Source: an uncultured Bacillota bacterium (GTDB taxonomy: Bacteria > Bacillota_I > Bacilli_A > RFN20 > CAG-288). Taken from it: DNA of 50,335 nt. A model generated the notes under the pieces. It did not search any database and was not told where the DNA came from. It saw only the letters and a program-made list of their open reading frames with translations. Positions within the stretch are counted from its first letter, which is position 1; every line of letters starts with the position of its first letter. Position numbers and translations under genes: made by a program. The stretch lies in NCBI GenBank assembly GCA_949299015.1, contig CASFYT010000003.1, positions 1 through 50,335 on the forward strand. Direction: 5' to 3'. This document shows positions 1 to 50,335 of this stretch, one piece after another.

Positions 1-219
1 GATCCAAAGGATCGCCAGGAAGGCGAGCGCAAGGAGGACGGCCGGGAAGGCCGCACCGAAGAGGAAGACGAAGGAATAGGTCAGAAACGCCCCGAGATAC
101 GTCTCGCCCGAAAAGGAAAGGATGACAAAGGCAAGGACAAAGAGGCCGACAAGCGTCGGAACGAGCCGATGTTTCTTCTCCTTCTTTCCGTCCGGTATTT
201 CGTTGATTTGCTTTTCCAT
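1..219 (-). CDS. FtsK/SpoIIIE-like DNA translocase, N-terminal fragment
   Basis: An open frame runs from an ATG at 217-219 off the left edge, giving the first 73 residues. It starts with a charged stretch (MEKQINEIPDGKKEKK), followed by two hydrophobic segments at about residues 19-37 and 43-73. A short charged start followed by hairpin-like membrane segments fits the N-terminal membrane domain of FtsK/SpoIIIE. No motor-domain motif lies inside the window, so the call rests on shape only; another multi-spanning membrane protein is possible. There is no clear ribosome binding site, and the ATG lies only 7 nt from a TATACT box. Confidence 0.45.
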   Translation of the reverse strand, partial: MEKQINEIPDGKKEKKHRLVPTLVGLFVLAFVILSFSGETYLGAFLTYSFVFLFGAAFPAVLLALAFLAILWI

Positions 220-224
220 ACCTA

Positions 225-247
225 AAAGTATATCACAGATATACTTT
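225..247 (-). promoter_or_regulatory. Perfect palindrome overlapping the -10 box of the FtsK-like gene
   Basis: Two perfect 10-bp arms (AAAGTATATC and GATATACTTT) flank a 3-bp spacer. Read on the minus strand the right arm contains TATACT, a 5/6 match to a sigma-A -10 box, which ends 7 nt before the ATG at 219. A repressor bound here would cover the promoter, and the transcript would start at or next to the start codon. The operator role is inferred from symmetry and position. Confidence 0.5.
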
Positions 248-900
248 GCCAAAAGGACAAGGGCAATGGAAAACGCCGTTTCATGGGAAAAGACGGTCCG
301 TGAAGGGACAGGATTCCACGGAAGAAGCGCGACATCAGGGAAGGAAGGCGCCGCCCATGAGGAGGGAGGACCGGATGGCTTTTCCCCCCTCGCCCCTTTC
401 CACGTCCATCGCCCATCGCAAGAAACTCGGTCCTTCCTCCAGGAACGACGATTCCATGGCTTCTTCCCATCAGGAAAGACAGGGGTGGACGGGGAATCAA
501 TCATTCTGGTATTTTTCATATATGTATATGAGTTCAAAATCCAAGTTATGTTAATTTTTTTGAATAAAATATTGTTTACCGTCTTAATATCATTAAGGAA
601 GGTTGTTCTTATTTCTCTCCGGGTTCTTCCTTTGACGGACGATGATGGGGCGACAGGGGAAGGCACCCTGGAAGGAGTCGAAGGAAGGGAGGACGTCGTC
701 GAACCTTCCCCCGGAGAGATGGGAACGAACGGAGGGAAAGGAAGAAAACTGGTGGACGAACTTTCCACCCCTCTCCTTCTCCCCATCCCAAAAAGGAAGG
801 AGAAATAGGCTTCGAAAAGGCAGGAGAATCTCCTCGAAGATGCCTTGACAAGGACGTCGAAGGAGGTTATCGCGATCTTTCGGCAAAGAGGCGGACAAAA
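248..900. other. Long non-coding stretch with AT-rich centre and palindromes
   Basis: No convincing gene is seen. Open frames here lack ribosome binding sites and do not show the codon use of the neighbours. The flanks are purine-rich and GC-rich, while about 500-610 is AT-rich. Two perfect palindromes lie in that part: TCATATA-TG-TATATGA at 516-531 and CTTAAT-ATC-ATTAAG at 583-597. A weaker inverted repeat, GGTGGA...TCCACC, is at 751-769. The AT-rich core could hold promoters for either direction or an unrecognised RNA. Confidence 0.4.
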
Positions 901-942
901 GGCAAGCGTCCTTCCCCCTTGCCTGGAAAGGAAGACTATAAT
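901..942 (+). promoter_or_regulatory. Promoter region of the NrdD-tail-like gene
   Basis: A perfect TATAAT at 937-942 lies 25 nt before the ATG at 968. No good -35 box is seen at the normal distance. Just upstream, GGCAAG (901-906) and CTTGCC (918-923) form an inverted repeat that could be an activator or repressor site. Confidence 0.45.
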
Positions 943-967
943 CATAGGGACATACAGGAGGTCAACG

Positions 968-1255
968 ATGGTCATCCACGCTCAGGAAGGCATCACGGAA
1001 GAAGAGACGAAGAAGGTCGTCGAGGAAATCCAGGCGAAGAATCCCGGAAAGGAAATCACGGAGGTCGACATCGACATCGATGGCGACTACCTCAACGTCC
1101 ACTATCATTTCCAGGAACCCAATTTCGAACGGATCCGCCGCATCACGGGCTACCTCGTCGGAACGCTCGACCGCTTCAACAACGCCAAGAAGGCCGAGGT
1201 CCAGGACCGCGTGAAGCACAACCGCTATTCCGATCCGTCGGAGCTCAGCAAGTAG
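968..1255 (+). CDS. Stand-alone anaerobic ribonucleotide reductase (NrdD) C-terminal-like protein
   Basis: 95 residues. The start at 968 is chosen because AGGAGG (956-961) lies 6 nt before it and the -10 box at 937 excludes earlier starts. The second half (RITGYLVGTLDRFNNAKKAE, then DRVKH) resembles the segment near the C-terminus of class III anaerobic ribonucleoside-triphosphate reductases. The protein has no cysteines, so neither the zinc ribbon nor the radical-site region of a full NrdD is present. Small proteins of this kind in Bacillota are usually annotated as anaerobic RNR, but a catalytic role is not supported here. It is a single gene ended by its own hairpin terminator. Confidence 0.6.
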   Translation: MVIHAQEGITEEETKKVVEEIQAKNPGKEITEVDIDIDGDYLNVHYHFQEPNFERIRRITGYLVGTLDRFNNAKKAEVQDRVKHNRYSDPSELSK

Positions 1256-1266
1256 CGGCCGTATCC

Positions 1267-1296
1267 GGGGCGGGAGGAAATCCCACCCCTTTTTTT
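1267..1296 (+). terminator. Rho-independent terminator of the NrdD-tail-like gene
   Basis: GGGGCGGGA pairs with TCCCACCCC (one C-A mismatch) around a 5-nt loop, followed by seven T residues, 11 nt after the stop codon. Confidence 0.8.
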
Positions 1297-1299
1297 GTC

Positions 1300-1333
1300 A
1301 AACGAAAAGCGGGTCAGGCAACGACTGACCCGC
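1300..1333 (-). terminator. Rho-independent terminator of galKT
   Basis: GCGGGTCAG (1309-1317) pairs perfectly with CTGACCCGC (1325-1333). On the minus strand it is followed by TTTTCGTTT, 35 nt past the galT stop. Confidence 0.8.
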
Positions 1334-1367
1334 CTTCCGTTTGAATCGAAAAAGGAATGGCGTTCCT

Positions 1368-2873
1368 TTATTCGTTGACGAAGTCGACGAAGCGACGGAT
1401 TCCTTCCCGTCCCCTTTCGTCCTGCTTGTAGACGCCCGCGCACTCCAGGACCTTCATGAAGGTCTTGCCGATTTCGGACTCGAGCATCCTCTCCACTCCC
1501 GAGGCATCGAGCTCGGAGGGATAGTCCTTGCGGAAGGAGGCATACCAGGCGGCGTGCTTCTCCGTCTGCTCGTCTCCGGACAGATCCTCGCCGCGAAGGA
1601 TATGTTCCTTCATCTTCTCCATCTCGCCCTTGAGGCGGGAAGGAAGGACGGCAAGGCCCATGACCTCGATGAGTCCGATGTTCTCCTTCTTGATGTTCCA
1701 ATACTCCTCGTGGGGATGATACAGTCCCAGGGGATGTTCCTTGGTCGTGATGTTGTTCCTTAGCGCCAGGTCGATGACGAACTTGTCTCCGTCCCGATGC
1801 ACGATCGGAGTGACCGTGTTGTGCGGCGTGTTCTCCGTCTCGGCGAAGATCTCGCACTTTTCGTCGGTGTACTTCCGCCAGCTGGCGATGATCTTGCAGG
1901 ACAGCTGGATGAGCTTCTCGCTGTCCTCCGATTCGAGGCGGATGACGGAGAGCGGCCAGTAGAGATGGGAGGCACGGACGTCCTCGAACCCACGGAAGGT
2001 GAATTCCTGGACCGTCTTGGCAAGGAACATCGGGAAGGTATAGTTTCCGCCCTGGTAGTGGTCGTGCGTCAGGATCGAGCCGCCGACGATCGGAAGGTCG
2101 GCGTTGGAGCCCAGCATGTAGTGCGGGAACTGCGAGACGAAGGCAAAGAGATGTCGGATGGCCGCCTCATTGATGACCATCGGGATATGCTCTCTGTTGA
2201 AGACGATGCAATGTTCGTTGTAGTAGGAATAGGGCGAATACTGGAGGTAGAAATGGTCGCCGCACAGGTCCAGCGGGATGATGCGGATCGTCTCCCTCGC
2301 CGGATGGTTGACCCTTCCCCGATAGCCTTCGTTCTCCCGGCAGAGCATGCACTTGGGATAGCTCGACTGCTTCAGGAGCTTGGCCGCTGCGATGGCCTTC
2401 GGGTCCTTTTCCGGTTTCGAGAGGTTGATGGTGATGTCCAGTTCCCCGTAGGGCGTCGCGCTCTTCCAGCGCAGATCCTTCTTGATGCGGTAGGCGCGGA
2501 CATAGTCCGTGTCCTTGCTGAAGGCGTAATACCACGTCGTCGCCTTGACCGGGTCTTCCTTCGTCAAGGCATAGAAACGATCGATGACGCTCTGCGGACG
2601 CGGCGTGAAGCAGTTCATGACCTTCGTGTCGAAGAGGTCGCGATAGACGACGGAATCGTTTTCCAGGAGATGGTTTTCCGCCGCATAGTCGAGGATTTCC
2701 TTCAGCGTGCTCTCCAGCTCGACGTTCCGGTACTCCGTCTCCGGCTCGACGTATTCGTCAAGGTTGAGGACATCAAGAAGGAGGTTGACGGAATAGCAGA
2801 CTTCCTCGGGAGAAATCAGGCCCTTCTCGAGCGCATAGGTCGCAAGCTTCTTGATGCTTTCGTTGATATTCAT
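1368..2873 (-). CDS. galT: UDP-glucose--hexose-1-phosphate uridylyltransferase (Firmicutes type)
   Basis: 501 residues, the usual length for the class II (Firmicutes) GalT family. The enzyme moves UMP from UDP-glucose to galactose-1-phosphate in the cytoplasmic Leloir pathway. The active-site signature LTHDHYQGG is at about residues 268-276, and a CxxC pair (KCMLC) lies near residues 175-178 in a block typical of this class (YPKCMLCRENEGY). Its ATG shares one base with the galK stop codon (TGATG), so translation is probably coupled to galK. The product UDP-galactose is the substrate of GalE, which is encoded separately at 20926. Confidence 0.95.
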   Translation of the reverse strand: MNINESIKKLATYALEKGLISPEEVCYSVNLLLDVLNLDEYVEPETEYRNVELESTLKEILDYAAENHLLENDSVVYRDLFDTKVMNCFTPRPQSVIDRFYALTKEDPVKATTWYYAFSKDTDYVRAYRIKKDLRWKSATPYGELDITINLSKPEKDPKAIAAAKLLKQSSYPKCMLCRENEGYRGRVNHPARETIRIIPLDLCGDHFYLQYSPYSYYNEHCIVFNREHIPMVINEAAIRHLFAFVSQFPHYMLGSNADLPIVGGSILTHDHYQGGNYTFPMFLAKTVQEFTFRGFEDVRASHLYWPLSVIRLESEDSEKLIQLSCKIIASWRKYTDEKCEIFAETENTPHNTVTPIVHRDGDKFVIDLALRNNITTKEHPLGLYHPHEEYWNIKKENIGLIEVMGLAVLPSRLKGEMEKMKEHILRGEDLSGDEQTEKHAAWYASFRKDYPSELDASGVERMLESEIGKTFMKVLECAGVYKQDERGREGIRRFVDFVNE

Positions 2874-4039
2874 CAGAAGAGTCTCCTTCCTCCTTCTCCG
2901 ACTTCAAGCTCGTAGATGGAGCAATCCAATCCCGTCTTTTCCTTATAGGATTTGGCAACGTTGGTACGGAAGGCCTCAATGCAGTCGTCTCGGACGATGG
3001 AGACCGTATTGCCACCCCATCCGCCGCCCGTCTCACGCGAGCCATAGACGCCTTCCTGCTTCCGCGCCTCGGCGACCAGGGTATCGATCTCGAAGCAGGT
3101 CGCATCATACTCGTGCTGGAGGGAATCGCCCGACTCGTTGATCAGTCGTCCGAACGTCTCCAGGTCGTTCTTCTTCAGGGCCTCGACCGCCTCCTTGGTC
3201 CGATATTCCTCGTAGACGGCGTGCTTCGCCCTCAGGCGGCAGGTCGGGTCGACGATCTTGTCCTTGTATTCCTCGAATTGCTCGGGAGTCAAATCGCAGA
3301 GAGCCTGGATGGGAAGAACCTTCTTCAGGTCGGAAAGGGCTTGTTCGCACTCCGCTCTCCGCTCGTTGTAGTGGCTGGAGACAAGGCTATGAGGTTTGTT
3401 GGAGTTGCTGACGATGATCTTGGAGCCCTTGAGGACAAGGGGAACGTACTGGTATTCCAGGGTCGCCGTGTTGAGGAAGATGGCATGGTCCTTCTTTCCC
3501 ATCGCCGAAGCGAACTGATCCATGATTCCGCAGTTCATGCCGATGAAGTCGTTTTCCGCCTTCTGGCCGAGAAGGGCGATGTCGATCGGCGTGACGTCGA
3601 AGCCATAGTAGTCCTTGACCATCGTGCCGATGACGACTTCCATGGCGGCGGAAGAAGAGAGTCCGGAACCCGGGATGTTGCCGTAGATATAGATGTCGAA
3701 GCCCCGGTCGAGGTGCATGTCCTTGAATTTTCCAAAGGCCCAAATCACGCCCTTCGGATAGTTGGTCCAGCTGTTCTCCTTCTTGACGAGGTCGTCCAAG
3801 GAGCTTTCCAAGATGCCGAGGCGAGGATAGTTCGCCGAGAAGAAATGCAGCTTCCGGTCCTCCCTCTGACGGACGATGGCATAGTTTCCCGTGTTCAGCG
3901 CACAGGGGAAGACATGTCCTCCGTTGTAGTCGATGTGCTCGCCAATCAGATTGACGCGTCCGGGAGCGAAATAGCCGCGGATGTCGCCTCCTTCGCCATA
4001 GACTTTGACGAAGCCAGCCCGTAATTCCTCGTAGTTCAT
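2873..4039 (-). CDS. galK: Galactokinase
   Basis: 388 residues, full length for the GHMP kinase family. It phosphorylates galactose to galactose-1-phosphate with ATP. The galactokinase signature GRVNLIGEHIDY is at about residues 28-39, the GHMP ATP-binding motif PGSGLSSSAA at 123-132, the substrate-binding block MNCGIMDQFASAM near 168-180, and the C-terminal GGGWGG motif is present. The start has a strong AAGGAGG site. It is the first gene of a two-gene operon with galT and is probably under carbon catabolite control through the cre-like site next to its -10 box. Confidence 0.96.
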   Translation of the reverse strand: MNYEELRAGFVKVYGEGGDIRGYFAPGRVNLIGEHIDYNGGHVFPCALNTGNYAIVRQREDRKLHFFSANYPRLGILESSLDDLVKKENSWTNYPKGVIWAFGKFKDMHLDRGFDIYIYGNIPGSGLSSSAAMEVVIGTMVKDYYGFDVTPIDIALLGQKAENDFIGMNCGIMDQFASAMGKKDHAIFLNTATLEYQYVPLVLKGSKIIVSNSNKPHSLVSSHYNERRAECEQALSDLKKVLPIQALCDLTPEQFEEYKDKIVDPTCRLRAKHAVYEEYRTKEAVEALKKNDLETFGRLINESGDSLQHEYDATCFEIDTLVAEARKQEGVYGSRETGGGWGGNTVSIVRDDCIEAFRTNVAKSYKEKTGLDCSIYELEVGEGGRRLF

Positions 4040-4062
4040 CGTTTCCTCCTTGATCTAGGCCA

Positions 4063-4076
4063 TGTATGCGCTTACG
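4063..4076 (-). promoter_or_regulatory. Candidate cre (CcpA) site at the galKT promoter
   Basis: The plus-strand sequence TGTATGCGCTTACG matches the cre consensus TGWAANCGNTNWCA at 12 of 14 positions. It abuts the -10 box on its transcribed side, where CcpA binding would block initiation or early elongation. Catabolite repression of galactose genes by CcpA is well known in Bacillota; the site here is a motif match only. Confidence 0.55.
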
Positions 4077-4082
4077 ATTATA
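4077..4082 (-). promoter_or_regulatory. -10 box of galKT
   Basis: A perfect TATAAT on the minus strand, 37 nt upstream of the galK start. The -35 element is weak (TTTTCC at 17 bp), consistent with a promoter that needs regulation. Confidence 0.6.
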
Positions 4083-4220
4083 GCCTTTTCCAAGCCGCAG
4101 GAAAAGGGATCTTTCGAGGGGGGAGGTGGAATGTTCCATCGTTTTCCGGCAATTGATGCACCAATATGGGAAAAGCGTCCTGTATCTTCTCTCCTCTGTC
4201 CTTTTTTGCAATGAAAAACC

Positions 4221-4226
4221 TATAAT
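4221..4226 (+). promoter_or_regulatory. -10 box for the 4252/4416 genes
   Basis: A perfect TATAAT followed after 10 nt by AAAGGAG and an ATG at 4252. The -35 region is not well matched. This is the only evident promoter for the ABC-like gene at 4416. Confidence 0.5.
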
Positions 4227-4251
4227 ATTCATAGCCAAAGGAGAAAAGCCG

Positions 4252-4419
4252 ATGAAGCAAAGATTTGGGAAGGAACCGTCCTTTTCTCGTCCCACGGCGC
4301 TTCCCCTGTTCCAGGAGAGAGGAAATCCATCTTTCCGACACCCCTTGACCCGGCCGTCAAGTCCCGGGGTCCACACCAATGGAGGCAGTGTCCTTTCGCA
4401 AAGGAGGAAAATGGCATGA
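4252..4419 (+). CDS. Possible 55-aa leader ORF upstream of the ABC-like gene
   Basis: Begins MKQRFGKEPSFSR and ends QRRKMA; the peptide is basic and proline-rich, with no similarity I recognise. In favour: a perfect -10 box at 4221, a strong AAAGGAG site 8 nt or so before the ATG, and a stop that overlaps the next start as ATGA (4416-4419), as in translational coupling. Against: codon use differs from neighbouring genes and the sequence looks like no folded domain. It may be a leader peptide controlling the downstream gene or simply a transcribed leader. Confidence 0.4.
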   Translation: MKQRFGKEPSFSRPTALPLFQERGNPSFRHPLTRPSSPGVHTNGGSVLSQRRKMA

Positions 4420-6977
4420 TCGCATATCGTCCAGAGACAATGAATTCCGATAAAAATGAGACATCTTCTCTCCCCAATGTTGGCTTTGTTCTTATCGATG
4501 AAAATGAAGCCATCCGATTGCTTGATGCCATCAAAGGAGTTGATTCCGGAAAGGACATCCTTTCTATCGACGGCAAGGACGTCGCTTCGATGCCTCCAGA
4601 GGAAAGGGCAAGGAACATTGCCCTGGCCGATGAAAAGTACGCCCCGCTGCTGAACGTTTCGATCCTGGAGAACGTCACGCTCTCCTATCAAAGCTCGACG
4701 AGGGTCACTCCGGAGGAATGCAGCCGTGGGATGAAGGCGCTCGAAGCCGTCGGTCTGGAAGGCAAGGCGGGATGTCTTCCCTATCGTTTCGGCCTCGAAA
4801 CGCAGAGGATGGTTCGCCTTGCCCGCGCCCTCGCCCAGGAGACTCCTGTCCTCCTGATCCATTTCGACCTGGAAGAGGAAGAGGAGAGGCGCATGGCAAC
4901 CCTGCTGCGTCCTCTTGCCGATTGTCGCCTGATTCTTTTCACCTGCAGGAACGTCTCCTCTCTTCGCGAGGAGAAGGACCTCGTCCTGGCATCGATTGAA
5001 AAAGCTGCGGCGGCTCCGAGCCCTCAGAAGACGGAAAACAGCGATCTGTCTTCGAAGGGACAAAGAGGAAAGAAGCACCTTTGGAGGCCGATCTCCATCG
5101 GACTCCGGACGTTGAACAAAAGCCTTTCGACCATCGCCGCCCTCTTTCTTGTCGCCTTTTCCTTCTCCTTCGGCGCCTTCGTCGTCAACACCGTCTCCTT
5201 CGACCAAAGCGATGCCATGTCTCAGCTCATCCAGAAAAGAGACATCCCGCACTTTGCCAAGGAAGGAAATGTCAGCGAGGAGATCCTCGAGAAGGTCGAC
5301 GCCATCGATTCGGGACGAAACCATCTTGCCTTCCTGAACGATGCCTTCGCCTATCCGGATCCTCTTTCCGAATACCCCCTCCTGACCGTCGCGCTGTACA
5401 ACGACGACCTGTTCTTCCCAAAGGACGAGCAGTCCGATCAAAGCCGGATCGTCTCCGGCCGAAAGCCCCTCTTCGAAAACGACGTTCTCATTTCATACAG
5501 CCTGATGAAAGAGTTTCGTCAAAACGGCTTCTACAACCCGCTGACCAATGAGCAAACCTATCCGACAGAGAAAGAAATCATCGGCCTTCCCCTCTTCCCT
5601 TCGGCAATCGATCGCTACTATTCCAGGAAGGATCAAGAACCGTTCCTCATCTGCGGAGTTCTCAGCGAGGTGGCGTCCCGGGACGATTTCCTCCGTGCCG
5701 ATTGCTACGTTTCGGAAGCGGGAAAGGAATGGCTGAAGACGGAATTCTCCACCAAATTTTATTGCGACGAATTCGATAGCGCACAGCCATTCGCCGCCTA
5801 TGACGAAAACGGATACCACCTGTTCTTCGAGGAAGGAAAGACGACGCTTCTTCCGGGAGAGGTCCTGGTCGGACTGAGTTCCTCCTTCTATCCCAGATTG
5901 TTCGAGGCCTATGAGGAACCCCTCAAGATGGAGATTTCTGCCGAGAACAGCGCCAACGGAGTCCGAGAGTTCTACACCGACTCCTACCTCTTCTTCGAAG
6001 CCCTGTACAACAATGCCGCCTCCTACGTCGCCAATCGATACTGGGAGGAAGCCTTCCGGGACCAGTCCTTCCCCATCGATTCCGAGGCCGAAACGTACTA
6101 TGCGAAACAGGGCCTGGAGGTTCCGGAAACCCTCCCCGAAAGTGTCAAGCCGAAGATCTATGCCTCCTATCTCCTCGATCGATTCCAAGACAGAAAATAC
6201 TACACGCCCCATTTCTCCGAACTGGTGAACGTCTACTGGGCCTGCCTTCTGGACAGCGTCGACGGCCTTACGGCAAGAAAACCGTTCATGGAAGTCGAAG
6301 CGTCCCGCAGTCTGCCCCCTCTCAAAGTGGTCGGGTTCTCTCTCATGGTGAACCCGGACAGAAGGCCTTACAGCAATGACTACGATCGGTCCTTTACTCT
6401 ATCGGAAGAAGATCTTCGGGCGATGGGGATGCATCCGCAGAACTCCTCCATCCGCTTCGATGTCCCATACGACTCCAACCGCCTTCTCTCCCTCCTGAAG
6501 GCGACGGAGAGCCTCGAGTTTTCCGGCGGCGATTCCGCATCCCGAGCCTTGTTTTACCTCCATGGTTCCGAGAGCGACATCCTCTACTCGACCCTCGGCC
6601 ATCTCCCCATCGTCCTTCAGATCGCCATCGCCGTCCTCCTCGTCCTTCCCCTTGCACTGGCGTTCGCCAGGACCTATCAGGATGCCAAGCAGAAGCGGCA
6701 GAAGGTCGAAACCCTCCAATCCATCGGATGGAGCCGGTCCAAGGTCTTCTCCTACTTCCACGGTTCCTGGGGTCTGATCACCCTCGCCTTTCTCCTTCTT
6801 TCCGTTCTTCTCCATGTCCTGGGAATCCTCCTCTTCAACTTCTACAGTCCCCTCATCATGCCCTTGTCCTTCCTTTCGCTCCTCGTTCCCGTCGGCGGCT
6901 TCCTCCTTCTGTGGCTCACCACGTTCCTGCCCGCCCTCGCGAAGCGCATCCGGAAGCGGAAGGCCGGACGCAACTGA
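4416..6977 (+). CDS. FtsX-type permease fused to a degenerate ABC ATPase domain
   Basis: 853 residues. Residues 20-200 align by eye to an FtsE/MacB-type ATPase domain, but every catalytic motif is lost. The Walker A region reads VLIDENEAIRLL (about 25-36), with no GKS/T; the Q-loop region reads ALADEKYAPLLN; the signature is RFGLETQRM (124-132) instead of LSGGQ; Walker B reads VLLIHFD; and the switch histidine position reads LFTCRN. The ILENVTL and RLARALA blocks remain. A membrane helix follows at about 237-260, then a large extracytoplasmic domain and three C-terminal helices (about 718-850), the FtsX topology. Start: AAGGAGG 8 nt upstream. It probably cannot hydrolyse ATP, so it may pair with an active partner or act as a sensor. 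Codons at 4416-4560 are unusually AT-rich. Confidence 0.75.
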   Translation: MIAYRPETMNSDKNETSSLPNVGFVLIDENEAIRLLDAIKGVDSGKDILSIDGKDVASMPPEERARNIALADEKYAPLLNVSILENVTLSYQSSTRVTPEECSRGMKALEAVGLEGKAGCLPYRFGLETQRMVRLARALAQETPVLLIHFDLEEEEERRMATLLRPLADCRLILFTCRNVSSLREEKDLVLASIEKAAAAPSPQKTENSDLSSKGQRGKKHLWRPISIGLRTLNKSLSTIAALFLVAFSFSFGAFVVNTVSFDQSDAMSQLIQKRDIPHFAKEGNVSEEILEKVDAIDSGRNHLAFLNDAFAYPDPLSEYPLLTVALYNDDLFFPKDEQSDQSRIVSGRKPLFENDVLISYSLMKEFRQNGFYNPLTNEQTYPTEKEIIGLPLFPSAIDRYYSRKDQEPFLICGVLSEVASRDDFLRADCYVSEAGKEWLKTEFSTKFYCDEFDSAQPFAAYDENGYHLFFEEGKTTLLPGEVLVGLSSSFYPRLFEAYEEPLKMEISAENSANGVREFYTDSYLFFEALYNNAASYVANRYWEEAFRDQSFPIDSEAETYYAKQGLEVPETLPESVKPKIYASYLLDRFQDRKYYTPHFSELVNVYWACLLDSVDGLTARKPFMEVEASRSLPPLKVVGFSLMVNPDRRPYSNDYDRSFTLSEEDLRAMGMHPQNSSIRFDVPYDSNRLLSLLKATESLEFSGGDSASRALFYLHGSESDILYSTLGHLPIVLQIAIAVLLVLPLALAFARTYQDAKQKRQKVETLQSIGWSRSKVFSYFHGSWGLITLAFLLLSVLLHVLGILLFNFYSPLIMPLSFLSLLVPVGGFLLLWLTTFLPALAKRIRKRKAGRN

Positions 6978-7098
6978 CGTCTGTCCCTCTCCGAAGCACG
7001 AAATCCCTTCCGATTCGGACTCTTGTTCAAAACAGAAGGAAACTTCCTGCCGCCGGTCCAGGCAAGACGACTTTCTGATTGTATTTACCGAGGAAACA

Positions 7099-7104
7099 TA
7101 TAAT
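7099..7104 (+). promoter_or_regulatory. -10 box of the yitT-gltX operon
   Basis: A perfect TATAAT 33 nt before the yitT start. No consensus -35 is seen at 17 bp. The rest of the 6978-7137 gap shows no terminator or other gene. Confidence 0.45.
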
Positions 7105-7137
7105 ATATAGAGGTCAAACTTTTGAGGTTCAGCGCAC

Positions 7138-8193
7138 ATGAAGTGGTTCACCAAGGCCGAAGACGAGACGAGCACCTTCTTCATCGACCATCCCCGGATC
7201 AAGCAGTGGTCCATCTGGACCGGGAAGTTCTTTCTCGAAGCTCTCTCCGCCTTCATCTTCGCCTATGGATTCCGCGCCTTCATCGCCCCCTCCCTCAAAT
7301 GCGCGCAGGTATGGACCGGCGACTTTGGCCTGACGGCCTCCGACGTGCTGATCTCGGGAGGGGCGTCCGGAATCTCCCAGGCCATCATCCGCTTCATCGA
7401 GATGTTCCCCGGCGTCAACATGGCCAGCTTCGAGACGACGATGATCTCCGTCCTGTACTTCGTCATCAACATCCCGCTCTTCCTCCTGGCCTGGTTCAAG
7501 ATCTCGAAGCAGTTCGCAGCCTTCACGCTCATCAACGTCGCCTTCGTCTCCCTCTTCAACCAGGTGATTCCGGATTCCTGGATCTACAACGTCCTCAACA
7601 TCTACGAGGACAATCTCGCCCGCGCCATCTTCGGCGGCATCACGACGGGGCTCTCGTCGGGACTGGCCTTGATGGCCGGTACGTCTTCCGGCGGCGTCGA
7701 CATCATCTCGATGTACATCTCGGAGAAGAAGTCGTCCTCCGTCGGGCCCTATTCCGTCATCGCCAACTGCATCACGGTCACCTGCTTCGTCCTCTTCTCC
7801 ATCGTGGGCATGAATACGAATCCGAACTTCCATGAGGGCATCGACGCCGATTCCATCGTGACCATGGCACTCTACACACTGGTCTACTTCTTCGTCTCGG
7901 GAAGGGTCATCGACCTGCTCAACACCAAGAACAAGAAGCAGGAACTCCAGATCTTCACCACCAACGAGAACCTTCCCATCGTCCTGATCCGCGCCTTCCC
8001 GCATTCCTGCACGGTCGTCGACAGCCGCGGCGCCTACACGGGAAGAAGGAACATGATGGTCTACATGGTCATCTCCCGCTCGGAGAAGAAGAAGGCCATC
8101 GCCCTCATCAAGAACGTCGACAAGCTCGCCTTCATCACCGTCCTGGACCTCAATCAGGTCTACGGCCGTTTCTATATCAAGCCCATCGAATAA
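7138..8193 (+). CDS. YitT family membrane protein (DUF161/DUF2179)
   Basis: 351 residues. About five or six hydrophobic segments cover residues 28-260, including the family-typical glycine-rich stretch GGITTGLSSGLALMAGTSSG followed by GVDIIS. A soluble C-terminal domain (about 270-351; QIFTTNENLPIVL... and VVDSRGAYTGRRN) matches the DUF2179 tail of YitT/YvjA proteins. The molecular role of the family is not established. It is the first gene of an apparent operon running to 15232, and gltX follows after 12 nt. Confidence 0.88.
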   Translation: MKWFTKAEDETSTFFIDHPRIKQWSIWTGKFFLEALSAFIFAYGFRAFIAPSLKCAQVWTGDFGLTASDVLISGGASGISQAIIRFIEMFPGVNMASFETTMISVLYFVINIPLFLLAWFKISKQFAAFTLINVAFVSLFNQVIPDSWIYNVLNIYEDNLARAIFGGITTGLSSGLALMAGTSSGGVDIISMYISEKKSSSVGPYSVIANCITVTCFVLFSIVGMNTNPNFHEGIDADSIVTMALYTLVYFFVSGRVIDLLNTKNKKQELQIFTTNENLPIVLIRAFPHSCTVVDSRGAYTGRRNMMVYMVISRSEKKKAIALIKNVDKLAFITVLDLNQVYGRFYIKPIE

Positions 8194-8205
8194 GGAGGTA
8201 ACGAC

Positions 8206-9873
8206 ATGGCTACGAACAAGGATCTTGCCGAGCTGATCTTTCCGGACATCCACAAGACGGTCAAGGACCTCGAGAAGCTCTATCCCGAAAGGAGCCTTCC
8301 CGAAGGAGCGGAAGTCACCCGCTTCGCCCCCTCTCCCACGGGATTCCTGCACACCGGCTCCCTCTTCACGGCTCTGATCGCCTATCAGTTTGCGCGCCAG
8401 ACGGGCGGAGTCTACTTCTTCCGCCTGGAGGACACCGATCAGAAGAGGGAAGTCAAGGGGACCGGGATGGACCTGGTCCGTCAGCTGAGGAACTTCGGCA
8501 TCGTCGCCAACGAAGGCTTTTTCGGCGACCACGACGAAGGAGACTATGGCCCCTACGAGCAGTCCAAGAGGGCCGAGATCTACAAGATCTGCATCAAGGA
8601 ACTGATTCGGAAGGGCCGGGCCTATCCGTGCTTCTGCACCAAGGAGGAGCTCGACGAGCTTCGCCTCGTCCAGGAAGCCAACAAGGTCATTCCCGGGTAC
8701 TATGGCGAATACGCCAAGTGCCGCCATTACTCCGTCGACGAGGCGATGGCCCTGATCCGGGAAGGAAAGCCCTACGTCATCCGCTTCAAGAGCAAGGGCA
8801 ACCACCTCCGTCACGTCCGCGTCCATGACGAGATCCGGGGCGACATGGACCTCTCCGAGAACGACCAGGACATCGTCATCCTCAAGAGCGACGGGCTCCC
8901 GACCTACCATTTCGCCCACCTGGTCGACGATCACTTCATGCGCACGACCCTCATCACCCGCGGCGAGGAATGGATCTCCTCCCTGCCGATCCACATCGAG
9001 CTGTTCGAGACGATGGGATGGAAGGCTCCCAAGTACGCGCACCTTCCCGTCATCATGATCAACGACAAGGAGACGGGAAACCGCCGCAAGCTTTCCAAGC
9101 GAAAGGACAAGGAGGCCGCGACGTCCTTCTTCCTCGAACAGGGATACCCGAAGAAGGGCGTCATCGAATATCTCTTCACCATCGCCAACTCCAACTTCGA
9201 GGCCTGGCTGATGGAGAACCCGAAGGGAAACCCCGACGACTTCCGGCTGACCTTCGACAAGTTCTCCCTCGACGGGGCCCTCTTCGACCTTCCCAAGCTG
9301 AACAACATCTCCAAGGAAGTCCTCGCCAACATGGACAAGAAGGCCTTCACGGACGAATGCCTCGCCTGGGCGAAGGAACACGATCCGGCGTTCTTCTCCT
9401 TCATCGAATCCGATCGCAGCCGCTTCGAGTCCATCGTCAACATCGAGCGCGAGCAGGAAAAGCCGCGGAAGGACTACGAGAAGTACTCCGACGTCTTCCC
9501 CAAGGTTCGCTTCTTCGACCGTTCCTCCTTCGAGCAGAGCGTCAGGGAGGGCATCCCCTTCAACCCGAACATCGACAAGGAAACCATCCGGGAACTGCTC
9601 GAGGACTTCCGATCGACCCTCGACCTGAGCGTCGACGAGGCGACGTGGTTCTCCGCCATGAAGGAACTGGGCCTACGTCACGGCTTTGCCGACGACCGCA
9701 AGGCCTACAAGAAGGATCCCTCCTCCTACAAGGGATGGTATGCCGACAGCATCGCCATCGTCCGCGCCGCGATCAGCGCGACGACCAACACGCCCAAGCT
9801 CTATGACACGCTTTCGATCCTCGGCAAGGAGGAGATCGTTTCGCGGGTGGACTTCGTCCTCTCGCACCTATGA
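8206..9873 (+). CDS. gltX: Glutamate--tRNA ligase
   Basis: 555 residues; charges tRNA-Glu with glutamate in the cytoplasm. The class I HIGH-type motif is PSPTGFLHTGSL (about residues 45-56) and the KMSKS-type motif is RRKLSKRKD (about 290-298). The protein is longer than the usual bacterial GluRS (about 480 aa), with a roughly 40-residue N-terminal extension before the catalytic core; this longer form is familiar in Bacillota. AAGGAGG precedes the ATG. It overlaps the next gene by 4 nt (ATGA). A cognate tRNA-Glu(CTC) lies at 49948. Confidence 0.94.
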   Translation: MATNKDLAELIFPDIHKTVKDLEKLYPERSLPEGAEVTRFAPSPTGFLHTGSLFTALIAYQFARQTGGVYFFRLEDTDQKREVKGTGMDLVRQLRNFGIVANEGFFGDHDEGDYGPYEQSKRAEIYKICIKELIRKGRAYPCFCTKEELDELRLVQEANKVIPGYYGEYAKCRHYSVDEAMALIREGKPYVIRFKSKGNHLRHVRVHDEIRGDMDLSENDQDIVILKSDGLPTYHFAHLVDDHFMRTTLITRGEEWISSLPIHIELFETMGWKAPKYAHLPVIMINDKETGNRRKLSKRKDKEAATSFFLEQGYPKKGVIEYLFTIANSNFEAWLMENPKGNPDDFRLTFDKFSLDGALFDLPKLNNISKEVLANMDKKAFTDECLAWAKEHDPAFFSFIESDRSRFESIVNIEREQEKPRKDYEKYSDVFPKVRFFDRSSFEQSVREGIPFNPNIDKETIRELLEDFRSTLDLSVDEATWFSAMKELGLRHGFADDRKAYKKDPSSYKGWYADSIAIVRAAISATTNTPKLYDTLSILGKEEIVSRVDFVLSHL

Positions 9874-11486
9874 TGGACAAGGCCAAGAAGAACAAGAAGG
9901 TCAAGTCGATCGTCAAGATCCTCGTCCTCGTCGCCATCACGCTCCTCTCCGTCTACTATCTGCTGCACGACGATCCGGTCCACACCTTCTCCCTGATGGG
10001 ACAGGTGAGCCTCTTTCCTTTTCTCCTTTCGTTCCTGATCGTCCTCGTCCTTCCCCTCCTCGACGCCCTTCCCCTGACCCTCTTCGCTCGACTCTACGCC
10101 AGGAAGTACCGGTTCGGCCAGGGCCTGGTCAACACGCTCATCGGAAACTTCGTCGGCTGCGTCTACAAGACGGGAGGCACGTTCGTCCAGGCCTACACCT
10201 TCTCGAAGCAGGACGTCAAGGGCGCCCATGCCGCCTCGATCCTGACGATGCAGTTTTTGATGTACCAGTTCTCCTTCACCCTGATCTCCCTGGTCATGGT
10301 CTTCGTCGGCTATCCTTACGTCGAGGAGATCCCCATCGTCCTCCTGGGCGGAATCCGCATCTTCCCGCTCTCCCTCATCGGTCTCGGCATCAGCGTCCTG
10401 ACGCTTTCCATCATCGTCTTCCTTGGATATAGCAAGAGATTTCATCATTTCATTATGAACAGTGGAATTGATTTCCTTGCAAAGGTTCATCTTTTGAAGC
10501 ATCCGGAAGAAACAAGAAAGAAATGGACAGTTCAGCTCGTGACGTACCGCATCGAGATCAAGCGCCTGAGCCAGCATGGAATCCTGGTCTTGGTCTCCTT
10601 CCTTTCCACCATCGCGAAGCTGATCTTGACCTATTCCCTGCCCTATCTCCTCTTCTGGTCGATGGGAATGGACATGTCGTCCCTCTCCTTCCTCTCCCTC
10701 TTCTCGGGATCCAGCTACCTGACCTTGATCACCTCCTTCCTGGTGGTGGGGGCGCCGGAGATCGGCTTCCAGTCCATCTTCGGCTACCTGCTCTCGGGCG
10801 CCGGCATCCTGGACTCGTTCAACTATGCCGCCGCCTGCAACCTGCTCTGGCGCTTCCTGACCTTCTACTTCCCCCTCTTCGTCGGGCTCTTCTTCTACCT
10901 CTTCTACCGGGGGACGAAGAGCCACCGTCCGCTTTTGGAAGAGACGGCGACCCTCTACGACTACCAGCTGCTCAACCTCGCCGAAAACCGGGATCAGAAG
11001 ACCATGGAGTTCCTCTCCTCCGCCGGCAGCAGCCGCCGGGAGGGTGTACCGATCCTGACGAAGGAGGACGTCGAGAATTCCTTCCAGCGACTGCGGGAGA
11101 CGATGGGCCGCGACAGGCCTCCCGAGGAGAAGGAAAGCGACTTCGAGCTCGACCAGAGGAAGCCGCTCTCCCAGATCGTCGAGGAGACCGAGAGATTGAT
11201 CGCCGAGAGCCACGACAGCGAGATCGAGGAGGAGGTCCACCGGAACCTGGAGGAGAGCCGCCTCCTGAGCGAAAGGAAGGACGCGCGGAAGAAGGAGAAG
11301 GCCGCCGAGAAGGAAGGGAGACGGCGCCTGCGCCTCCTGCGCAAGAACCAGAAGCTCCTGGAGAAGGCCCACCTCAAGGGAACGAAGGTCTCCTTCGACC
11401 AGGAGAGCGGCGTCCACATCGACGGCATCCAGTTCGAGGAGGAGAGGACCTTCGTGACCGGAGACAGCGAGGAGGAAAAGAGATGA
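9870..11486 (+). CDS. Lysylphosphatidylglycerol synthase transmembrane-domain (UPF0104) protein with long cytosolic tail
   Basis: 538 residues. About eight hydrophobic segments fill residues 12-350 in the pattern of the LPG_synthase_TM (flippase-like) family; landmarks include the amphipathic ARKYRFGQGLVNTL loop, and TSFLVVGAPEIGFQ followed by later helices. The roughly 170 C-terminal residues are highly charged (Glu/Lys/Arg) and likely helical or coiled coil. The tail carries no MprF-type synthase domain, so lysyl transfer is not supported; a lipid-transport role is more likely. ATGA overlaps on both sides tie it to gltX and a lipid-type glycosyltransferase. Codons at 10422-10534 are sharply AT-rich compared with the rest. 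Confidence 0.8.
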   Translation: MMDKAKKNKKVKSIVKILVLVAITLLSVYYLLHDDPVHTFSLMGQVSLFPFLLSFLIVLVLPLLDALPLTLFARLYARKYRFGQGLVNTLIGNFVGCVYKTGGTFVQAYTFSKQDVKGAHAASILTMQFLMYQFSFTLISLVMVFVGYPYVEEIPIVLLGGIRIFPLSLIGLGISVLTLSIIVFLGYSKRFHHFIMNSGIDFLAKVHLLKHPEETRKKWTVQLVTYRIEIKRLSQHGILVLVSFLSTIAKLILTYSLPYLLFWSMGMDMSSLSFLSLFSGSSYLTLITSFLVVGAPEIGFQSIFGYLLSGAGILDSFNYAAACNLLWRFLTFYFPLFVGLFFYLFYRGTKSHRPLLEETATLYDYQLLNLAENRDQKTMEFLSSAGSSRREGVPILTKEDVENSFQRLRETMGRDRPPEEKESDFELDQRKPLSQIVEETERLIAESHDSEIEEEVHRNLEESRLLSERKDARKKEKAAEKEGRRRLRLLRKNQKLLEKAHLKGTKVSFDQESGVHIDGIQFEEERTFVTGDSEEEKR

Positions 11487-12649
11487 GAATCGCCTTGTTC
11501 AGCGACACCTATCCGCCCGACATCAACGGCGTCAGCACGTCCGTCCTGCTCCAGAAGAAGGCGCTGGAGGAGATGGGACACGATGTCCTCGTGGTCACCA
11601 CCGGCCTGAAGCATCAGCGGAAGGTGACCCTGAAGGACAAGGTCCTCCGCATCCCGGGCGTCACGCTCCCCTTCCTCTACGGATACCGCCTGGCCTTCCC
11701 CTACAACCATCGGGCCTGGCAGCTCCTCAAGGACGAGTCGTTCGACGTCCTGCACGTCCAGCAGGAGTTCGGCGTCTCCCTCTTCGGTCGCCTGCTCTCC
11801 CGCCAGCGGGACATCCCCATGGTCTATACGTTCCATACCTGCTACGAGGACTACACCCCCTATCTCACGCGGGGAAGGAAGCTGCCCGACGCCCTCCTCA
11901 AGAAGGTCGTGGCAAGGCTCCTTCGCTTCATCGGCGAGCACAACGCCGAGATCGTCACTCCCTCCGAAAAGGCGAGGAAGGTCCTGCGCGGATACGGGAT
12001 CGACCGTCCGATCCACGTCCTTCCCAGCCCGATGGAAGTCCGTCCGGCGGAAAGGATTCCGGAGGAGGTCCTCGAAAGGAAGAGGGCGGAACTCCGTCTG
12101 GAGGGAAGGAAGGTCTGCCTCTCCCTGGGCCGCATCGCCCTGGAGAAGAACCTCGAGGAAACCCTGTCCTCGTTCCAGGCCTTCCGCCGGCTCTATCCCG
12201 ACGAGGAGAGCGTTCTGCTCGTCGTCGGAGACGGCCCGGAGCGAAAGAGGCTCGAGAAGGAATACGCCTCCAGGGACATCCTCTTCCTCGGAAGCGTCCC
12301 GCACGAGGAGACGAACCTCTACTACCAGCTTTCCGACGTCTTCCTCACCTCCTCGAAGACCGAGACCCAGGGCCTCACCATCGTCGAGGCGATGGAGAAC
12401 TCCCTCCTCGTCCTCGCCCGCTACGACTTCAACCTGGAGGGGTTCCTCCAGGACGGAAGGAACTGCCTCCTCTACGACCACAGGGAGAACATGCCCCTGA
12501 AGATCCGCCAGGCCCTGTCCCTCTCTCCCGAGGAGAGAAGGGAGAAGGTCGAAGAGGCCCGGAAGACCGTCGAAAGGCTCTACGACCCCAGAGGCTACGC
12601 CGAAAGGATTGTCCATGTCTATGAAAAAGCGATCCGCCGAGAGCTTTGA
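11483..12649 (+). CDS. GT4 glycosyltransferase, probably diacylglycerol glucosyltransferase type
   Basis: 388 residues. The N-terminus (MRIALFSDTYPPDINGVSTS) and the block VYTFHTCYEDYTPYL resemble 1,2-diacylglycerol 3-glucosyltransferases of Acholeplasma and other Bacillota, which make membrane glycolipids. The C-terminal GT-B half has the nucleotide-sugar region (LSLGRIALEKN, VVGDGPERK) and the retaining EX7E-type stretch ETQGLTIVEAMENSLLVLA. It overlaps the preceding flippase-like gene by 4 nt and recX by 35 nt. Pairing with a LPG-type membrane protein suggests the glycolipid is made and then moved; the exact sugar and acceptor are inferred. Confidence 0.82.
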   Translation: MRIALFSDTYPPDINGVSTSVLLQKKALEEMGHDVLVVTTGLKHQRKVTLKDKVLRIPGVTLPFLYGYRLAFPYNHRAWQLLKDESFDVLHVQQEFGVSLFGRLLSRQRDIPMVYTFHTCYEDYTPYLTRGRKLPDALLKKVVARLLRFIGEHNAEIVTPSEKARKVLRGYGIDRPIHVLPSPMEVRPAERIPEEVLERKRAELRLEGRKVCLSLGRIALEKNLEETLSSFQAFRRLYPDEESVLLVVGDGPERKRLEKEYASRDILFLGSVPHEETNLYYQLSDVFLTSSKTETQGLTIVEAMENSLLVLARYDFNLEGFLQDGRNCLLYDHRENMPLKIRQALSLSPEERREKVEEARKTVERLYDPRGYAERIVHVYEKAIRREL

Positions 12650-13466
12650 GATCCTCTCCGTCGAGAAGAAGGAGCGGAAGGTCGTCCTCTCCTTCTCCAC
12701 CTTCGCGCTTTCCCTCACCCCCTCCCTCTTCGCTTCCGGATACTACTATCCCGGCAAGGTCCTCACCGCCCAGGAGGTCGAAGGGCTGGAGGAGGAAATC
12801 CACCTGGAGCAGGGAAGGAAGAGGATGGAGGGCGCCCTTCTCCGGGGAAGGAAGACCGCCTCCCAGGTGGTGCAGCTGCTCTCCAAGGTTCCCGGACTGA
12901 CTCCCGCCCAGCAGGAACGCCTGGTCGAGGAAGGAAAGAGGGAAGGACTCATCGACGACCGTCGCTATGCGACGGAATTCGCCCTGGAGCGAAAGGAGCG
13001 GGGATACGGAGGGAGAAGCATCGCCGCCGCCCTTCGCAAAAAGGGAATCCCACCGGCCATCCTCCACGAAGAAGACATCACTAAAATCCTTGAGGATACG
13101 AAGATTCCATCTCATCTTGTTGAAAGGATCCATCGCTCTTGTAAAGGTGAGACGATCGAAGCAGAAAAAAAGAAGATGTTCCGCTCCCTCCTCCTCCGGG
13201 GCTATCCTCTTTCCCTCGTCGAGCGCGAAGTCGAGTCCTTCCTCTCCCGCCTGGATTCCAGGGAGCGGGAGAGCGAAAGTCTCCGGCGCAAGGAACTCTT
13301 AAGGAAAAAAGGCCGAAAATGCTATAATCAATTGATGCGGACGGCCATGGAATCCCAAAAGCGCAAGGAGCGCTTCTTCCGCAGGCTTTCCGCCGAAGGC
13401 TTCCGCTACGACGAAATCCTCTCCTCATGGCAGGAGAACCAAAACGAAGGAGAAGAACATGATTAA
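12615..13466 (+). CDS. recX: Regulatory protein RecX family
   Basis: 283 residues. RecX binds RecA filaments and modulates recombination. The repeated three-helix modules are visible: LLRGRKTASQVVQLL, then EGLIDDRRYATEFALERKERGYGGRSI with the family hallmark IDD.RYA and G..I..AL..KGI, and later modules with RSLLLRGYPLSLV. The first 60 residues are an extension common in Bacillota RecX. The ATG at 12615 has AAAGGA 6 nt upstream; a TTG at 12609 and an ATG at 12621 are alternatives. Codons at 13080-13176 are AT-rich against the local pattern. Confidence 0.85.
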   Translation: MSMKKRSAESFEILSVEKKERKVVLSFSTFALSLTPSLFASGYYYPGKVLTAQEVEGLEEEIHLEQGRKRMEGALLRGRKTASQVVQLLSKVPGLTPAQQERLVEEGKREGLIDDRRYATEFALERKERGYGGRSIAAALRKKGIPPAILHEEDITKILEDTKIPSHLVERIHRSCKGETIEAEKKKMFRSLLLRGYPLSLVEREVESFLSRLDSRERESESLRRKELLRKKGRKCYNQLMRTAMESQKRKERFFRRLSAEGFRYDEILSSWQENQNEGEEHD

Positions 13467-14385
13467 GGACATCATCAACCACGAAGGACCGATCGACGGG
13501 CTCTTCCTGGTGAAGCAATGCACCAAGGCGACCAGCAACAACGGGACTTCCTACCTCTCCCTGGTCCTCCAGGACACCAGCGGCGTCCTCGACTGCAAGA
13601 TGTGGCAGATCACGGATGCCGACGTCGAGATCGCCAAGCCCGGATCGGTCATCCGCGCCCTGGGCATCATGGGGACCTACAAGGGACATCCCCAGCTGAA
13701 GATCAACGAGATCGAGCCGGTCGACGAAGCGGACGTCGACCTCTCCCGCTTCCTGCCGGTCGCCCCGCGGCCGATCGAGAAGATGGCCCGGGAGCTCGAC
13801 GAGAAGATTGCCTCCATCCAGGACAAGGAGCTCCGCCTCCTGACCAAGACGATCATCGACGGAAGAAGGGAAAGCTTCCTGCACTATCCCGCCGCCGTGA
13901 CGGTCCATCACGCCTACATCGGAGGCCTCGCCTATCATTCCCTGAGCGTCCTCGCCCTCTGCGAAAAGGCGGCGGAACAATATCCGCTGCTCGACCGCGA
14001 CCTGCTTGTCTGCAGCGCCATCCTGCACGACATCGGAAAGACGGAAGAGCTCTCCGGCGCGAAGGTCAGCTCCTACACCGTCGAGGGGAACCTCCTGGGA
14101 CACATCGCCCTGGGTGCGATGATCGTCGAGGAGGAAGGGAGGAAGATTCCCGTCTCCAAGGAGAAGAGGACCCTCGTCATCCACATGATCCTCTCCCATC
14201 ACGGCGAGCTGGAGTTCGGTTCCCCGAAGGTCCCGATGATTCCCGAGGCCATCGTCCTCCACCACATGGACGACGTCGACGCCAAGCTCAACTGCCTGAA
14301 GAACTACCTCGACATGACCGAGGAGGAGAGCTTCACGACGAAGATCCCCTGGATGGGCGGAGCGATGTTCTACAAGCACGATTAG
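13459..14385 (+). CDS. yhaM: 3'-5' exoribonuclease YhaM family (OB fold + HD)
   Basis: 308 residues. YhaM trims RNA (and ssDNA) 3' ends using Mn-dependent hydrolysis. An OB-fold nucleic-acid binding domain covers about residues 12-85 (DTSGVLDCKMW). The HD phosphohydrolase domain follows, with metal ligands visible at VHHAYIGGLAYHS (about 149-161) and ILHDIGKTEE (HD at 190-191). Length and domain order match the B. subtilis protein. It overlaps recX by 8 nt and has GAAGGAGAAG before its ATG. Confidence 0.93.
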   Translation: MIKDIINHEGPIDGLFLVKQCTKATSNNGTSYLSLVLQDTSGVLDCKMWQITDADVEIAKPGSVIRALGIMGTYKGHPQLKINEIEPVDEADVDLSRFLPVAPRPIEKMARELDEKIASIQDKELRLLTKTIIDGRRESFLHYPAAVTVHHAYIGGLAYHSLSVLALCEKAAEQYPLLDRDLLVCSAILHDIGKTEELSGAKVSSYTVEGNLLGHIALGAMIVEEEGRKIPVSKEKRTLVIHMILSHHGELEFGSPKVPMIPEAIVLHHMDDVDAKLNCLKNYLDMTEEESFTTKIPWMGGAMFYKHD

Positions 14386-14395
14386 GAGGAAGGAC

Positions 14396-15232
14396 ATGAA
14401 AGATGAAGAGAGAAAGGAAGGGCTCCAAGGCTCCTTCCGCTACGTCGACGAGTCGAGCCCCTCTCCTTCGGAAGAAGGAAGGGAAAGGAGCTGGAGCGGG
14501 GAAAGGATCGCCCTCTTCGCCCTCCATGCCCTGACGATCGTCGGCGGAATCGTCATCGCCGTCCTGGGAGGAATCCTCTCCTCCGCCTCCACCCTCTTCC
14601 GCCAGTGGGGCGTCGGCGGCGTCCTATCCATCGTCCTCTTCGGCGTCGTCCTGGCGCTGGGAGGAGTGGCCAACCTCCTCTCCGCCCTCTTTGATCGCCT
14701 TGGGAAAGGAAGGACCTTCTCCCTGCTTCGCAAGGCGCTCTTCTCCTTCGCCCTGGCCAGTCTGTTTACCGCCTTCTCCATCCTTCTTCTTCGTCCCACT
14801 GCCATCGAGAGCTATCTCCATTCGAGCCATGCCTTCCCTTATTCCACTTCCTCTGGTTACATTCTCATCGGTATATCTTGGGTTGTTGCCATAGGAATGG
14901 TTCTTGCGGAGTTCTTCCTCTCGTCAAGGAAGTCGGCCGCGTCCCAAGGCGTCCTCTCCGGGCTTCGCCTCTCCCTCCTCTCCCTTGTCCTGTACGTCCC
15001 CTTGGCCTTCTATCCGCTCCTGACGAAGAGCTACGTCCTCTCCCCTTCCCTGCCGGCCATCGTCCTGCTGGTCTGCTCCGCCGTCTCCCTCGACCTCTCC
15101 GCCCTCTTCCTGTTCCTGAAGGGAAGGAAGGGAGCCGAAGCCGCCTTCCGCTTCTTCGCCCTCCTCGCCTTCCTCCTCTTCGCTTCGATGCTCCTCGCCT
15201 ACGGGCTGGGATTCAACCGGCTGTCGTTCTGA
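14396..15232 (+). CDS. Unknown multi-spanning membrane protein
   Basis: 278 residues, not recognised. A charged N-terminal segment (about 40 residues, rich in Glu, Ser, Arg) is followed by some seven hydrophobic segments between residues 40 and 275. There is no signal peptide and no catalytic motif I can identify. GAGGAAGG lies 5 nt or so before the start. It is the last gene of the operon that begins at yitT. Codons at 14837-14920 turn AT-rich (many -T endings) within the fifth or so segment. Confidence 0.75.
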   Translation: MKDEERKEGLQGSFRYVDESSPSPSEEGRERSWSGERIALFALHALTIVGGIVIAVLGGILSSASTLFRQWGVGGVLSIVLFGVVLALGGVANLLSALFDRLGKGRTFSLLRKALFSFALASLFTAFSILLLRPTAIESYLHSSHAFPYSTSSGYILIGISWVVAIGMVLAEFFLSSRKSAASQGVLSGLRLSLLSLVLYVPLAFYPLLTKSYVLSPSLPAIVLLVCSAVSLDLSALFLFLKGRKGAEAAFRFFALLAFLLFASMLLAYGLGFNRLSF

Positions 15233-15237
15233 GATTC

Positions 15238-15262
15238 GGGCACGGTTCCGTGCCCTTTTTTC
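15238..15262 (+). terminator. Rho-independent terminator of the yitT operon
   Basis: GGGCACGG pairs with CCGTGCCC around a TT turn, followed by six T residues, 6 nt past the stop at 15232. Confidence 0.85.
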
Positions 15263-15308
15263 TTTGCCTTTTTTCGCTTTCCACCTCTCTTTCCAAAGGC
15301 CTTTTTGC

Positions 15309-15314
15309 TATAAT
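15309..15314 (+). promoter_or_regulatory. -10 box of the tsa operon
   Basis: A perfect TATAAT 32 nt before the ATG at 15346, directly after the previous terminator. The -35 hexamer at 17 bp (TCTCTT) is poor. Confidence 0.55.
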
Positions 15315-15345
15315 CGGTGCAGTGATTCCTAGGAGGAACAAAGAC

Positions 15346-16797
15346 ATGGATGAAAACAAGGAACTCCTCGACCAGGAGCTTGACCATAGCGAAGCGAAGG
15401 AAGGGACGGCGGAAGCCCTCCCCGAAGCGCCGGTCGTCGACCTGACGCCCGAGCCGACGATGCCCGACGACATCTCCGGCGAGTACCATCCCAAGGAGGA
15501 GGAGCGGACGGACGTGCTCTTCAAGCCGGTCGAATACGTCGACGACAGTTCCCACTCAATCGACGAGGAACTCGAGAAGGTCCGCAAGTCCTACGCCAAG
15601 AAGCTCACATCGGCCAGCGCCGTGAACATCGTCTCGATGGTGCTCCTCGTCCTCGCCCTCGTCAGCGTCATCCTGACGTCCTTCCTCAACCAGGACGAAG
15701 GAATGGCCTGGCTGACGTGGACCGTCTTCGGCATCGCCATGGCGATCATCCTCGCCTCGTTCGGACTCTCGACCGTCCTCACCCGTCGCAGCCGCAAGAC
15801 CAACGTCGAGTATCTCGGCAAGTACCAGGAGGTCCTTTCGGGCTACATCGCCCAGAAGCTGGACGTCCAGGAGCCGATCTTCTCCGTCGAGGCCCTGATT
15901 CCCAACGAGGAGGTCATCCAGGCCCATTATTTCAAGACCATCATGGACACCCGTTCCCGCTGCGTCCTCAAGGGCGAGAGAAAGGGACGTCCCTTCCTCA
16001 CGGGCGAGCTCTACATCCTCATCCCGGAGATCGGCCTGGACCATGCCATCGAGAGGCCGACGAAGGACTACACCCTCGAAGGAGAAGAATACCATCCGGA
16101 GCAGGACCAGACCCTGACCTCGACCCAGGAGATCCCGGGCGACGACATGACCGTGGTCGACCACGACCTGGCCGCGGAGATCCACGGCGCGCAGAAGGAG
16201 CGGAAGGACAGGCGCCTGGATCCCACCTCCGAGACGACGAGGACCGGCTTCTTCGGCCGCTACTACTCCTACCGCATGCGCGTCGACTCCAAGGAGTCCT
16301 TCCTCCTCTCCTACATCGGCAAGAGGGGCGAATGCGTCCTCCCCGACTATGTCGACAGCTACGTCTCCTGCCACATCCCCGGCCTGAGAAGGGACATCAT
16401 CTGCTACCTGGCCGACCCGCAGAGCTCCTCGAAGTTCTTCACGCCGGACACGATCGCCCTGCTCAACGACATCCATCTCGATTCCACCATCCATTCCCTC
16501 TTCCTCTCCGTCAATTCCTACGGTTCCAAGATCGGCATGAACCTCTCCGACGAGGTCATGGAGCTCCCCTTGAAGAATTCGGTCCATGAAGGAGCGATCG
16601 ACGACTTCGTCGACCTCTCCCGCAAGGCCTTCGCCTTCCTCGACGCCATCGAGCCGACCTGCTCCCTCCTCTCTGAGGAGGAGGGCCGTGCCGCAGAAGA
16701 GGTCCCCCTCGACGAATCCCTCCCTTCGGAAGCCGCGACCTCCGCTGCCAACGCTCCGGCCAACGAGGAAGCTCAGACCCATGAAGAAGATCGTTGA
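15346..16797 (+). CDS. Unknown two-helix membrane protein
   Basis: 483 residues; not recognised. The start at 15346 follows AGGAGG (15331-15336) and the -10 box at 15309. An acidic N-terminal region (about residues 1-85) precedes two membrane helices (about 92-115 and 121-143), then a long soluble region with several Cys (CVLKG, GECVLPDYVD, YVSCHIPG, DIICYL) and an acidic C-terminus. The two adjacent helices with both termini on the same side suggest a large cytoplasmic or external domain anchored at the membrane. It leads the tsaE-tsaB-rimI-tsaD operon and overlaps tsaE by 17 nt; a link to t6A modification is only positional. Confidence 0.75.
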   Translation: MDENKELLDQELDHSEAKEGTAEALPEAPVVDLTPEPTMPDDISGEYHPKEEERTDVLFKPVEYVDDSSHSIDEELEKVRKSYAKKLTSASAVNIVSMVLLVLALVSVILTSFLNQDEGMAWLTWTVFGIAMAIILASFGLSTVLTRRSRKTNVEYLGKYQEVLSGYIAQKLDVQEPIFSVEALIPNEEVIQAHYFKTIMDTRSRCVLKGERKGRPFLTGELYILIPEIGLDHAIERPTKDYTLEGEEYHPEQDQTLTSTQEIPGDDMTVVDHDLAAEIHGAQKERKDRRLDPTSETTRTGFFGRYYSYRMRVDSKESFLLSYIGKRGECVLPDYVDSYVSCHIPGLRRDIICYLADPQSSSKFFTPDTIALLNDIHLDSTIHSLFLSVNSYGSKIGMNLSDEVMELPLKNSVHEGAIDDFVDLSRKAFAFLDAIEPTCSLLSEEEGRAAEEVPLDESLPSEAATSAANAPANEEAQTHEEDR

Positions 16798-17221
16798 GAC
16801 CCATTCCCGCGAAGAGACGCTCTCCCTCGCCGAAGAGCTTTCGAAGACCCTGAAGGGCGGCGAGGTCCTGCTGGCGGAAGGGGAACTGGGAAGCGGCAAG
16901 ACCTGCTTCGCCAAGGGGCTGGCCAAGGGACTGGGCGTCCAGGACCTCGTCAACAGCCCGACCTTCAACCTCGTCAAGGTCTATCGGGGACGCGACAAGA
17001 GCTTCTATCACGTCGACTGCTACCGCCTGGAGGGCGTCGAGGAAGACCGCAAGGACCTCGACTTCGCCGACTTCCTCGGCGAGGAAGACGTCATCACCTA
17101 CGTCGAATGGCCGCAGGACGGCCCCAAGTTCCTCCAGGACCTCAAGGGAGTCCTTCGCCTCTCCTTCGAGTTCGTGGACGAAAACAGCCGGAGGATCACA
17201 ATCGATGACACGCGAAAATGA
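16781..17221 (+). CDS. tsaE: tRNA threonylcarbamoyladenosine biosynthesis ATPase TsaE
   Basis: 146 residues, typical length. TsaE is the ATPase that resets the TsaB-TsaD complex in t6A37 synthesis. The Walker A motif GELGSGKT is at residues 34-41, SPTFNLVK follows at about 65, HVDCYRL near 82-88 is the family HxDxYR signature, and YVEWP is the conserved late motif. The ATG lies inside the end of the preceding gene, and its own end overlaps tsaB by 17 nt, so the genes are co-translated. Confidence 0.94.
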   Translation: MKKIVETHSREETLSLAEELSKTLKGGEVLLAEGELGSGKTCFAKGLAKGLGVQDLVNSPTFNLVKVYRGRDKSFYHVDCYRLEGVEEDRKDLDFADFLGEEDVITYVEWPQDGPKFLQDLKGVLRLSFEFVDENSRRITIDDTRK

Positions 17222-17810
17222 ACTGTCCCTCTTCCTCGACACCGCCACGAAGAACCTCTCCCTGACGCTGACGAGCCCCAGGCATTTCTACCGCGTCGAC
17301 CTCGGGGATCCGAAGAAGGTCCTCGAGCGGCTCCACCTCGGCATCGAGATGGCCCTCTCCGCCTTCTCGGCCTCGTTTGCCGACATCCGGTCCTACTATG
17401 CCCTGCTCGGCCCGGGCAGCAATACCGGGATCCGCCTCGGCCTTTCCGTGGCCAAGACCGTCAAGGGCATCGATCCGAGCGTCCGCCTCTACGGCATCGG
17501 CACGCTCGAGCTCCTGCTTCTGGCCAAGGAAGGCGCCAGCGCCGTCCTCTCCGACCGGAAGGGCGACCTCTACCTCGCCCAGAAGGGCGGACAGGGGTTC
17601 CAGGAGAGGAAGGTCCCCAAGGAGGAGATTCCTTCCCTTTCGGGATCCTTCGTCGTCGACCGATGCGACAGAGAGGCCCTCGTGAGCCTGGAAGGAAAGG
17701 ACGTCCATCCCGTCGACGTCCTCGACCTGATGGTCGAGAAGAAGTCGGCCTTCGCCGACATGAGCGACAACCCCAAGGAGTACAGACCGCATTATGCCTT
17801 CGAGATCTGA
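17205..17810 (+). CDS. tsaB: tRNA threonylcarbamoyladenosine biosynthesis protein TsaB
   Basis: 201 residues, slightly short for TsaB (about 220-235). It is an ASKHA-fold partner of TsaD in t6A synthesis. The N-terminal LFLDTATKNLSLTL replaces the usual LAIDTST, and the hallmark GPGSNTGIRLGLSVAKTV corresponds to GPGSFTGLRIG. The C-terminal end (RPHYAFEI) resembles the common P.YLR end. It overlaps tsaE by 17 nt and rimI by 17 nt. Confidence 0.9.
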   Translation: MTRENELSLFLDTATKNLSLTLTSPRHFYRVDLGDPKKVLERLHLGIEMALSAFSASFADIRSYYALLGPGSNTGIRLGLSVAKTVKGIDPSVRLYGIGTLELLLLAKEGASAVLSDRKGDLYLAQKGGQGFQERKVPKEEIPSLSGSFVVDRCDREALVSLEGKDVHPVDVLDLMVEKKSAFADMSDNPKEYRPHYAFEI

Positions 17811-18252
17811 ACGGCGCGTCCTTCCCCTTTCGGCGGAGGACATCGACTTCGTCCTTGAACTTTCCCAGGAGCGGATCCATCGCGACCGCCTGGAAAGGAA
17901 GGAGATCGAAAGCTACCTCCAGGAGGATTTCCTCTCGGGGCTCGTCCTCTTCGAAGGCGAAAGGCGGATCGGATACGTCCTCTTCCGCATGAGCGAGTTC
18001 GACGGCGAGGTCGACGAGATCGCCGTCCGGAAGGACGAGGAAGGGAAGGGCGGCGGCGCCCTCCTCCTCCAGAAGGCCCTCGAAGCGCTCGACGACGGCA
18101 GGAGGAAGACCTGCTTCCTCGAGGCGCGGGAAGGGAACGAAAGAGCCCGAAGCCTCTACTCGCGGATGGGGTTCGACGGCTTCCGGCGACGCGTCGCCTA
18201 CTACGGAGACGAAGATTCCATCTGCTATCGAAAGGAGCTTGGAAGAAAATGA
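17794..18252 (+). CDS. rimI: Ribosomal-protein-alanine N-acetyltransferase (RimI)
   Basis: 152 residues, GNAT fold. The acetyl-CoA site reads EVDEIAVRKDEEGKGGGALLL (motif A, V..D..GKG.G..LL), followed by FLEAREGNERARSLYSRMGF, a classic RimI motif B stretch with the conserved N.A..LY...GF. RimI acetylates the N-terminus of S18 and is often encoded between tsaB and tsaD in Bacillota, exactly as here. It overlaps tsaD by 4 nt (ATGA). Substrate is inferred from family and position. Confidence 0.88.
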   Translation: MPSRSERRVLPLSAEDIDFVLELSQERIHRDRLERKEIESYLQEDFLSGLVLFEGERRIGYVLFRMSEFDGEVDEIAVRKDEEGKGGGALLLQKALEALDDGRRKTCFLEAREGNERARSLYSRMGFDGFRRRVAYYGDEDSICYRKELGRK

Positions 18253-19286
18253 AGGACGAAGTGATCCTCGCCATCGAGACGAGCTGCGACGAGACGGCCA
18301 TCGCCCTCCTGCGGAACGGGAAGGAGCTGCTCGCCAACAGCGTCAACACTCAGATCGAAGACCACCGGCGCTTCGGCGGGGTCTATCCCGAACTGGCAAG
18401 TCGCCTGCACCTCGAGAACATCGACCAGGTCCTTTCCTACGTCCTTTCCCTCAAGGGCTTCGATCCGCGAAGCATCACCCACGTCGCCGTCACCGGAGGT
18501 CCGGGGCTCCCCGGCGCCCTCCAGATCGGCGCGATGGCGGCCAAGACCGTCGCCTCCTACTTCGGCGTTCCCCTGATCGACGTCCACCACCTGGCCGGCC
18601 ATATCTATGCCAACGAGTTCGCCGGAGAATTCCGCTATCCGCTCCTGGCCATCGTCGTCTCCGGAGGCAATTCCGAGCTGGTCTACCTCCCCCGGCCCTT
18701 CGAGTTCCACATCCTGGGAGAGACGGAGGACGATGCGATCGGCGAGGCCCTGGACAAGGTCGCCCGGGCGCTCTCCCTCCCCTATCCCGGAGGCGTCAGC
18801 ATCGACCGGCTGACCAAGGACGACGAGACCATTGAGACCTTCGACCTCCCCCGGCCAAAGGTCGACGGCTACAACCTCTCCTATTCCGGGCTCAAGAGCC
18901 ACCTGCTTCGCCTGATCCAGAAGGAGAAGGCCGAAGCCGGAGGGACGCTCCCGCCGCAGAGGGTCAAGGAAATCGCCCTCTCGACGGAGAAGGCCTTCGT
19001 CGAGCAGCTCCTGGACAAGGCCGAGCTGATCAAGGGCGACTACGACGTGAGGATGGTCGTCGTCGGCGGAGGGGTCAGCGCCAACTCCTACCTGCGGAAA
19101 CGCATCCGCGAACGCCTCAAGGGCGTCGACATCCTCATCCCTCCCCTCTGGTGCACGACGGACAACGCCGCCATGATCGCCATGGCGGGACATCACATGA
19201 TCGAAAGAAACCTTCTCTCCCCGCTCTCCTTCCGGACGCGTCCGAACCGGAACCTGGAAGAGGAAGGAAGGGAAAAAGGAGAATAG
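18249..19286 (+). CDS. tsaD: tRNA N6-adenosine threonylcarbamoyltransferase TsaD
   Basis: 345 residues, full length. TsaD transfers threonylcarbamoyl to A37 of ANN-decoding tRNAs. The N-terminal AIETSCDET is the family signature; the metal-binding HxxxH is in VHHLAGHIY (His114 and His118); GGPGLPGALQIG, VSGGNSEL and VVVGGGVSANSYLR are all in place. It ends with a short linker before asnS, whose RBS (AAAAGGAG) lies just past or within the last codons. Confidence 0.96.
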   Translation: MKDEVILAIETSCDETAIALLRNGKELLANSVNTQIEDHRRFGGVYPELASRLHLENIDQVLSYVLSLKGFDPRSITHVAVTGGPGLPGALQIGAMAAKTVASYFGVPLIDVHHLAGHIYANEFAGEFRYPLLAIVVSGGNSELVYLPRPFEFHILGETEDDAIGEALDKVARALSLPYPGGVSIDRLTKDDETIETFDLPRPKVDGYNLSYSGLKSHLLRLIQKEKAEAGGTLPPQRVKEIALSTEKAFVEQLLDKAELIKGDYDVRMVVVGGGVSANSYLRKRIRERLKGVDILIPPLWCTTDNAAMIAMAGHHMIERNLLSPLSFRTRPNRNLEEEGREKGE

Positions 19287-19290
19287 CAAC

Positions 19291-20676
19291 ATGGACTTGA
19301 CGGAACAGCAGACGATTCGCGACCTCTACGCCCTCCTCGAGAAGGAGGAGCTTTCGAAGCTTCAGGGACAGACCCTCTCCTTCGGCGGCTTCGTCCGCAA
19401 CGCGAGGAGCATGGGACAGGTCGCCTTCCTCTCGCTCAACGACGGCTCCTGCTTCGAGAACCTGCAGGTCGTCTACGACGCCTCGAAGGACGAACTCTCC
19501 GGCATCCGCCTGGGCTGCTCGGTCCAGGTCGAAGGAGTCCTCGTCCTGACGCCGGAGGCCAAGCAGCCCTTCGAGCTCAAGGCGAGCCGGGTGGAGCTGA
19601 TCGGCAAGGTCGCCGACGACTTCCCCCTCCAGAAGAAGAGGACCAGCTTCGAGTTCCTCCGCACCATCCCCCAGTGGAGGATGAAGACCAACACCTTCAA
19701 CGCCGTCTTCCGCGTCCGCAGCGCCCTGGCCTACTACATCCACGAATACTTCTTCCAGCACGGCTTCTACTGGATCCACACGCCCATCCTGACGGCCAAC
19801 GACTGCGAGGGAGAGGGACAGACCTTCCAGGTCACGGCCGACGCGAAGAAGCCCGCCGAGTTCTTCAACAAGGACAACGTCCATCTCACCGTCTCGGGCC
19901 AGCTCCACGTCGAACCCTTCGCCCTGACCTACGGCAAGGTCTACACCTTCGGCCCCACCTTCCGCGCCGAGAAGAGCAACACCGTCCGCCATGCCGCGGA
20001 GTTCTGGATGGTCGAACCGGAGTTCTCCTTCGCCCACCTGCTCGACGACTGCGACCTGATGGAGGACTTCCTCAAATACGTCGTCTCCAAGACGATGGAA
20101 CGCTGCGAGCAGGACATCCGCTTCTTCAACGAACGCATCGACAGCCATCTTCTGGAGCGTCTCAAGGAATTCATCGAGAAGCCTTTCGCCCGCGTCGAAT
20201 ACCGGGATGCCCTGAAGCTCCTCGAGAAGGCCAAGGAGGAAGGACACCGCTTCGAGGTCGAGGACTTCCGCTTCGGCCTCGACTTCGGAAGCGAGCACGA
20301 GAAGTATCTCACGGAGGTCATCTTCAAGGGACCGATCTTCCTGATCAACTATCCCAAGGACATCAAGGCCTTCTACATGAAGCAGAACGACGACGGGGAG
20401 ACCGTCGCGGCGGTCGACCTGCTCGTCCCCCAGATCGGCGAGCTCTGCGGGGGAAGCGAGAGGGAGTGCGACTACGACAAGCTCCTGTCCCGCATGGAGG
20501 AGCTCCACATGAACATCGAGGCCTACCAATGGTACCTCGACCTCCGCAAGAACGGCTCCATCCCCCACTCCGGATTCGGACTCGGCTTTGAGCGCCTGGT
20601 GATGCTGGTCACCGGCATGCAGAACATCCGCGACACCCTCCCCTATCCGCGCTGCTACAAGGACATGCTCTTCTGA
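19291..20676 (+). CDS. asnS: Asparagine--tRNA ligase
   Basis: 461 residues, the normal length of bacterial AsnRS. An N-terminal OB-fold anticodon domain (FGGFVRNARSMGQVAFLSLNDG) precedes the class II core. GQLHVEPFALTYGKVYTFGP with FRAE is motif 2, and GFGLGFERLVMLVTG is motif 3. The end, NIRDTLPYPR, is typical for AsnRS; the FxGHPFxxD-type features of AspRS are absent. Its stop shares one base with the start of a small downstream gene (TGATG). Confidence 0.95.
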   Translation: MDLTEQQTIRDLYALLEKEELSKLQGQTLSFGGFVRNARSMGQVAFLSLNDGSCFENLQVVYDASKDELSGIRLGCSVQVEGVLVLTPEAKQPFELKASRVELIGKVADDFPLQKKRTSFEFLRTIPQWRMKTNTFNAVFRVRSALAYYIHEYFFQHGFYWIHTPILTANDCEGEGQTFQVTADAKKPAEFFNKDNVHLTVSGQLHVEPFALTYGKVYTFGPTFRAEKSNTVRHAAEFWMVEPEFSFAHLLDDCDLMEDFLKYVVSKTMERCEQDIRFFNERIDSHLLERLKEFIEKPFARVEYRDALKLLEKAKEEGHRFEVEDFRFGLDFGSEHEKYLTEVIFKGPIFLINYPKDIKAFYMKQNDDGETVAAVDLLVPQIGELCGGSERECDYDKLLSRMEELHMNIEAYQWYLDLRKNGSIPHSGFGLGFERLVMLVTGMQNIRDTLPYPRCYKDMLF

Positions 20677-20846
20677 TGGAAGGACAGTCGAAGAAGAGGC
20701 TCCTGACGATCCTCGCCATCGTCCTCCTCCTCGTCTTCCTCGCCTACGCCCTCGCCTGCCTCTTCCTGCGCCTTGCCGAGACCTTCGCGACGCCCGAGGA
20801 GGACCTCGCTCAGGAAATCCTGCAATGGATTTCCATCGGAAAATAG
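20676..20846 (+). CDS. Small single-pass membrane protein (56 aa)
   Basis: Starts at the ATG that overlaps the asnS stop (TGATG) and ends at TAG 20844-20846. The peptide has a basic start (MEGQSKKR), one long hydrophobic segment (residues 9-33, LLTILAIVLLLVFLAYALAC) and a short acidic tail (ATPEEDLAQEILQW). Third codon positions are almost all C or G like the genes around it, which supports coding. Topology is probably N-in. No family is recognised. Its stop codon overlaps the -35 box of the galE promoter. Confidence 0.7.
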   Translation: MEGQSKKRLLTILAIVLLLVFLAYALACLFLRLAETFATPEEDLAQEILQWISIGK

Positions 20847-20872
20847 ACAAGTAAGCCCTTTCGGTCTATAAT
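20844..20872 (+). promoter_or_regulatory. galE promoter
   Basis: TAGACA (20844-20849, 5/6 to TTGACA), a 17-bp spacer and a perfect TATAAT (20867-20872). This is one of the best promoters in the window. Confidence 0.8.
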
Positions 20873-20925
20873 TCTAGATGTTGAGAAAGCATCGACGAAG
20901 AAACTCAAGGAGGAAAGCTCACAGT

Positions 20926-22059
20926 ATGGAAGAAGGAAAGATTCTCGTCACTGGTGGAGCCGGCTACATCGGTTCCCACGCCGTCCGTCAGCTCGTCCGC
21001 GCCGGCTTCCAGGTCATCGTCCTGGACAACCTCTCGACGGGACACATCAAGGCCGTCGACCCCAAGGCGGAACTGGTCATCGGCGACGTCCGCAACCTCG
21101 GCCTGCTCGATGCCGTCTTCACCCGCAACAAGATCGCCGGCGTCATGCAGTTCGCCGGAAAGATCATCGTTCCGGAATCCGTCAGCCATCCTCTGAGCTA
21201 CTACGACGACAACTTCACCGCCGTCCTTTCCGTCCTCCGCGCCATGAAGACCCATCACGTCCACAACATCGTCTTCTCCTCCACCGCCGCCGTCTACGGA
21301 ACGAGCAAGGAGCCTTCCATCACCGAGGAGGCCGAGCTCCATCCGGAGTCGCCCTACGGCTTCTCCAAGCTCGCGGCCGAGCGCCTGATCTGCGACTGTG
21401 AGCGCGCCTATGGCATCCGCCACTGCATCTTCCGCTACTTCAACGTCGCCGGCGCCAGCGAAGACGGAAGCATCGGCGAGGCCCATCCGGTCGAGACGCA
21501 TCTGATTCCGGTCACGGTCAACGCCTCCCTGACGGGGCGCCCGATGCAGATCTTCGGCAACGACTACCAGACGAGGGACGGCACCAACCTCCGCGACTAC
21601 ATCCACGTCCTCGACCTGGCCGACGCCCATGTCCTGGGCATGAAGATGCTCGTCAACGGCGGAAACTCCGCCATCATCAACCTCGGCTCCGACAAGGGCT
21701 ACACCAACAAGGAGATCGTCGAGACGGTCGGCGAGGTCACGGGCCGTCCCATCCAGTGGACCTTCGGCCCGCGCCGCCCCGGCGATGCGGATTCGATCGT
21801 CGCCAGCAACCGCAAGGCCAAGGAGATCCTCGACTGGTCTCCCAAGCGCGACCTGCGCCAGATGATCCACGACGACGTCCAGTGGCGCGACAAGCATCCC
21901 AACCTCTACGGCAGGCAGGGAAACAAGATCGCCTCCGAAGACCGGAAGAGGCTCCTCAACTACACCCCCAGCCGCCACTTCGGCGCCTTCTACGAGGACA
22001 TCGAGAGCCGCGACCAGGAGCGGCTCAAGAAGCTCCACGAGACGAACAGGCTCAACTGA
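20926..22059 (+). CDS. galE: UDP-glucose 4-epimerase
   Basis: 377 residues. GalE interconverts UDP-galactose and UDP-glucose using bound NAD. The Rossmann motif GGAGYIGS is at 10-17, SSTAAVYG at 118-125, and the catalytic YxxxK is Tyr144/Lys148 (SPYGFSK). The start at 20926 has AAGGAGG about 9 nt upstream; an in-frame ATG at 20878 would place the start only 6 nt after the -10 box. A C-terminal extension of some 40 residues (from about NKIASEDRKRLLNY) goes beyond the usual 330-aa length; its role is unknown. It stands alone with its own promoter, away from galKT. Confidence 0.93.
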   Translation: MEEGKILVTGGAGYIGSHAVRQLVRAGFQVIVLDNLSTGHIKAVDPKAELVIGDVRNLGLLDAVFTRNKIAGVMQFAGKIIVPESVSHPLSYYDDNFTAVLSVLRAMKTHHVHNIVFSSTAAVYGTSKEPSITEEAELHPESPYGFSKLAAERLICDCERAYGIRHCIFRYFNVAGASEDGSIGEAHPVETHLIPVTVNASLTGRPMQIFGNDYQTRDGTNLRDYIHVLDLADAHVLGMKMLVNGGNSAIINLGSDKGYTNKEIVETVGEVTGRPIQWTFGPRRPGDADSIVASNRKAKEILDWSPKRDLRQMIHDDVQWRDKHPNLYGRQGNKIASEDRKRLLNYTPSRHFGAFYEDIESRDQERLKKLHETNRLN

Positions 22060-22062
22060 GAG

Positions 22063-22098
22063 AAAAAAAGCCGGGAACGTCGCTTCCCGGCTTTTCGT
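22063..22098. terminator. Bidirectional terminator between galE and polC
   Basis: GCCGGGAA (22070-22077) pairs with TTCCCGGC (22084-22091) around a 6-nt loop. TTTTCGTTT follows on the plus strand and a run of seven A precedes the stem, giving a T-run on the minus strand, so it can serve both convergent genes. Confidence 0.85.
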
Positions 22099-22118
22099 TT
22101 GCCTCGGCTTCAAAGGGA

Positions 22119-25100
22119 CTAGAAGAGCGTCATCTGCTCCGACTCCGGAAGCCCGTCCAGGGCGTGATGGCGGCGCAGGGTCTCGATGGCCTTCTCGCCG
22201 ACGTGTCCGCGCTGGCGGAGGTCCTCGACGGAGGTGAAGCGGTGCTTCTTCCGCGCCTCGACGATCTGCTGTCCCAGGGCGGCGCCGATGCCGTCGATCG
22301 TCGAGAGGGAGGGGATGATCTTCTTCCTTTCGGCGTCGATGACGAAGGCGACGGCCTCCGAACGGTTGATGTCGATGTTCTCGAATCCGTAGCCGCGGTC
22401 GTACATCTCGATGGTCTGCTCGTAGGCGTTGACGAGGGCCTCCTCCTTGGTGGAGGCCATGCGCCGCATCCTCTTCTCCCGGATCTCCTGGAGCTTCCTC
22501 AGGCAGGGTTCCAGGCCCTGGACCATGGTCTCGATGTCGTAGGCGTCGCAGCGGAGGCTGAAGTAGGTCGCGTAGTAGGCCAGGGGCTCGTGGACCTTGA
22601 AGTAGGCGCAGCGGACCGCCATCATGACGTAGGCGACGGCATGGCCCCGCGGGAAGAGATACTTGATCTTCTCGCAGGAACGGATGTAGTAGTCCGGGAC
22701 GCCGTGCTCCTGCATCAGCGCGGTGTACTTGGCCCTCTTCTCCTCGAAGCCCGGCTTGCAGAAGTTGCCCTTCCGCACCGTCTCCATGATCTGGAAGGTG
22801 TCGGAATAGTCCAGGCCGTACTTCTCGTGCAGGCCGACCATGATGTCGTCGCGGCAGGCGATGACCTCCCGCAGCGTCAGGCCGTCCTTCAGGATCAGGT
22901 CCTGGGCGTTGCCGGCATAGACGTCGGTTCCGTGGGAGAGTCCGGAGATGCGGACCAGGTCGGCGAAGCCGCGCGGCTTGGTCTCCAGCAGGGTCCTCCT
23001 TCCCGTCTCGGTTCCGAATTCCGGAAGGCCCAGGGCCCCCGTCTCCTGCTGAAGGACGTTCTTTTTCAGGTGCAGGGCCTCGTTGGACCAGAAGAGGGAG
23101 AGGGCCTCGGGATCGCTGATCGGGACGCGGTCGTTGATTTCCTTGAAGGAGATGCCGCAGTCGTCGCACATCATCTTGACGGCCTGGGGATCGACGTGTC
23201 CCAGCATGTCGAACTTGAGGACGTTGTCGTGGATGGCGTGGAAGTCGTAGTGGGTCGTCTTCCAGGAGGAGTCGACTTCGTCGGCCGGATACTGGACCGG
23301 CGTGAAGTCGTAGACCTCCATGTCGTCGGGAATGACGATGACGCCGCCGGGATGCTGTCCCGTGGTCCTTTTGACTTCCATGCAGCCCATGGCGATCCGG
23401 TCGATCTCCGCATTCCGGATCCGTCCCGTGTCCTTGCCGAGGGACTCGAAGTAGCCCAGGACGTAGCCGCGGGCGTTCTTCTCCTTCGTGGTCTGGATCG
23501 TTCCCGCCTTGAAGACGTTCTTGGCACCGAGGAACTCCTTGATGTGCTCGTGGGCGATCGACTGGAAGTCGGACGGGAAGTTGAGGTCGATGTCCGGGAC
23601 CTTCTCGGCGTGGAAGCCGAGGAAGGTCGCGAAGGGGATGTTCTGGCCGTTGCGTTCCATGGGGACGTGGCAGTGCGGGCAGTCCTTCGCCGGCAGGTCG
23701 AAGCCGGATTCGTACTTCTGGACGTCGGCCCATTCCAGATGATGGCAGTGCGGGCAGACATAGTGGGGAGGAAGGGGATTGACCTCCGTGATTCCCGACA
23801 TCGTCGCGACCAGGGAAGAGCCCACGGAGCCGCGCGATCCGATCATGTACCCGCAGTCGTTGGACCAGCGGACGAGAAGGGAGGAAATCCAGTAGATGAC
23901 GCCATACCCGTTGTCGAGGATACCCTTGAGCTCCGTCTCCAGCCGCTCCTGGATCTCCGGAGGAAGCGGGTCGCCATACTTCTCCTTGGCCGTCTTGTAG
24001 ACCAGATCCGTCAGGAGCTTGTCGGCCCCGGGGATGGAAGGCGGATAGAGGCGGTCCTTCATCGGCTTGACGTCGTCGGCGACAAGGGAAGCGACCTTGA
24101 TCGTATTGTCACAGACGATTTCTTCGATGAGCTTCGGATCGCCAAGGAAAGAAAACTCGTCGATCATCTCCTTAGTCGTTCGATAATGTTGGTCTGGATT
24201 GGGAATCGGATTATCATACCACTTCTTCTTCTCCGCCTCGGAAGCCGAATCGTAGGGAGCCAGGTTGAGCGGATGCCTGGAGCCATGCAGGCCCCGGGAG
24301 GAGATGAAGACGTCCCGGTAGATCTTGTCCTCGGGGTCGAGGTAGTGGCAGTCGCTGGTCGCGACGACGGTCTTTCCCATCTCCCTCGCCGCCTGGATCA
24401 AGTCCTTGAGGATCTTCTTCACGGCGTCCATGGAGGACAGGTTCCCCTTGTGGACCAGGAAGGAATAGTTCGCCGGAGGCTGGACCTCGATGTAGTCGTA
24501 GAAGGACATCGTCTCCTTGAGGAGTTCCTCGCTCTTGGTCATGGCGTTCTCGAAGACCTCGCCGTTGAGGCAGGCCGAGCCGATGAGCAGATGCTGGCGC
24601 CTCTTCTCCAGCTCGCTGCGCGGGATCAGGGGCGTTCCGTTGTTCGCCATGTATTCGATGTGTCCGAGCGAGACGAGCTTGTAGAGGTCCTTGAGCCCTT
24701 CCTTCTCCTTGACCAGGACGGTGACATGGAAGGGGTGGAGGGCCTTCAGGTATTCCTTTCCGATCGGAAGGTCGGCGAGGTCCCGGTGGAGCAGGCCGGG
24801 CCTGTCCTCGGTCAGCTTCGAGAGCATGACCTCGAAGATCTTTCCCAGGGTCGAGGCGTCATAGTTGGCCCGGTGGGCATTGACCTCGTCGAATTCGATG
24901 TGCATCTCGCGGGCGATGGCCCCCTCGGCATAGCTCCTCTTTCCGGGGAAGAGGTAGCGGGAAAGGGGAAGGGTGTCGATGACGGGGTTCTTGATCCTCT
25001 CCATGCCGTTGTTCTTCAGCGCCTCGTTGAGAAAACCGTAGTCGAAGGCGACGTTGTGTCCGACGAGGACCGCGTCGCCGAAGAAATCCAGGATTTCCCT

Positions 25101-26456
25101 CAGCGCCCTCTTGATCTCCTTGCCCGAATCGGCCTGCTCCTGGGTGATGTGGCTGACCTGGATGGAGAAGGGGGAGAGCTTCATGTCCGGGCGGATGAAG
25201 AAGTCGACTTCGTCGAGGACCTGTCCCTGGGCGTCCATCTTGACGGCACCGAACTCGATGATGCGGTCGTAGCGTGCCGAAAGGCCCGTGGTCTCGAGGT
25301 CGAAGACGACGTAGGTCGCTTCCTTGAGGGCGATCGGGGCCGGATTGAAGACGAAGTTGGGCCTGTCGTTGACGACGTAGAGCTCGCTTCCGTAGAGGAT
25401 CTTGACGCCCGTGGCCTTTCCGGCCTTCTGCGCCTCCGGGAAGGCCTGGCAGACGCCGTGGTCCGTGACGGCGATCGCCGGATGGCCATACCGCTTGGCG
25501 GCCCGGGCGTAGTCCATGATCGAGCAGACGCCGTCGAAGGCCGACATCTTCGTATGGAGATGCAGCTCCGCCCTCTTCTTCGGGAAGTCGTCCTCCCGTT
25601 CGGGATCGGGAGGAAGGATTTCAATCTCGTCGCATTCCAGGACGAGCTCGTTTCGCGCATAGGGGTCGTTGCTGGGCCTTCCGTGGACCCGGATCTTGAC
25701 GCCGACGTCATACTTGGCCAGCTCTTCCATCGGCATCCTCTTGCTCTCGAAGAGCGTCATCGAGATGGAATCGGAAAGGTCCGTGAAGGAGACCTTCCGG
25801 ATCGTCATCCCCTTGCGGCTCTGCCGATCCTCGACCAGGAAGATCTTTCCTTCGACGAGGACCTTGCGGAAGTTCTCGACGTCCTTGAGCCGGCAAGGCT
25901 GATAGACGCTGTCGAGTTGTTCCTGGCGTCGGATGCGTTCGCTTTCCTCGGCGCTCCTCCGGCGATACTCCTCGTCCCGTTGCTGATAGAAGGAGTCATG
26001 GATGTCGACCTTCTCCTGGGTCAGGATCCGATAGCTCGAGGAGACGGAGTCCAGGAGGTCCTTGAAGAGGCGGCATTCCTGCGTGATGAGACTGGCGTGA
26101 CTGGCGTCCGAATAATAGAAGAGGACCTTCCTTCCCACGTCGTCGATCCGGACGTCGTCCATCTCCTTCGCATCGATCTTCCGCTTGAACCCCTCGAGGA
26201 GATAGGGAAAGCCCGTCGCCTCGTCATCATATTGAAAGGAAAGGACGATCGAGAAACCGCCCTGGGAAGTGAAGGCGTCGGAGGTCTCGAAGAGCGTCTC
26301 GTACTGGGCGAAGCTCAGATACCGGGGAAGGCGGATGGTCGCCAAGATGGCGTTGTTCTCCACGTCGTTCTCCAGCCGGGAGAAGGAACCTTCCTCATAG
26401 GGGGAAAGGTCCACGATTCCGATCTTGCGCAAGAACCGAGAGAGCAGGTTGTCCAT
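22119..26456 (-). CDS. polC: DNA polymerase III alpha subunit, PolC type
   Basis: 1445 residues, close to B. subtilis PolC. The start ATG (26454-26456) is preceded by GGAGG; longer frames reach into the hsp20 promoter. Domains: N-terminal and OB region (1-295), PHP domain beginning at AELHLHTKMSAFDG (HLHT about 299-302), an inserted DEDD 3'-5' exonuclease (FDLETTGL at about 385-392, then HNVAFDYGFL), a CPHC...CPHC zinc element, the polymerase core with PDIDLNF, and a helix-hairpin-helix/thumb C-terminus. This is the leading replicative polymerase of Bacillota. In B. subtilis polC follows proS near rseP/rasP; here it sits about 15 kb away, convergent with galE. Codons near 24110-24235 are AT-rich. 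Confidence 0.97.
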   Translation of the reverse strand: MDNLLSRFLRKIGIVDLSPYEEGSFSRLENDVENNAILATIRLPRYLSFAQYETLFETSDAFTSQGGFSIVLSFQYDDEATGFPYLLEGFKRKIDAKEMDDVRIDDVGRKVLFYYSDASHASLITQECRLFKDLLDSVSSSYRILTQEKVDIHDSFYQQRDEEYRRRSAEESERIRRQEQLDSVYQPCRLKDVENFRKVLVEGKIFLVEDRQSRKGMTIRKVSFTDLSDSISMTLFESKRMPMEELAKYDVGVKIRVHGRPSNDPYARNELVLECDEIEILPPDPEREDDFPKKRAELHLHTKMSAFDGVCSIMDYARAAKRYGHPAIAVTDHGVCQAFPEAQKAGKATGVKILYGSELYVVNDRPNFVFNPAPIALKEATYVVFDLETTGLSARYDRIIEFGAVKMDAQGQVLDEVDFFIRPDMKLSPFSIQVSHITQEQADSGKEIKRALREILDFFGDAVLVGHNVAFDYGFLNEALKNNGMERIKNPVIDTLPLSRYLFPGKRSYAEGAIAREMHIEFDEVNAHRANYDASTLGKIFEVMLSKLTEDRPGLLHRDLADLPIGKEYLKALHPFHVTVLVKEKEGLKDLYKLVSLGHIEYMANNGTPLIPRSELEKRRQHLLIGSACLNGEVFENAMTKSEELLKETMSFYDYIEVQPPANYSFLVHKGNLSSMDAVKKILKDLIQAAREMGKTVVATSDCHYLDPEDKIYRDVFISSRGLHGSRHPLNLAPYDSASEAEKKKWYDNPIPNPDQHYRTTKEMIDEFSFLGDPKLIEEIVCDNTIKVASLVADDVKPMKDRLYPPSIPGADKLLTDLVYKTAKEKYGDPLPPEIQERLETELKGILDNGYGVIYWISSLLVRWSNDCGYMIGSRGSVGSSLVATMSGITEVNPLPPHYVCPHCHHLEWADVQKYESGFDLPAKDCPHCHVPMERNGQNIPFATFLGFHAEKVPDIDLNFPSDFQSIAHEHIKEFLGAKNVFKAGTIQTTKEKNARGYVLGYFESLGKDTGRIRNAEIDRIAMGCMEVKRTTGQHPGGVIVIPDDMEVYDFTPVQYPADEVDSSWKTTHYDFHAIHDNVLKFDMLGHVDPQAVKMMCDDCGISFKEINDRVPISDPEALSLFWSNEALHLKKNVLQQETGALGLPEFGTETGRRTLLETKPRGFADLVRISGLSHGTDVYAGNAQDLILKDGLTLREVIACRDDIMVGLHEKYGLDYSDTFQIMETVRKGNFCKPGFEEKRAKYTALMQEHGVPDYYIRSCEKIKYLFPRGHAVAYVMMAVRCAYFKVHEPLAYYATYFSLRCDAYDIETMVQGLEPCLRKLQEIREKRMRRMASTKEEALVNAYEQTIEMYDRGYGFENIDINRSEAVAFVIDAERKKIIPSLSTIDGIGAALGQQIVEARKKHRFTSVEDLRQRGHVGEKAIETLRRHHALDGLPESEQMTLF

Positions 26457-26554
26457 ACGCCACCTCCATTGAAGGATATTGTGGGACAAGACGGAGGGAA
26501 AATAAAGACTTGACATCGCCTTCGTCCTCGGCAGGGAAGGAGAGAAAGGAATTC

Positions 26555-26566
26555 GATTTCGAAATC
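26555..26566. promoter_or_regulatory. Perfect 12-bp palindrome between polC and hsp20
   Basis: GATTTCGAAATC reads the same on both strands, and TTCGA-type half-sites repeat just to the right. It lies about 100 bp upstream of polC and 55 bp upstream of the first CIRCE-type repeat. Operator function is possible but unproven. Confidence 0.3.
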
Positions 26567-26608
26567 TTTCGATATTTCTCGGGCGATTGGAAAATTGCAA
26601 AAAGATTT

Positions 26609-26635
26609 TTAGCACTTGCACTTGCAATCTGCTAA
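26609..26635 (+). promoter_or_regulatory. Degenerate CIRCE-like operator upstream of hsp20
   Basis: TTAGCACTT, 9 nt, ATCTGCTAA. The left arm matches the CIRCE consensus at 8 of 9 positions and the right arm at 6 of 9. The spacing is exact. It overlaps the -35 box of the hsp20 promoter, so HrcA could contact both sides of the promoter. Confidence 0.6.
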
Positions 26636-26649
26636 AAATGGTCTATACT
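26622..26649 (+). promoter_or_regulatory. hsp20 promoter
   Basis: TTGCAA (26622-26627), 16 bp, TATACT (26644-26649). It lies between the two CIRCE-type repeats. Confidence 0.65.
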
Positions 26650-26653
26650 ATTG

Positions 26654-26680
26654 TTAGCACTTGAGAAAAGAGAGTGCTAA
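26654..26680 (+). promoter_or_regulatory. CIRCE operator (HrcA binding site)
   Basis: TTAGCACTT, 9 nt, GAGTGCTAA: 17 of 18 arm positions match the CIRCE consensus TTAGCACTC-N9-GAGTGCTAA. It covers the likely transcription start and ends 15 nt before the hsp20 ATG, the normal place for HrcA repression. Confidence 0.92.
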
Positions 26681-26695
26681 AAGGAGGACAAAGAA

Positions 26696-27172
26696 ATGTC
26701 TGAAACCAAGAACAACACCGCTGTCAAGAACGCGGAGGAAAACGAAAGAAGGAACCATAGCAACGTCGCACGCCGCGGCTACAGCTTCTTCTCACCGCTG
26801 CTCAACCTCTTCGACATCCCGGATTTCTTCGATAACGAGGAAATCGACATCCTGAGAACCGACATCAAGGACGAGAAGGACCATTACCTGCTCGAGATGG
26901 AGGTCCCGGGCATCGACAAGAAGAACCTGAAGATCGCCGTCAAGAACGGCTACTTGGTCGTCAACGCCAAGTTCGAGCGGACGTCCGGCGGCGAAGGCTC
27001 CCGCTACATCCACAGCGAAAGGGAGAGCGGAAGCTATACCCGCAGCTTCTACGTCGGGGACAACCTGACCACGAAGGACATCAGCGCCAAGGTCGAAAAC
27101 GGCATCCTGCTTCTGACCGTTCCCAAGAAGACGGAACGCGAAGAGAGCGAGGATTACGTCGAGATTCAGTAA
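26696..27172 (+). CDS. Small heat-shock protein, Hsp20/alpha-crystallin family
   Basis: 158 residues. The alpha-crystallin domain runs from about residue 50 to 150 (DIKDEKDHYLLEMEVPGIDK, then LVVNAKFERT, SFYVGDNLTTKDISAKVENG and ILLLTVPKK, the last being the conserved GxLxxxxPK block). A short polar N-terminal arm precedes it, and no IxI tail is obvious. It is an ATP-independent holdase that keeps unfolding proteins soluble in the cytoplasm. AAGGAGG lies before the ATG. The CIRCE operator predicts HrcA-controlled heat induction; it is a single gene with its own terminator. Confidence 0.95.
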   Translation: MSETKNNTAVKNAEENERRNHSNVARRGYSFFSPLLNLFDIPDFFDNEEIDILRTDIKDEKDHYLLEMEVPGIDKKNLKIAVKNGYLVVNAKFERTSGGEGSRYIHSERESGSYTRSFYVGDNLTTKDISAKVENGILLLTVPKKTEREESEDYVEIQ

Positions 27173-27189
27173 GCCCCTTTCCAAGGAAA

Positions 27190-27220
27190 AGGCTCCCGCC
27201 GATCGGCAGGAGCCTTTTTC
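27190..27220. terminator. Terminator after hsp20, probably bidirectional
   Basis: GGCTCC-C-GCCG pairs with CGGC-A-GGAGCC, followed by TTTTTC on the plus strand; AAAA before the stem gives a T-run for the convergent lipoprotein gene. Confidence 0.85.
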
Positions 27221-27238
27221 GTCGTTGGAAGAAGGAAC

Positions 27239-29737
27239 CTACTGGCGCGTCAGGACCGTCCCTGCGGTCGGATAGATCCAGGAAACGTCCTCGACGACCG
27301 TCAAGGTCGAGCTGTCCGCGCCCGGCGTCAGCGTCAGCGTGACAGGATTTCCATCGTTATCGTACGTCTGGAGAGTCACGACTCCGTCTTCTCCGATGGC
27401 ATAGGACTGCGCCTCCACGAAGCCTTCCTGCCAAGAGCTGTTGGGGACCATCTCCGTCGTTCCGTAGAGGATCCGCATCCGCGCATGGAGGGCGTCGACG
27501 AAGGAGATCTCCAGGCGATAGCTATCGCCGTCCCGTTCGAAGGTCCCTGCGTAGGTGTAGCCGATGTAGTCGTTCTCCGCCTCGGTCCTTTCGGTGACGA
27601 CGTAGGTGGACTCGCCCAGCTCGACGGTGATCATCGTTCCGCCCTGAACGAGTTGGATCGTCCCCGGAGCCAGGATGGTGTAGGAGTAGCTCTCCCCCGC
27701 AAGGGTCGCGTTTCCCGAGCCGTCGAGGACGAGGTCGCCCTCCGCTCCCGTATACGTCCCCTGGATACCGTCGAGGATGACGCGGTTGTTCTGTCCGCCC
27801 TCGCCCGTATAGCCGACTTCGCAGAGGAGGTTGCCCTCCGGATCCTTGACCAGGTAGTGGGCGTTGGCGTCGGTGACCTTCTCTCCCTCGAGGAACTCGA
27901 TCGTCGCATCCAGCTCGTAATGGTCCTCGCCCAGAATCGTCCCGTTGTAGTCGACGAAGGCCGAGGCGTAGAGGGCGTCGTCGCGATAGTACTGGACGGC
28001 GATGTAGGAATTGTTTCCGAAGATCTCGTAGTCCATGGTGTAGAGGCTGTCGGCATCGGCGGGATCCTGCTTCTTCACGGCGAAGATGTTGTCGTTGCTC
28101 GTCAGGCTGGTGAAGTTGTAGTGGCTGAAGATGATCTTGTCGCCGTAGGCGAAGATGCTGTCGGCCTCCTCGCCTTCCGGCGAGGCCATCAGGGCCGTTC
28201 CCGGCCCCTCGGCATTGGTCGCCGAATCGATGATGAAGTTCTTTCCGCCCGACATCGTTCCGTCCGGAGTAATCGTGAAGTTGTAGCTCGAGTTCCCGAC
28301 CGGCACGCCCGTTTCCGCCTTGCCGTTATAGAGGTTGTTCCCCCGATAGGTTCCGACGAAGGGGTAGCCGGCGAACTTCGTCATGTTGCTCTCCACGACG
28401 GTGATAGTCGTATTTCCTTCGGCGACCGGCATCGTGAAGGAGTAGTAGCCGTCCTCGTTGGTGCCCGTCTCCAGCAGGTCGATGGATTCGTCGTAATAGG
28501 CGTCCTCTTCCCTAAAGGTGACTTTCAGGGAACGGATGCCCCAGGTCTCGTCGACGCCGTCGACCCGGACGAAGACCTCCGTGTCGGCGACCGCCTCCTC
28601 CACCGGAACATAGCTTCCCTCCTCGTCCTTCTGATAGACGGAGACCGTCAGATGCTCGGAGGAGACGAGGGAGAGCGGACGATACAACGGAGTGGTGACC
28701 GGAACGAGATGGATCAGACGAGCCGGCATCGTGAAGGTCGCCTCCACCGTGTAGGTTCCCGCCACGGCCTCGACGACTTCTCCGGTCTCCTGGATCAGCA
28801 GGCCCGTGACGGTCTCGTAGTCCGTCGAGCGCATGACGATGCGGACCTCCGCGCCGAATTCGGCGATGCCTTCGCGGCAGGATTCCTCCTGGCTCGTGCC
28901 GGACCGCGTCTGATAGATGCCGGTAATGAGGCTGCTGTCATAGAGGATCTCGAAGCTAGAACGAGTGGTCAAGGTGCGGATCTCGACGGCACTTTCCGGC
29001 ATGATGAACTCATAGTAGGTCTTTCCATCCTCGACCGATGTCGTGAAGTCGACGGCCGGATGTCCGAAGCCTTCCGAGGTGATCTCCATGCCCTGGACAT
29101 TGAAGCCCGGCTTGACGATCAGGGAGAAACGGACTATCGATCCCACCGCCGCCTGGGTTCCGACGCCGACAAGCTCGACGGCGTAGTCGGAGGCGTTCTC
29201 GATGGATTGATAGGTGACGCCTTCCACCGTCCTCGCCCGGACCTCGATCGTGCAGTCCTCTTCCGGCATCACGAAGTAGTATTCCCCGAGGCCGTTGACG
29301 CCGCAGTGGACGCTGCCGACCTGAACGGAGTCGAGGACGACTTCGCTCTCGTCGTATTCGATCGTGAAGTGGACGACCGATCCTTCCTCCGCTTCCGCCG
29401 GAGCGGTCACCGTCACCGTATCGGGTGCCGAGACGGAGATGCCGTGAATCGTGTCGGGAAGAGAGGATGAGGAGGAAGAAGACGAACTCGTGGAAGAATC
29501 GTCAGAGGAACTCGAGGAGCTTGTGGAATCGCTCGTCGAGGAAGAGGAGCTCAAAGAGGACGAACTGGACGTGGAGGTCGAATCCTCACCGCTCGAGCTC
29601 GAAGAGGAGCTGGTCGAAGAGGAGCTGGTCGAGGACCCGGTCGAACTCGGCAAGGTCGAAGAAGTAGGAGTGGCGCAGGCTCCCAGGGACAGGCCGACCA
29701 AGAGAAGAAGGCTCGTCAACAATTTTCTGCTTTTCAT
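27239..29737 (-). CDS. Large serine-linker lipoprotein with beta-repeat domains
   Basis: 832 residues. The signal peptide (MKSRKLLTSLLLLVGLS) ends in the lipobox LGAC, so Cys20 should be lipidated and the protein anchored on the outer face of the membrane. Residues 25-93 are almost entirely Ser, Thr, Asp and Gly. The rest contains repeated blocks ending in an aromatic-x-F-x-MP motif (YYFVMPEEDCTIEV, YYEFIMPESAVEI, TFTMPARLIHLV, YYSFTMPVAEGN), as in the divergent InlB B-repeat (Flg_new_2) class of surface repeats. The C-terminal third has two or three related beta blocks (GTYRGNNLYNG, GTYTGAEGDLVLDGSG, GYTYAGTFERDGDSY). Ligand unknown. It follows 29756 by 18 nt in the same operon. Confidence 0.85.
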   Translation of the reverse strand: MKSRKLLTSLLLLVGLSLGACATPTSSTLPSSTGSSTSSSSTSSSSSSSGEDSTSTSSSSSLSSSSSTSDSTSSSSSSDDSSTSSSSSSSSSLPDTIHGISVSAPDTVTVTAPAEAEEGSVVHFTIEYDESEVVLDSVQVGSVHCGVNGLGEYYFVMPEEDCTIEVRARTVEGVTYQSIENASDYAVELVGVGTQAAVGSIVRFSLIVKPGFNVQGMEITSEGFGHPAVDFTTSVEDGKTYYEFIMPESAVEIRTLTTRSSFEILYDSSLITGIYQTRSGTSQEESCREGIAEFGAEVRIVMRSTDYETVTGLLIQETGEVVEAVAGTYTVEATFTMPARLIHLVPVTTPLYRPLSLVSSEHLTVSVYQKDEEGSYVPVEEAVADTEVFVRVDGVDETWGIRSLKVTFREEDAYYDESIDLLETGTNEDGYYSFTMPVAEGNTTITVVESNMTKFAGYPFVGTYRGNNLYNGKAETGVPVGNSSYNFTITPDGTMSGGKNFIIDSATNAEGPGTALMASPEGEEADSIFAYGDKIIFSHYNFTSLTSNDNIFAVKKQDPADADSLYTMDYEIFGNNSYIAVQYYRDDALYASAFVDYNGTILGEDHYELDATIEFLEGEKVTDANAHYLVKDPEGNLLCEVGYTGEGGQNNRVILDGIQGTYTGAEGDLVLDGSGNATLAGESYSYTILAPGTIQLVQGGTMITVELGESTYVVTERTEAENDYIGYTYAGTFERDGDSYRLEISFVDALHARMRILYGTTEMVPNSSWQEGFVEAQSYAIGEDGVVTLQTYDNDGNPVTLTLTPGADSSTLTVVEDVSWIYPTAGTVLTRQ

Positions 29738-29755
29738 GTTCTTTCACTCCTTTCC

Positions 29756-31810
29756 CTAGGCCGCCGGGGCATAGACCCCGCCGACGATGCTTCCCAGAGC
29801 CACGCCATCGACCGTCGCCGTCACCGTCGTGGCATCCAAGATCGTCGTTCCGCCTTCCAGGACGTACTCGACGCCGGAGAGAACCTGCTCTGGATTCTCC
29901 TCGTCGAAGAAGATGACGAAGCGGGCCTTCGACTGTTCGGCGCCGTCGACGACGGAGTAGATCTCGTAGAAACCGACGTCGGCATTGTCGTCTTGATCCA
30001 TGTCGTCGGAGTAAAGACAGCGGGCATGAAGCTCCGTTCCGTCCACCTTGGCGTAGACGTTGGTATCATCATTCGTCAAGTTATCATAATAGGAAGAGAA
30101 GTAGAAACCGTCTCCATAGACACCGACTTTTCCGTCCGTCCAGTAGATGGTTCCGGTACCATCATCGTTTTCCTCGATGCGGACGATCCAATCACCTTTG
30201 CTCGACTGTCCATTCGAATCGATCGAGAAGCTCAGAGTCAGCTCTCGATTGTTGGCCCACGAGGAATCCATGATGTTCGCGTAGACATACTCTCCGACGA
30301 AGCTTTCGCCCTCGAAGCGGGTCGCATCGTCCTCCAGGACCGTGATGACGTAATCGGTTCCGTTCTCGACGATGAAGGAATAATAGCCGTCTCCTTCCTC
30401 GTTGACGTCCTGGATGTAATCCGCCTCGCCCTGGGCGTTGACGAAGTCGATTGAAAGGGCGCCCAGCGCGATTCCCGCTGCGCTGGTATCTTCCACATGG
30501 ACGTAGACTTCTTCGTCCGGGAAGACACCGTTTTCAAGGGCGACGTATTCGCCTTCGACCAGGCTCCAGAGGGAGAGATGGAGATTCGCCGAATCGACCA
30601 GCTGGATGGTCTGGCGGGACGCCTCCTCGACGGAGATCGTCATGCTGGCGCAGTTGACCATGGTGAAGTAGTGACCATATTCATCCTCACGGACCGTCGC
30701 CGTGATTTCGCTTCCGTAGAGGCTGGTGTAGCGGACAAAGAACTGATACGGCCGATAGTCGGGATCGTCGCTTTCGTAATCGAGGTAGACCCTCTGCCCC
30801 GGAACGGCCTTCTGGTCCTCGATCGGGGCCAAGGCGCCCGTCTCTTCGTCCAGGAGGGAGGGGATGATCGTCACGTGAGAACCCTGCTCGATCGTCAGCG
30901 GAATGCGGTTTTCCTCCGTCACGGCCTCCAGGGTGATGTCCTGAGCGGGCATCGTGAAGGTGCAGGTCTTCGTCCCCTCGACGTCCTCGGCCACGATGGT
31001 CTGGTCCGTCTCGACGATGTGGATGCCCGTGGCGAGCAGGGCGTCGGTGTCCTTCAGCTCCACCGTGACCGTATGGCCATAGTAGGCGTGGAGGCGGGAG
31101 GTGATGTCGACCTGTTCCCCGTCGATCGTCTCGTAGATGGCCGAGACGTTCGTCCGCTCGGTCGTGATGGAAAACAGCTTCACTTCCTTTTCGGCAAGGA
31201 CTCCGATGTCCCGGGCGAGGTCTTCCGGTGCCTGGAACGTGTAGACGTCGGCAGCGTATTCGACGTCCAGGGGCGTCTCGATCGCCGTCCCTTCCTCGTT
31301 GAGGATGCCGACTTCGACGCCGGTGATCGTATAGGGCGATCCGGGAGGAAGTCCCAGGGAGAAGGAGACCTCCTCTCCGGCGTCGAAGCCCAAGGCGTCA
31401 TAGCCGTAGAGCTCGGTCTCCGCATCCAGGTTGACAAGGCGATAGTCGCCCTGGATCACGGCGTCCAGCGTCAGGACGACGTCTTCTCCCGGCATCTCGA
31501 AGTAGAACGAATCGGCGTCGATCGACGCGGCCCTGGAGCCGTTGACCAGAAGGGCGTCGATCTGGACCTTGGCCGCGTCGTACGTCAGCTCGACATCGAC
31601 GATTTCTCCCGGCAAGGCCGAAGAGGCGACGTCGACCGTGACATCTGACGGAACGTCTGTCGCGATGTTGTAAGGGGTTGCATCGGACAGTTCCTCTCCG
31701 TTCTGCCTCGCACCAGAAGTATCGAGGTGACAGCCGGAGAGCGTCAGAGCAGCGCACACTGCGGCGGACAGAGTCGCGAGTCTGACGAGATTTCTCGACT
31801 TTTTAACCAT
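29756..31810 (-). CDS. Lipoprotein with beta-repeat domains, no serine linker
   Basis: 684 residues. The signal peptide runs to lipobox LSGC (Cys27). Unlike its neighbours it lacks the serine tract. Its body is related to the downstream 832-aa lipoprotein: FYFEMPGEDVVLTLDA, CTFTMPAQDITLEAV and a shared segment that ends DGYYSFIVENGTDYVITVLEDD, then ATRFEGESFVGEYVYAN, parallels GYYSFTMPVAEGN... and TKFAGYPFVGTYRGNN in 27239. The pair probably arose by duplication. AAAGGAG precedes the ATG and a good promoter is at 31843-31871. Codons at about 30055-30260 are AT-rich. Confidence 0.85.
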   Translation of the reverse strand: MVKKSRNLVRLATLSAAVCAALTLSGCHLDTSGARQNGEELSDATPYNIATDVPSDVTVDVASSALPGEIVDVELTYDAAKVQIDALLVNGSRAASIDADSFYFEMPGEDVVLTLDAVIQGDYRLVNLDAETELYGYDALGFDAGEEVSFSLGLPPGSPYTITGVEVGILNEEGTAIETPLDVEYAADVYTFQAPEDLARDIGVLAEKEVKLFSITTERTNVSAIYETIDGEQVDITSRLHAYYGHTVTVELKDTDALLATGIHIVETDQTIVAEDVEGTKTCTFTMPAQDITLEAVTEENRIPLTIEQGSHVTIIPSLLDEETGALAPIEDQKAVPGQRVYLDYESDDPDYRPYQFFVRYTSLYGSEITATVREDEYGHYFTMVNCASMTISVEEASRQTIQLVDSANLHLSLWSLVEGEYVALENGVFPDEEVYVHVEDTSAAGIALGALSIDFVNAQGEADYIQDVNEEGDGYYSFIVENGTDYVITVLEDDATRFEGESFVGEYVYANIMDSSWANNRELTLSFSIDSNGQSSKGDWIVRIEENDDGTGTIYWTDGKVGVYGDGFYFSSYYDNLTNDDTNVYAKVDGTELHARCLYSDDMDQDDNADVGFYEIYSVVDGAEQSKARFVIFFDEENPEQVLSGVEYVLEGGTTILDATTVTATVDGVALGSIVGGVYAPAA

Positions 31811-31842
31811 TATCTTCTCCTTTCAGTTGACCGCATGTAAAA

Positions 31843-31871
31843 AAGATAGTTTTTTGTTTCATTTTTGACAA
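31843..31871 (-). promoter_or_regulatory. Promoter of the minus-strand lipoprotein operon
   Basis: Read on the minus strand: TTGTCA (31866-31871), 17 bp, TATCTT (31843-31848), 33 nt before the ATG. Confidence 0.7.
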
Positions 31872-31915
31872 GGAGTATTTTTCCATCTCGGCTATGAAGA
31901 AGGGGTAGACCGATG

Positions 31916-31929
31916 ATAAAGCGCTTTCT
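31916..31929. promoter_or_regulatory. cre-like palindrome between divergent lipoprotein operons
   Basis: ATAAAGCGCTTTCT contains the perfect palindrome AAAGCGCTTT and matches 11 of 14 cre positions. It lies midway between the two divergent promoters, so it could control both. CcpA or another LacI-family regulator is possible. Confidence 0.4.
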
Positions 31930-31972
31930 TCTTGTCTCGATTCCTGTCCGATGGTATTGTTTCGAATGTTGG

Positions 31973-31978
31973 TAAAAT
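31973..31978 (+). promoter_or_regulatory. -10 box of the plus-strand lipoprotein operon
   Basis: TAAAAT 21 nt before the ATG at 32000, with AAAGGA between. The -35 region is not clear. Confidence 0.35.
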
Positions 31979-31999
31979 AAAGAAAGGACAAATCATCCC

Positions 32000-32851
32000 A
32001 TGAGAAAGAAACGTCTTCTTCCCCTCCTTGCAGTCTTGGGCGTCTTGTTGGGTGGATGCGCCGAAACATCCTCTTCGACATCAGCAGGCAGTTCCTCCAG
32101 TTCGACTACCTCTTCCTCAAGTTCTTCCAGTTCGTCTTCCTCTTCCTCAAGCTCCTCCTTCGTCGAGCCGGACATCACTCCCATCTATGAGGGTGGCTCC
32201 GCAAGTGGAAGGCTCACGGAAATCAACGTCAACGCCTTCTGCCGTTCGGACTTCGAGTATCCCTGCTCCTTCCGGACCGACCTCAACGACAAGAGCCTGA
32301 CGTTTGCGACTTCCGATCCGAACGTCATCACCGTCAAGGAAGAGGCGACCGTCAACGACGAGAACTTCACCCTCGTCACCCACAATCCGGGCAACGCCGT
32401 CCTGACGATCTACAACGCCAACGAAGCCATCGTCTACCGGCAGGTCATCCGCGTCCGTCCCGCCATCGCTCCGGAAGACATGGACGAATATCTCTTCAAC
32501 GTCGATGCCTACCAGAGCATCATGGCCTCGTTCCTGATGGCCAACTACGAGCTGACCTTCACCAGCGTCAGCAGCGGCGAGGAACCGGCGACCGGAATCC
32601 TGGTGGGAAGCGACGAGGTCGACGCCAACGCCCGGCACGAGTTTTCCTACGTCTACGACAGCTACATCGAGGACCGCGACTGCTATCAGTTCAACATCAC
32701 GCCCATCCAATCCAACGTCTCGACCGAGCTCGTCTGCTTCCAGGTCGCGGCGACGGGAGACATGATGATGGTCTACTACGACTCCGGAGACGGGTATGGC
32801 TCCCTTTTGACGATGATGGTTCCCACCGACCTTCTCTATCTCCATTCCTGA
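32000..32851 (+). CDS. Small serine-linker lipoprotein
   Basis: 283 residues. Signal peptide MRKKRLLPLLAVLGVL, lipobox LGGC (Cys20), then a 33-residue serine/threonine tract (about 24-53). A beta-rich domain follows; SDPNVITV... and NAVLTIYNANEAIVYRQVIRV have the shape of a bacterial Ig-like (Big_2) fold. The rest is not recognised. It is the first gene of a three-lipoprotein operon, divergent from the 31810 gene. Confidence 0.8.
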   Translation: MRKKRLLPLLAVLGVLLGGCAETSSSTSAGSSSSSTTSSSSSSSSSSSSSSSSFVEPDITPIYEGGSASGRLTEINVNAFCRSDFEYPCSFRTDLNDKSLTFATSDPNVITVKEEATVNDENFTLVTHNPGNAVLTIYNANEAIVYRQVIRVRPAIAPEDMDEYLFNVDAYQSIMASFLMANYELTFTSVSSGEEPATGILVGSDEVDANARHEFSYVYDSYIEDRDCYQFNITPIQSNVSTELVCFQVAATGDMMMVYYDSGDGYGSLLTMMVPTDLLYLHS

Positions 32852-32877
32852 TGAAATAAGAAAGGAAACAGGTAAAA

Positions 32878-35559
32878 ATGAAAAAAGGATTGAAAGCCCT
32901 TGGACTTCTCTCCCTCATGCTGACCTTGGCCGCATGCCAGGGAACGAGTTCCCTCTCCTCCTCTTCGGGCGCCCCCTCGAACTCCACCAGCTCGAGCGGA
33001 GGCGATAGCTCCTCCAGTTCCTCTTCGAGCCCCAGCAGCTCGTCCTCCACGCCCGACCCCGTTGAGGAGACCTACCGCGTCCTCCTGAGCGTCCCGACGG
33101 GCGTCAGCGCGCACCTCGACAAGGAAGAGGCCGCGGAAGGAGAGACGGTCACCCTGACGATCGACACCATCGAGAGCGGCTATAGCGTCACGGAAGTCCT
33201 CCTCCAGAGCTATTCCACAACGCCGCTTACTTCCGAAGACGGAAAGACCTATACGTTCACGATGCCCGACCGTTCCGTCACGGTCGTCATCAACATCCAG
33301 GTCGAGGGCGACATCACCCTCGTCGGCGACGTCATCGCGGCCCTGACCCTCAATCCGGAAACCGGAATCTACGAGGCCCGCAACGTCAAGGTCGACGTCG
33401 ACACGGAGATGGCCTACTTCAGCTACCAGGTCAAGGATGCCGAAGGAAATACGACGCGCCTGGATTCCTCGGCCGTCGACGAGAAGAAGTGCTTCGCCGG
33501 CCTTCAGTACTACTACACGACCGACCCCAACGGATACAGCCTCCAGATCGCCTCGGGCAGCACGTACGACTTCTTCTACGATCCCGCCTCGGAAAGGCCC
33601 TGCTACGTCAAGAGGGTTCATGTCGACGTCCTTCCCAACAACGTCGACAGCCTCTACAACCTCTTCTACGGAAACATCCGCTCCGAATCCACGGTCATGA
33701 CGGACAACCTGACCTCCATGGACCTGACGATCCGCGAGGCCTCGGAAAACCGCCTGAACCACGTGACGATGCAGAAGTATGCCGACAACACCACCTATAT
33801 GAAGGTCGAGGACCAGTTCAACGACCGGGACTTCTACGTCTACAAGCACCTCGACGAGGAAAGGAACCTCTTCTCCGTCGTCGATTCCTATGCGACGACC
33901 ATGGGAAGCGATGACGACACGAGGGAGAGCGGGAGGACGGACGCCGCCTATTCGGCAAACTACGACATCATCGAAAGCGGAGAATCCGGACGCTTCGAGA
34001 GAACGAGGAGCGAAGCCGAGCACGAACTGAACACCACCGCCCATCAGATGCGTTTCATCGAAGAGACCATCATGTATTCCTATCGTGTCGGTACATCCCC
34101 CGATTCGGTCGATGAAATCTCCTATTCCAACGTCTCCATTGCTTCGGAAGAAACGGAAAATGGATTCAAAACCGTCATCGATACCACCGTCGAATACGAT
34201 TCGCAGGAAGGCATCTATACCTCCGAAAGGCACGAAGGATACGTCTTCGACGTCGTCCTCGGCTTCTCGGCCAAGGGCGAGCTGACTTCCATCGACTACG
34301 AAGAGCTCCACTACACGGAAGACCAGTGGGACTTCTCCGCCCATGCCCCGCTCCTGGGTCAGGAAGGAATGGGTTCCACGGCCAAGAGCATCGAAGGAAC
34401 CTACGTCTATGACGGAACGATGGAAGAGAACCTCCCCTCCAGCGAGTTCAATCCGGAGGACTACTTCATCCAGTCCTTCGAGACCGTCCACTTCTACAAC
34501 CCGGAGACGGAGATGCCGGAGGACGACGGAAAGAACTACCTCCACTACAACGACGACGTCATGGTCACGGGAACGGACAGCGACGACGAGGCCGAGCACG
34601 TCGAGGTCTCCTACCTTCCGACGACGGCCCTGGACCTCTGGCAGTACGCCCCGACGGAATCGAGCGACGACAGCATCATCACCTCGACCATCTACAACAC
34701 CTACAACGAGATGACCTGCGTCGGCATCGGCGACGCGACCGTCACCCTGACCAACCACACCAAGGAGAGCGGCATCCGCCACGACGTCGACATCACCGTC
34801 ACTGCCACGCGGAAGTTCCACAGCTTCTCCCTCAACGGCACGACCAACCCGTTGGTCACCTCCACGACGTCGGCCAACATCTACGCCGGCACGACGGAAG
34901 CCTACGACGTCATCGTCACGCCGGACTCGGCGCCCTGCATCTATACGGCGACGGTCGATCCCGCCCACGCCGACATTCTTCAGGTCGTCTCCACCGCCAA
35001 CCATCAGCTGGTCCTGAGCTCTCCGGCCGACGCCGACATCGCGGAGCCGACGGAAGTCCTCGTCCAGATCGACTCGGACTGGGCCGATCCCGAGGTTCCT
35101 TCCCTCCAGGACTTCTACCTCTCCATCACGGTCATCCCCGCCCAGTACTCCCCCTTGGGTGACTGGACCTCGACGGACGACACGTCTGACACCGAAATCC
35201 ACTTCACCAGCGACGAATACCAGGGCGACTACAACGACTATTACTACGATTCCACGCCGAAGACGGGAACGATCGTCGACAACTACGGCGGACAGATCGA
35301 CACCTACTACTTCTACTATCAGTTCGCCCACGGCGCCCTGACGGCGACGGTCTACGACATGGAGACGACGGGGACGTCCTTCCCCTTCACGGTCGACGTC
35401 GTCACGCTTGAGCTCACCTACAACGCGGCAAGCGACACCGTCGACTGCTGCATGTACTACATGGAGGCGACCGAGGACTGGGAAGCCGACTATTACGGCA
35501 TCATCGGCAGCATCGACGAGGAGAGCTATCTCCTTCCCATCACCTTCGAAAGAGCCTAG
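32878..35559 (+). CDS. Large serine-linker lipoprotein
   Basis: 893 residues. Signal peptide MKKGLKALGLLSLMLT and lipobox LAAC (Cys20), then a Ser-rich linker to about residue 60. The first folded part has one TYTFTMPDRSVTVVI block of the same repeat type as in the minus-strand lipoproteins. The middle (about 150-600) is not recognised. GIGDATVTLTNHT followed by HDVDITVTA (about 619-642) looks like the end of a Big_2-type Ig domain. The C-terminus is rich in Tyr, Asp and Thr (DEYQGDYNDYYYDS). RBS AAGAAAGG is present; gap to 32851 is 26 nt. AT-rich codons at 34050-34205. Confidence 0.82.
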   Translation: MKKGLKALGLLSLMLTLAACQGTSSLSSSSGAPSNSTSSSGGDSSSSSSSSPSSSSSTPDPVEETYRVLLSVPTGVSAHLDKEEAAEGETVTLTIDTIESGYSVTEVLLQSYSTTPLTSEDGKTYTFTMPDRSVTVVINIQVEGDITLVGDVIAALTLNPETGIYEARNVKVDVDTEMAYFSYQVKDAEGNTTRLDSSAVDEKKCFAGLQYYYTTDPNGYSLQIASGSTYDFFYDPASERPCYVKRVHVDVLPNNVDSLYNLFYGNIRSESTVMTDNLTSMDLTIREASENRLNHVTMQKYADNTTYMKVEDQFNDRDFYVYKHLDEERNLFSVVDSYATTMGSDDDTRESGRTDAAYSANYDIIESGESGRFERTRSEAEHELNTTAHQMRFIEETIMYSYRVGTSPDSVDEISYSNVSIASEETENGFKTVIDTTVEYDSQEGIYTSERHEGYVFDVVLGFSAKGELTSIDYEELHYTEDQWDFSAHAPLLGQEGMGSTAKSIEGTYVYDGTMEENLPSSEFNPEDYFIQSFETVHFYNPETEMPEDDGKNYLHYNDDVMVTGTDSDDEAEHVEVSYLPTTALDLWQYAPTESSDDSIITSTIYNTYNEMTCVGIGDATVTLTNHTKESGIRHDVDITVTATRKFHSFSLNGTTNPLVTSTTSANIYAGTTEAYDVIVTPDSAPCIYTATVDPAHADILQVVSTANHQLVLSSPADADIAEPTEVLVQIDSDWADPEVPSLQDFYLSITVIPAQYSPLGDWTSTDDTSDTEIHFTSDEYQGDYNDYYYDSTPKTGTIVDNYGGQIDTYYFYYQFAHGALTATVYDMETTGTSFPFTVDVVTLELTYNAASDTVDCCMYYMEATEDWEADYYGIIGSIDEESYLLPITFERA

Positions 35560-35565
35560 TCCGAA

Positions 35566-36927
35566 ATGTCGAAAAGGAATCTTCTCCCGCTCCTGGCGCT
35601 TCCCCTGCTCCTGACCGGATGCGAAACGGCTTCCTCTTCCTCCTCTTCCTCTTCGTCGTCCGCCTCCTCTTCGACGTCGTCGTCTTCCCCCTTCGTGCCG
35701 CCGAACGACGTCAAGTCCTACCTCCAGTACCTTGCCAGCGAAAAGAACTACACCTTCACGGTCGAGACGTCCGACCGGTCCTACCTGATGACGTACTACT
35801 TCACGGAGAACGTCGTCGGAAGCACGTCCCTGGACAGCCCGGAATACACCAGCCTCCTCATCCAGGACGAAGAGGGCGTCTATCCCCTCAACTACTACGA
35901 GGGATCCCTCGTCTCGGGAGAATACCTCGCCGACGACAACGGGGACCGCTATCGGGACGTCTGGGAAATCTCCAGCACGCTCCACGGTAGAGAGGAGGAC
36001 TTCCTCGCCTCCCTGCCTTCGGGCGAGACGTCCTACACGATCGAGAGCAAGGCCTATCGCATCGCCTTCCTGGAGATGCTGGGCTACGACAGCACCACCA
36101 TCCTCGACTTCTCGGACATCCAGGCCTCCGTCGAAGGAAACGGCCTCGTCCTCTCCTTCACCCTGGAGGATGAGGACCTGTTCCTCACCGTCCAGGACCT
36201 TCGGACGACGACCGTCCCCCTCTACGAGGAATTCGTGGCGGAGGGCGGAACCGCCTATGAGCCCGCCGTGGCGCTCACGGAGACGCGGCGCCTCTTCAAG
36301 ACCGACCAGATGATCATCAGCCAGAGCGCCTCCGGCTACACGCTCCGGGAGCTGCTCCATCCCAACTACTTCTTCACGAGCATGTCCGACGAGATGTTCT
36401 CGGGCTTCGTCGCCATCGACCGTCCGGAAGACGACCTCGTCGGCGTCTATTCGGCCATCGGGACCGGTTCCTTCGACGCGGACTCGACCGAGGGCGTGAC
36501 CGGCGTCCAGATCAGCACCTCGGCCCCCATCTGGGACATCCCCGACATGACCCAGTTCTACCGCTATCCCTCCGCCCTGCTTCTCTGGGACAACCTGCAG
36601 TTCCTCTCCGAAGGACTGGACGAGAGCTTCTCGACCATCGTCCCCCAGCCCAGGGGCGCGGCCTACCACACCCAGGAGAGCAACATCCTCCTCGACTTCG
36701 TCACCAACTTCTCCATCGACCAGTCCTACCCCCTGACCGAGTACCTCCCGGTCTCCCTCTCCCTGGACATCGCGCTCGACGAGGAGGACAAGACCAGCGT
36801 CGTCGAGCTCTACTACCTCTATTACTATTCTCCCGACGGCTCCCAGATCCATGCCGGATACCTCCATTACTCCATCTCGGGCTTCGGGAACACGAGCATC
36901 CCGCGCCTGGACGAGCTGATCGCCTGA
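35566..36927 (+). CDS. Serine-linker lipoprotein
   Basis: 453 residues. Signal peptide MSKRNLLPLLALPLLL, lipobox LTGC (Cys19), then about 22 residues of Ser/Ala/Thr (residues 22-44) before PFVPPNDV. The mature part is rich in Tyr, Asp and Glu and is not recognised. It starts 6 nt after the 32878 gene without a convincing Shine-Dalgarno sequence, so it probably depends on coupled translation. A strong terminator follows. Confidence 0.82.
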   Translation: MSKRNLLPLLALPLLLTGCETASSSSSSSSSSASSSTSSSSPFVPPNDVKSYLQYLASEKNYTFTVETSDRSYLMTYYFTENVVGSTSLDSPEYTSLLIQDEEGVYPLNYYEGSLVSGEYLADDNGDRYRDVWEISSTLHGREEDFLASLPSGETSYTIESKAYRIAFLEMLGYDSTTILDFSDIQASVEGNGLVLSFTLEDEDLFLTVQDLRTTTVPLYEEFVAEGGTAYEPAVALTETRRLFKTDQMIISQSASGYTLRELLHPNYFFTSMSDEMFSGFVAIDRPEDDLVGVYSAIGTGSFDADSTEGVTGVQISTSAPIWDIPDMTQFYRYPSALLLWDNLQFLSEGLDESFSTIVPQPRGAAYHTQESNILLDFVTNFSIDQSYPLTEYLPVSLSLDIALDEEDKTSVVELYYLYYYSPDGSQIHAGYLHYSISGFGNTSIPRLDELIA

Positions 36928-36933
36928 TCCGCT

Positions 36934-36959
36934 GGCCGCCGACCTTCGGCGGCCTTTTT
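36934..36959 (+). terminator. Terminator of the three-lipoprotein operon
   Basis: GGCCGCCG (36934-36941) pairs perfectly with CGGCGGCC (36947-36954) around ACCTT, followed by TTTTTC. Confidence 0.9.
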
Positions 36960-36966
36960 CTTTTCC

Positions 36967-36995
36967 GTGCCAATCCATGCCGAATCCGCTATAAT
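36967..36995 (+). promoter_or_regulatory. Promoter of the intact ABC-FtsX gene
   Basis: GTGCCA (36967-36972), 17 bp, perfect TATAAT (36990-36995). The transcript would start near 37002, giving a leader of about 14 nt. Confidence 0.65.
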
Positions 36996-37015
36996 CAGTG
37001 GGACAAAATACAGAC

Positions 37016-39697
37016 ATGTCCTTCCCAGAGAAAATGATCGAGCTGCGCCACCTCCGCAAGTCCTATCCCGAAGGAAAGGGAAGGATCGTCATCCTCAAGG
37101 ACCTTTCGCTTTCCTTTGCCGCGAAGGGGCTGGTCAGCATCCTAGGCAATTCCGGGTCGGGGAAGACGACCCTCCTCAACATCCTGTCCACGCTCGACGG
37201 CGACTACGAGGGCCAATACCTCTTCGACGGCGAGGACGTCTCCCGCTTCGACGAGAAGAGGAAGGACAGCTTCCGGAATCGGGACATCGGCTTCGTCTTC
37301 CAGGAGAGCCGACTCCTGGAGGACTTCACCGTCGAGGAGAACGTCCGCCTCGTCGCTTCCCAAGGCCCGAAGGACGTGCAGGCGAGGATGGGGCACCTCC
37401 TTTCCGAAGTCCACCTCGAGGGCAAGGGACGGAAGCGGGCCAAGGACCTTTCCGGCGGAGAGAAGCAGCGCGTCAGCATCGTCCGCGCCCTGATCAACGA
37501 TCCGGGAATCCTTCTGGCCGACGAGCCCACCGGTTCCCTGGACCAGGAGAACGGACGACTCGTGATGGAAATCCTCAAGGAGGTCTCCAAGGAGAGGCTG
37601 GTCCTGGTCGTGACGCACAACCGCGAACTGGCCCAGGAATTCTCCGACCGCATCCTGACGATTGCCGATGGCGGAATCGTCGATGACATCCAGCGAGGTC
37701 CTTCTTTGGAAGGCAACGAAAAGAAAACGAAGAAGAAAGAAAAGCCTTTTTCGTTTTCAATAAAGAAATTGCTTCATCTGTCCTCTTCCTTTCTCTTCGC
37801 GAAGAAGCTCAAGACGGCCTTGGTGAGCGTCGGCAGCGCCATCGCCATTCTTGGGCTCGGGCTCGTCCTCTCCGTCTCCTCCGGCTTCCGCGGCTATATC
37901 CGCACGCTCGAGGGGAAGCTCCTGAGCCAGATTCCGCTCACGATCGAGCAGCTGGCCATGGAAAGCGTCGGCCTCCAGTCCTTCCTCGGGGACGGATACG
38001 TCGCGGACGACGAAAGGCTCACGGCCGTCGACTCGCTCAACGATTTCTATCACATCAACACGATCACGGACGACTTTTCCTCCTTCGTGATGTCCCTGGA
38101 CGAGGACCTCTTCCGCCAGCGCCAGGTGACGCAGTCGGTCGACTTCCGGCTCCTGACCGAGGGCCGCGGGGGCGAAATCGTCACCTATTCGCAGGAACCC
38201 TCGACCTATCTCGAGTCCGTCTTCTCCGAGGTCCTGGGCCTCAAGCAGCTGCTCGACGACCGGGAATTCCTCCTGGATTCCTACGACCTGATCGCCGGGA
38301 CGTACCCTGAGCAGGCCACGGACCTCGTCCTCGTCCTACCGGAGGACAACACGCTCTCGAAGGAGCTCCTGAGCGATCTGGGGCTGAATTCCTTCCAGGA
38401 GGAAGGGGGACAGCAGTACCTCGATTACGACGACGTCCTCGCCAAGCGCTGGTCCCTCGTCCGGAACGACGACTACTACGTCGACATCACGGACGACTTC
38501 TCTCCCATCGAGGAGGACGCCATCTTCTTCAAGAAGGACTACGAGCTGAAGGCGCAGGGAAGGGCCCTGAGCGACCTCCTCGCCCTTTCCATGGATTCCG
38601 ACCAGCCGACGAGGGAGGACGTCGAGGAACTCCTTTCCTACGTCTCGATTCCCAAGGGCGTCACCATCGACCTCGACGACATCGACTTCGACGATGAGGA
38701 GGACATCCGTTCCCTCTTCCTCTCCCTGTTCCAGAAGAGGGAATTCCAGGTCTATCGTTCCCTCGACGAAGAGGAAAAGCGCGCCTATCTCGACCAGGGA
38801 AGGGGAAGGGAGGTTCGGATCTCGGGCATCCTGAAGGTCAAGCCGGACGCCTTCCTCGCTCCCCTGCGCGGCGGCATCTACTACCTTCCCTCCTTCCTGA
38901 GCCTCGTCCAGCAGGACAACGCTCCGACCCCGGTCGACAGCAACGGAAACGGAACCATCGATCCGGAGGAGGACCGTCGCTCTGCCATCGCCAAGAGCTA
39001 CGAGAACAACCTCTTCCTGACCTTCGACGGGAACATCCACGTCCACACCCGCACCATCCTCGACGATTCCCACTATGACGACGACGTCCAGGGCTACGTC
39101 GCCAACCGCGTCTCCTACGGCGTCGAGACCGGGGTCACGGGATTCTACCTCTTCCCCAAGGACTTCCAGAGCAAGGAGAAGATCCTGTCCGAGATCGACC
39201 GCTACAACGAGGAGAACGGTTCCGAGATCGTCGTCACGGACCTGACCGAGACCATCTTCTCGAACGTCGAGATGCTCGTCGACATCATCCTCAACGTCCT
39301 GGTGGTCCTGACCTCCGTCTCCCTGCTCGTCGCCATCATCCTGATCGCCTCCATCCTCTATTCCAACGTCCTGGAAAGGACGAAGGAGATCGGCCTCTTC
39401 CGCGCCCTGGGCGCCAGGAAGAGGGACGTCGGCAACGTCTTCCGCCTGATGAGCGTCTTCATCGGCCTCTTCGCCGGAGTCCTGGGTGTCGCCCTGACCT
39501 ATCTCGGGCAGGGCGTCCTCAACCTCTCCCTCTCGAGCCTGATGCCGAACTACCACCTCGAAGGCCTCTTCGCCCTGCCGCTGTGGCAGGCGCTCCTGTT
39601 GATCCTCTTTGCCGTCCTCCTCTCCTACCTCTCGTCCCTGGTCCCTTCCTTCCTCGCTTCGCGAAAGGATCCGATCCGTTCCCTCAAGGAAGAATGA
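37016..39697 (+). CDS. ABC transporter, ATPase fused to FtsX-type permease
   Basis: 893 residues from the ATG at 37016; a GTG at 36998 lies before the expected transcript start, and an ATG at 37034 is possible. The ATPase domain has all motifs: Walker A GNSGSGKTT (44-52), Q-loop FVFQESRLL, signature LSGGEKQR (145-152), Walker B LLADEPTGSLD (166-176) and switch VVTHN (about 200). One helix (about 262-285), a roughly 480-residue extracytoplasmic region and three C-terminal helices (about 750-885, starting with VDIILNVLVVLTSVSLLVAI) give the MacB/FtsX topology; QERTKEIGLFRALGARKRDV-like sequence (LERTKEIGLFRALGARKRDV) is the conserved coupling loop. Fused forms work as dimers that couple ATP use to periplasm-side or surface events. 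It sits among six lipoproteins. AT-rich codons at 37690-37785 mark the ATPase-permease junction. Weak RBS. Confidence 0.9.
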   Translation: MSFPEKMIELRHLRKSYPEGKGRIVILKDLSLSFAAKGLVSILGNSGSGKTTLLNILSTLDGDYEGQYLFDGEDVSRFDEKRKDSFRNRDIGFVFQESRLLEDFTVEENVRLVASQGPKDVQARMGHLLSEVHLEGKGRKRAKDLSGGEKQRVSIVRALINDPGILLADEPTGSLDQENGRLVMEILKEVSKERLVLVVTHNRELAQEFSDRILTIADGGIVDDIQRGPSLEGNEKKTKKKEKPFSFSIKKLLHLSSSFLFAKKLKTALVSVGSAIAILGLGLVLSVSSGFRGYIRTLEGKLLSQIPLTIEQLAMESVGLQSFLGDGYVADDERLTAVDSLNDFYHINTITDDFSSFVMSLDEDLFRQRQVTQSVDFRLLTEGRGGEIVTYSQEPSTYLESVFSEVLGLKQLLDDREFLLDSYDLIAGTYPEQATDLVLVLPEDNTLSKELLSDLGLNSFQEEGGQQYLDYDDVLAKRWSLVRNDDYYVDITDDFSPIEEDAIFFKKDYELKAQGRALSDLLALSMDSDQPTREDVEELLSYVSIPKGVTIDLDDIDFDDEEDIRSLFLSLFQKREFQVYRSLDEEEKRAYLDQGRGREVRISGILKVKPDAFLAPLRGGIYYLPSFLSLVQQDNAPTPVDSNGNGTIDPEEDRRSAIAKSYENNLFLTFDGNIHVHTRTILDDSHYDDDVQGYVANRVSYGVETGVTGFYLFPKDFQSKEKILSEIDRYNEENGSEIVVTDLTETIFSNVEMLVDIILNVLVVLTSVSLLVAIILIASILYSNVLERTKEIGLFRALGARKRDVGNVFRLMSVFIGLFAGVLGVALTYLGQGVLNLSLSSLMPNYHLEGLFALPLWQALLLILFAVLLSYLSSLVPSFLASRKDPIRSLKEE

Positions 39698-39720
39698 GGG
39701 CATGGCGGCCGCCCTTTTTG
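39697..39720 (+). terminator. Probable terminator of the ABC-FtsX gene
   Basis: GGGC...GCCC with the GGCGGCCGCC palindrome between, followed by five T residues directly after the stop codon. The stem is short. Confidence 0.5.
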
Positions 39721-39722
39721 CC

Positions 39723-39738
39723 ATGTCAATCTTGACAT
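39723..39738. repeat. Inverted repeat ATGTCAA-TC-TTGACAT
   Basis: Perfect 7-bp arms with a 2-bp spacer, 50 bp upstream of the promoter of the lipoprotein at 39875. It may be an operator; no regulator is evident nearby. Confidence 0.4.
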
Positions 39739-39771
39739 CAAGCCGTCTCTGTCACGGGATGTTTCCAAAAT

Positions 39772-39785
39772 AGAAAGCGTTTCCC
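39772..39785 (+). promoter_or_regulatory. cre-like site upstream of the 39875 lipoprotein
   Basis: AGAAAGCGTTTCCC matches 11 of 14 cre positions and ends right at the -35 box of the downstream promoter. Confidence 0.4.
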
Positions 39786-39814
39786 TTTACTTTCCTCTTT
39801 CCGCTCCTTAAAAT
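39786..39814 (+). promoter_or_regulatory. Promoter of the 39875 lipoprotein
   Basis: TTTACT (39786-39791), 17 bp, TAAAAT (39809-39814); leader of about 55 nt. Confidence 0.5.
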
Positions 39815-39874
39815 TAAATGCTTCTTTCTGACACCATACGTCCTGTAGATGTCCGAAAGACAAAGGAGAAAAGC

Positions 39875-41932
39875 ATGAAAAAGAAAAAGCTGCTGACCGC
39901 CCTTTCCCTGCTCCTCGTTTCGACGTCCCTTGCTTCCTGCGACGGAACCTCCACCCTGACCTCCTCGACTTCCACCTCCCCCAGCGGTTCCACCTCCACC
40001 TCCTCGGGCCCCTCCACGGGCAACTTCGTCACGGAGACGCTCAACAACGGCTTTTCCGTCGAGACCGGAATCCCGGCGAAGAACGGCACCATCACCGCCG
40101 CCAAGGTTGGTGAAGTCCTCGAGACGTTCGCCTCCCTCCTCTCCGGACAGGAAGTCCCGGCGGGAAGCTATGCGGAACAGGCTGAGTTCTTCGTCCCGAC
40201 CCTCCGTAATGGCGGCGTGAACGACGCCGATGCCGACCTCATCCTCTCCACCGTCGACGAAGCCGAGACCAAGGCCGCCCTGCAGGCCTTCGCCGGCATG
40301 ATGAGCGGCTCCTCCTCCATCACGCTGGAGGCCTTCCTCCAGAACCATCTCCCGGCCCTGACCTCCGCCCTGAAGACCATCCTCTCCGAACTCGACGCCG
40401 ACAAGTTCGCCGCCGTCGCGGTTCCCCTTCTCTCCATGACCATGGGAGGAGCGACCGTCGCCGATATGGACTACCGCAACATCATCAACGGCATTTCCCA
40501 CGCCAACCAGTCCCTCCTCCGGAACGCCCCAGAAGCCGTCCGTTCCTTCTTCGATGGCGTCCTGGCCCATTCGAACTTCGGAGAAATCCAGTCCGTCAAC
40601 GATTCGGAAGAAGCCCAGGAGATGGTGTGGTTCTTCGGAAGAGCGGCCTACGGAATCCTCAAGGCCGTCCTGGAGAACTTCACCGATCAGGAAATCGCCT
40701 CGATCGTCACCCTGGCGATCCAGGTCGCCAACGATCCGCAATACACCCCCACGGCGGAGACGATCCTCCCCTTGGCGAAGGCGGCCGGCAAGATCATCGA
40801 CAAGTGCTTCATGGACCGTGCGTCCTTCCACAACCTGCTCACCACGTCCATCGCCCTGACCGAGGCACAACTGGAGGCGTCGATTCCCACGAGCCTCTAT
40901 TATCAAAATCCTTCCTTCGCCTCGGAGCGACAGCTCTCGATTCCTCGCGCCCTCGCTGAGAATTCGGATTCCGTCTTCAACATCCTGAAGTTCGTCGGCG
41001 TTCTCCTTGAGAATGCCACGGAAGAGGACTTCCAGAGCATCATGACCTTCATCGGCACCCTCACCAACAACAATCCGGAGCCGGGGACGGGAGAAGCGAC
41101 CGCGCCGGACATGACCTCCGACGTCGTCCGCCTCGCCAAGATCTTCGCGACCAACCTCACCCGCTTCGGTGCGGACAACGAGGCCATCATGGACAGCTTC
41201 CTCGACGTCTTCCGCCTCCTGCCGACCATGGTGAACGGATCCATGTCGGCGAGCATCGCGGGCAGCGGAACCGGATACCGCATCGGCTACACCATCCCCG
41301 AGGCCAGCATCGACATGGACAGCGTCTCCGGACTCGTGGACGCCTTCGTCGGCTTCGCCCAGCTCGATCCCGACAACCTCACCGACGAGCAGAAGGCCGA
41401 AATCAACGCCAAGCTCCAGGCCATCTCCGCTCCCCTGACGACGGAATCCACCTTCTACTTCATCGACGTCCCGACCCGGTACGAGGTCGGTTCCACGCCG
41501 GCTCCGCTCCAGGGCCTCATCCGTCATTCCTCCAATCCCGACGCGGCGGAAGAGCTCGTCATCCCCGCTTCCGAGATTCAGAACCTCTCCACGGAGAGCG
41601 TCCGCTACGACATGGCCAGCTTCACCATCGGCCAGGAGACCATCTACTTCCCCTATTACGTCACGGATTATCCGGTCGACTGGCTCCAAATCCGCTGCGG
41701 CCTCATGGACAGCTACGAAGTCGATGGCCTTTACCAACTCGATCCTTCCGACGCCATCCAGGAAGTGGAGTACAGCGTCAGCGGTAGCAGTACCACCTAC
41801 ACCGTTCCCTTCGAGAAGCTCATCGACGCTCCGACGGAATACGTCGAGGGCGTCAACGTCTTCTACGTCCCGCTGGGCGAGGACCTCGACAACCCCGACG
41901 AATACTACGCCGTCACCTACCAGTACTACTGA
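39875..41932 (+). CDS. Serine/threonine-linker lipoprotein, helical
   Basis: 685 residues from the ATG that follows AAAGGAG. Signal peptide MKKKKLLTALSLLLVST with lipobox LASC (Cys22), then a Ser/Thr/Gly/Pro linker to about residue 52. Residues 55-480 look mostly alpha-helical with many Leu/Ala stretches (FLQNHLPALTSALKTILSEL, IIDKCFMDRASFHNLLTTSI), unlike the beta-rich lipoproteins upstream. The C-terminal 200 residues return to beta-type sequence with many Tyr. No family is recognised. Single gene between two terminators. Confidence 0.82.
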   Translation: MKKKKLLTALSLLLVSTSLASCDGTSTLTSSTSTSPSGSTSTSSGPSTGNFVTETLNNGFSVETGIPAKNGTITAAKVGEVLETFASLLSGQEVPAGSYAEQAEFFVPTLRNGGVNDADADLILSTVDEAETKAALQAFAGMMSGSSSITLEAFLQNHLPALTSALKTILSELDADKFAAVAVPLLSMTMGGATVADMDYRNIINGISHANQSLLRNAPEAVRSFFDGVLAHSNFGEIQSVNDSEEAQEMVWFFGRAAYGILKAVLENFTDQEIASIVTLAIQVANDPQYTPTAETILPLAKAAGKIIDKCFMDRASFHNLLTTSIALTEAQLEASIPTSLYYQNPSFASERQLSIPRALAENSDSVFNILKFVGVLLENATEEDFQSIMTFIGTLTNNNPEPGTGEATAPDMTSDVVRLAKIFATNLTRFGADNEAIMDSFLDVFRLLPTMVNGSMSASIAGSGTGYRIGYTIPEASIDMDSVSGLVDAFVGFAQLDPDNLTDEQKAEINAKLQAISAPLTTESTFYFIDVPTRYEVGSTPAPLQGLIRHSSNPDAAEELVIPASEIQNLSTESVRYDMASFTIGQETIYFPYYVTDYPVDWLQIRCGLMDSYEVDGLYQLDPSDAIQEVEYSVSGSSTTYTVPFEKLIDAPTEYVEGVNVFYVPLGEDLDNPDEYYAVTYQYY

Positions 41933-41947
41933 TCGACAGCCGACAAG

Positions 41948-41974
41948 CGGCGCCATCCTGGCGCCGTTTTTTTT
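41948..41974 (+). terminator. Terminator of the 39875 lipoprotein
   Basis: CGGCGCCA pairs perfectly with TGGCGCCG around TCC, followed by eight T residues. Confidence 0.92.
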
Positions 41975-41986
41975 GCACGGCAAAGG

Positions 41987-42010
41987 AAAAGGGCTACCTT
42001 TCGGCAGCCC
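41987..42010 (-). terminator. Terminator of the rpsB-rseP cluster
   Basis: On the minus strand GGGCTGCC-GAAA-GGTAGCCC (one G-T pair) followed by TTTTCC, 16 nt past the rseP stop. Confidence 0.75.
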
Positions 42011-42025
42011 CTGTCTTTCTTTCTG

Positions 42026-43375
42026 TCAGAAGGCCGGAACCATGATGTCCTTGACGATGAGGAGGATGGCCAAGGCCATCAGGAGGACCATGCCGATGGT
42101 GGAGGCGACGGACTTGACCTTGTTGGAAATCTTCTTCCGGGAGACCGTCTCTCCCAGGGCCAGCAGGACGTTCCATCCGTCCAGCGGCGGGAGAGGAATC
42201 AGGTTGAAGCAGCCGAGGTTGAGGGAGATGTAGGCCCACAGGGAGAGGAACTCCGTCCCCGAGCCCGACTGGACCGCCTGGGTCGAGACGCGATAGATCG
42301 AGACGATGCCGCCGACGTTCTGCCATCCGCCCGGCGTGAAGAGCTCGCCCAGGGCCGTGTAGATGCCGACGAACATCCGCGAGAACTGGCTGTTGGTGAC
42401 CTGGAAGGATTCCATCGGGGTCAGCATCCGGCTTTCGTAGTAGGCGTCCATCCCGATCGTCTCGAAGGCGTACTCGCCGCCGCTTTCCGTCGTCTTGAGG
42501 GTGACGGATTTCTCCGTCTCCGCTCCGTCGGCGTCCTGGACGGTGAGATGGAGGGTCCGCTTCGAGTCGGACGTGACGACGAAGGAGTCCGTCGCTCCGT
42601 CGCCGTCGAGGTCGATGTCGTTGGCGACGATGTTCATGGCGGCGTAGTTGATGCAGTCGGGAGCGATGTCCTCGACGGAGGTCGGATTCTCGACCCCGTC
42701 CCTGTAGCGGAGGTAGGAGGTCAGGGGGACCTGGTCCTCGACGGCGGGGAAGGTGATGGGGCCGAGGACGTTTCCGTTCTCGTCCTGGAGGTTCTCATAG
42801 ACCTGGTAGAGCCCGACGATGCGGTCTCCGGTCCTCAGTCCCGCCTCGTAGAGCGGGTTCTCCGCGCTCTCGGCGATGGAGACCTGGTTTGTCGTGTAGT
42901 CGTAGAAGCGCTGCGGGAAGGCGCCGTAGGCGATGAAGAAGAGAACGTAGGCGACAAGGAAGTTCATCGCGATGCCGGCCAGCATGATGCAGATCTGCTT
43001 GAAGTGGTTGACACCCGGGAGCGTCCGCTCGGCCGGGATCCGCTTCATCGGAAGGACGTCGGGTTCCTCGTCCTCGCCGGCCATGGCGACGTAGCCGCCC
43101 ATCGGAATCCAGCGGATCGAATACTGGGTCTCCCCGGGCGTGCCGTCGATGCCCTTGACCAGGGCCTTGAAGAGCGGCGTCTCCTTCTTCCTCCTCGCCC
43201 TCTCCGCCTTGGTGAAGTGCCGGAAGCGGTGCTTGACGATGGCCGGCCCGAAGCCGATGGAATACTCGTAGCAGTAGACCTTGCACGCCTTGGCGACGAT
43301 CAGGTGGCCAAGCTCGTGCAGGCAGACCAGGACGGAAAGCCCCAGGATCAGGATGATGATATAGACAACGATCAT
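42026..43375 (-). CDS. rseP: Site-2 intramembrane metalloprotease RseP/RasP
   Basis: 449 residues. The zinc motif HELGH (20-24) sits in the first membrane helix, the family GYVAMAG block follows a cytoplasmic loop, and the second catalytic helix carries NLIPLPPLDGWNVLL (LDG motif). A PDZ-like region around YEAGLRTGDRIVGL is expanded by an insertion rich in Asp (ANDIDLDGDGATDS). The family cleaves transmembrane segments of anti-sigma factors and signal-peptide remnants, including leftovers from lipoprotein-like signals in some species. It overlaps dxr by 4 nt (ATGA). Confidence 0.93.
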   Translation of the reverse strand: MIVVYIIILILGLSVLVCLHELGHLIVAKACKVYCYEYSIGFGPAIVKHRFRHFTKAERARRKKETPLFKALVKGIDGTPGETQYSIRWIPMGGYVAMAGEDEEPDVLPMKRIPAERTLPGVNHFKQICIMLAGIAMNFLVAYVLFFIAYGAFPQRFYDYTTNQVSIAESAENPLYEAGLRTGDRIVGLYQVYENLQDENGNVLGPITFPAVEDQVPLTSYLRYRDGVENPTSVEDIAPDCINYAAMNIVANDIDLDGDGATDSFVVTSDSKRTLHLTVQDADGAETEKSVTLKTTESGGEYAFETIGMDAYYESRMLTPMESFQVTNSQFSRMFVGIYTALGELFTPGGWQNVGGIVSIYRVSTQAVQSGSGTEFLSLWAYISLNLGCFNLIPLPPLDGWNVLLALGETVSRKKISNKVKSVASTIGMVLLMALAILLIVKDIMVPAF

Positions 43376-44574
43376 GAGCGATGTTCTCCTTTTTCGATTT
43401 CGTCGACGATTTCCGCCGCCCGCCTTCGGGCAGCCTCTTGTGCCTTCGCCAGCTCGTCTCGGACAAGACCTTGGGGTGGAAGGGTCAGCTTCTTCGGCAC
43501 CTGGAGGAGCGCCTCTTCGATTCCCAGGTAGGTAATCCTCTGCTGCAGGAAGCGTTCGATGGCCAAAGAGTCGACGGCGTCATAGAGGAGCATGCCGGGA
43601 TTCCCGTAGCGAAGGAAGACCTCCTTCGTCCAGCCGAAGAGCGGGTAGCGGGAGGAATCCAGCCTTTCGAAGTGGAGACGGGAGACGGCCTCCTCGTCCT
43701 CCGCCGAGTTCTCGTGCCACCTTGTCCGCCCCTTGGAAAGAGCATAGCCGATGGCGACCTTCATGTCGACAGGGGAATATTCGTAGATCCACCTTTCCTG
43801 CTCCCCTTCCCGATAGCGGACGAGGGCGTGGACCAGGGATTCGCGGCAGATCAGGGCCGAGACCTTGGAGAGGGGGAAGTCGAAGAGGACGGAGGCCTCG
43901 ATGGCTTCGTAGCCCTTGTTGACCATCGTGGCGCTGTCGACGGTGATCTTCCTTCCCATCGACCACGTCGGATGGCGCAGGACGTCCGCGGGCGTCGCCT
44001 TGGCAAGGTCCTCCCTCTTCCAGTCGCGGAGCGCTCCGCCGCTGGCCGTGACGACGAGTTCGAGGATGTCCTGACGCGGAATCTTTCTCCGCTCGAGCTC
44101 GGCAAGAAGCTTGGCCAGGGCGACATGTTCGCTGTCGACCGGATAGAGGCGGGAAGGGGAAGAGCGCCGGGCTTTGGCGATCAGGGAGGAACCTAGGACC
44201 AGGGATTCCTTGTTGGAGAGGAGGAGGTCTTCGCCCTTCTCGATGGCAAGGAGGGAGGGGAGAAGGCCGCAGGTTCCCATCAAGGCGTTGAAGACCGTCT
44301 CCGCGGGCGCCCTTTCCATCAGGGCGAGGGAGCAGTCCTTTCCCGTCAGCAGGACGTAGGAAGGATGCCGGGCGTGGAAGGCCGCGGCGCTTTCCTCGTC
44401 CTCGATGGCGACGAAGCGAAGCGAGGGAAAGTAGAGGAGGTAGGGCTCGAGGAGCTCCCACCGCGAGCGAAAGGAAAGGCCGACGAGGTCGTAGTCGGGA
44501 GAGTATTTCAGGAGATCGAGCGTCTGGCGTCCGATGGATCCGGTCGCCCCCAGGAGGAGAAGCTTCTCGGCCAT
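43372..44574 (-). CDS. dxr: 1-deoxy-D-xylulose 5-phosphate reductoisomerase
   Basis: 400 residues from the ATG at 44572-44574. Dxr makes MEP from DXP with NADPH in the non-mevalonate isoprenoid pathway, feeding UppS in the same operon. NADPH motif LLGATGSIGRQTLDLL (about 8-22), VLLSNKESLV-type sequence (LLSNKESLVLG), the metal and substrate block VDSEH, TASGGALRDW and PTWSMGRKITVDSATMVNKG are all in place. It shares one base with the cdsA stop. Confidence 0.95.
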   Translation of the reverse strand: MAEKLLLLGATGSIGRQTLDLLKYSPDYDLVGLSFRSRWELLEPYLLYFPSLRFVAIEDEESAAAFHARHPSYVLLTGKDCSLALMERAPAETVFNALMGTCGLLPSLLAIEKGEDLLLSNKESLVLGSSLIAKARRSSPSRLYPVDSEHVALAKLLAELERRKIPRQDILELVVTASGGALRDWKREDLAKATPADVLRHPTWSMGRKITVDSATMVNKGYEAIEASVLFDFPLSKVSALICRESLVHALVRYREGEQERWIYEYSPVDMKVAIGYALSKGRTRWHENSAEDEEAVSRLHFERLDSSRYPLFGWTKEVFLRYGNPGMLLYDAVDSLAIERFLQQRITYLGIEEALLQVPKKLTLPPQGLVRDELAKAQEAARRRAAEIVDEIEKGEHRS

Positions 44575-45659
44575 CAGAGCGGGGAACCTCCCGAAAGGAG
44601 CGCCAGGACGAGGGAGAACATCAGGGCGTTGGTGAGGATGGAATCGAAGCGGTCGATGATGCCTCCGTGGCCGGGGAAGAGCCAGCCGTAGTCCTTGATT
44701 CCGTAATGCCTCTTGACCAGGGAGAAGAGGAAGCCGCCGATGTTGCCGACGATCGGCATCAGCAGGGAGAGCAGGACCAGGAAGACCCAGGACTGGCCGC
44801 CGAGGACGCCCATCGAGGAAAGGAGGGGGGAGGGGGCGAACTGAAGGAGGCCGGGGACCAGAGGCATCTGGAAGGCATACTCGAAAAGCGCGGCAAAGGC
44901 CAGGGAGACGGCCATGGAGAAGGCCATGCCGCCGAAGAAGCCCTCCCACGTCTTGTGCGGGGAGACGCGCGGGCTCATCGGATGGCGGCCGAAGAGGACG
45001 CCGACGAAGTACGCCCCGACATCCGAGCACCACGTCCCCAGGAGGAGGAAGAAGAAGAGGAGGCAGGAGGCATAGGTCGGATTGAGCTGATGGCTGGAAT
45101 AATACTGCGAGAAATAGTTGCCGTACGTCCAGACACCCGTCCCCTCGACAGGGACGATCGAACCGGCGCTCTCCAAAAGGCCCGTCGAATTGGGAAAATA
45201 GCGGACGTAGAGCATCCCCTGGAGTCCCAGGGCCAGGAAGAGGCCGATGGCGAAGAGATACGTCATGTCCGAAAGCGTCACTTTTGTCGACAACACAGAG
45301 ATTGTTGCCAATGAAACAAAATAAAGGACAACGAACAAAATGGGAAAGAACAACTTTTGAAGATAAAAGCCGGTCGTTCCGTCAAATGGGCTTCCTTCCC
45401 CCAAGTAGTTCAACAAGAACGTCCCATAGACGAAGAAGAGGAGGAAGAGGAAGACGACCAGGCGGACATACCAAGGATACTTCCTTTGTCCCGGCGCCTG
45501 GAGGAGTTCGTGGATGGCCAGGAAGGAGAGGGGGATGGAGAGGGCGAAGAATGCCCAGTCGCCAAAGACGAGGCACGGAACCAGGACGGCGAGAAGGGCG
45601 ATGGAGGTGAGAACCCTCGTGAGCATCGAATGCTTCGAGGAAGAGCTGAGCTGGTTCAT
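44574..45659 (-). CDS. cdsA: Phosphatidate cytidylyltransferase
   Basis: 361 residues from the ATG at 45657-45659, longer than usual (about 270). CdsA makes CDP-diacylglycerol from phosphatidate and CTP in the membrane. About eight hydrophobic segments are visible; the family signature near the C-terminus is S.HKTWEGFFGG (RVSPHKTWEGFFGG), followed by GNIGGFLFSLVKRHYGIKDYG and LFPGHGGIIDRFDSIL, which hold the conserved Asp and Lys. It overlaps uppS by 4 nt. Codons at 45284-45420 are strikingly AT-rich; the extra length comes largely from a loop in the middle (YFPNSTGLLESAGSIVPVEG). Confidence 0.93.
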   Translation of the reverse strand: MNQLSSSSKHSMLTRVLTSIALLAVLVPCLVFGDWAFFALSIPLSFLAIHELLQAPGQRKYPWYVRLVVFLFLLFFVYGTFLLNYLGEGSPFDGTTGFYLQKLFFPILFVVLYFVSLATISVLSTKVTLSDMTYLFAIGLFLALGLQGMLYVRYFPNSTGLLESAGSIVPVEGTGVWTYGNYFSQYYSSHQLNPTYASCLLFFFLLLGTWCSDVGAYFVGVLFGRHPMSPRVSPHKTWEGFFGGMAFSMAVSLAFAALFEYAFQMPLVPGLLQFAPSPLLSSMGVLGGQSWVFLVLLSLLMPIVGNIGGFLFSLVKRHYGIKDYGWLFPGHGGIIDRFDSILTNALMFSLVLALLSGGSPL

Positions 45660-46372
45660 TCCTTGATCGCTCCAAAGCGCCGCGAACGGTGCCGGTATTC
45701 TTCGATGCAGCGCTCCAGCTCCTTTCGATCGAAGTCCGGCCAGCAGCAGGGCGTGAAGACGAACTCGGCATAGGCGCACTGATAGAGAAGGCAGTTGGAA
45801 AGGCGTTCCTCACCGGAGGTCCGGATCAGGAGGTCGACGTCTTCCTGCCCTCCCGTGAACAGCTCGGAGGACAGATCCTCGGTCGTGATGGATTCCGCCT
45901 CGATCTCTCCGCCTTGCGCCTTCGCGGCAAGCCGACGGCAGGCGCGGACGATCTCCTGACGGGAACCGTAGTTGAATAGGACGTTGAAGACGTGTTCGGT
46001 CAATTCCCGGGTCTCGTCCTCCGCCTTGCGGATCGTCGAAAGGACATCCGAAGGAATCCTTTTGTCCTCCAGGAAGCCGAGGACGCGGATGCGAACCCCC
46101 TTCTCCCGAAAGGTCGGGAGCTCCTCTTCGAAGAACTGCTTCAGGAGACGGAAAAGGGTCTCGATTTCCTCGGCGGGGCGGTTCCAGTTCTCGGTCGAGA
46201 AGCAATAAAGGGAACAAGTCGAAATCCCGTAGTCCTCAAAGCACGAAAGGACGATTTCCTTGATTCGCCGGACGCCGGCCCGATGGCCCATGGAACGGGG
46301 AAGGAACCTCTTCTTGGCCCAGCGCCCGTTCCCGTCCATGATGAAGGCGATATGGTCGAGACTGGTACTCAC
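45656..46372 (-). CDS. uppS: Undecaprenyl diphosphate synthase
   Basis: 238 residues with a GTG start directly after the frr stop codon. UppS condenses IPP units to the C55 carrier lipid for wall synthesis. AFIMDGNGRWAKKR (about 9-22) carries the catalytic Asp, YCFSTENWNRP is the substrate loop, and DLLIRTSGEERLSNCLLYQ is the C-terminal signature. It overlaps cdsA by 4 nt. Confidence 0.96.
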   Translation of the reverse strand: MSTSLDHIAFIMDGNGRWAKKRFLPRSMGHRAGVRRIKEIVLSCFEDYGISTCSLYCFSTENWNRPAEEIETLFRLLKQFFEEELPTFREKGVRIRVLGFLEDKRIPSDVLSTIRKAEDETRELTEHVFNVLFNYGSRQEIVRACRRLAAKAQGGEIEAESITTEDLSSELFTGGQEDVDLLIRTSGEERLSNCLLYQCAYAEFVFTPCCWPDFDRKELERCIEEYRHRSRRFGAIKE

Positions 46373-46915
46373 TTAGATGGTCTCGATGTCCTTGATCTTC
46401 TCGGCGAGCATCTGGTCGATGATCTTGGTGTGGCTGTCCGTCGCCTTCTGAATGTCCTCGAGCAGGTCGTGCTGCTGGTCTTCGGAGAGGGTCTCGTCCT
46501 TCTTGAGCTTGTTGTTGAAGTCCTTGCGGATGTTCCTCAGGGCGACCTTTCCGTCCTCCGCATACTTCTTGCACTGCTTGATCAGCTCCTGGCGGCGATC
46601 TTCGCTCGGGGCCGGGAACTTGAGCATGATGGCTCCGCCGTTGACGACGGGATTGCAGCCAAGGTCCGCCTTGTTGATGCCGCCGATGATATCCTTCGTC
46701 GTCGAAGGATCGAAGGGCTTGACGCTCAGGTCGGTCGCCGAAGAGACCGTGATGCTCGCCACGTGCTTGAGAGGCATGTTGGAATCGTAGACGTTGACCA
46801 TGACCTTGTCCAGGAGCCCGGGGGAAACCCTTCCCGCGCGCAGGGTGGAGAAGGAATCCTTGAGGGATTGGATGGTCTTGTCCATCTTTTCGATGCATTC
46901 GTTCAAAACGTCCAT
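46373..46915 (-). CDS. frr: Ribosome recycling factor
   Basis: 180 residues, close to the 185-aa norm. It splits the post-termination ribosome with EF-G. The family landmarks LRAGRVSPGLLDKVMVNVY, RRQELIKQCKKYAEDGKVA and RNIRKDFNNKLKK are present. AAGGAGG lies before the ATG; pyrH is 51 nt upstream. Confidence 0.95.
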   Translation of the reverse strand: MDVLNECIEKMDKTIQSLKDSFSTLRAGRVSPGLLDKVMVNVYDSNMPLKHVASITVSSATDLSVKPFDPSTTKDIIGGINKADLGCNPVVNGGAIMLKFPAPSEDRRQELIKQCKKYAEDGKVALRNIRKDFNNKLKKDETLSEDQQHDLLEDIQKATDSHTKIIDQMLAEKIKDIETI

Positions 46916-46966
46916 AGGGAGAACCTCCTTAAGTTCTAATATTCTACTCGGAAACGGCGGGAAACG

Positions 46967-47677
46967 CTATCGCGTAATCAGCGTGCCGATCTTTTCGCCT
47001 TTGAGAAGCAGGACGGCGTTGTGCGGATCGGCCATGTTGAAGACCCGAATCTGGATATCCGTGTCCTCGAGAAGGCCGACCGCCGTGCTGTCCATGACCT
47101 GAAGGTTCCGCGTCAGGATCTCCCGATAGGTGATCCGGTCGATCAAGGTCGCATCGGGATCCTTCTTCGGATCGGCCGAATAGACGCCTTCGACGCCGTT
47201 CTTTCCCATGAAGATGCAGTCCGCCATCATCTCCTTGGCGCGGAGGGCGGTGCAGGTATCCGTCGTGAAGTAGGGATTCCCGATTCCCGCCGCGAAGATG
47301 ACGACCCTTCCCTTCTCGAGATGACGCAGGGCCTTGCGGCGGATATAGGGTTCGCAGCAGGCGTTGAGGGGGAGGGCGGACATCACCCGGGTCGGAAGGC
47401 CCTTGCTCTCGAAGAACGACTGGAGCGCCATGGCGTTCATGATCGTGGCGAGCATCCCCATGTAGTCGCCCGTCGCCCGATCGACGCCAATTGAGCTCGC
47501 GACCTTTCCGCGGAAGATGTTGCCTCCTCCGACGACGATCATGACATCGGTATCGAGGTCGCGGATCTCCTTCACCATCGTCTGAATGCTCTCCAGGAAG
47601 GAGGGCTTGTAGGGAAGGTGTCCTTCCTTGTCTTCCAGGGCCTCGCCCGAGATCTTGATCATGATTCTCTTGTACAT
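46967..47677 (-). CDS. pyrH: UMP kinase
   Basis: 236 residues. Phosphorylates UMP to UDP for pyrimidine nucleotide supply. IMIKISGEAL at the N-terminus, VVGGGNIFRG, DYMGMLATIMNA and GNPYFTTDTCTALRA are the family blocks (amino-acid kinase fold). It lies between tsf and frr as in most bacteria. A hairpin at 47698-47717 separates it from tsf. Confidence 0.96.
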   Translation of the reverse strand: MYKRIMIKISGEALEDKEGHLPYKPSFLESIQTMVKEIRDLDTDVMIVVGGGNIFRGKVASSIGVDRATGDYMGMLATIMNAMALQSFFESKGLPTRVMSALPLNACCEPYIRRKALRHLEKGRVVIFAAGIGNPYFTTDTCTALRAKEMMADCIFMGKNGVEGVYSADPKKDPDATLIDRITYREILTRNLQVMDSTAVGLLEDTDIQIRVFNMADPHNAVLLLKGEKIGTLITR

Positions 47678-47697
47678 CTTCTTCTCCTATCCAAGAA

Positions 47698-47717
47698 AGG
47701 CACCCAACCGGGTGCCT
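47698..47717 (-). terminator. Hairpin between tsf and pyrH
   Basis: On the minus strand AGGCACCC-GGTT-GGGTGCCT, an 8-bp perfect stem followed by TTCTTGG. The T-run is interrupted, so it may act as a partial terminator that lowers pyrH and downstream expression relative to rpsB-tsf. Confidence 0.6.
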
Positions 47718-47726
47718 CTCTTTCTC

Positions 47727-48617
47727 TTACATCTTCAGCTGAGATTCGACTTCGGCAGCGAAATCGGCCTGCTTCTTCTCGATGCCTTCGCCCACGGCAT
47801 AACGCACGAAGGAAACGAGCTCGGCATGGTGTTCCTTCAGGACATCTCCGACCTTCTTGGTCTCGTCCATGATGTAGATCTGGTCGACCAGGACGTTGGA
47901 GCAAAGGTTCTTGCGGACGCGGCCTTCGATGATCTTCTTCTGGATCGCCTCCGGCTTCTTGGCGAAGGAAGGATCGTTCTTGCTGGCCTCCGTCTCGATC
48001 TCGGTCTCCTTGGCGATGACGTCCGCCGGGATGTCCGTCTCATAGACGTAGGCCGGATTGTCGGAGGTGACGTTGAGGCAGACGCCCTTGGCCGTCTCCT
48101 CGTCGCCGCCCTTCAGGACGACGATCGTCGCGATCTTTCCGTTCATGTGGATGTAGGGCCCGAAGACCTCCTCCGGGTTCTTGTGAACGATGGTGAAGCG
48201 GCGGAAGTCCAGCTTCTCGCCCAACTTGATGGAAGCGTCGAGGAAGAGGTCCTTGATGGTCTTGCCGTTGGAAGCCACAAGCTCCATCACTTCTTCCTTT
48301 TCCTTGGGCTCATGGGCGAGGACGGCGTCGTTGACTTCACGGACAAGCTCACGGAAGGGATCGGAGTTGGCAACGAAGTCCGTCTCGCAGTTGATTTCGA
48401 TGACCGCGGCCTTGTCGCCATCGACCTTCACCCAGGCGACGCCTTCGGCCGCCGTACGGGAGGCCTTCTTCTCCTGCTTGGCAATGCCCTTCTCGCGCAG
48501 CCAGGTGATCGCCTTTTCGACGTCGTTGTCGTTTTCGATCAGGGCCTTCTTGCAGTCCATTAATCCGGCACCGGTCCTGTCGCGCAGGACCTTGATGAGT
48601 TCAATCTGAGCGCTCAT
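47727..48617 (-). CDS. tsf: Elongation factor Ts
   Basis: 296 residues. Guanine-nucleotide exchange factor for EF-Tu. The N-terminal UBA-like domain has VLRDRTGAGLMDCKKAL; VEINCETDFVANSD, with the TDFVA motif, is the family hallmark. Its ATG shares one base with the rpsB stop (TAATG), giving tight coupling. Confidence 0.96.
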   Translation of the reverse strand: MSAQIELIKVLRDRTGAGLMDCKKALIENDNDVEKAITWLREKGIAKQEKKASRTAAEGVAWVKVDGDKAAVIEINCETDFVANSDPFRELVREVNDAVLAHEPKEKEEVMELVASNGKTIKDLFLDASIKLGEKLDFRRFTIVHKNPEEVFGPYIHMNGKIATIVVLKGGDEETAKGVCLNVTSDNPAYVYETDIPADVIAKETEIETEASKNDPSFAKKPEAIQKKIIEGRVRKNLCSNVLVDQIYIMDETKKVGDVLKEHHAELVSFVRYAVGEGIEKKQADFAAEVESQLKM

Positions 48618-49687
48618 TACTTGGCTTCCTCCGTTTTCTTCTCGACAACCGAGGCCGTCGTGGAAGGAGTCACCGCACCGTTCGCCGCCGGAGCCGCGCC
48701 TTCCTTGCTGGCGGCAGCGTCCTTGTTGGCAGCCGGACGGCTGAAGCGACGGAAGTTCTTCACCGGCTTGCGGCGAGAACGTCCCTTGCCGTTCTTCCTC
48801 ATGGCGATGGCATCGTCGCGCAGCTTGGCACGGATCGCCTTGATCTGCTCCGTCTTGTCCACGCCCTCGAGCATCTCCGCCATCGTTCCGGTCGCGGCGG
48901 CGACATCCTTATAGGCATAGAGAGGTTCTCCGCCCTTGCCTTCGACGACCGCGTCGGCAAACAGACCGACGATGATGCGGATCGAGGCCTCGCCGTCATC
49001 GTTGGCGGGAACGAGGTAGTCGATCTCGTCCGGGTTGGTGTTGGTATCGCCAAGGGCGAAGACCGGGATATGGAGGGCACGGGCTTCCGCGATGGCGTTG
49101 TGCTCCGTCTTCGGATCGACGACGACGACGGCCTGAGGAAGGAGACGGATCTCCTTGATGCCCTCGAGGTTCTGGCTCAGCTTCGCCTTGAGCTTGAGCT
49201 GTTCGGCGATCTCCTTCTTCGGAAGCTTGTCGAGCTCGCCCGAGACTTCCTTCTGTTCGATTTCCTTGAGCAGGGCGATGCGCTTGCAGATGGTGCGGAA
49301 GTTGGTCAAGGTTCCGCCCAGCCAGCGATGGCTGACATAGAAGGAGCCCGAACGGACAGCCTCTTCCTGAATGGCCTTCTGCGCATAGCTCTTGGTGCCG
49401 ACGAAGAGGACCTTTCCGCCCTTGCTGACGATGTCCTTCAGGGCCTTGTAGGCCTTCTGCATCGCCTCGGCCGACTTGTTGAGGTCGATGATATAAAGAT
49501 TGTTCCTGCGATTGTAGATGTAGTTTCTCATCTTCGGATTCCACTGGGAAACGCGGTGTCCGAAGTGGCAGCCCGAATCCAAGAGGGTCTTGGCGCTGAC
49601 AACGGCGTCGTTCTCTCCGTGGACCGTCTCCTTCATCACGTCCTTCGTCTCTTCGGTCGTCTCGATCTTCTTCTCTTCTTCGCTCAT
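48617..49687 (-). CDS. rpsB: 30S ribosomal protein S2 with extended tails
   Basis: 356 residues; typical S2 is about 235-260. The core (about 30-265) is clear: LLDSGCHFGHRVSQWNPKM, YIIDLNKSAEAM, VSHRWLGGTLTNF and IPVFALGDTNTNPDEIDYLV. An acidic N-terminal extension of some 25 residues and a C-terminal tail of about 80 residues are added; the tail is first very basic (KNGKGRSRRKPVKNFRRFSR) and then Ala/Glu/Lys-rich. GGAGG lies before the ATG. First gene of the rpsB-rseP cluster, with a structured leader upstream. Confidence 0.95.
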   Translation of the reverse strand: MSEEEKKIETTEETKDVMKETVHGENDAVVSAKTLLDSGCHFGHRVSQWNPKMRNYIYNRRNNLYIIDLNKSAEAMQKAYKALKDIVSKGGKVLFVGTKSYAQKAIQEEAVRSGSFYVSHRWLGGTLTNFRTICKRIALLKEIEQKEVSGELDKLPKKEIAEQLKLKAKLSQNLEGIKEIRLLPQAVVVVDPKTEHNAIAEARALHIPVFALGDTNTNPDEIDYLVPANDDGEASIRIIVGLFADAVVEGKGGEPLYAYKDVAAATGTMAEMLEGVDKTEQIKAIRAKLRDDAIAMRKNGKGRSRRKPVKNFRRFSRPAANKDAAASKEGAAPAANGAVTPSTTASVVEKKTEEAK

Positions 49688-49739
49688 CCTGGAGCCTCCT
49701 TTTTGTTGTTCTTCTAGATGCTTCGAGATGCCAACCCAA

Positions 49740-49825
49740 TATGCTAAGCGACGCTAGCCAGTGTCCGTGCTAGACCTGAGGGAGGGTGCGGCATAGAGGA
49801 CTCGTCAGCAAGATCCGCATCTATG
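49740..49825 (-). promoter_or_regulatory. Structured 5' leader of rpsB with competing helices
   Basis: On the minus-strand RNA, CAUAGA (49820-49825) can pair with UCUAUG (49792-49797) and UGCGG (49815-49819) with CCGCA (49787-49791). The two helices are in crossing order without spacers, so they exclude each other. UAUGC (49791-49795) can also pair with GCAUA (49740-49744), enclosing a CUAGC/GCUAG hairpin (49754-49773). Such alternatives fit a ribosomal-protein autoregulatory leader; no known leader family is recognised. Confidence 0.5.
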
Positions 49826-49830
49826 GTTAC

Positions 49831-49847
49831 TTGCGCAAAAAGCGCAA
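49831..49847. repeat. Inverted repeat TTGCGC-AAAAA-GCGCAA upstream of rpsB
   Basis: Perfect 6-bp arms. It lies near the expected start of the rpsB transcript and could form a 5' stabilising hairpin or be part of the leader. The rpsB promoter itself is not clear; TATA-like sequences lie at 49855-49870. Confidence 0.4.
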
Positions 49848-49889
49848 AAGAAAATATACCATATCTATAGAAGAAAGAAAAGAAAATCC

Positions 49890-49919
49890 TTGCAACCGGC
49901 GGATGGAATAGGCTATATT
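49890..49919 (+). promoter_or_regulatory. Promoter of tRNA-Glu
   Basis: TTGCAA (49890-49895), 18 bp, TATATT (49914-49919), 28 nt before the mature tRNA. The -35 hexamer is its own reverse complement, but no matching -10 is seen at the right distance on the other strand. Confidence 0.6.
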
Positions 49920-49947
49920 GTTTAGGCTTTGGAAGATTCCAGGCGCT

Positions 49948-50024
49948 GGCCCTGTCGACAAGCGGCTTAAGTCTCAGCCCTCTCAAGGCTGCATCCACGG
50001 GTTCGAATCCCGTCAGGGTCACCA
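49948..50024 (+). tRNA. tRNA-Glu (anticodon CTC)
   Basis: 77 nt including an encoded CCA. Acceptor GGCCCTG pairs with CAGGGTC (one G-T pair), D arm GAC...GTC with GG in the loop, anticodon stem CAGCC/GGCTG around loop CTCTCAA (anticodon CTC), 5-nt variable loop, T arm ACGGG-TTCGAAT-CCCGT, discriminator A. It closely resembles Bacillota tRNA-Glu (GGCCC start, GGGTCACCA-type end) but with CTC instead of TTC, reading GAG, a very common codon in this genome segment. Confidence 0.93.
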
Positions 50025-50036
50025 TAAAGAAAGCAT

Positions 50037-50076
50037 AGGCTTGATACGCTAGAAATGGCTAATCAAGCCTTTTTTG
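50037..50076 (+). terminator. Terminator of tRNA-Glu
   Basis: AGGCTTGAT pairs perfectly with ATCAAGCCT around a 16-nt loop, followed by a run of T. Confidence 0.8.
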
Positions 50077-50161
50077 TGCAATAGTTAGCAGTAAGTTAAC
50101 ATAAATTAAACATAGTTGATTTAGAATCCTATCATCTATTGAATGAAGTTTTAGCTTTTGA

Positions 50162-50335
50162 TTTTGCACGAATCAAAATAGAGGAGTAGCCACATTAATA
50201 GTTGATGAACTTGAGAGAATATCTAATTGTCAAATAACTGTTGATGCTTCTATTACTGCTTTGCCTTTTTTTATTAATCGAGGTTATAAGATAATAAAAA
50301 AACAGACCATTTATAGAAGAGGAGTTGCTCTAACT
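50162..50335 (+). pseudogene. GNAT acetyltransferase C-terminal fragment, probably broken
   Basis: The frame ending at the window edge reads NRGVATLIVDELERIS, then TVDASITALPFFINRGY and KKQTIYRRGVALT, which is the acetyl-CoA motif A remnant and C-terminal half of a GNAT acetyltransferase. In the same frame TGA stops occur at 50159-50161 and 50144-50146, just before motif A, and no start codon with a ribosome site is seen. A continuing reading FDFARIK in another frame just upstream suggests a frameshift. Base composition is about one-third GC, unlike all genes to the left. The 3' end lies outside the window. Confidence 0.55.

Follow-up and report, generated by a model that had tools for sequence, protein, structure and literature searches.

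A MacB/FtsX-type ABC-permease fusion without catalytic ATPase motifs, and its motif-less or NBD-free relatives

Introduction

MacB, LolCDE, FtsEX and other type VII ABC proteins are understood as ATP-driven mechanotransmission machines. A canonical ABC site is composite, i.e., it consists of the Walker A and B motifs and the Q- and H-loops of one nucleotide-binding domain (NBD) and the signature of the other, and in the known degenerate-site transporters the defects are concentrated in one composite site (PMC7756269). Some type VII transporters, such as LolCE, are heterodimers, and many type VII permeases have separate ATPase subunits (PMC5985334). Moreover, E. coli FtsEX that does not hydrolyze ATP can still recruit EnvC and, in the presence of NlpD, still supports cell separation (PMC7343993).

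Here we describe P1, a MacB/FtsX-type ABC-permease fusion of a gut bacterium. It is encoded in a stretch of 50,335 nucleotides from an uncultured Bacillota genome, hereafter called the window, which had earlier been annotated from its letters and open reading frames (the sequence-only reading). P1 is very probably an ATP-dead relative of the type VII proteins.

Results

P1 is an open gene with a complete permease part

The P1 gene starts with ATG and is open throughout (Table 1). Hydropathy showed a complete permease part with TM1, the extracytoplasmic domain and TM2-4, and Pfam FtsX matched with E 2.6e-6 (27.9 bits, cut-off 25.5). P1 hence has the type VII (MacB/FtsX-like) layout of TM1, extracytoplasmic domain and TM2-4 with an FtsX C-terminal domain.

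A 55-aa ORF at window positions 4252-4419 (+) carries its own AAAGGAGA motif, and its stop overlaps the P1 start (ATGA); it may encode a P1-coupled leader peptide. A TATAAT lies ahead of this ORF at 4221. The promoter scan found no sigma-70-like site above chance.

Table 1. Features of the P1 locus and of the second fusion gene in the window
Feature	Position	Strand	Basis or remark
Species-specific segment between galK and yitT	4091..7137		blastn junctions vs L121, L122
Shine-Dalgarno AAAGGAGG	4400..4407	+	8 nt upstream of P1 ATG; strong ribosome-binding site
P1, pseudo-ABC / FtsX-type permease fusion, 853 aa	4416..6977	+	ORF; Pfam FtsX; NCBIfam ABC; AF2 model
Degenerate nucleotide-binding domain, residues 1-200	4416..5015	+	alignment with 23 active NBDs; NBD-only model
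Deleted Walker A site, I27-DENE (27-31); GxSGSGKTT in relatives	4494..4508	+	alignment
Signature position, FGLET for LSGGE, residues 125-129	4788..4802	+	alignment
Walker B Asp-Glu replaced by H149-F150	4860..4865	+	alignment
Switch His replaced by R178	4947..4949	+	alignment
TM1, residues 236-263	5121..5204	+	hydropathy
Large extracytoplasmic domain, residues ~264-721	5205..6578	+	profile search; permease-only phmmer; common to other dead and NBD-less members
TM2-TM4, residues 722-843, coupling-loop motif LQSIGWSRSKVF kept	6579..6944	+	hydropathy; coupling-loop profile
P2, active ABC-FtsX fusion	36998..39697	+	all motifs intact; first ATG 37016; distant relative, no partner by position

The nucleotide-binding domain has lost all catalytic motifs

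We read the motif state of P1 against 23 active relatives. This alignment shows deletions of the A-loop and of Walker A, with VLI-DENE in the place of the latter, and replacement of the Q-loop Gln by E73 and of the D-loop Asp by Glu. None of the catalytic elements of ABC ATPases was found, be it Walker A (GxxGxGKS/T), the signature (LSGGQ/E), Walker B, the Q-loop Gln or the switch His, and this loss argues against ATP-driven mechanotransmission by P1.

Homology to ABC ATPases covers residues ~20-195. NCBIfam models matched residues 33-149 (potA, E 1.3e-7; FtsE, 7e-6), and the isolated domain scored 14.2 bits with Pfam ABC_tran (PF00005), below the gathering score of 25. The structure models, which indicate fold compatibility and are no independent proof because their input alignments contained active ABC proteins, predict that an ABC fold is kept: the NBD-only model (mean pLDDT 83) matched ABC ATPases and FtsE in the PDB (Foldseek E down to 2.4e-12, prob 1.00), and the full-length AF2 model (overall pLDDT 67.5, NBD ~90, extracytoplasmic domain poor) had MacB as its best fold match (5gko, E 8e-13; 5lil, 1.8e-11). 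By descent and fold (NCBIfam potA; Foldseek), P1 thus belongs to the ABC superfamily.

The sequence-only reading had described a frame intact over 853 codons, a complete FtsX-like permease and the loss of the Walker A, Q-loop, signature, Walker B and switch residues, and was right on every point. The non-catalytic ABC domain that it postulated lies in an intact, translatable gene, and the structure prediction it called for returned an ABC ATPase/FtsE fold, not an unrelated one.

P1 has relatives with the same loss

A scan of the genome contigs with P1 gave no relative, and no close orthologue was found in the same genome and genus. The genome and genus search did yield another full-length copy without motifs, located on contig C7 of the P1 genome (L031:7195-9765:-, 856 aa; hereafter C7), which aligned with P1 in BLASTP over residues 18-849 against 19-856 (E 3e-15). 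Four more motif-less copies come from three related genomes, i.e., one from G013, two from G010 and, in the order-level search, one from G018 (L187:1782-4283:-, 833 aa). Walker A is absent in all six. In the genus-level loci examined we scanned ABC-FtsX fusions with their N-terminus present, setting aside frames that start inside a domain and type I exporters; the Walker A, Walker B and signature motifs were missing only from P1, C7, the G013 copy and the two G010 copies.

The NBD is missing altogether from two other intact relatives. One, L084:5246-7309:- in G019, has 687 aa with TM1 close to residue 25; the other, L175:6925-8931:+, has 668 aa and comes from a different family (G156). No ATPase gene was detected in their examined flanks. 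The group has the extracytoplasmic domain and the membrane helices in common, with the catalytic residues gone in six members and the NBD absent in two. Ribosome-binding sites precede most members. A further NBD-less copy, from the close relative G012 (L176/L217 ~780-2500, G012:C3), contains an in-frame stop and a frameshift, and the G013 frame ends after TM3, i.e., TM4 is missing; some members therefore decay, and seven of the nine copies are full-length and intact. Since a group of proteins has the same loss, P1 is no isolated wreck. The search for such relatives proposed in the sequence-only reading was hence fruitful as far as the group is concerned, but two of its copies are damaged and the closest relatives have no syntenic orthologue (see below).

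Proteins of ~690 aa from other families (class level) were considered as NBD-less members and rejected, as they had intact ABC domains where the N-terminus was present. Plasmid records gave generic ABC matches only. An otherwise intact active ABC-FtsX gene in G003 (L177:5124-8238) shows an apparent frameshift between its NBD and permease parts. We found no description of such a group in the open-access literature searched, a scope outside which most subscription papers lie.

Permease parts link most dead and NBD-less members

To keep the degenerate domain from biasing the comparison, we removed the NBD and ran phmmer with permease parts alone. The P1 permease had its top matches in the NBD-less L084 protein (4.5e-11), C7 (4.7e-11) and the G013 copy (8.3e-11), compared with E 0.006 for the best active permease. 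For C7 and the G013 copy, dead or NBD-less members ranked first as well, and for L084 it was L175. The G010 copies found each other first and then L084, with some active proteins close behind. The best match of the G018 permease was an active protein, and its loss is therefore possibly independent. A permease closer to dead or NBD-less than to active proteins was thus found for P1, C7, the G013 copy and L084; the G010 copies and L175 gave a mixed picture, and G018 did not follow. A maximum-likelihood tree of the permease parts was saturated, with end branches of ~1.6-2.7, and did not resolve the dead proteins as one clade; it is compatible with one loss as well as with several, and we relied on the similarity ranking in its place. 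At lower significance, the extracytoplasmic domain of the dead group also matched some active fusions of the order, which are likely ancestors of this group.

P1 and C7 lie at variable sites

The window DNA on both sides of P1 aligned by blastn with the closest relatives L121 and L122 (GltX 89% and 84% identical, respectively) up to position 4090 and again only from 7138. P1 is therefore a 3.0-kb lineage-specific insertion; galK and yitT are adjacent in both relatives, neither of which has a syntenic P1 orthologue. The conserved role that the sequence-only reading had assumed is not borne out at this level. C7 and its neighbour gene sit between trkA and mfd, which are adjacent in G012 and have other genes between them in G014. 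At the G014 site (L143:3154-4775, G014:C7) these encode a putative secreted protein and a lipoprotein, i.e., the insertion site is variable. A G013-type copy is absent downstream of the orthologous G011 gene as far as the contig reaches. The GC3 values of P1 (0.70) and C7 (0.52-0.55) are below those of most native window genes (~0.77-0.92), consistent with acquisition of both. The dead and NBD-less group appears small, fast-evolving and horizontally patchy.

Neighbours and candidate partners

P1 lies between galT-galK and yitT, and no partner for it is visible there. A secreted protein of 878 aa is encoded directly upstream of C7, and a homologue is found beside one G010 dead copy. Proteins of this family have ~880-900 aa and share a region of ~200 aa (G000:C7, L031:9777-12413:-; L081:9108; L135:8409-11096:-). 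Two of the three homologues are thus linked to dead copies, one directly upstream of C7 and one divergent from the G010 copy; the third is found in G007, at the end of a contig. We consider the 878-aa protein a candidate partner of C7.

Two other neighbourhoods were dismissed. A GH3 glycosidase with a two-component system stands beside the G013 and G156 copies; the orthologous cassettes of G011 and G025 have no downstream dead FtsX, the G024 contig stops at that point, and these genomes are very rich in GH3 genes. A '24,312-aa giant gene' beside a G010 copy was an artefact of an N-run. Carbohydrate genes recur near dead copies, e.g., a dead-FtsX gene (L041:5123-7159, L216) and a sugar ABC importer operon are divergently oriented, as are P1 and galK-galT, yet such genes are abundant in these genomes.

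An active ABC-FtsX gene adjoining a dead copy was not found at any dead locus examined. The active fusion P2 of the window had been regarded by the sequence-only reading as an intact paralogue of P1. The same fused architecture and the full set of motifs are indeed present, but P2 is only a distant relative: pairwise BLASTP aligned the NBD alone (27% over 150 aa, E 3e-5), and the P2 permease was absent among the best permease matches of P1. Large putative lipoproteins with serine-rich linkers are encoded at window positions 27239-31810 (-), 32878-36927 (+) and 39818-41932 (+), two of them immediately upstream of the P2 gene. Elsewhere in the genus, tandem pairs of active ABC-FtsX genes are common (L036:4971-10461, L040, L042, L043, L050, L099) and look heterodimeric.

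Constraint probably outweighs decay

In dinucleotide-matched random sequence, ~6 stops are expected in the 200-codon N-terminal domain of P1 (P open 0.0015) and ~22 in the whole gene; none was observed in the domain. The expectation per N-terminal domain rises to 8 for C7 and to 14-20 in the low-GC genomes, and these frames are open. Neutral decay is therefore disfavoured, given open frames at 15-25% identity and 6-20 expected stops per domain. Across the six dead domains, 257 of 303 ungapped core cells are still hydrophobic (background 42%), whereas the residue of the active consensus is found in only 15 of 102 catalytic cells, of which nine belong to the L and S of LSGGQ.

P1 might still be a decaying gene, i.e., an ABC-FtsX gene that was acquired or duplicated recently, is under relaxed selection and is turning into a pseudogene, with an open frame that is transient. 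The broken G012 copy, the G013 copy without TM4 and the absence of P1 from the sister species would fit, as would a GC3 of 0.61 in the N-terminal codons of P1, compared with 0.73 in the rest and ~0.77-0.92 in most neighbours. However, a lower GC3 also fits a lower-GC donor, as for C7, and of the nine copies seven are intact over their full length although ~75-85% of their residues differ. Because the hydrophobic core is retained with the catalytic residues gone, the frames are open and P1 has a strong ribosome-binding site, we prefer a pseudo-ATPase and consider decay unlikely. P1 is probably a real, functional pseudo-ABC protein.

Discussion

The relatives that share the loss of motifs or have no NBD point to an ATP-free version of a MacB-like machine. 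As the best overall explanation we favour, with a little more than even confidence, that P1 belongs to a MacB/FtsX-type group that no longer uses ATP and would serve as a platform. How such a platform might work can be proposed only tentatively, by analogy with FtsEX: most economically, an ATP-independent membrane platform may hold an extracellular partner. P1 would form a dimer in the membrane, and its large extracytoplasmic domain would constitutively hold or position a secreted or surface partner, as ATPase-dead FtsEX recruits EnvC. The pseudo-NBD would be a folded cytosolic cap or dimer support, dispensable over evolutionary time; since NBD-less relatives exist, the cytosolic domain can be dispensed with in this lineage. 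In the C-terminal TM region, where the coupling loop that contacts the NBD is located, six of eight dead members scored below the lowest of 92 active proteins, a gap that is somewhat inflated as the same 92 proteins had trained the profile. In P1 the coupling loop LQSIGWSRSKVF is recognizable, and its pseudo-NBD may therefore still dock. The group may even represent a distinct ATP-independent class of type VII 'ABC' proteins whose ATPase domain became a structural pseudo-domain and was discarded in some lineages, with a mobile FtsX-like accessory membrane platform left behind, sometimes with its own secreted partner; we would put this at somewhat less than an even chance.

A regulatory pseudo-ATPase would act differently, i.e., P1 would enter mixed dimers and inhibit or modulate an active type VII ABC-FtsX protein. 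Several active fusions are present in the genome, and docking of the P1 NBD through the kept coupling-loop motif would suit this role. Against it, no dead locus examined adjoins an active gene, the NBD-less relatives manage without a cytosolic domain, and the P1 permease resembles dead proteins from elsewhere at least as closely as the active ones of the same genome, which makes regulation in mixed dimers quite unlikely.

The sequence-only reading had also considered P1 as one half of an asymmetric transporter. Such a heterodimer, e.g., of P1 and the 37016 protein (P2), would burn ATP at one site, and heterodimers of the LolCE type (PMC5985334) as well as the tandem active pairs of the genus could be taken as precedents. 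In known degenerate-site transporters the defects fall on one composite site (PMC7756269). P1, however, is devoid of Walker A and B, Q, H and signature alike, which would leave neither composite site canonical. As P1 has neither half of a site, it can form no canonical site as a homodimer or with an active partner, P2 included, and does not provide for the one fully canonical composite site of a degenerate-site heterodimer. Since both site halves are missing and no active gene adjoins the dead loci, with the 37016 gene 30 kb off and distantly related, we judge an asymmetric transporter improbable.

Least credible is energization in trans, where a separate ABC ATPase would displace or stack on the dead domain of P1 and drive the permease: many type VII permeases do have separate ATPase subunits (PMC5985334) and the genome has many ABC ATPases, but the folded domain of P1 would itself fill the docking surface, most dead and NBD-less members show an eroded coupling region, and no ATPase gene is nearby.

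If P1 is part of an ATP-free group, as we favour, then the series of active fusions, intact pseudo-NBDs and proteins without NBD, with related membrane and outer parts, would be a natural experiment. It would show what type VII proteins can do without ATP and how an ABC motor gets lost.

Among known systems, MacB has the same order as P1, i.e., NBD, TM1, large extracytoplasmic domain and TM2-4, and was the best match of the full-length model. Unlike MacB, P1 has no Walker A and B, Q, signature or switch residues, its extracytoplasmic domain is much larger and different, it has no adaptor gene, and the MacB equivalog of NCBIfam was not among its matches. FtsEX, the cell-division ABC complex by which wall hydrolases are recruited and activated, resembles P1 in its FtsX-like permease fold and FtsE-like NBD fold. 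It is, however, a two-gene, ATP-using and widely conserved system, whereas P1 is fused, ATP-dead and lineage-specific; with 25.8 bits against the FtsE equivalog (cut-off 264.85), P1 does not qualify as an FtsE/FtsX cell-division pair. The active ABC-FtsX fusions of the order (e.g., L033, L178, L182 and P2) have the P1 architecture but differ from the P1 group in their intact ATPase motifs and well-conserved C-terminal TM/coupling region. Degenerate-site ABC transporters such as Pdr5, ABCB2/B3 and B. subtilis RbsA/NupO have, like P1, lost catalytic residues and kept the fold. In these proteins one composite site is canonical, whereas P1 has lost elements of both.
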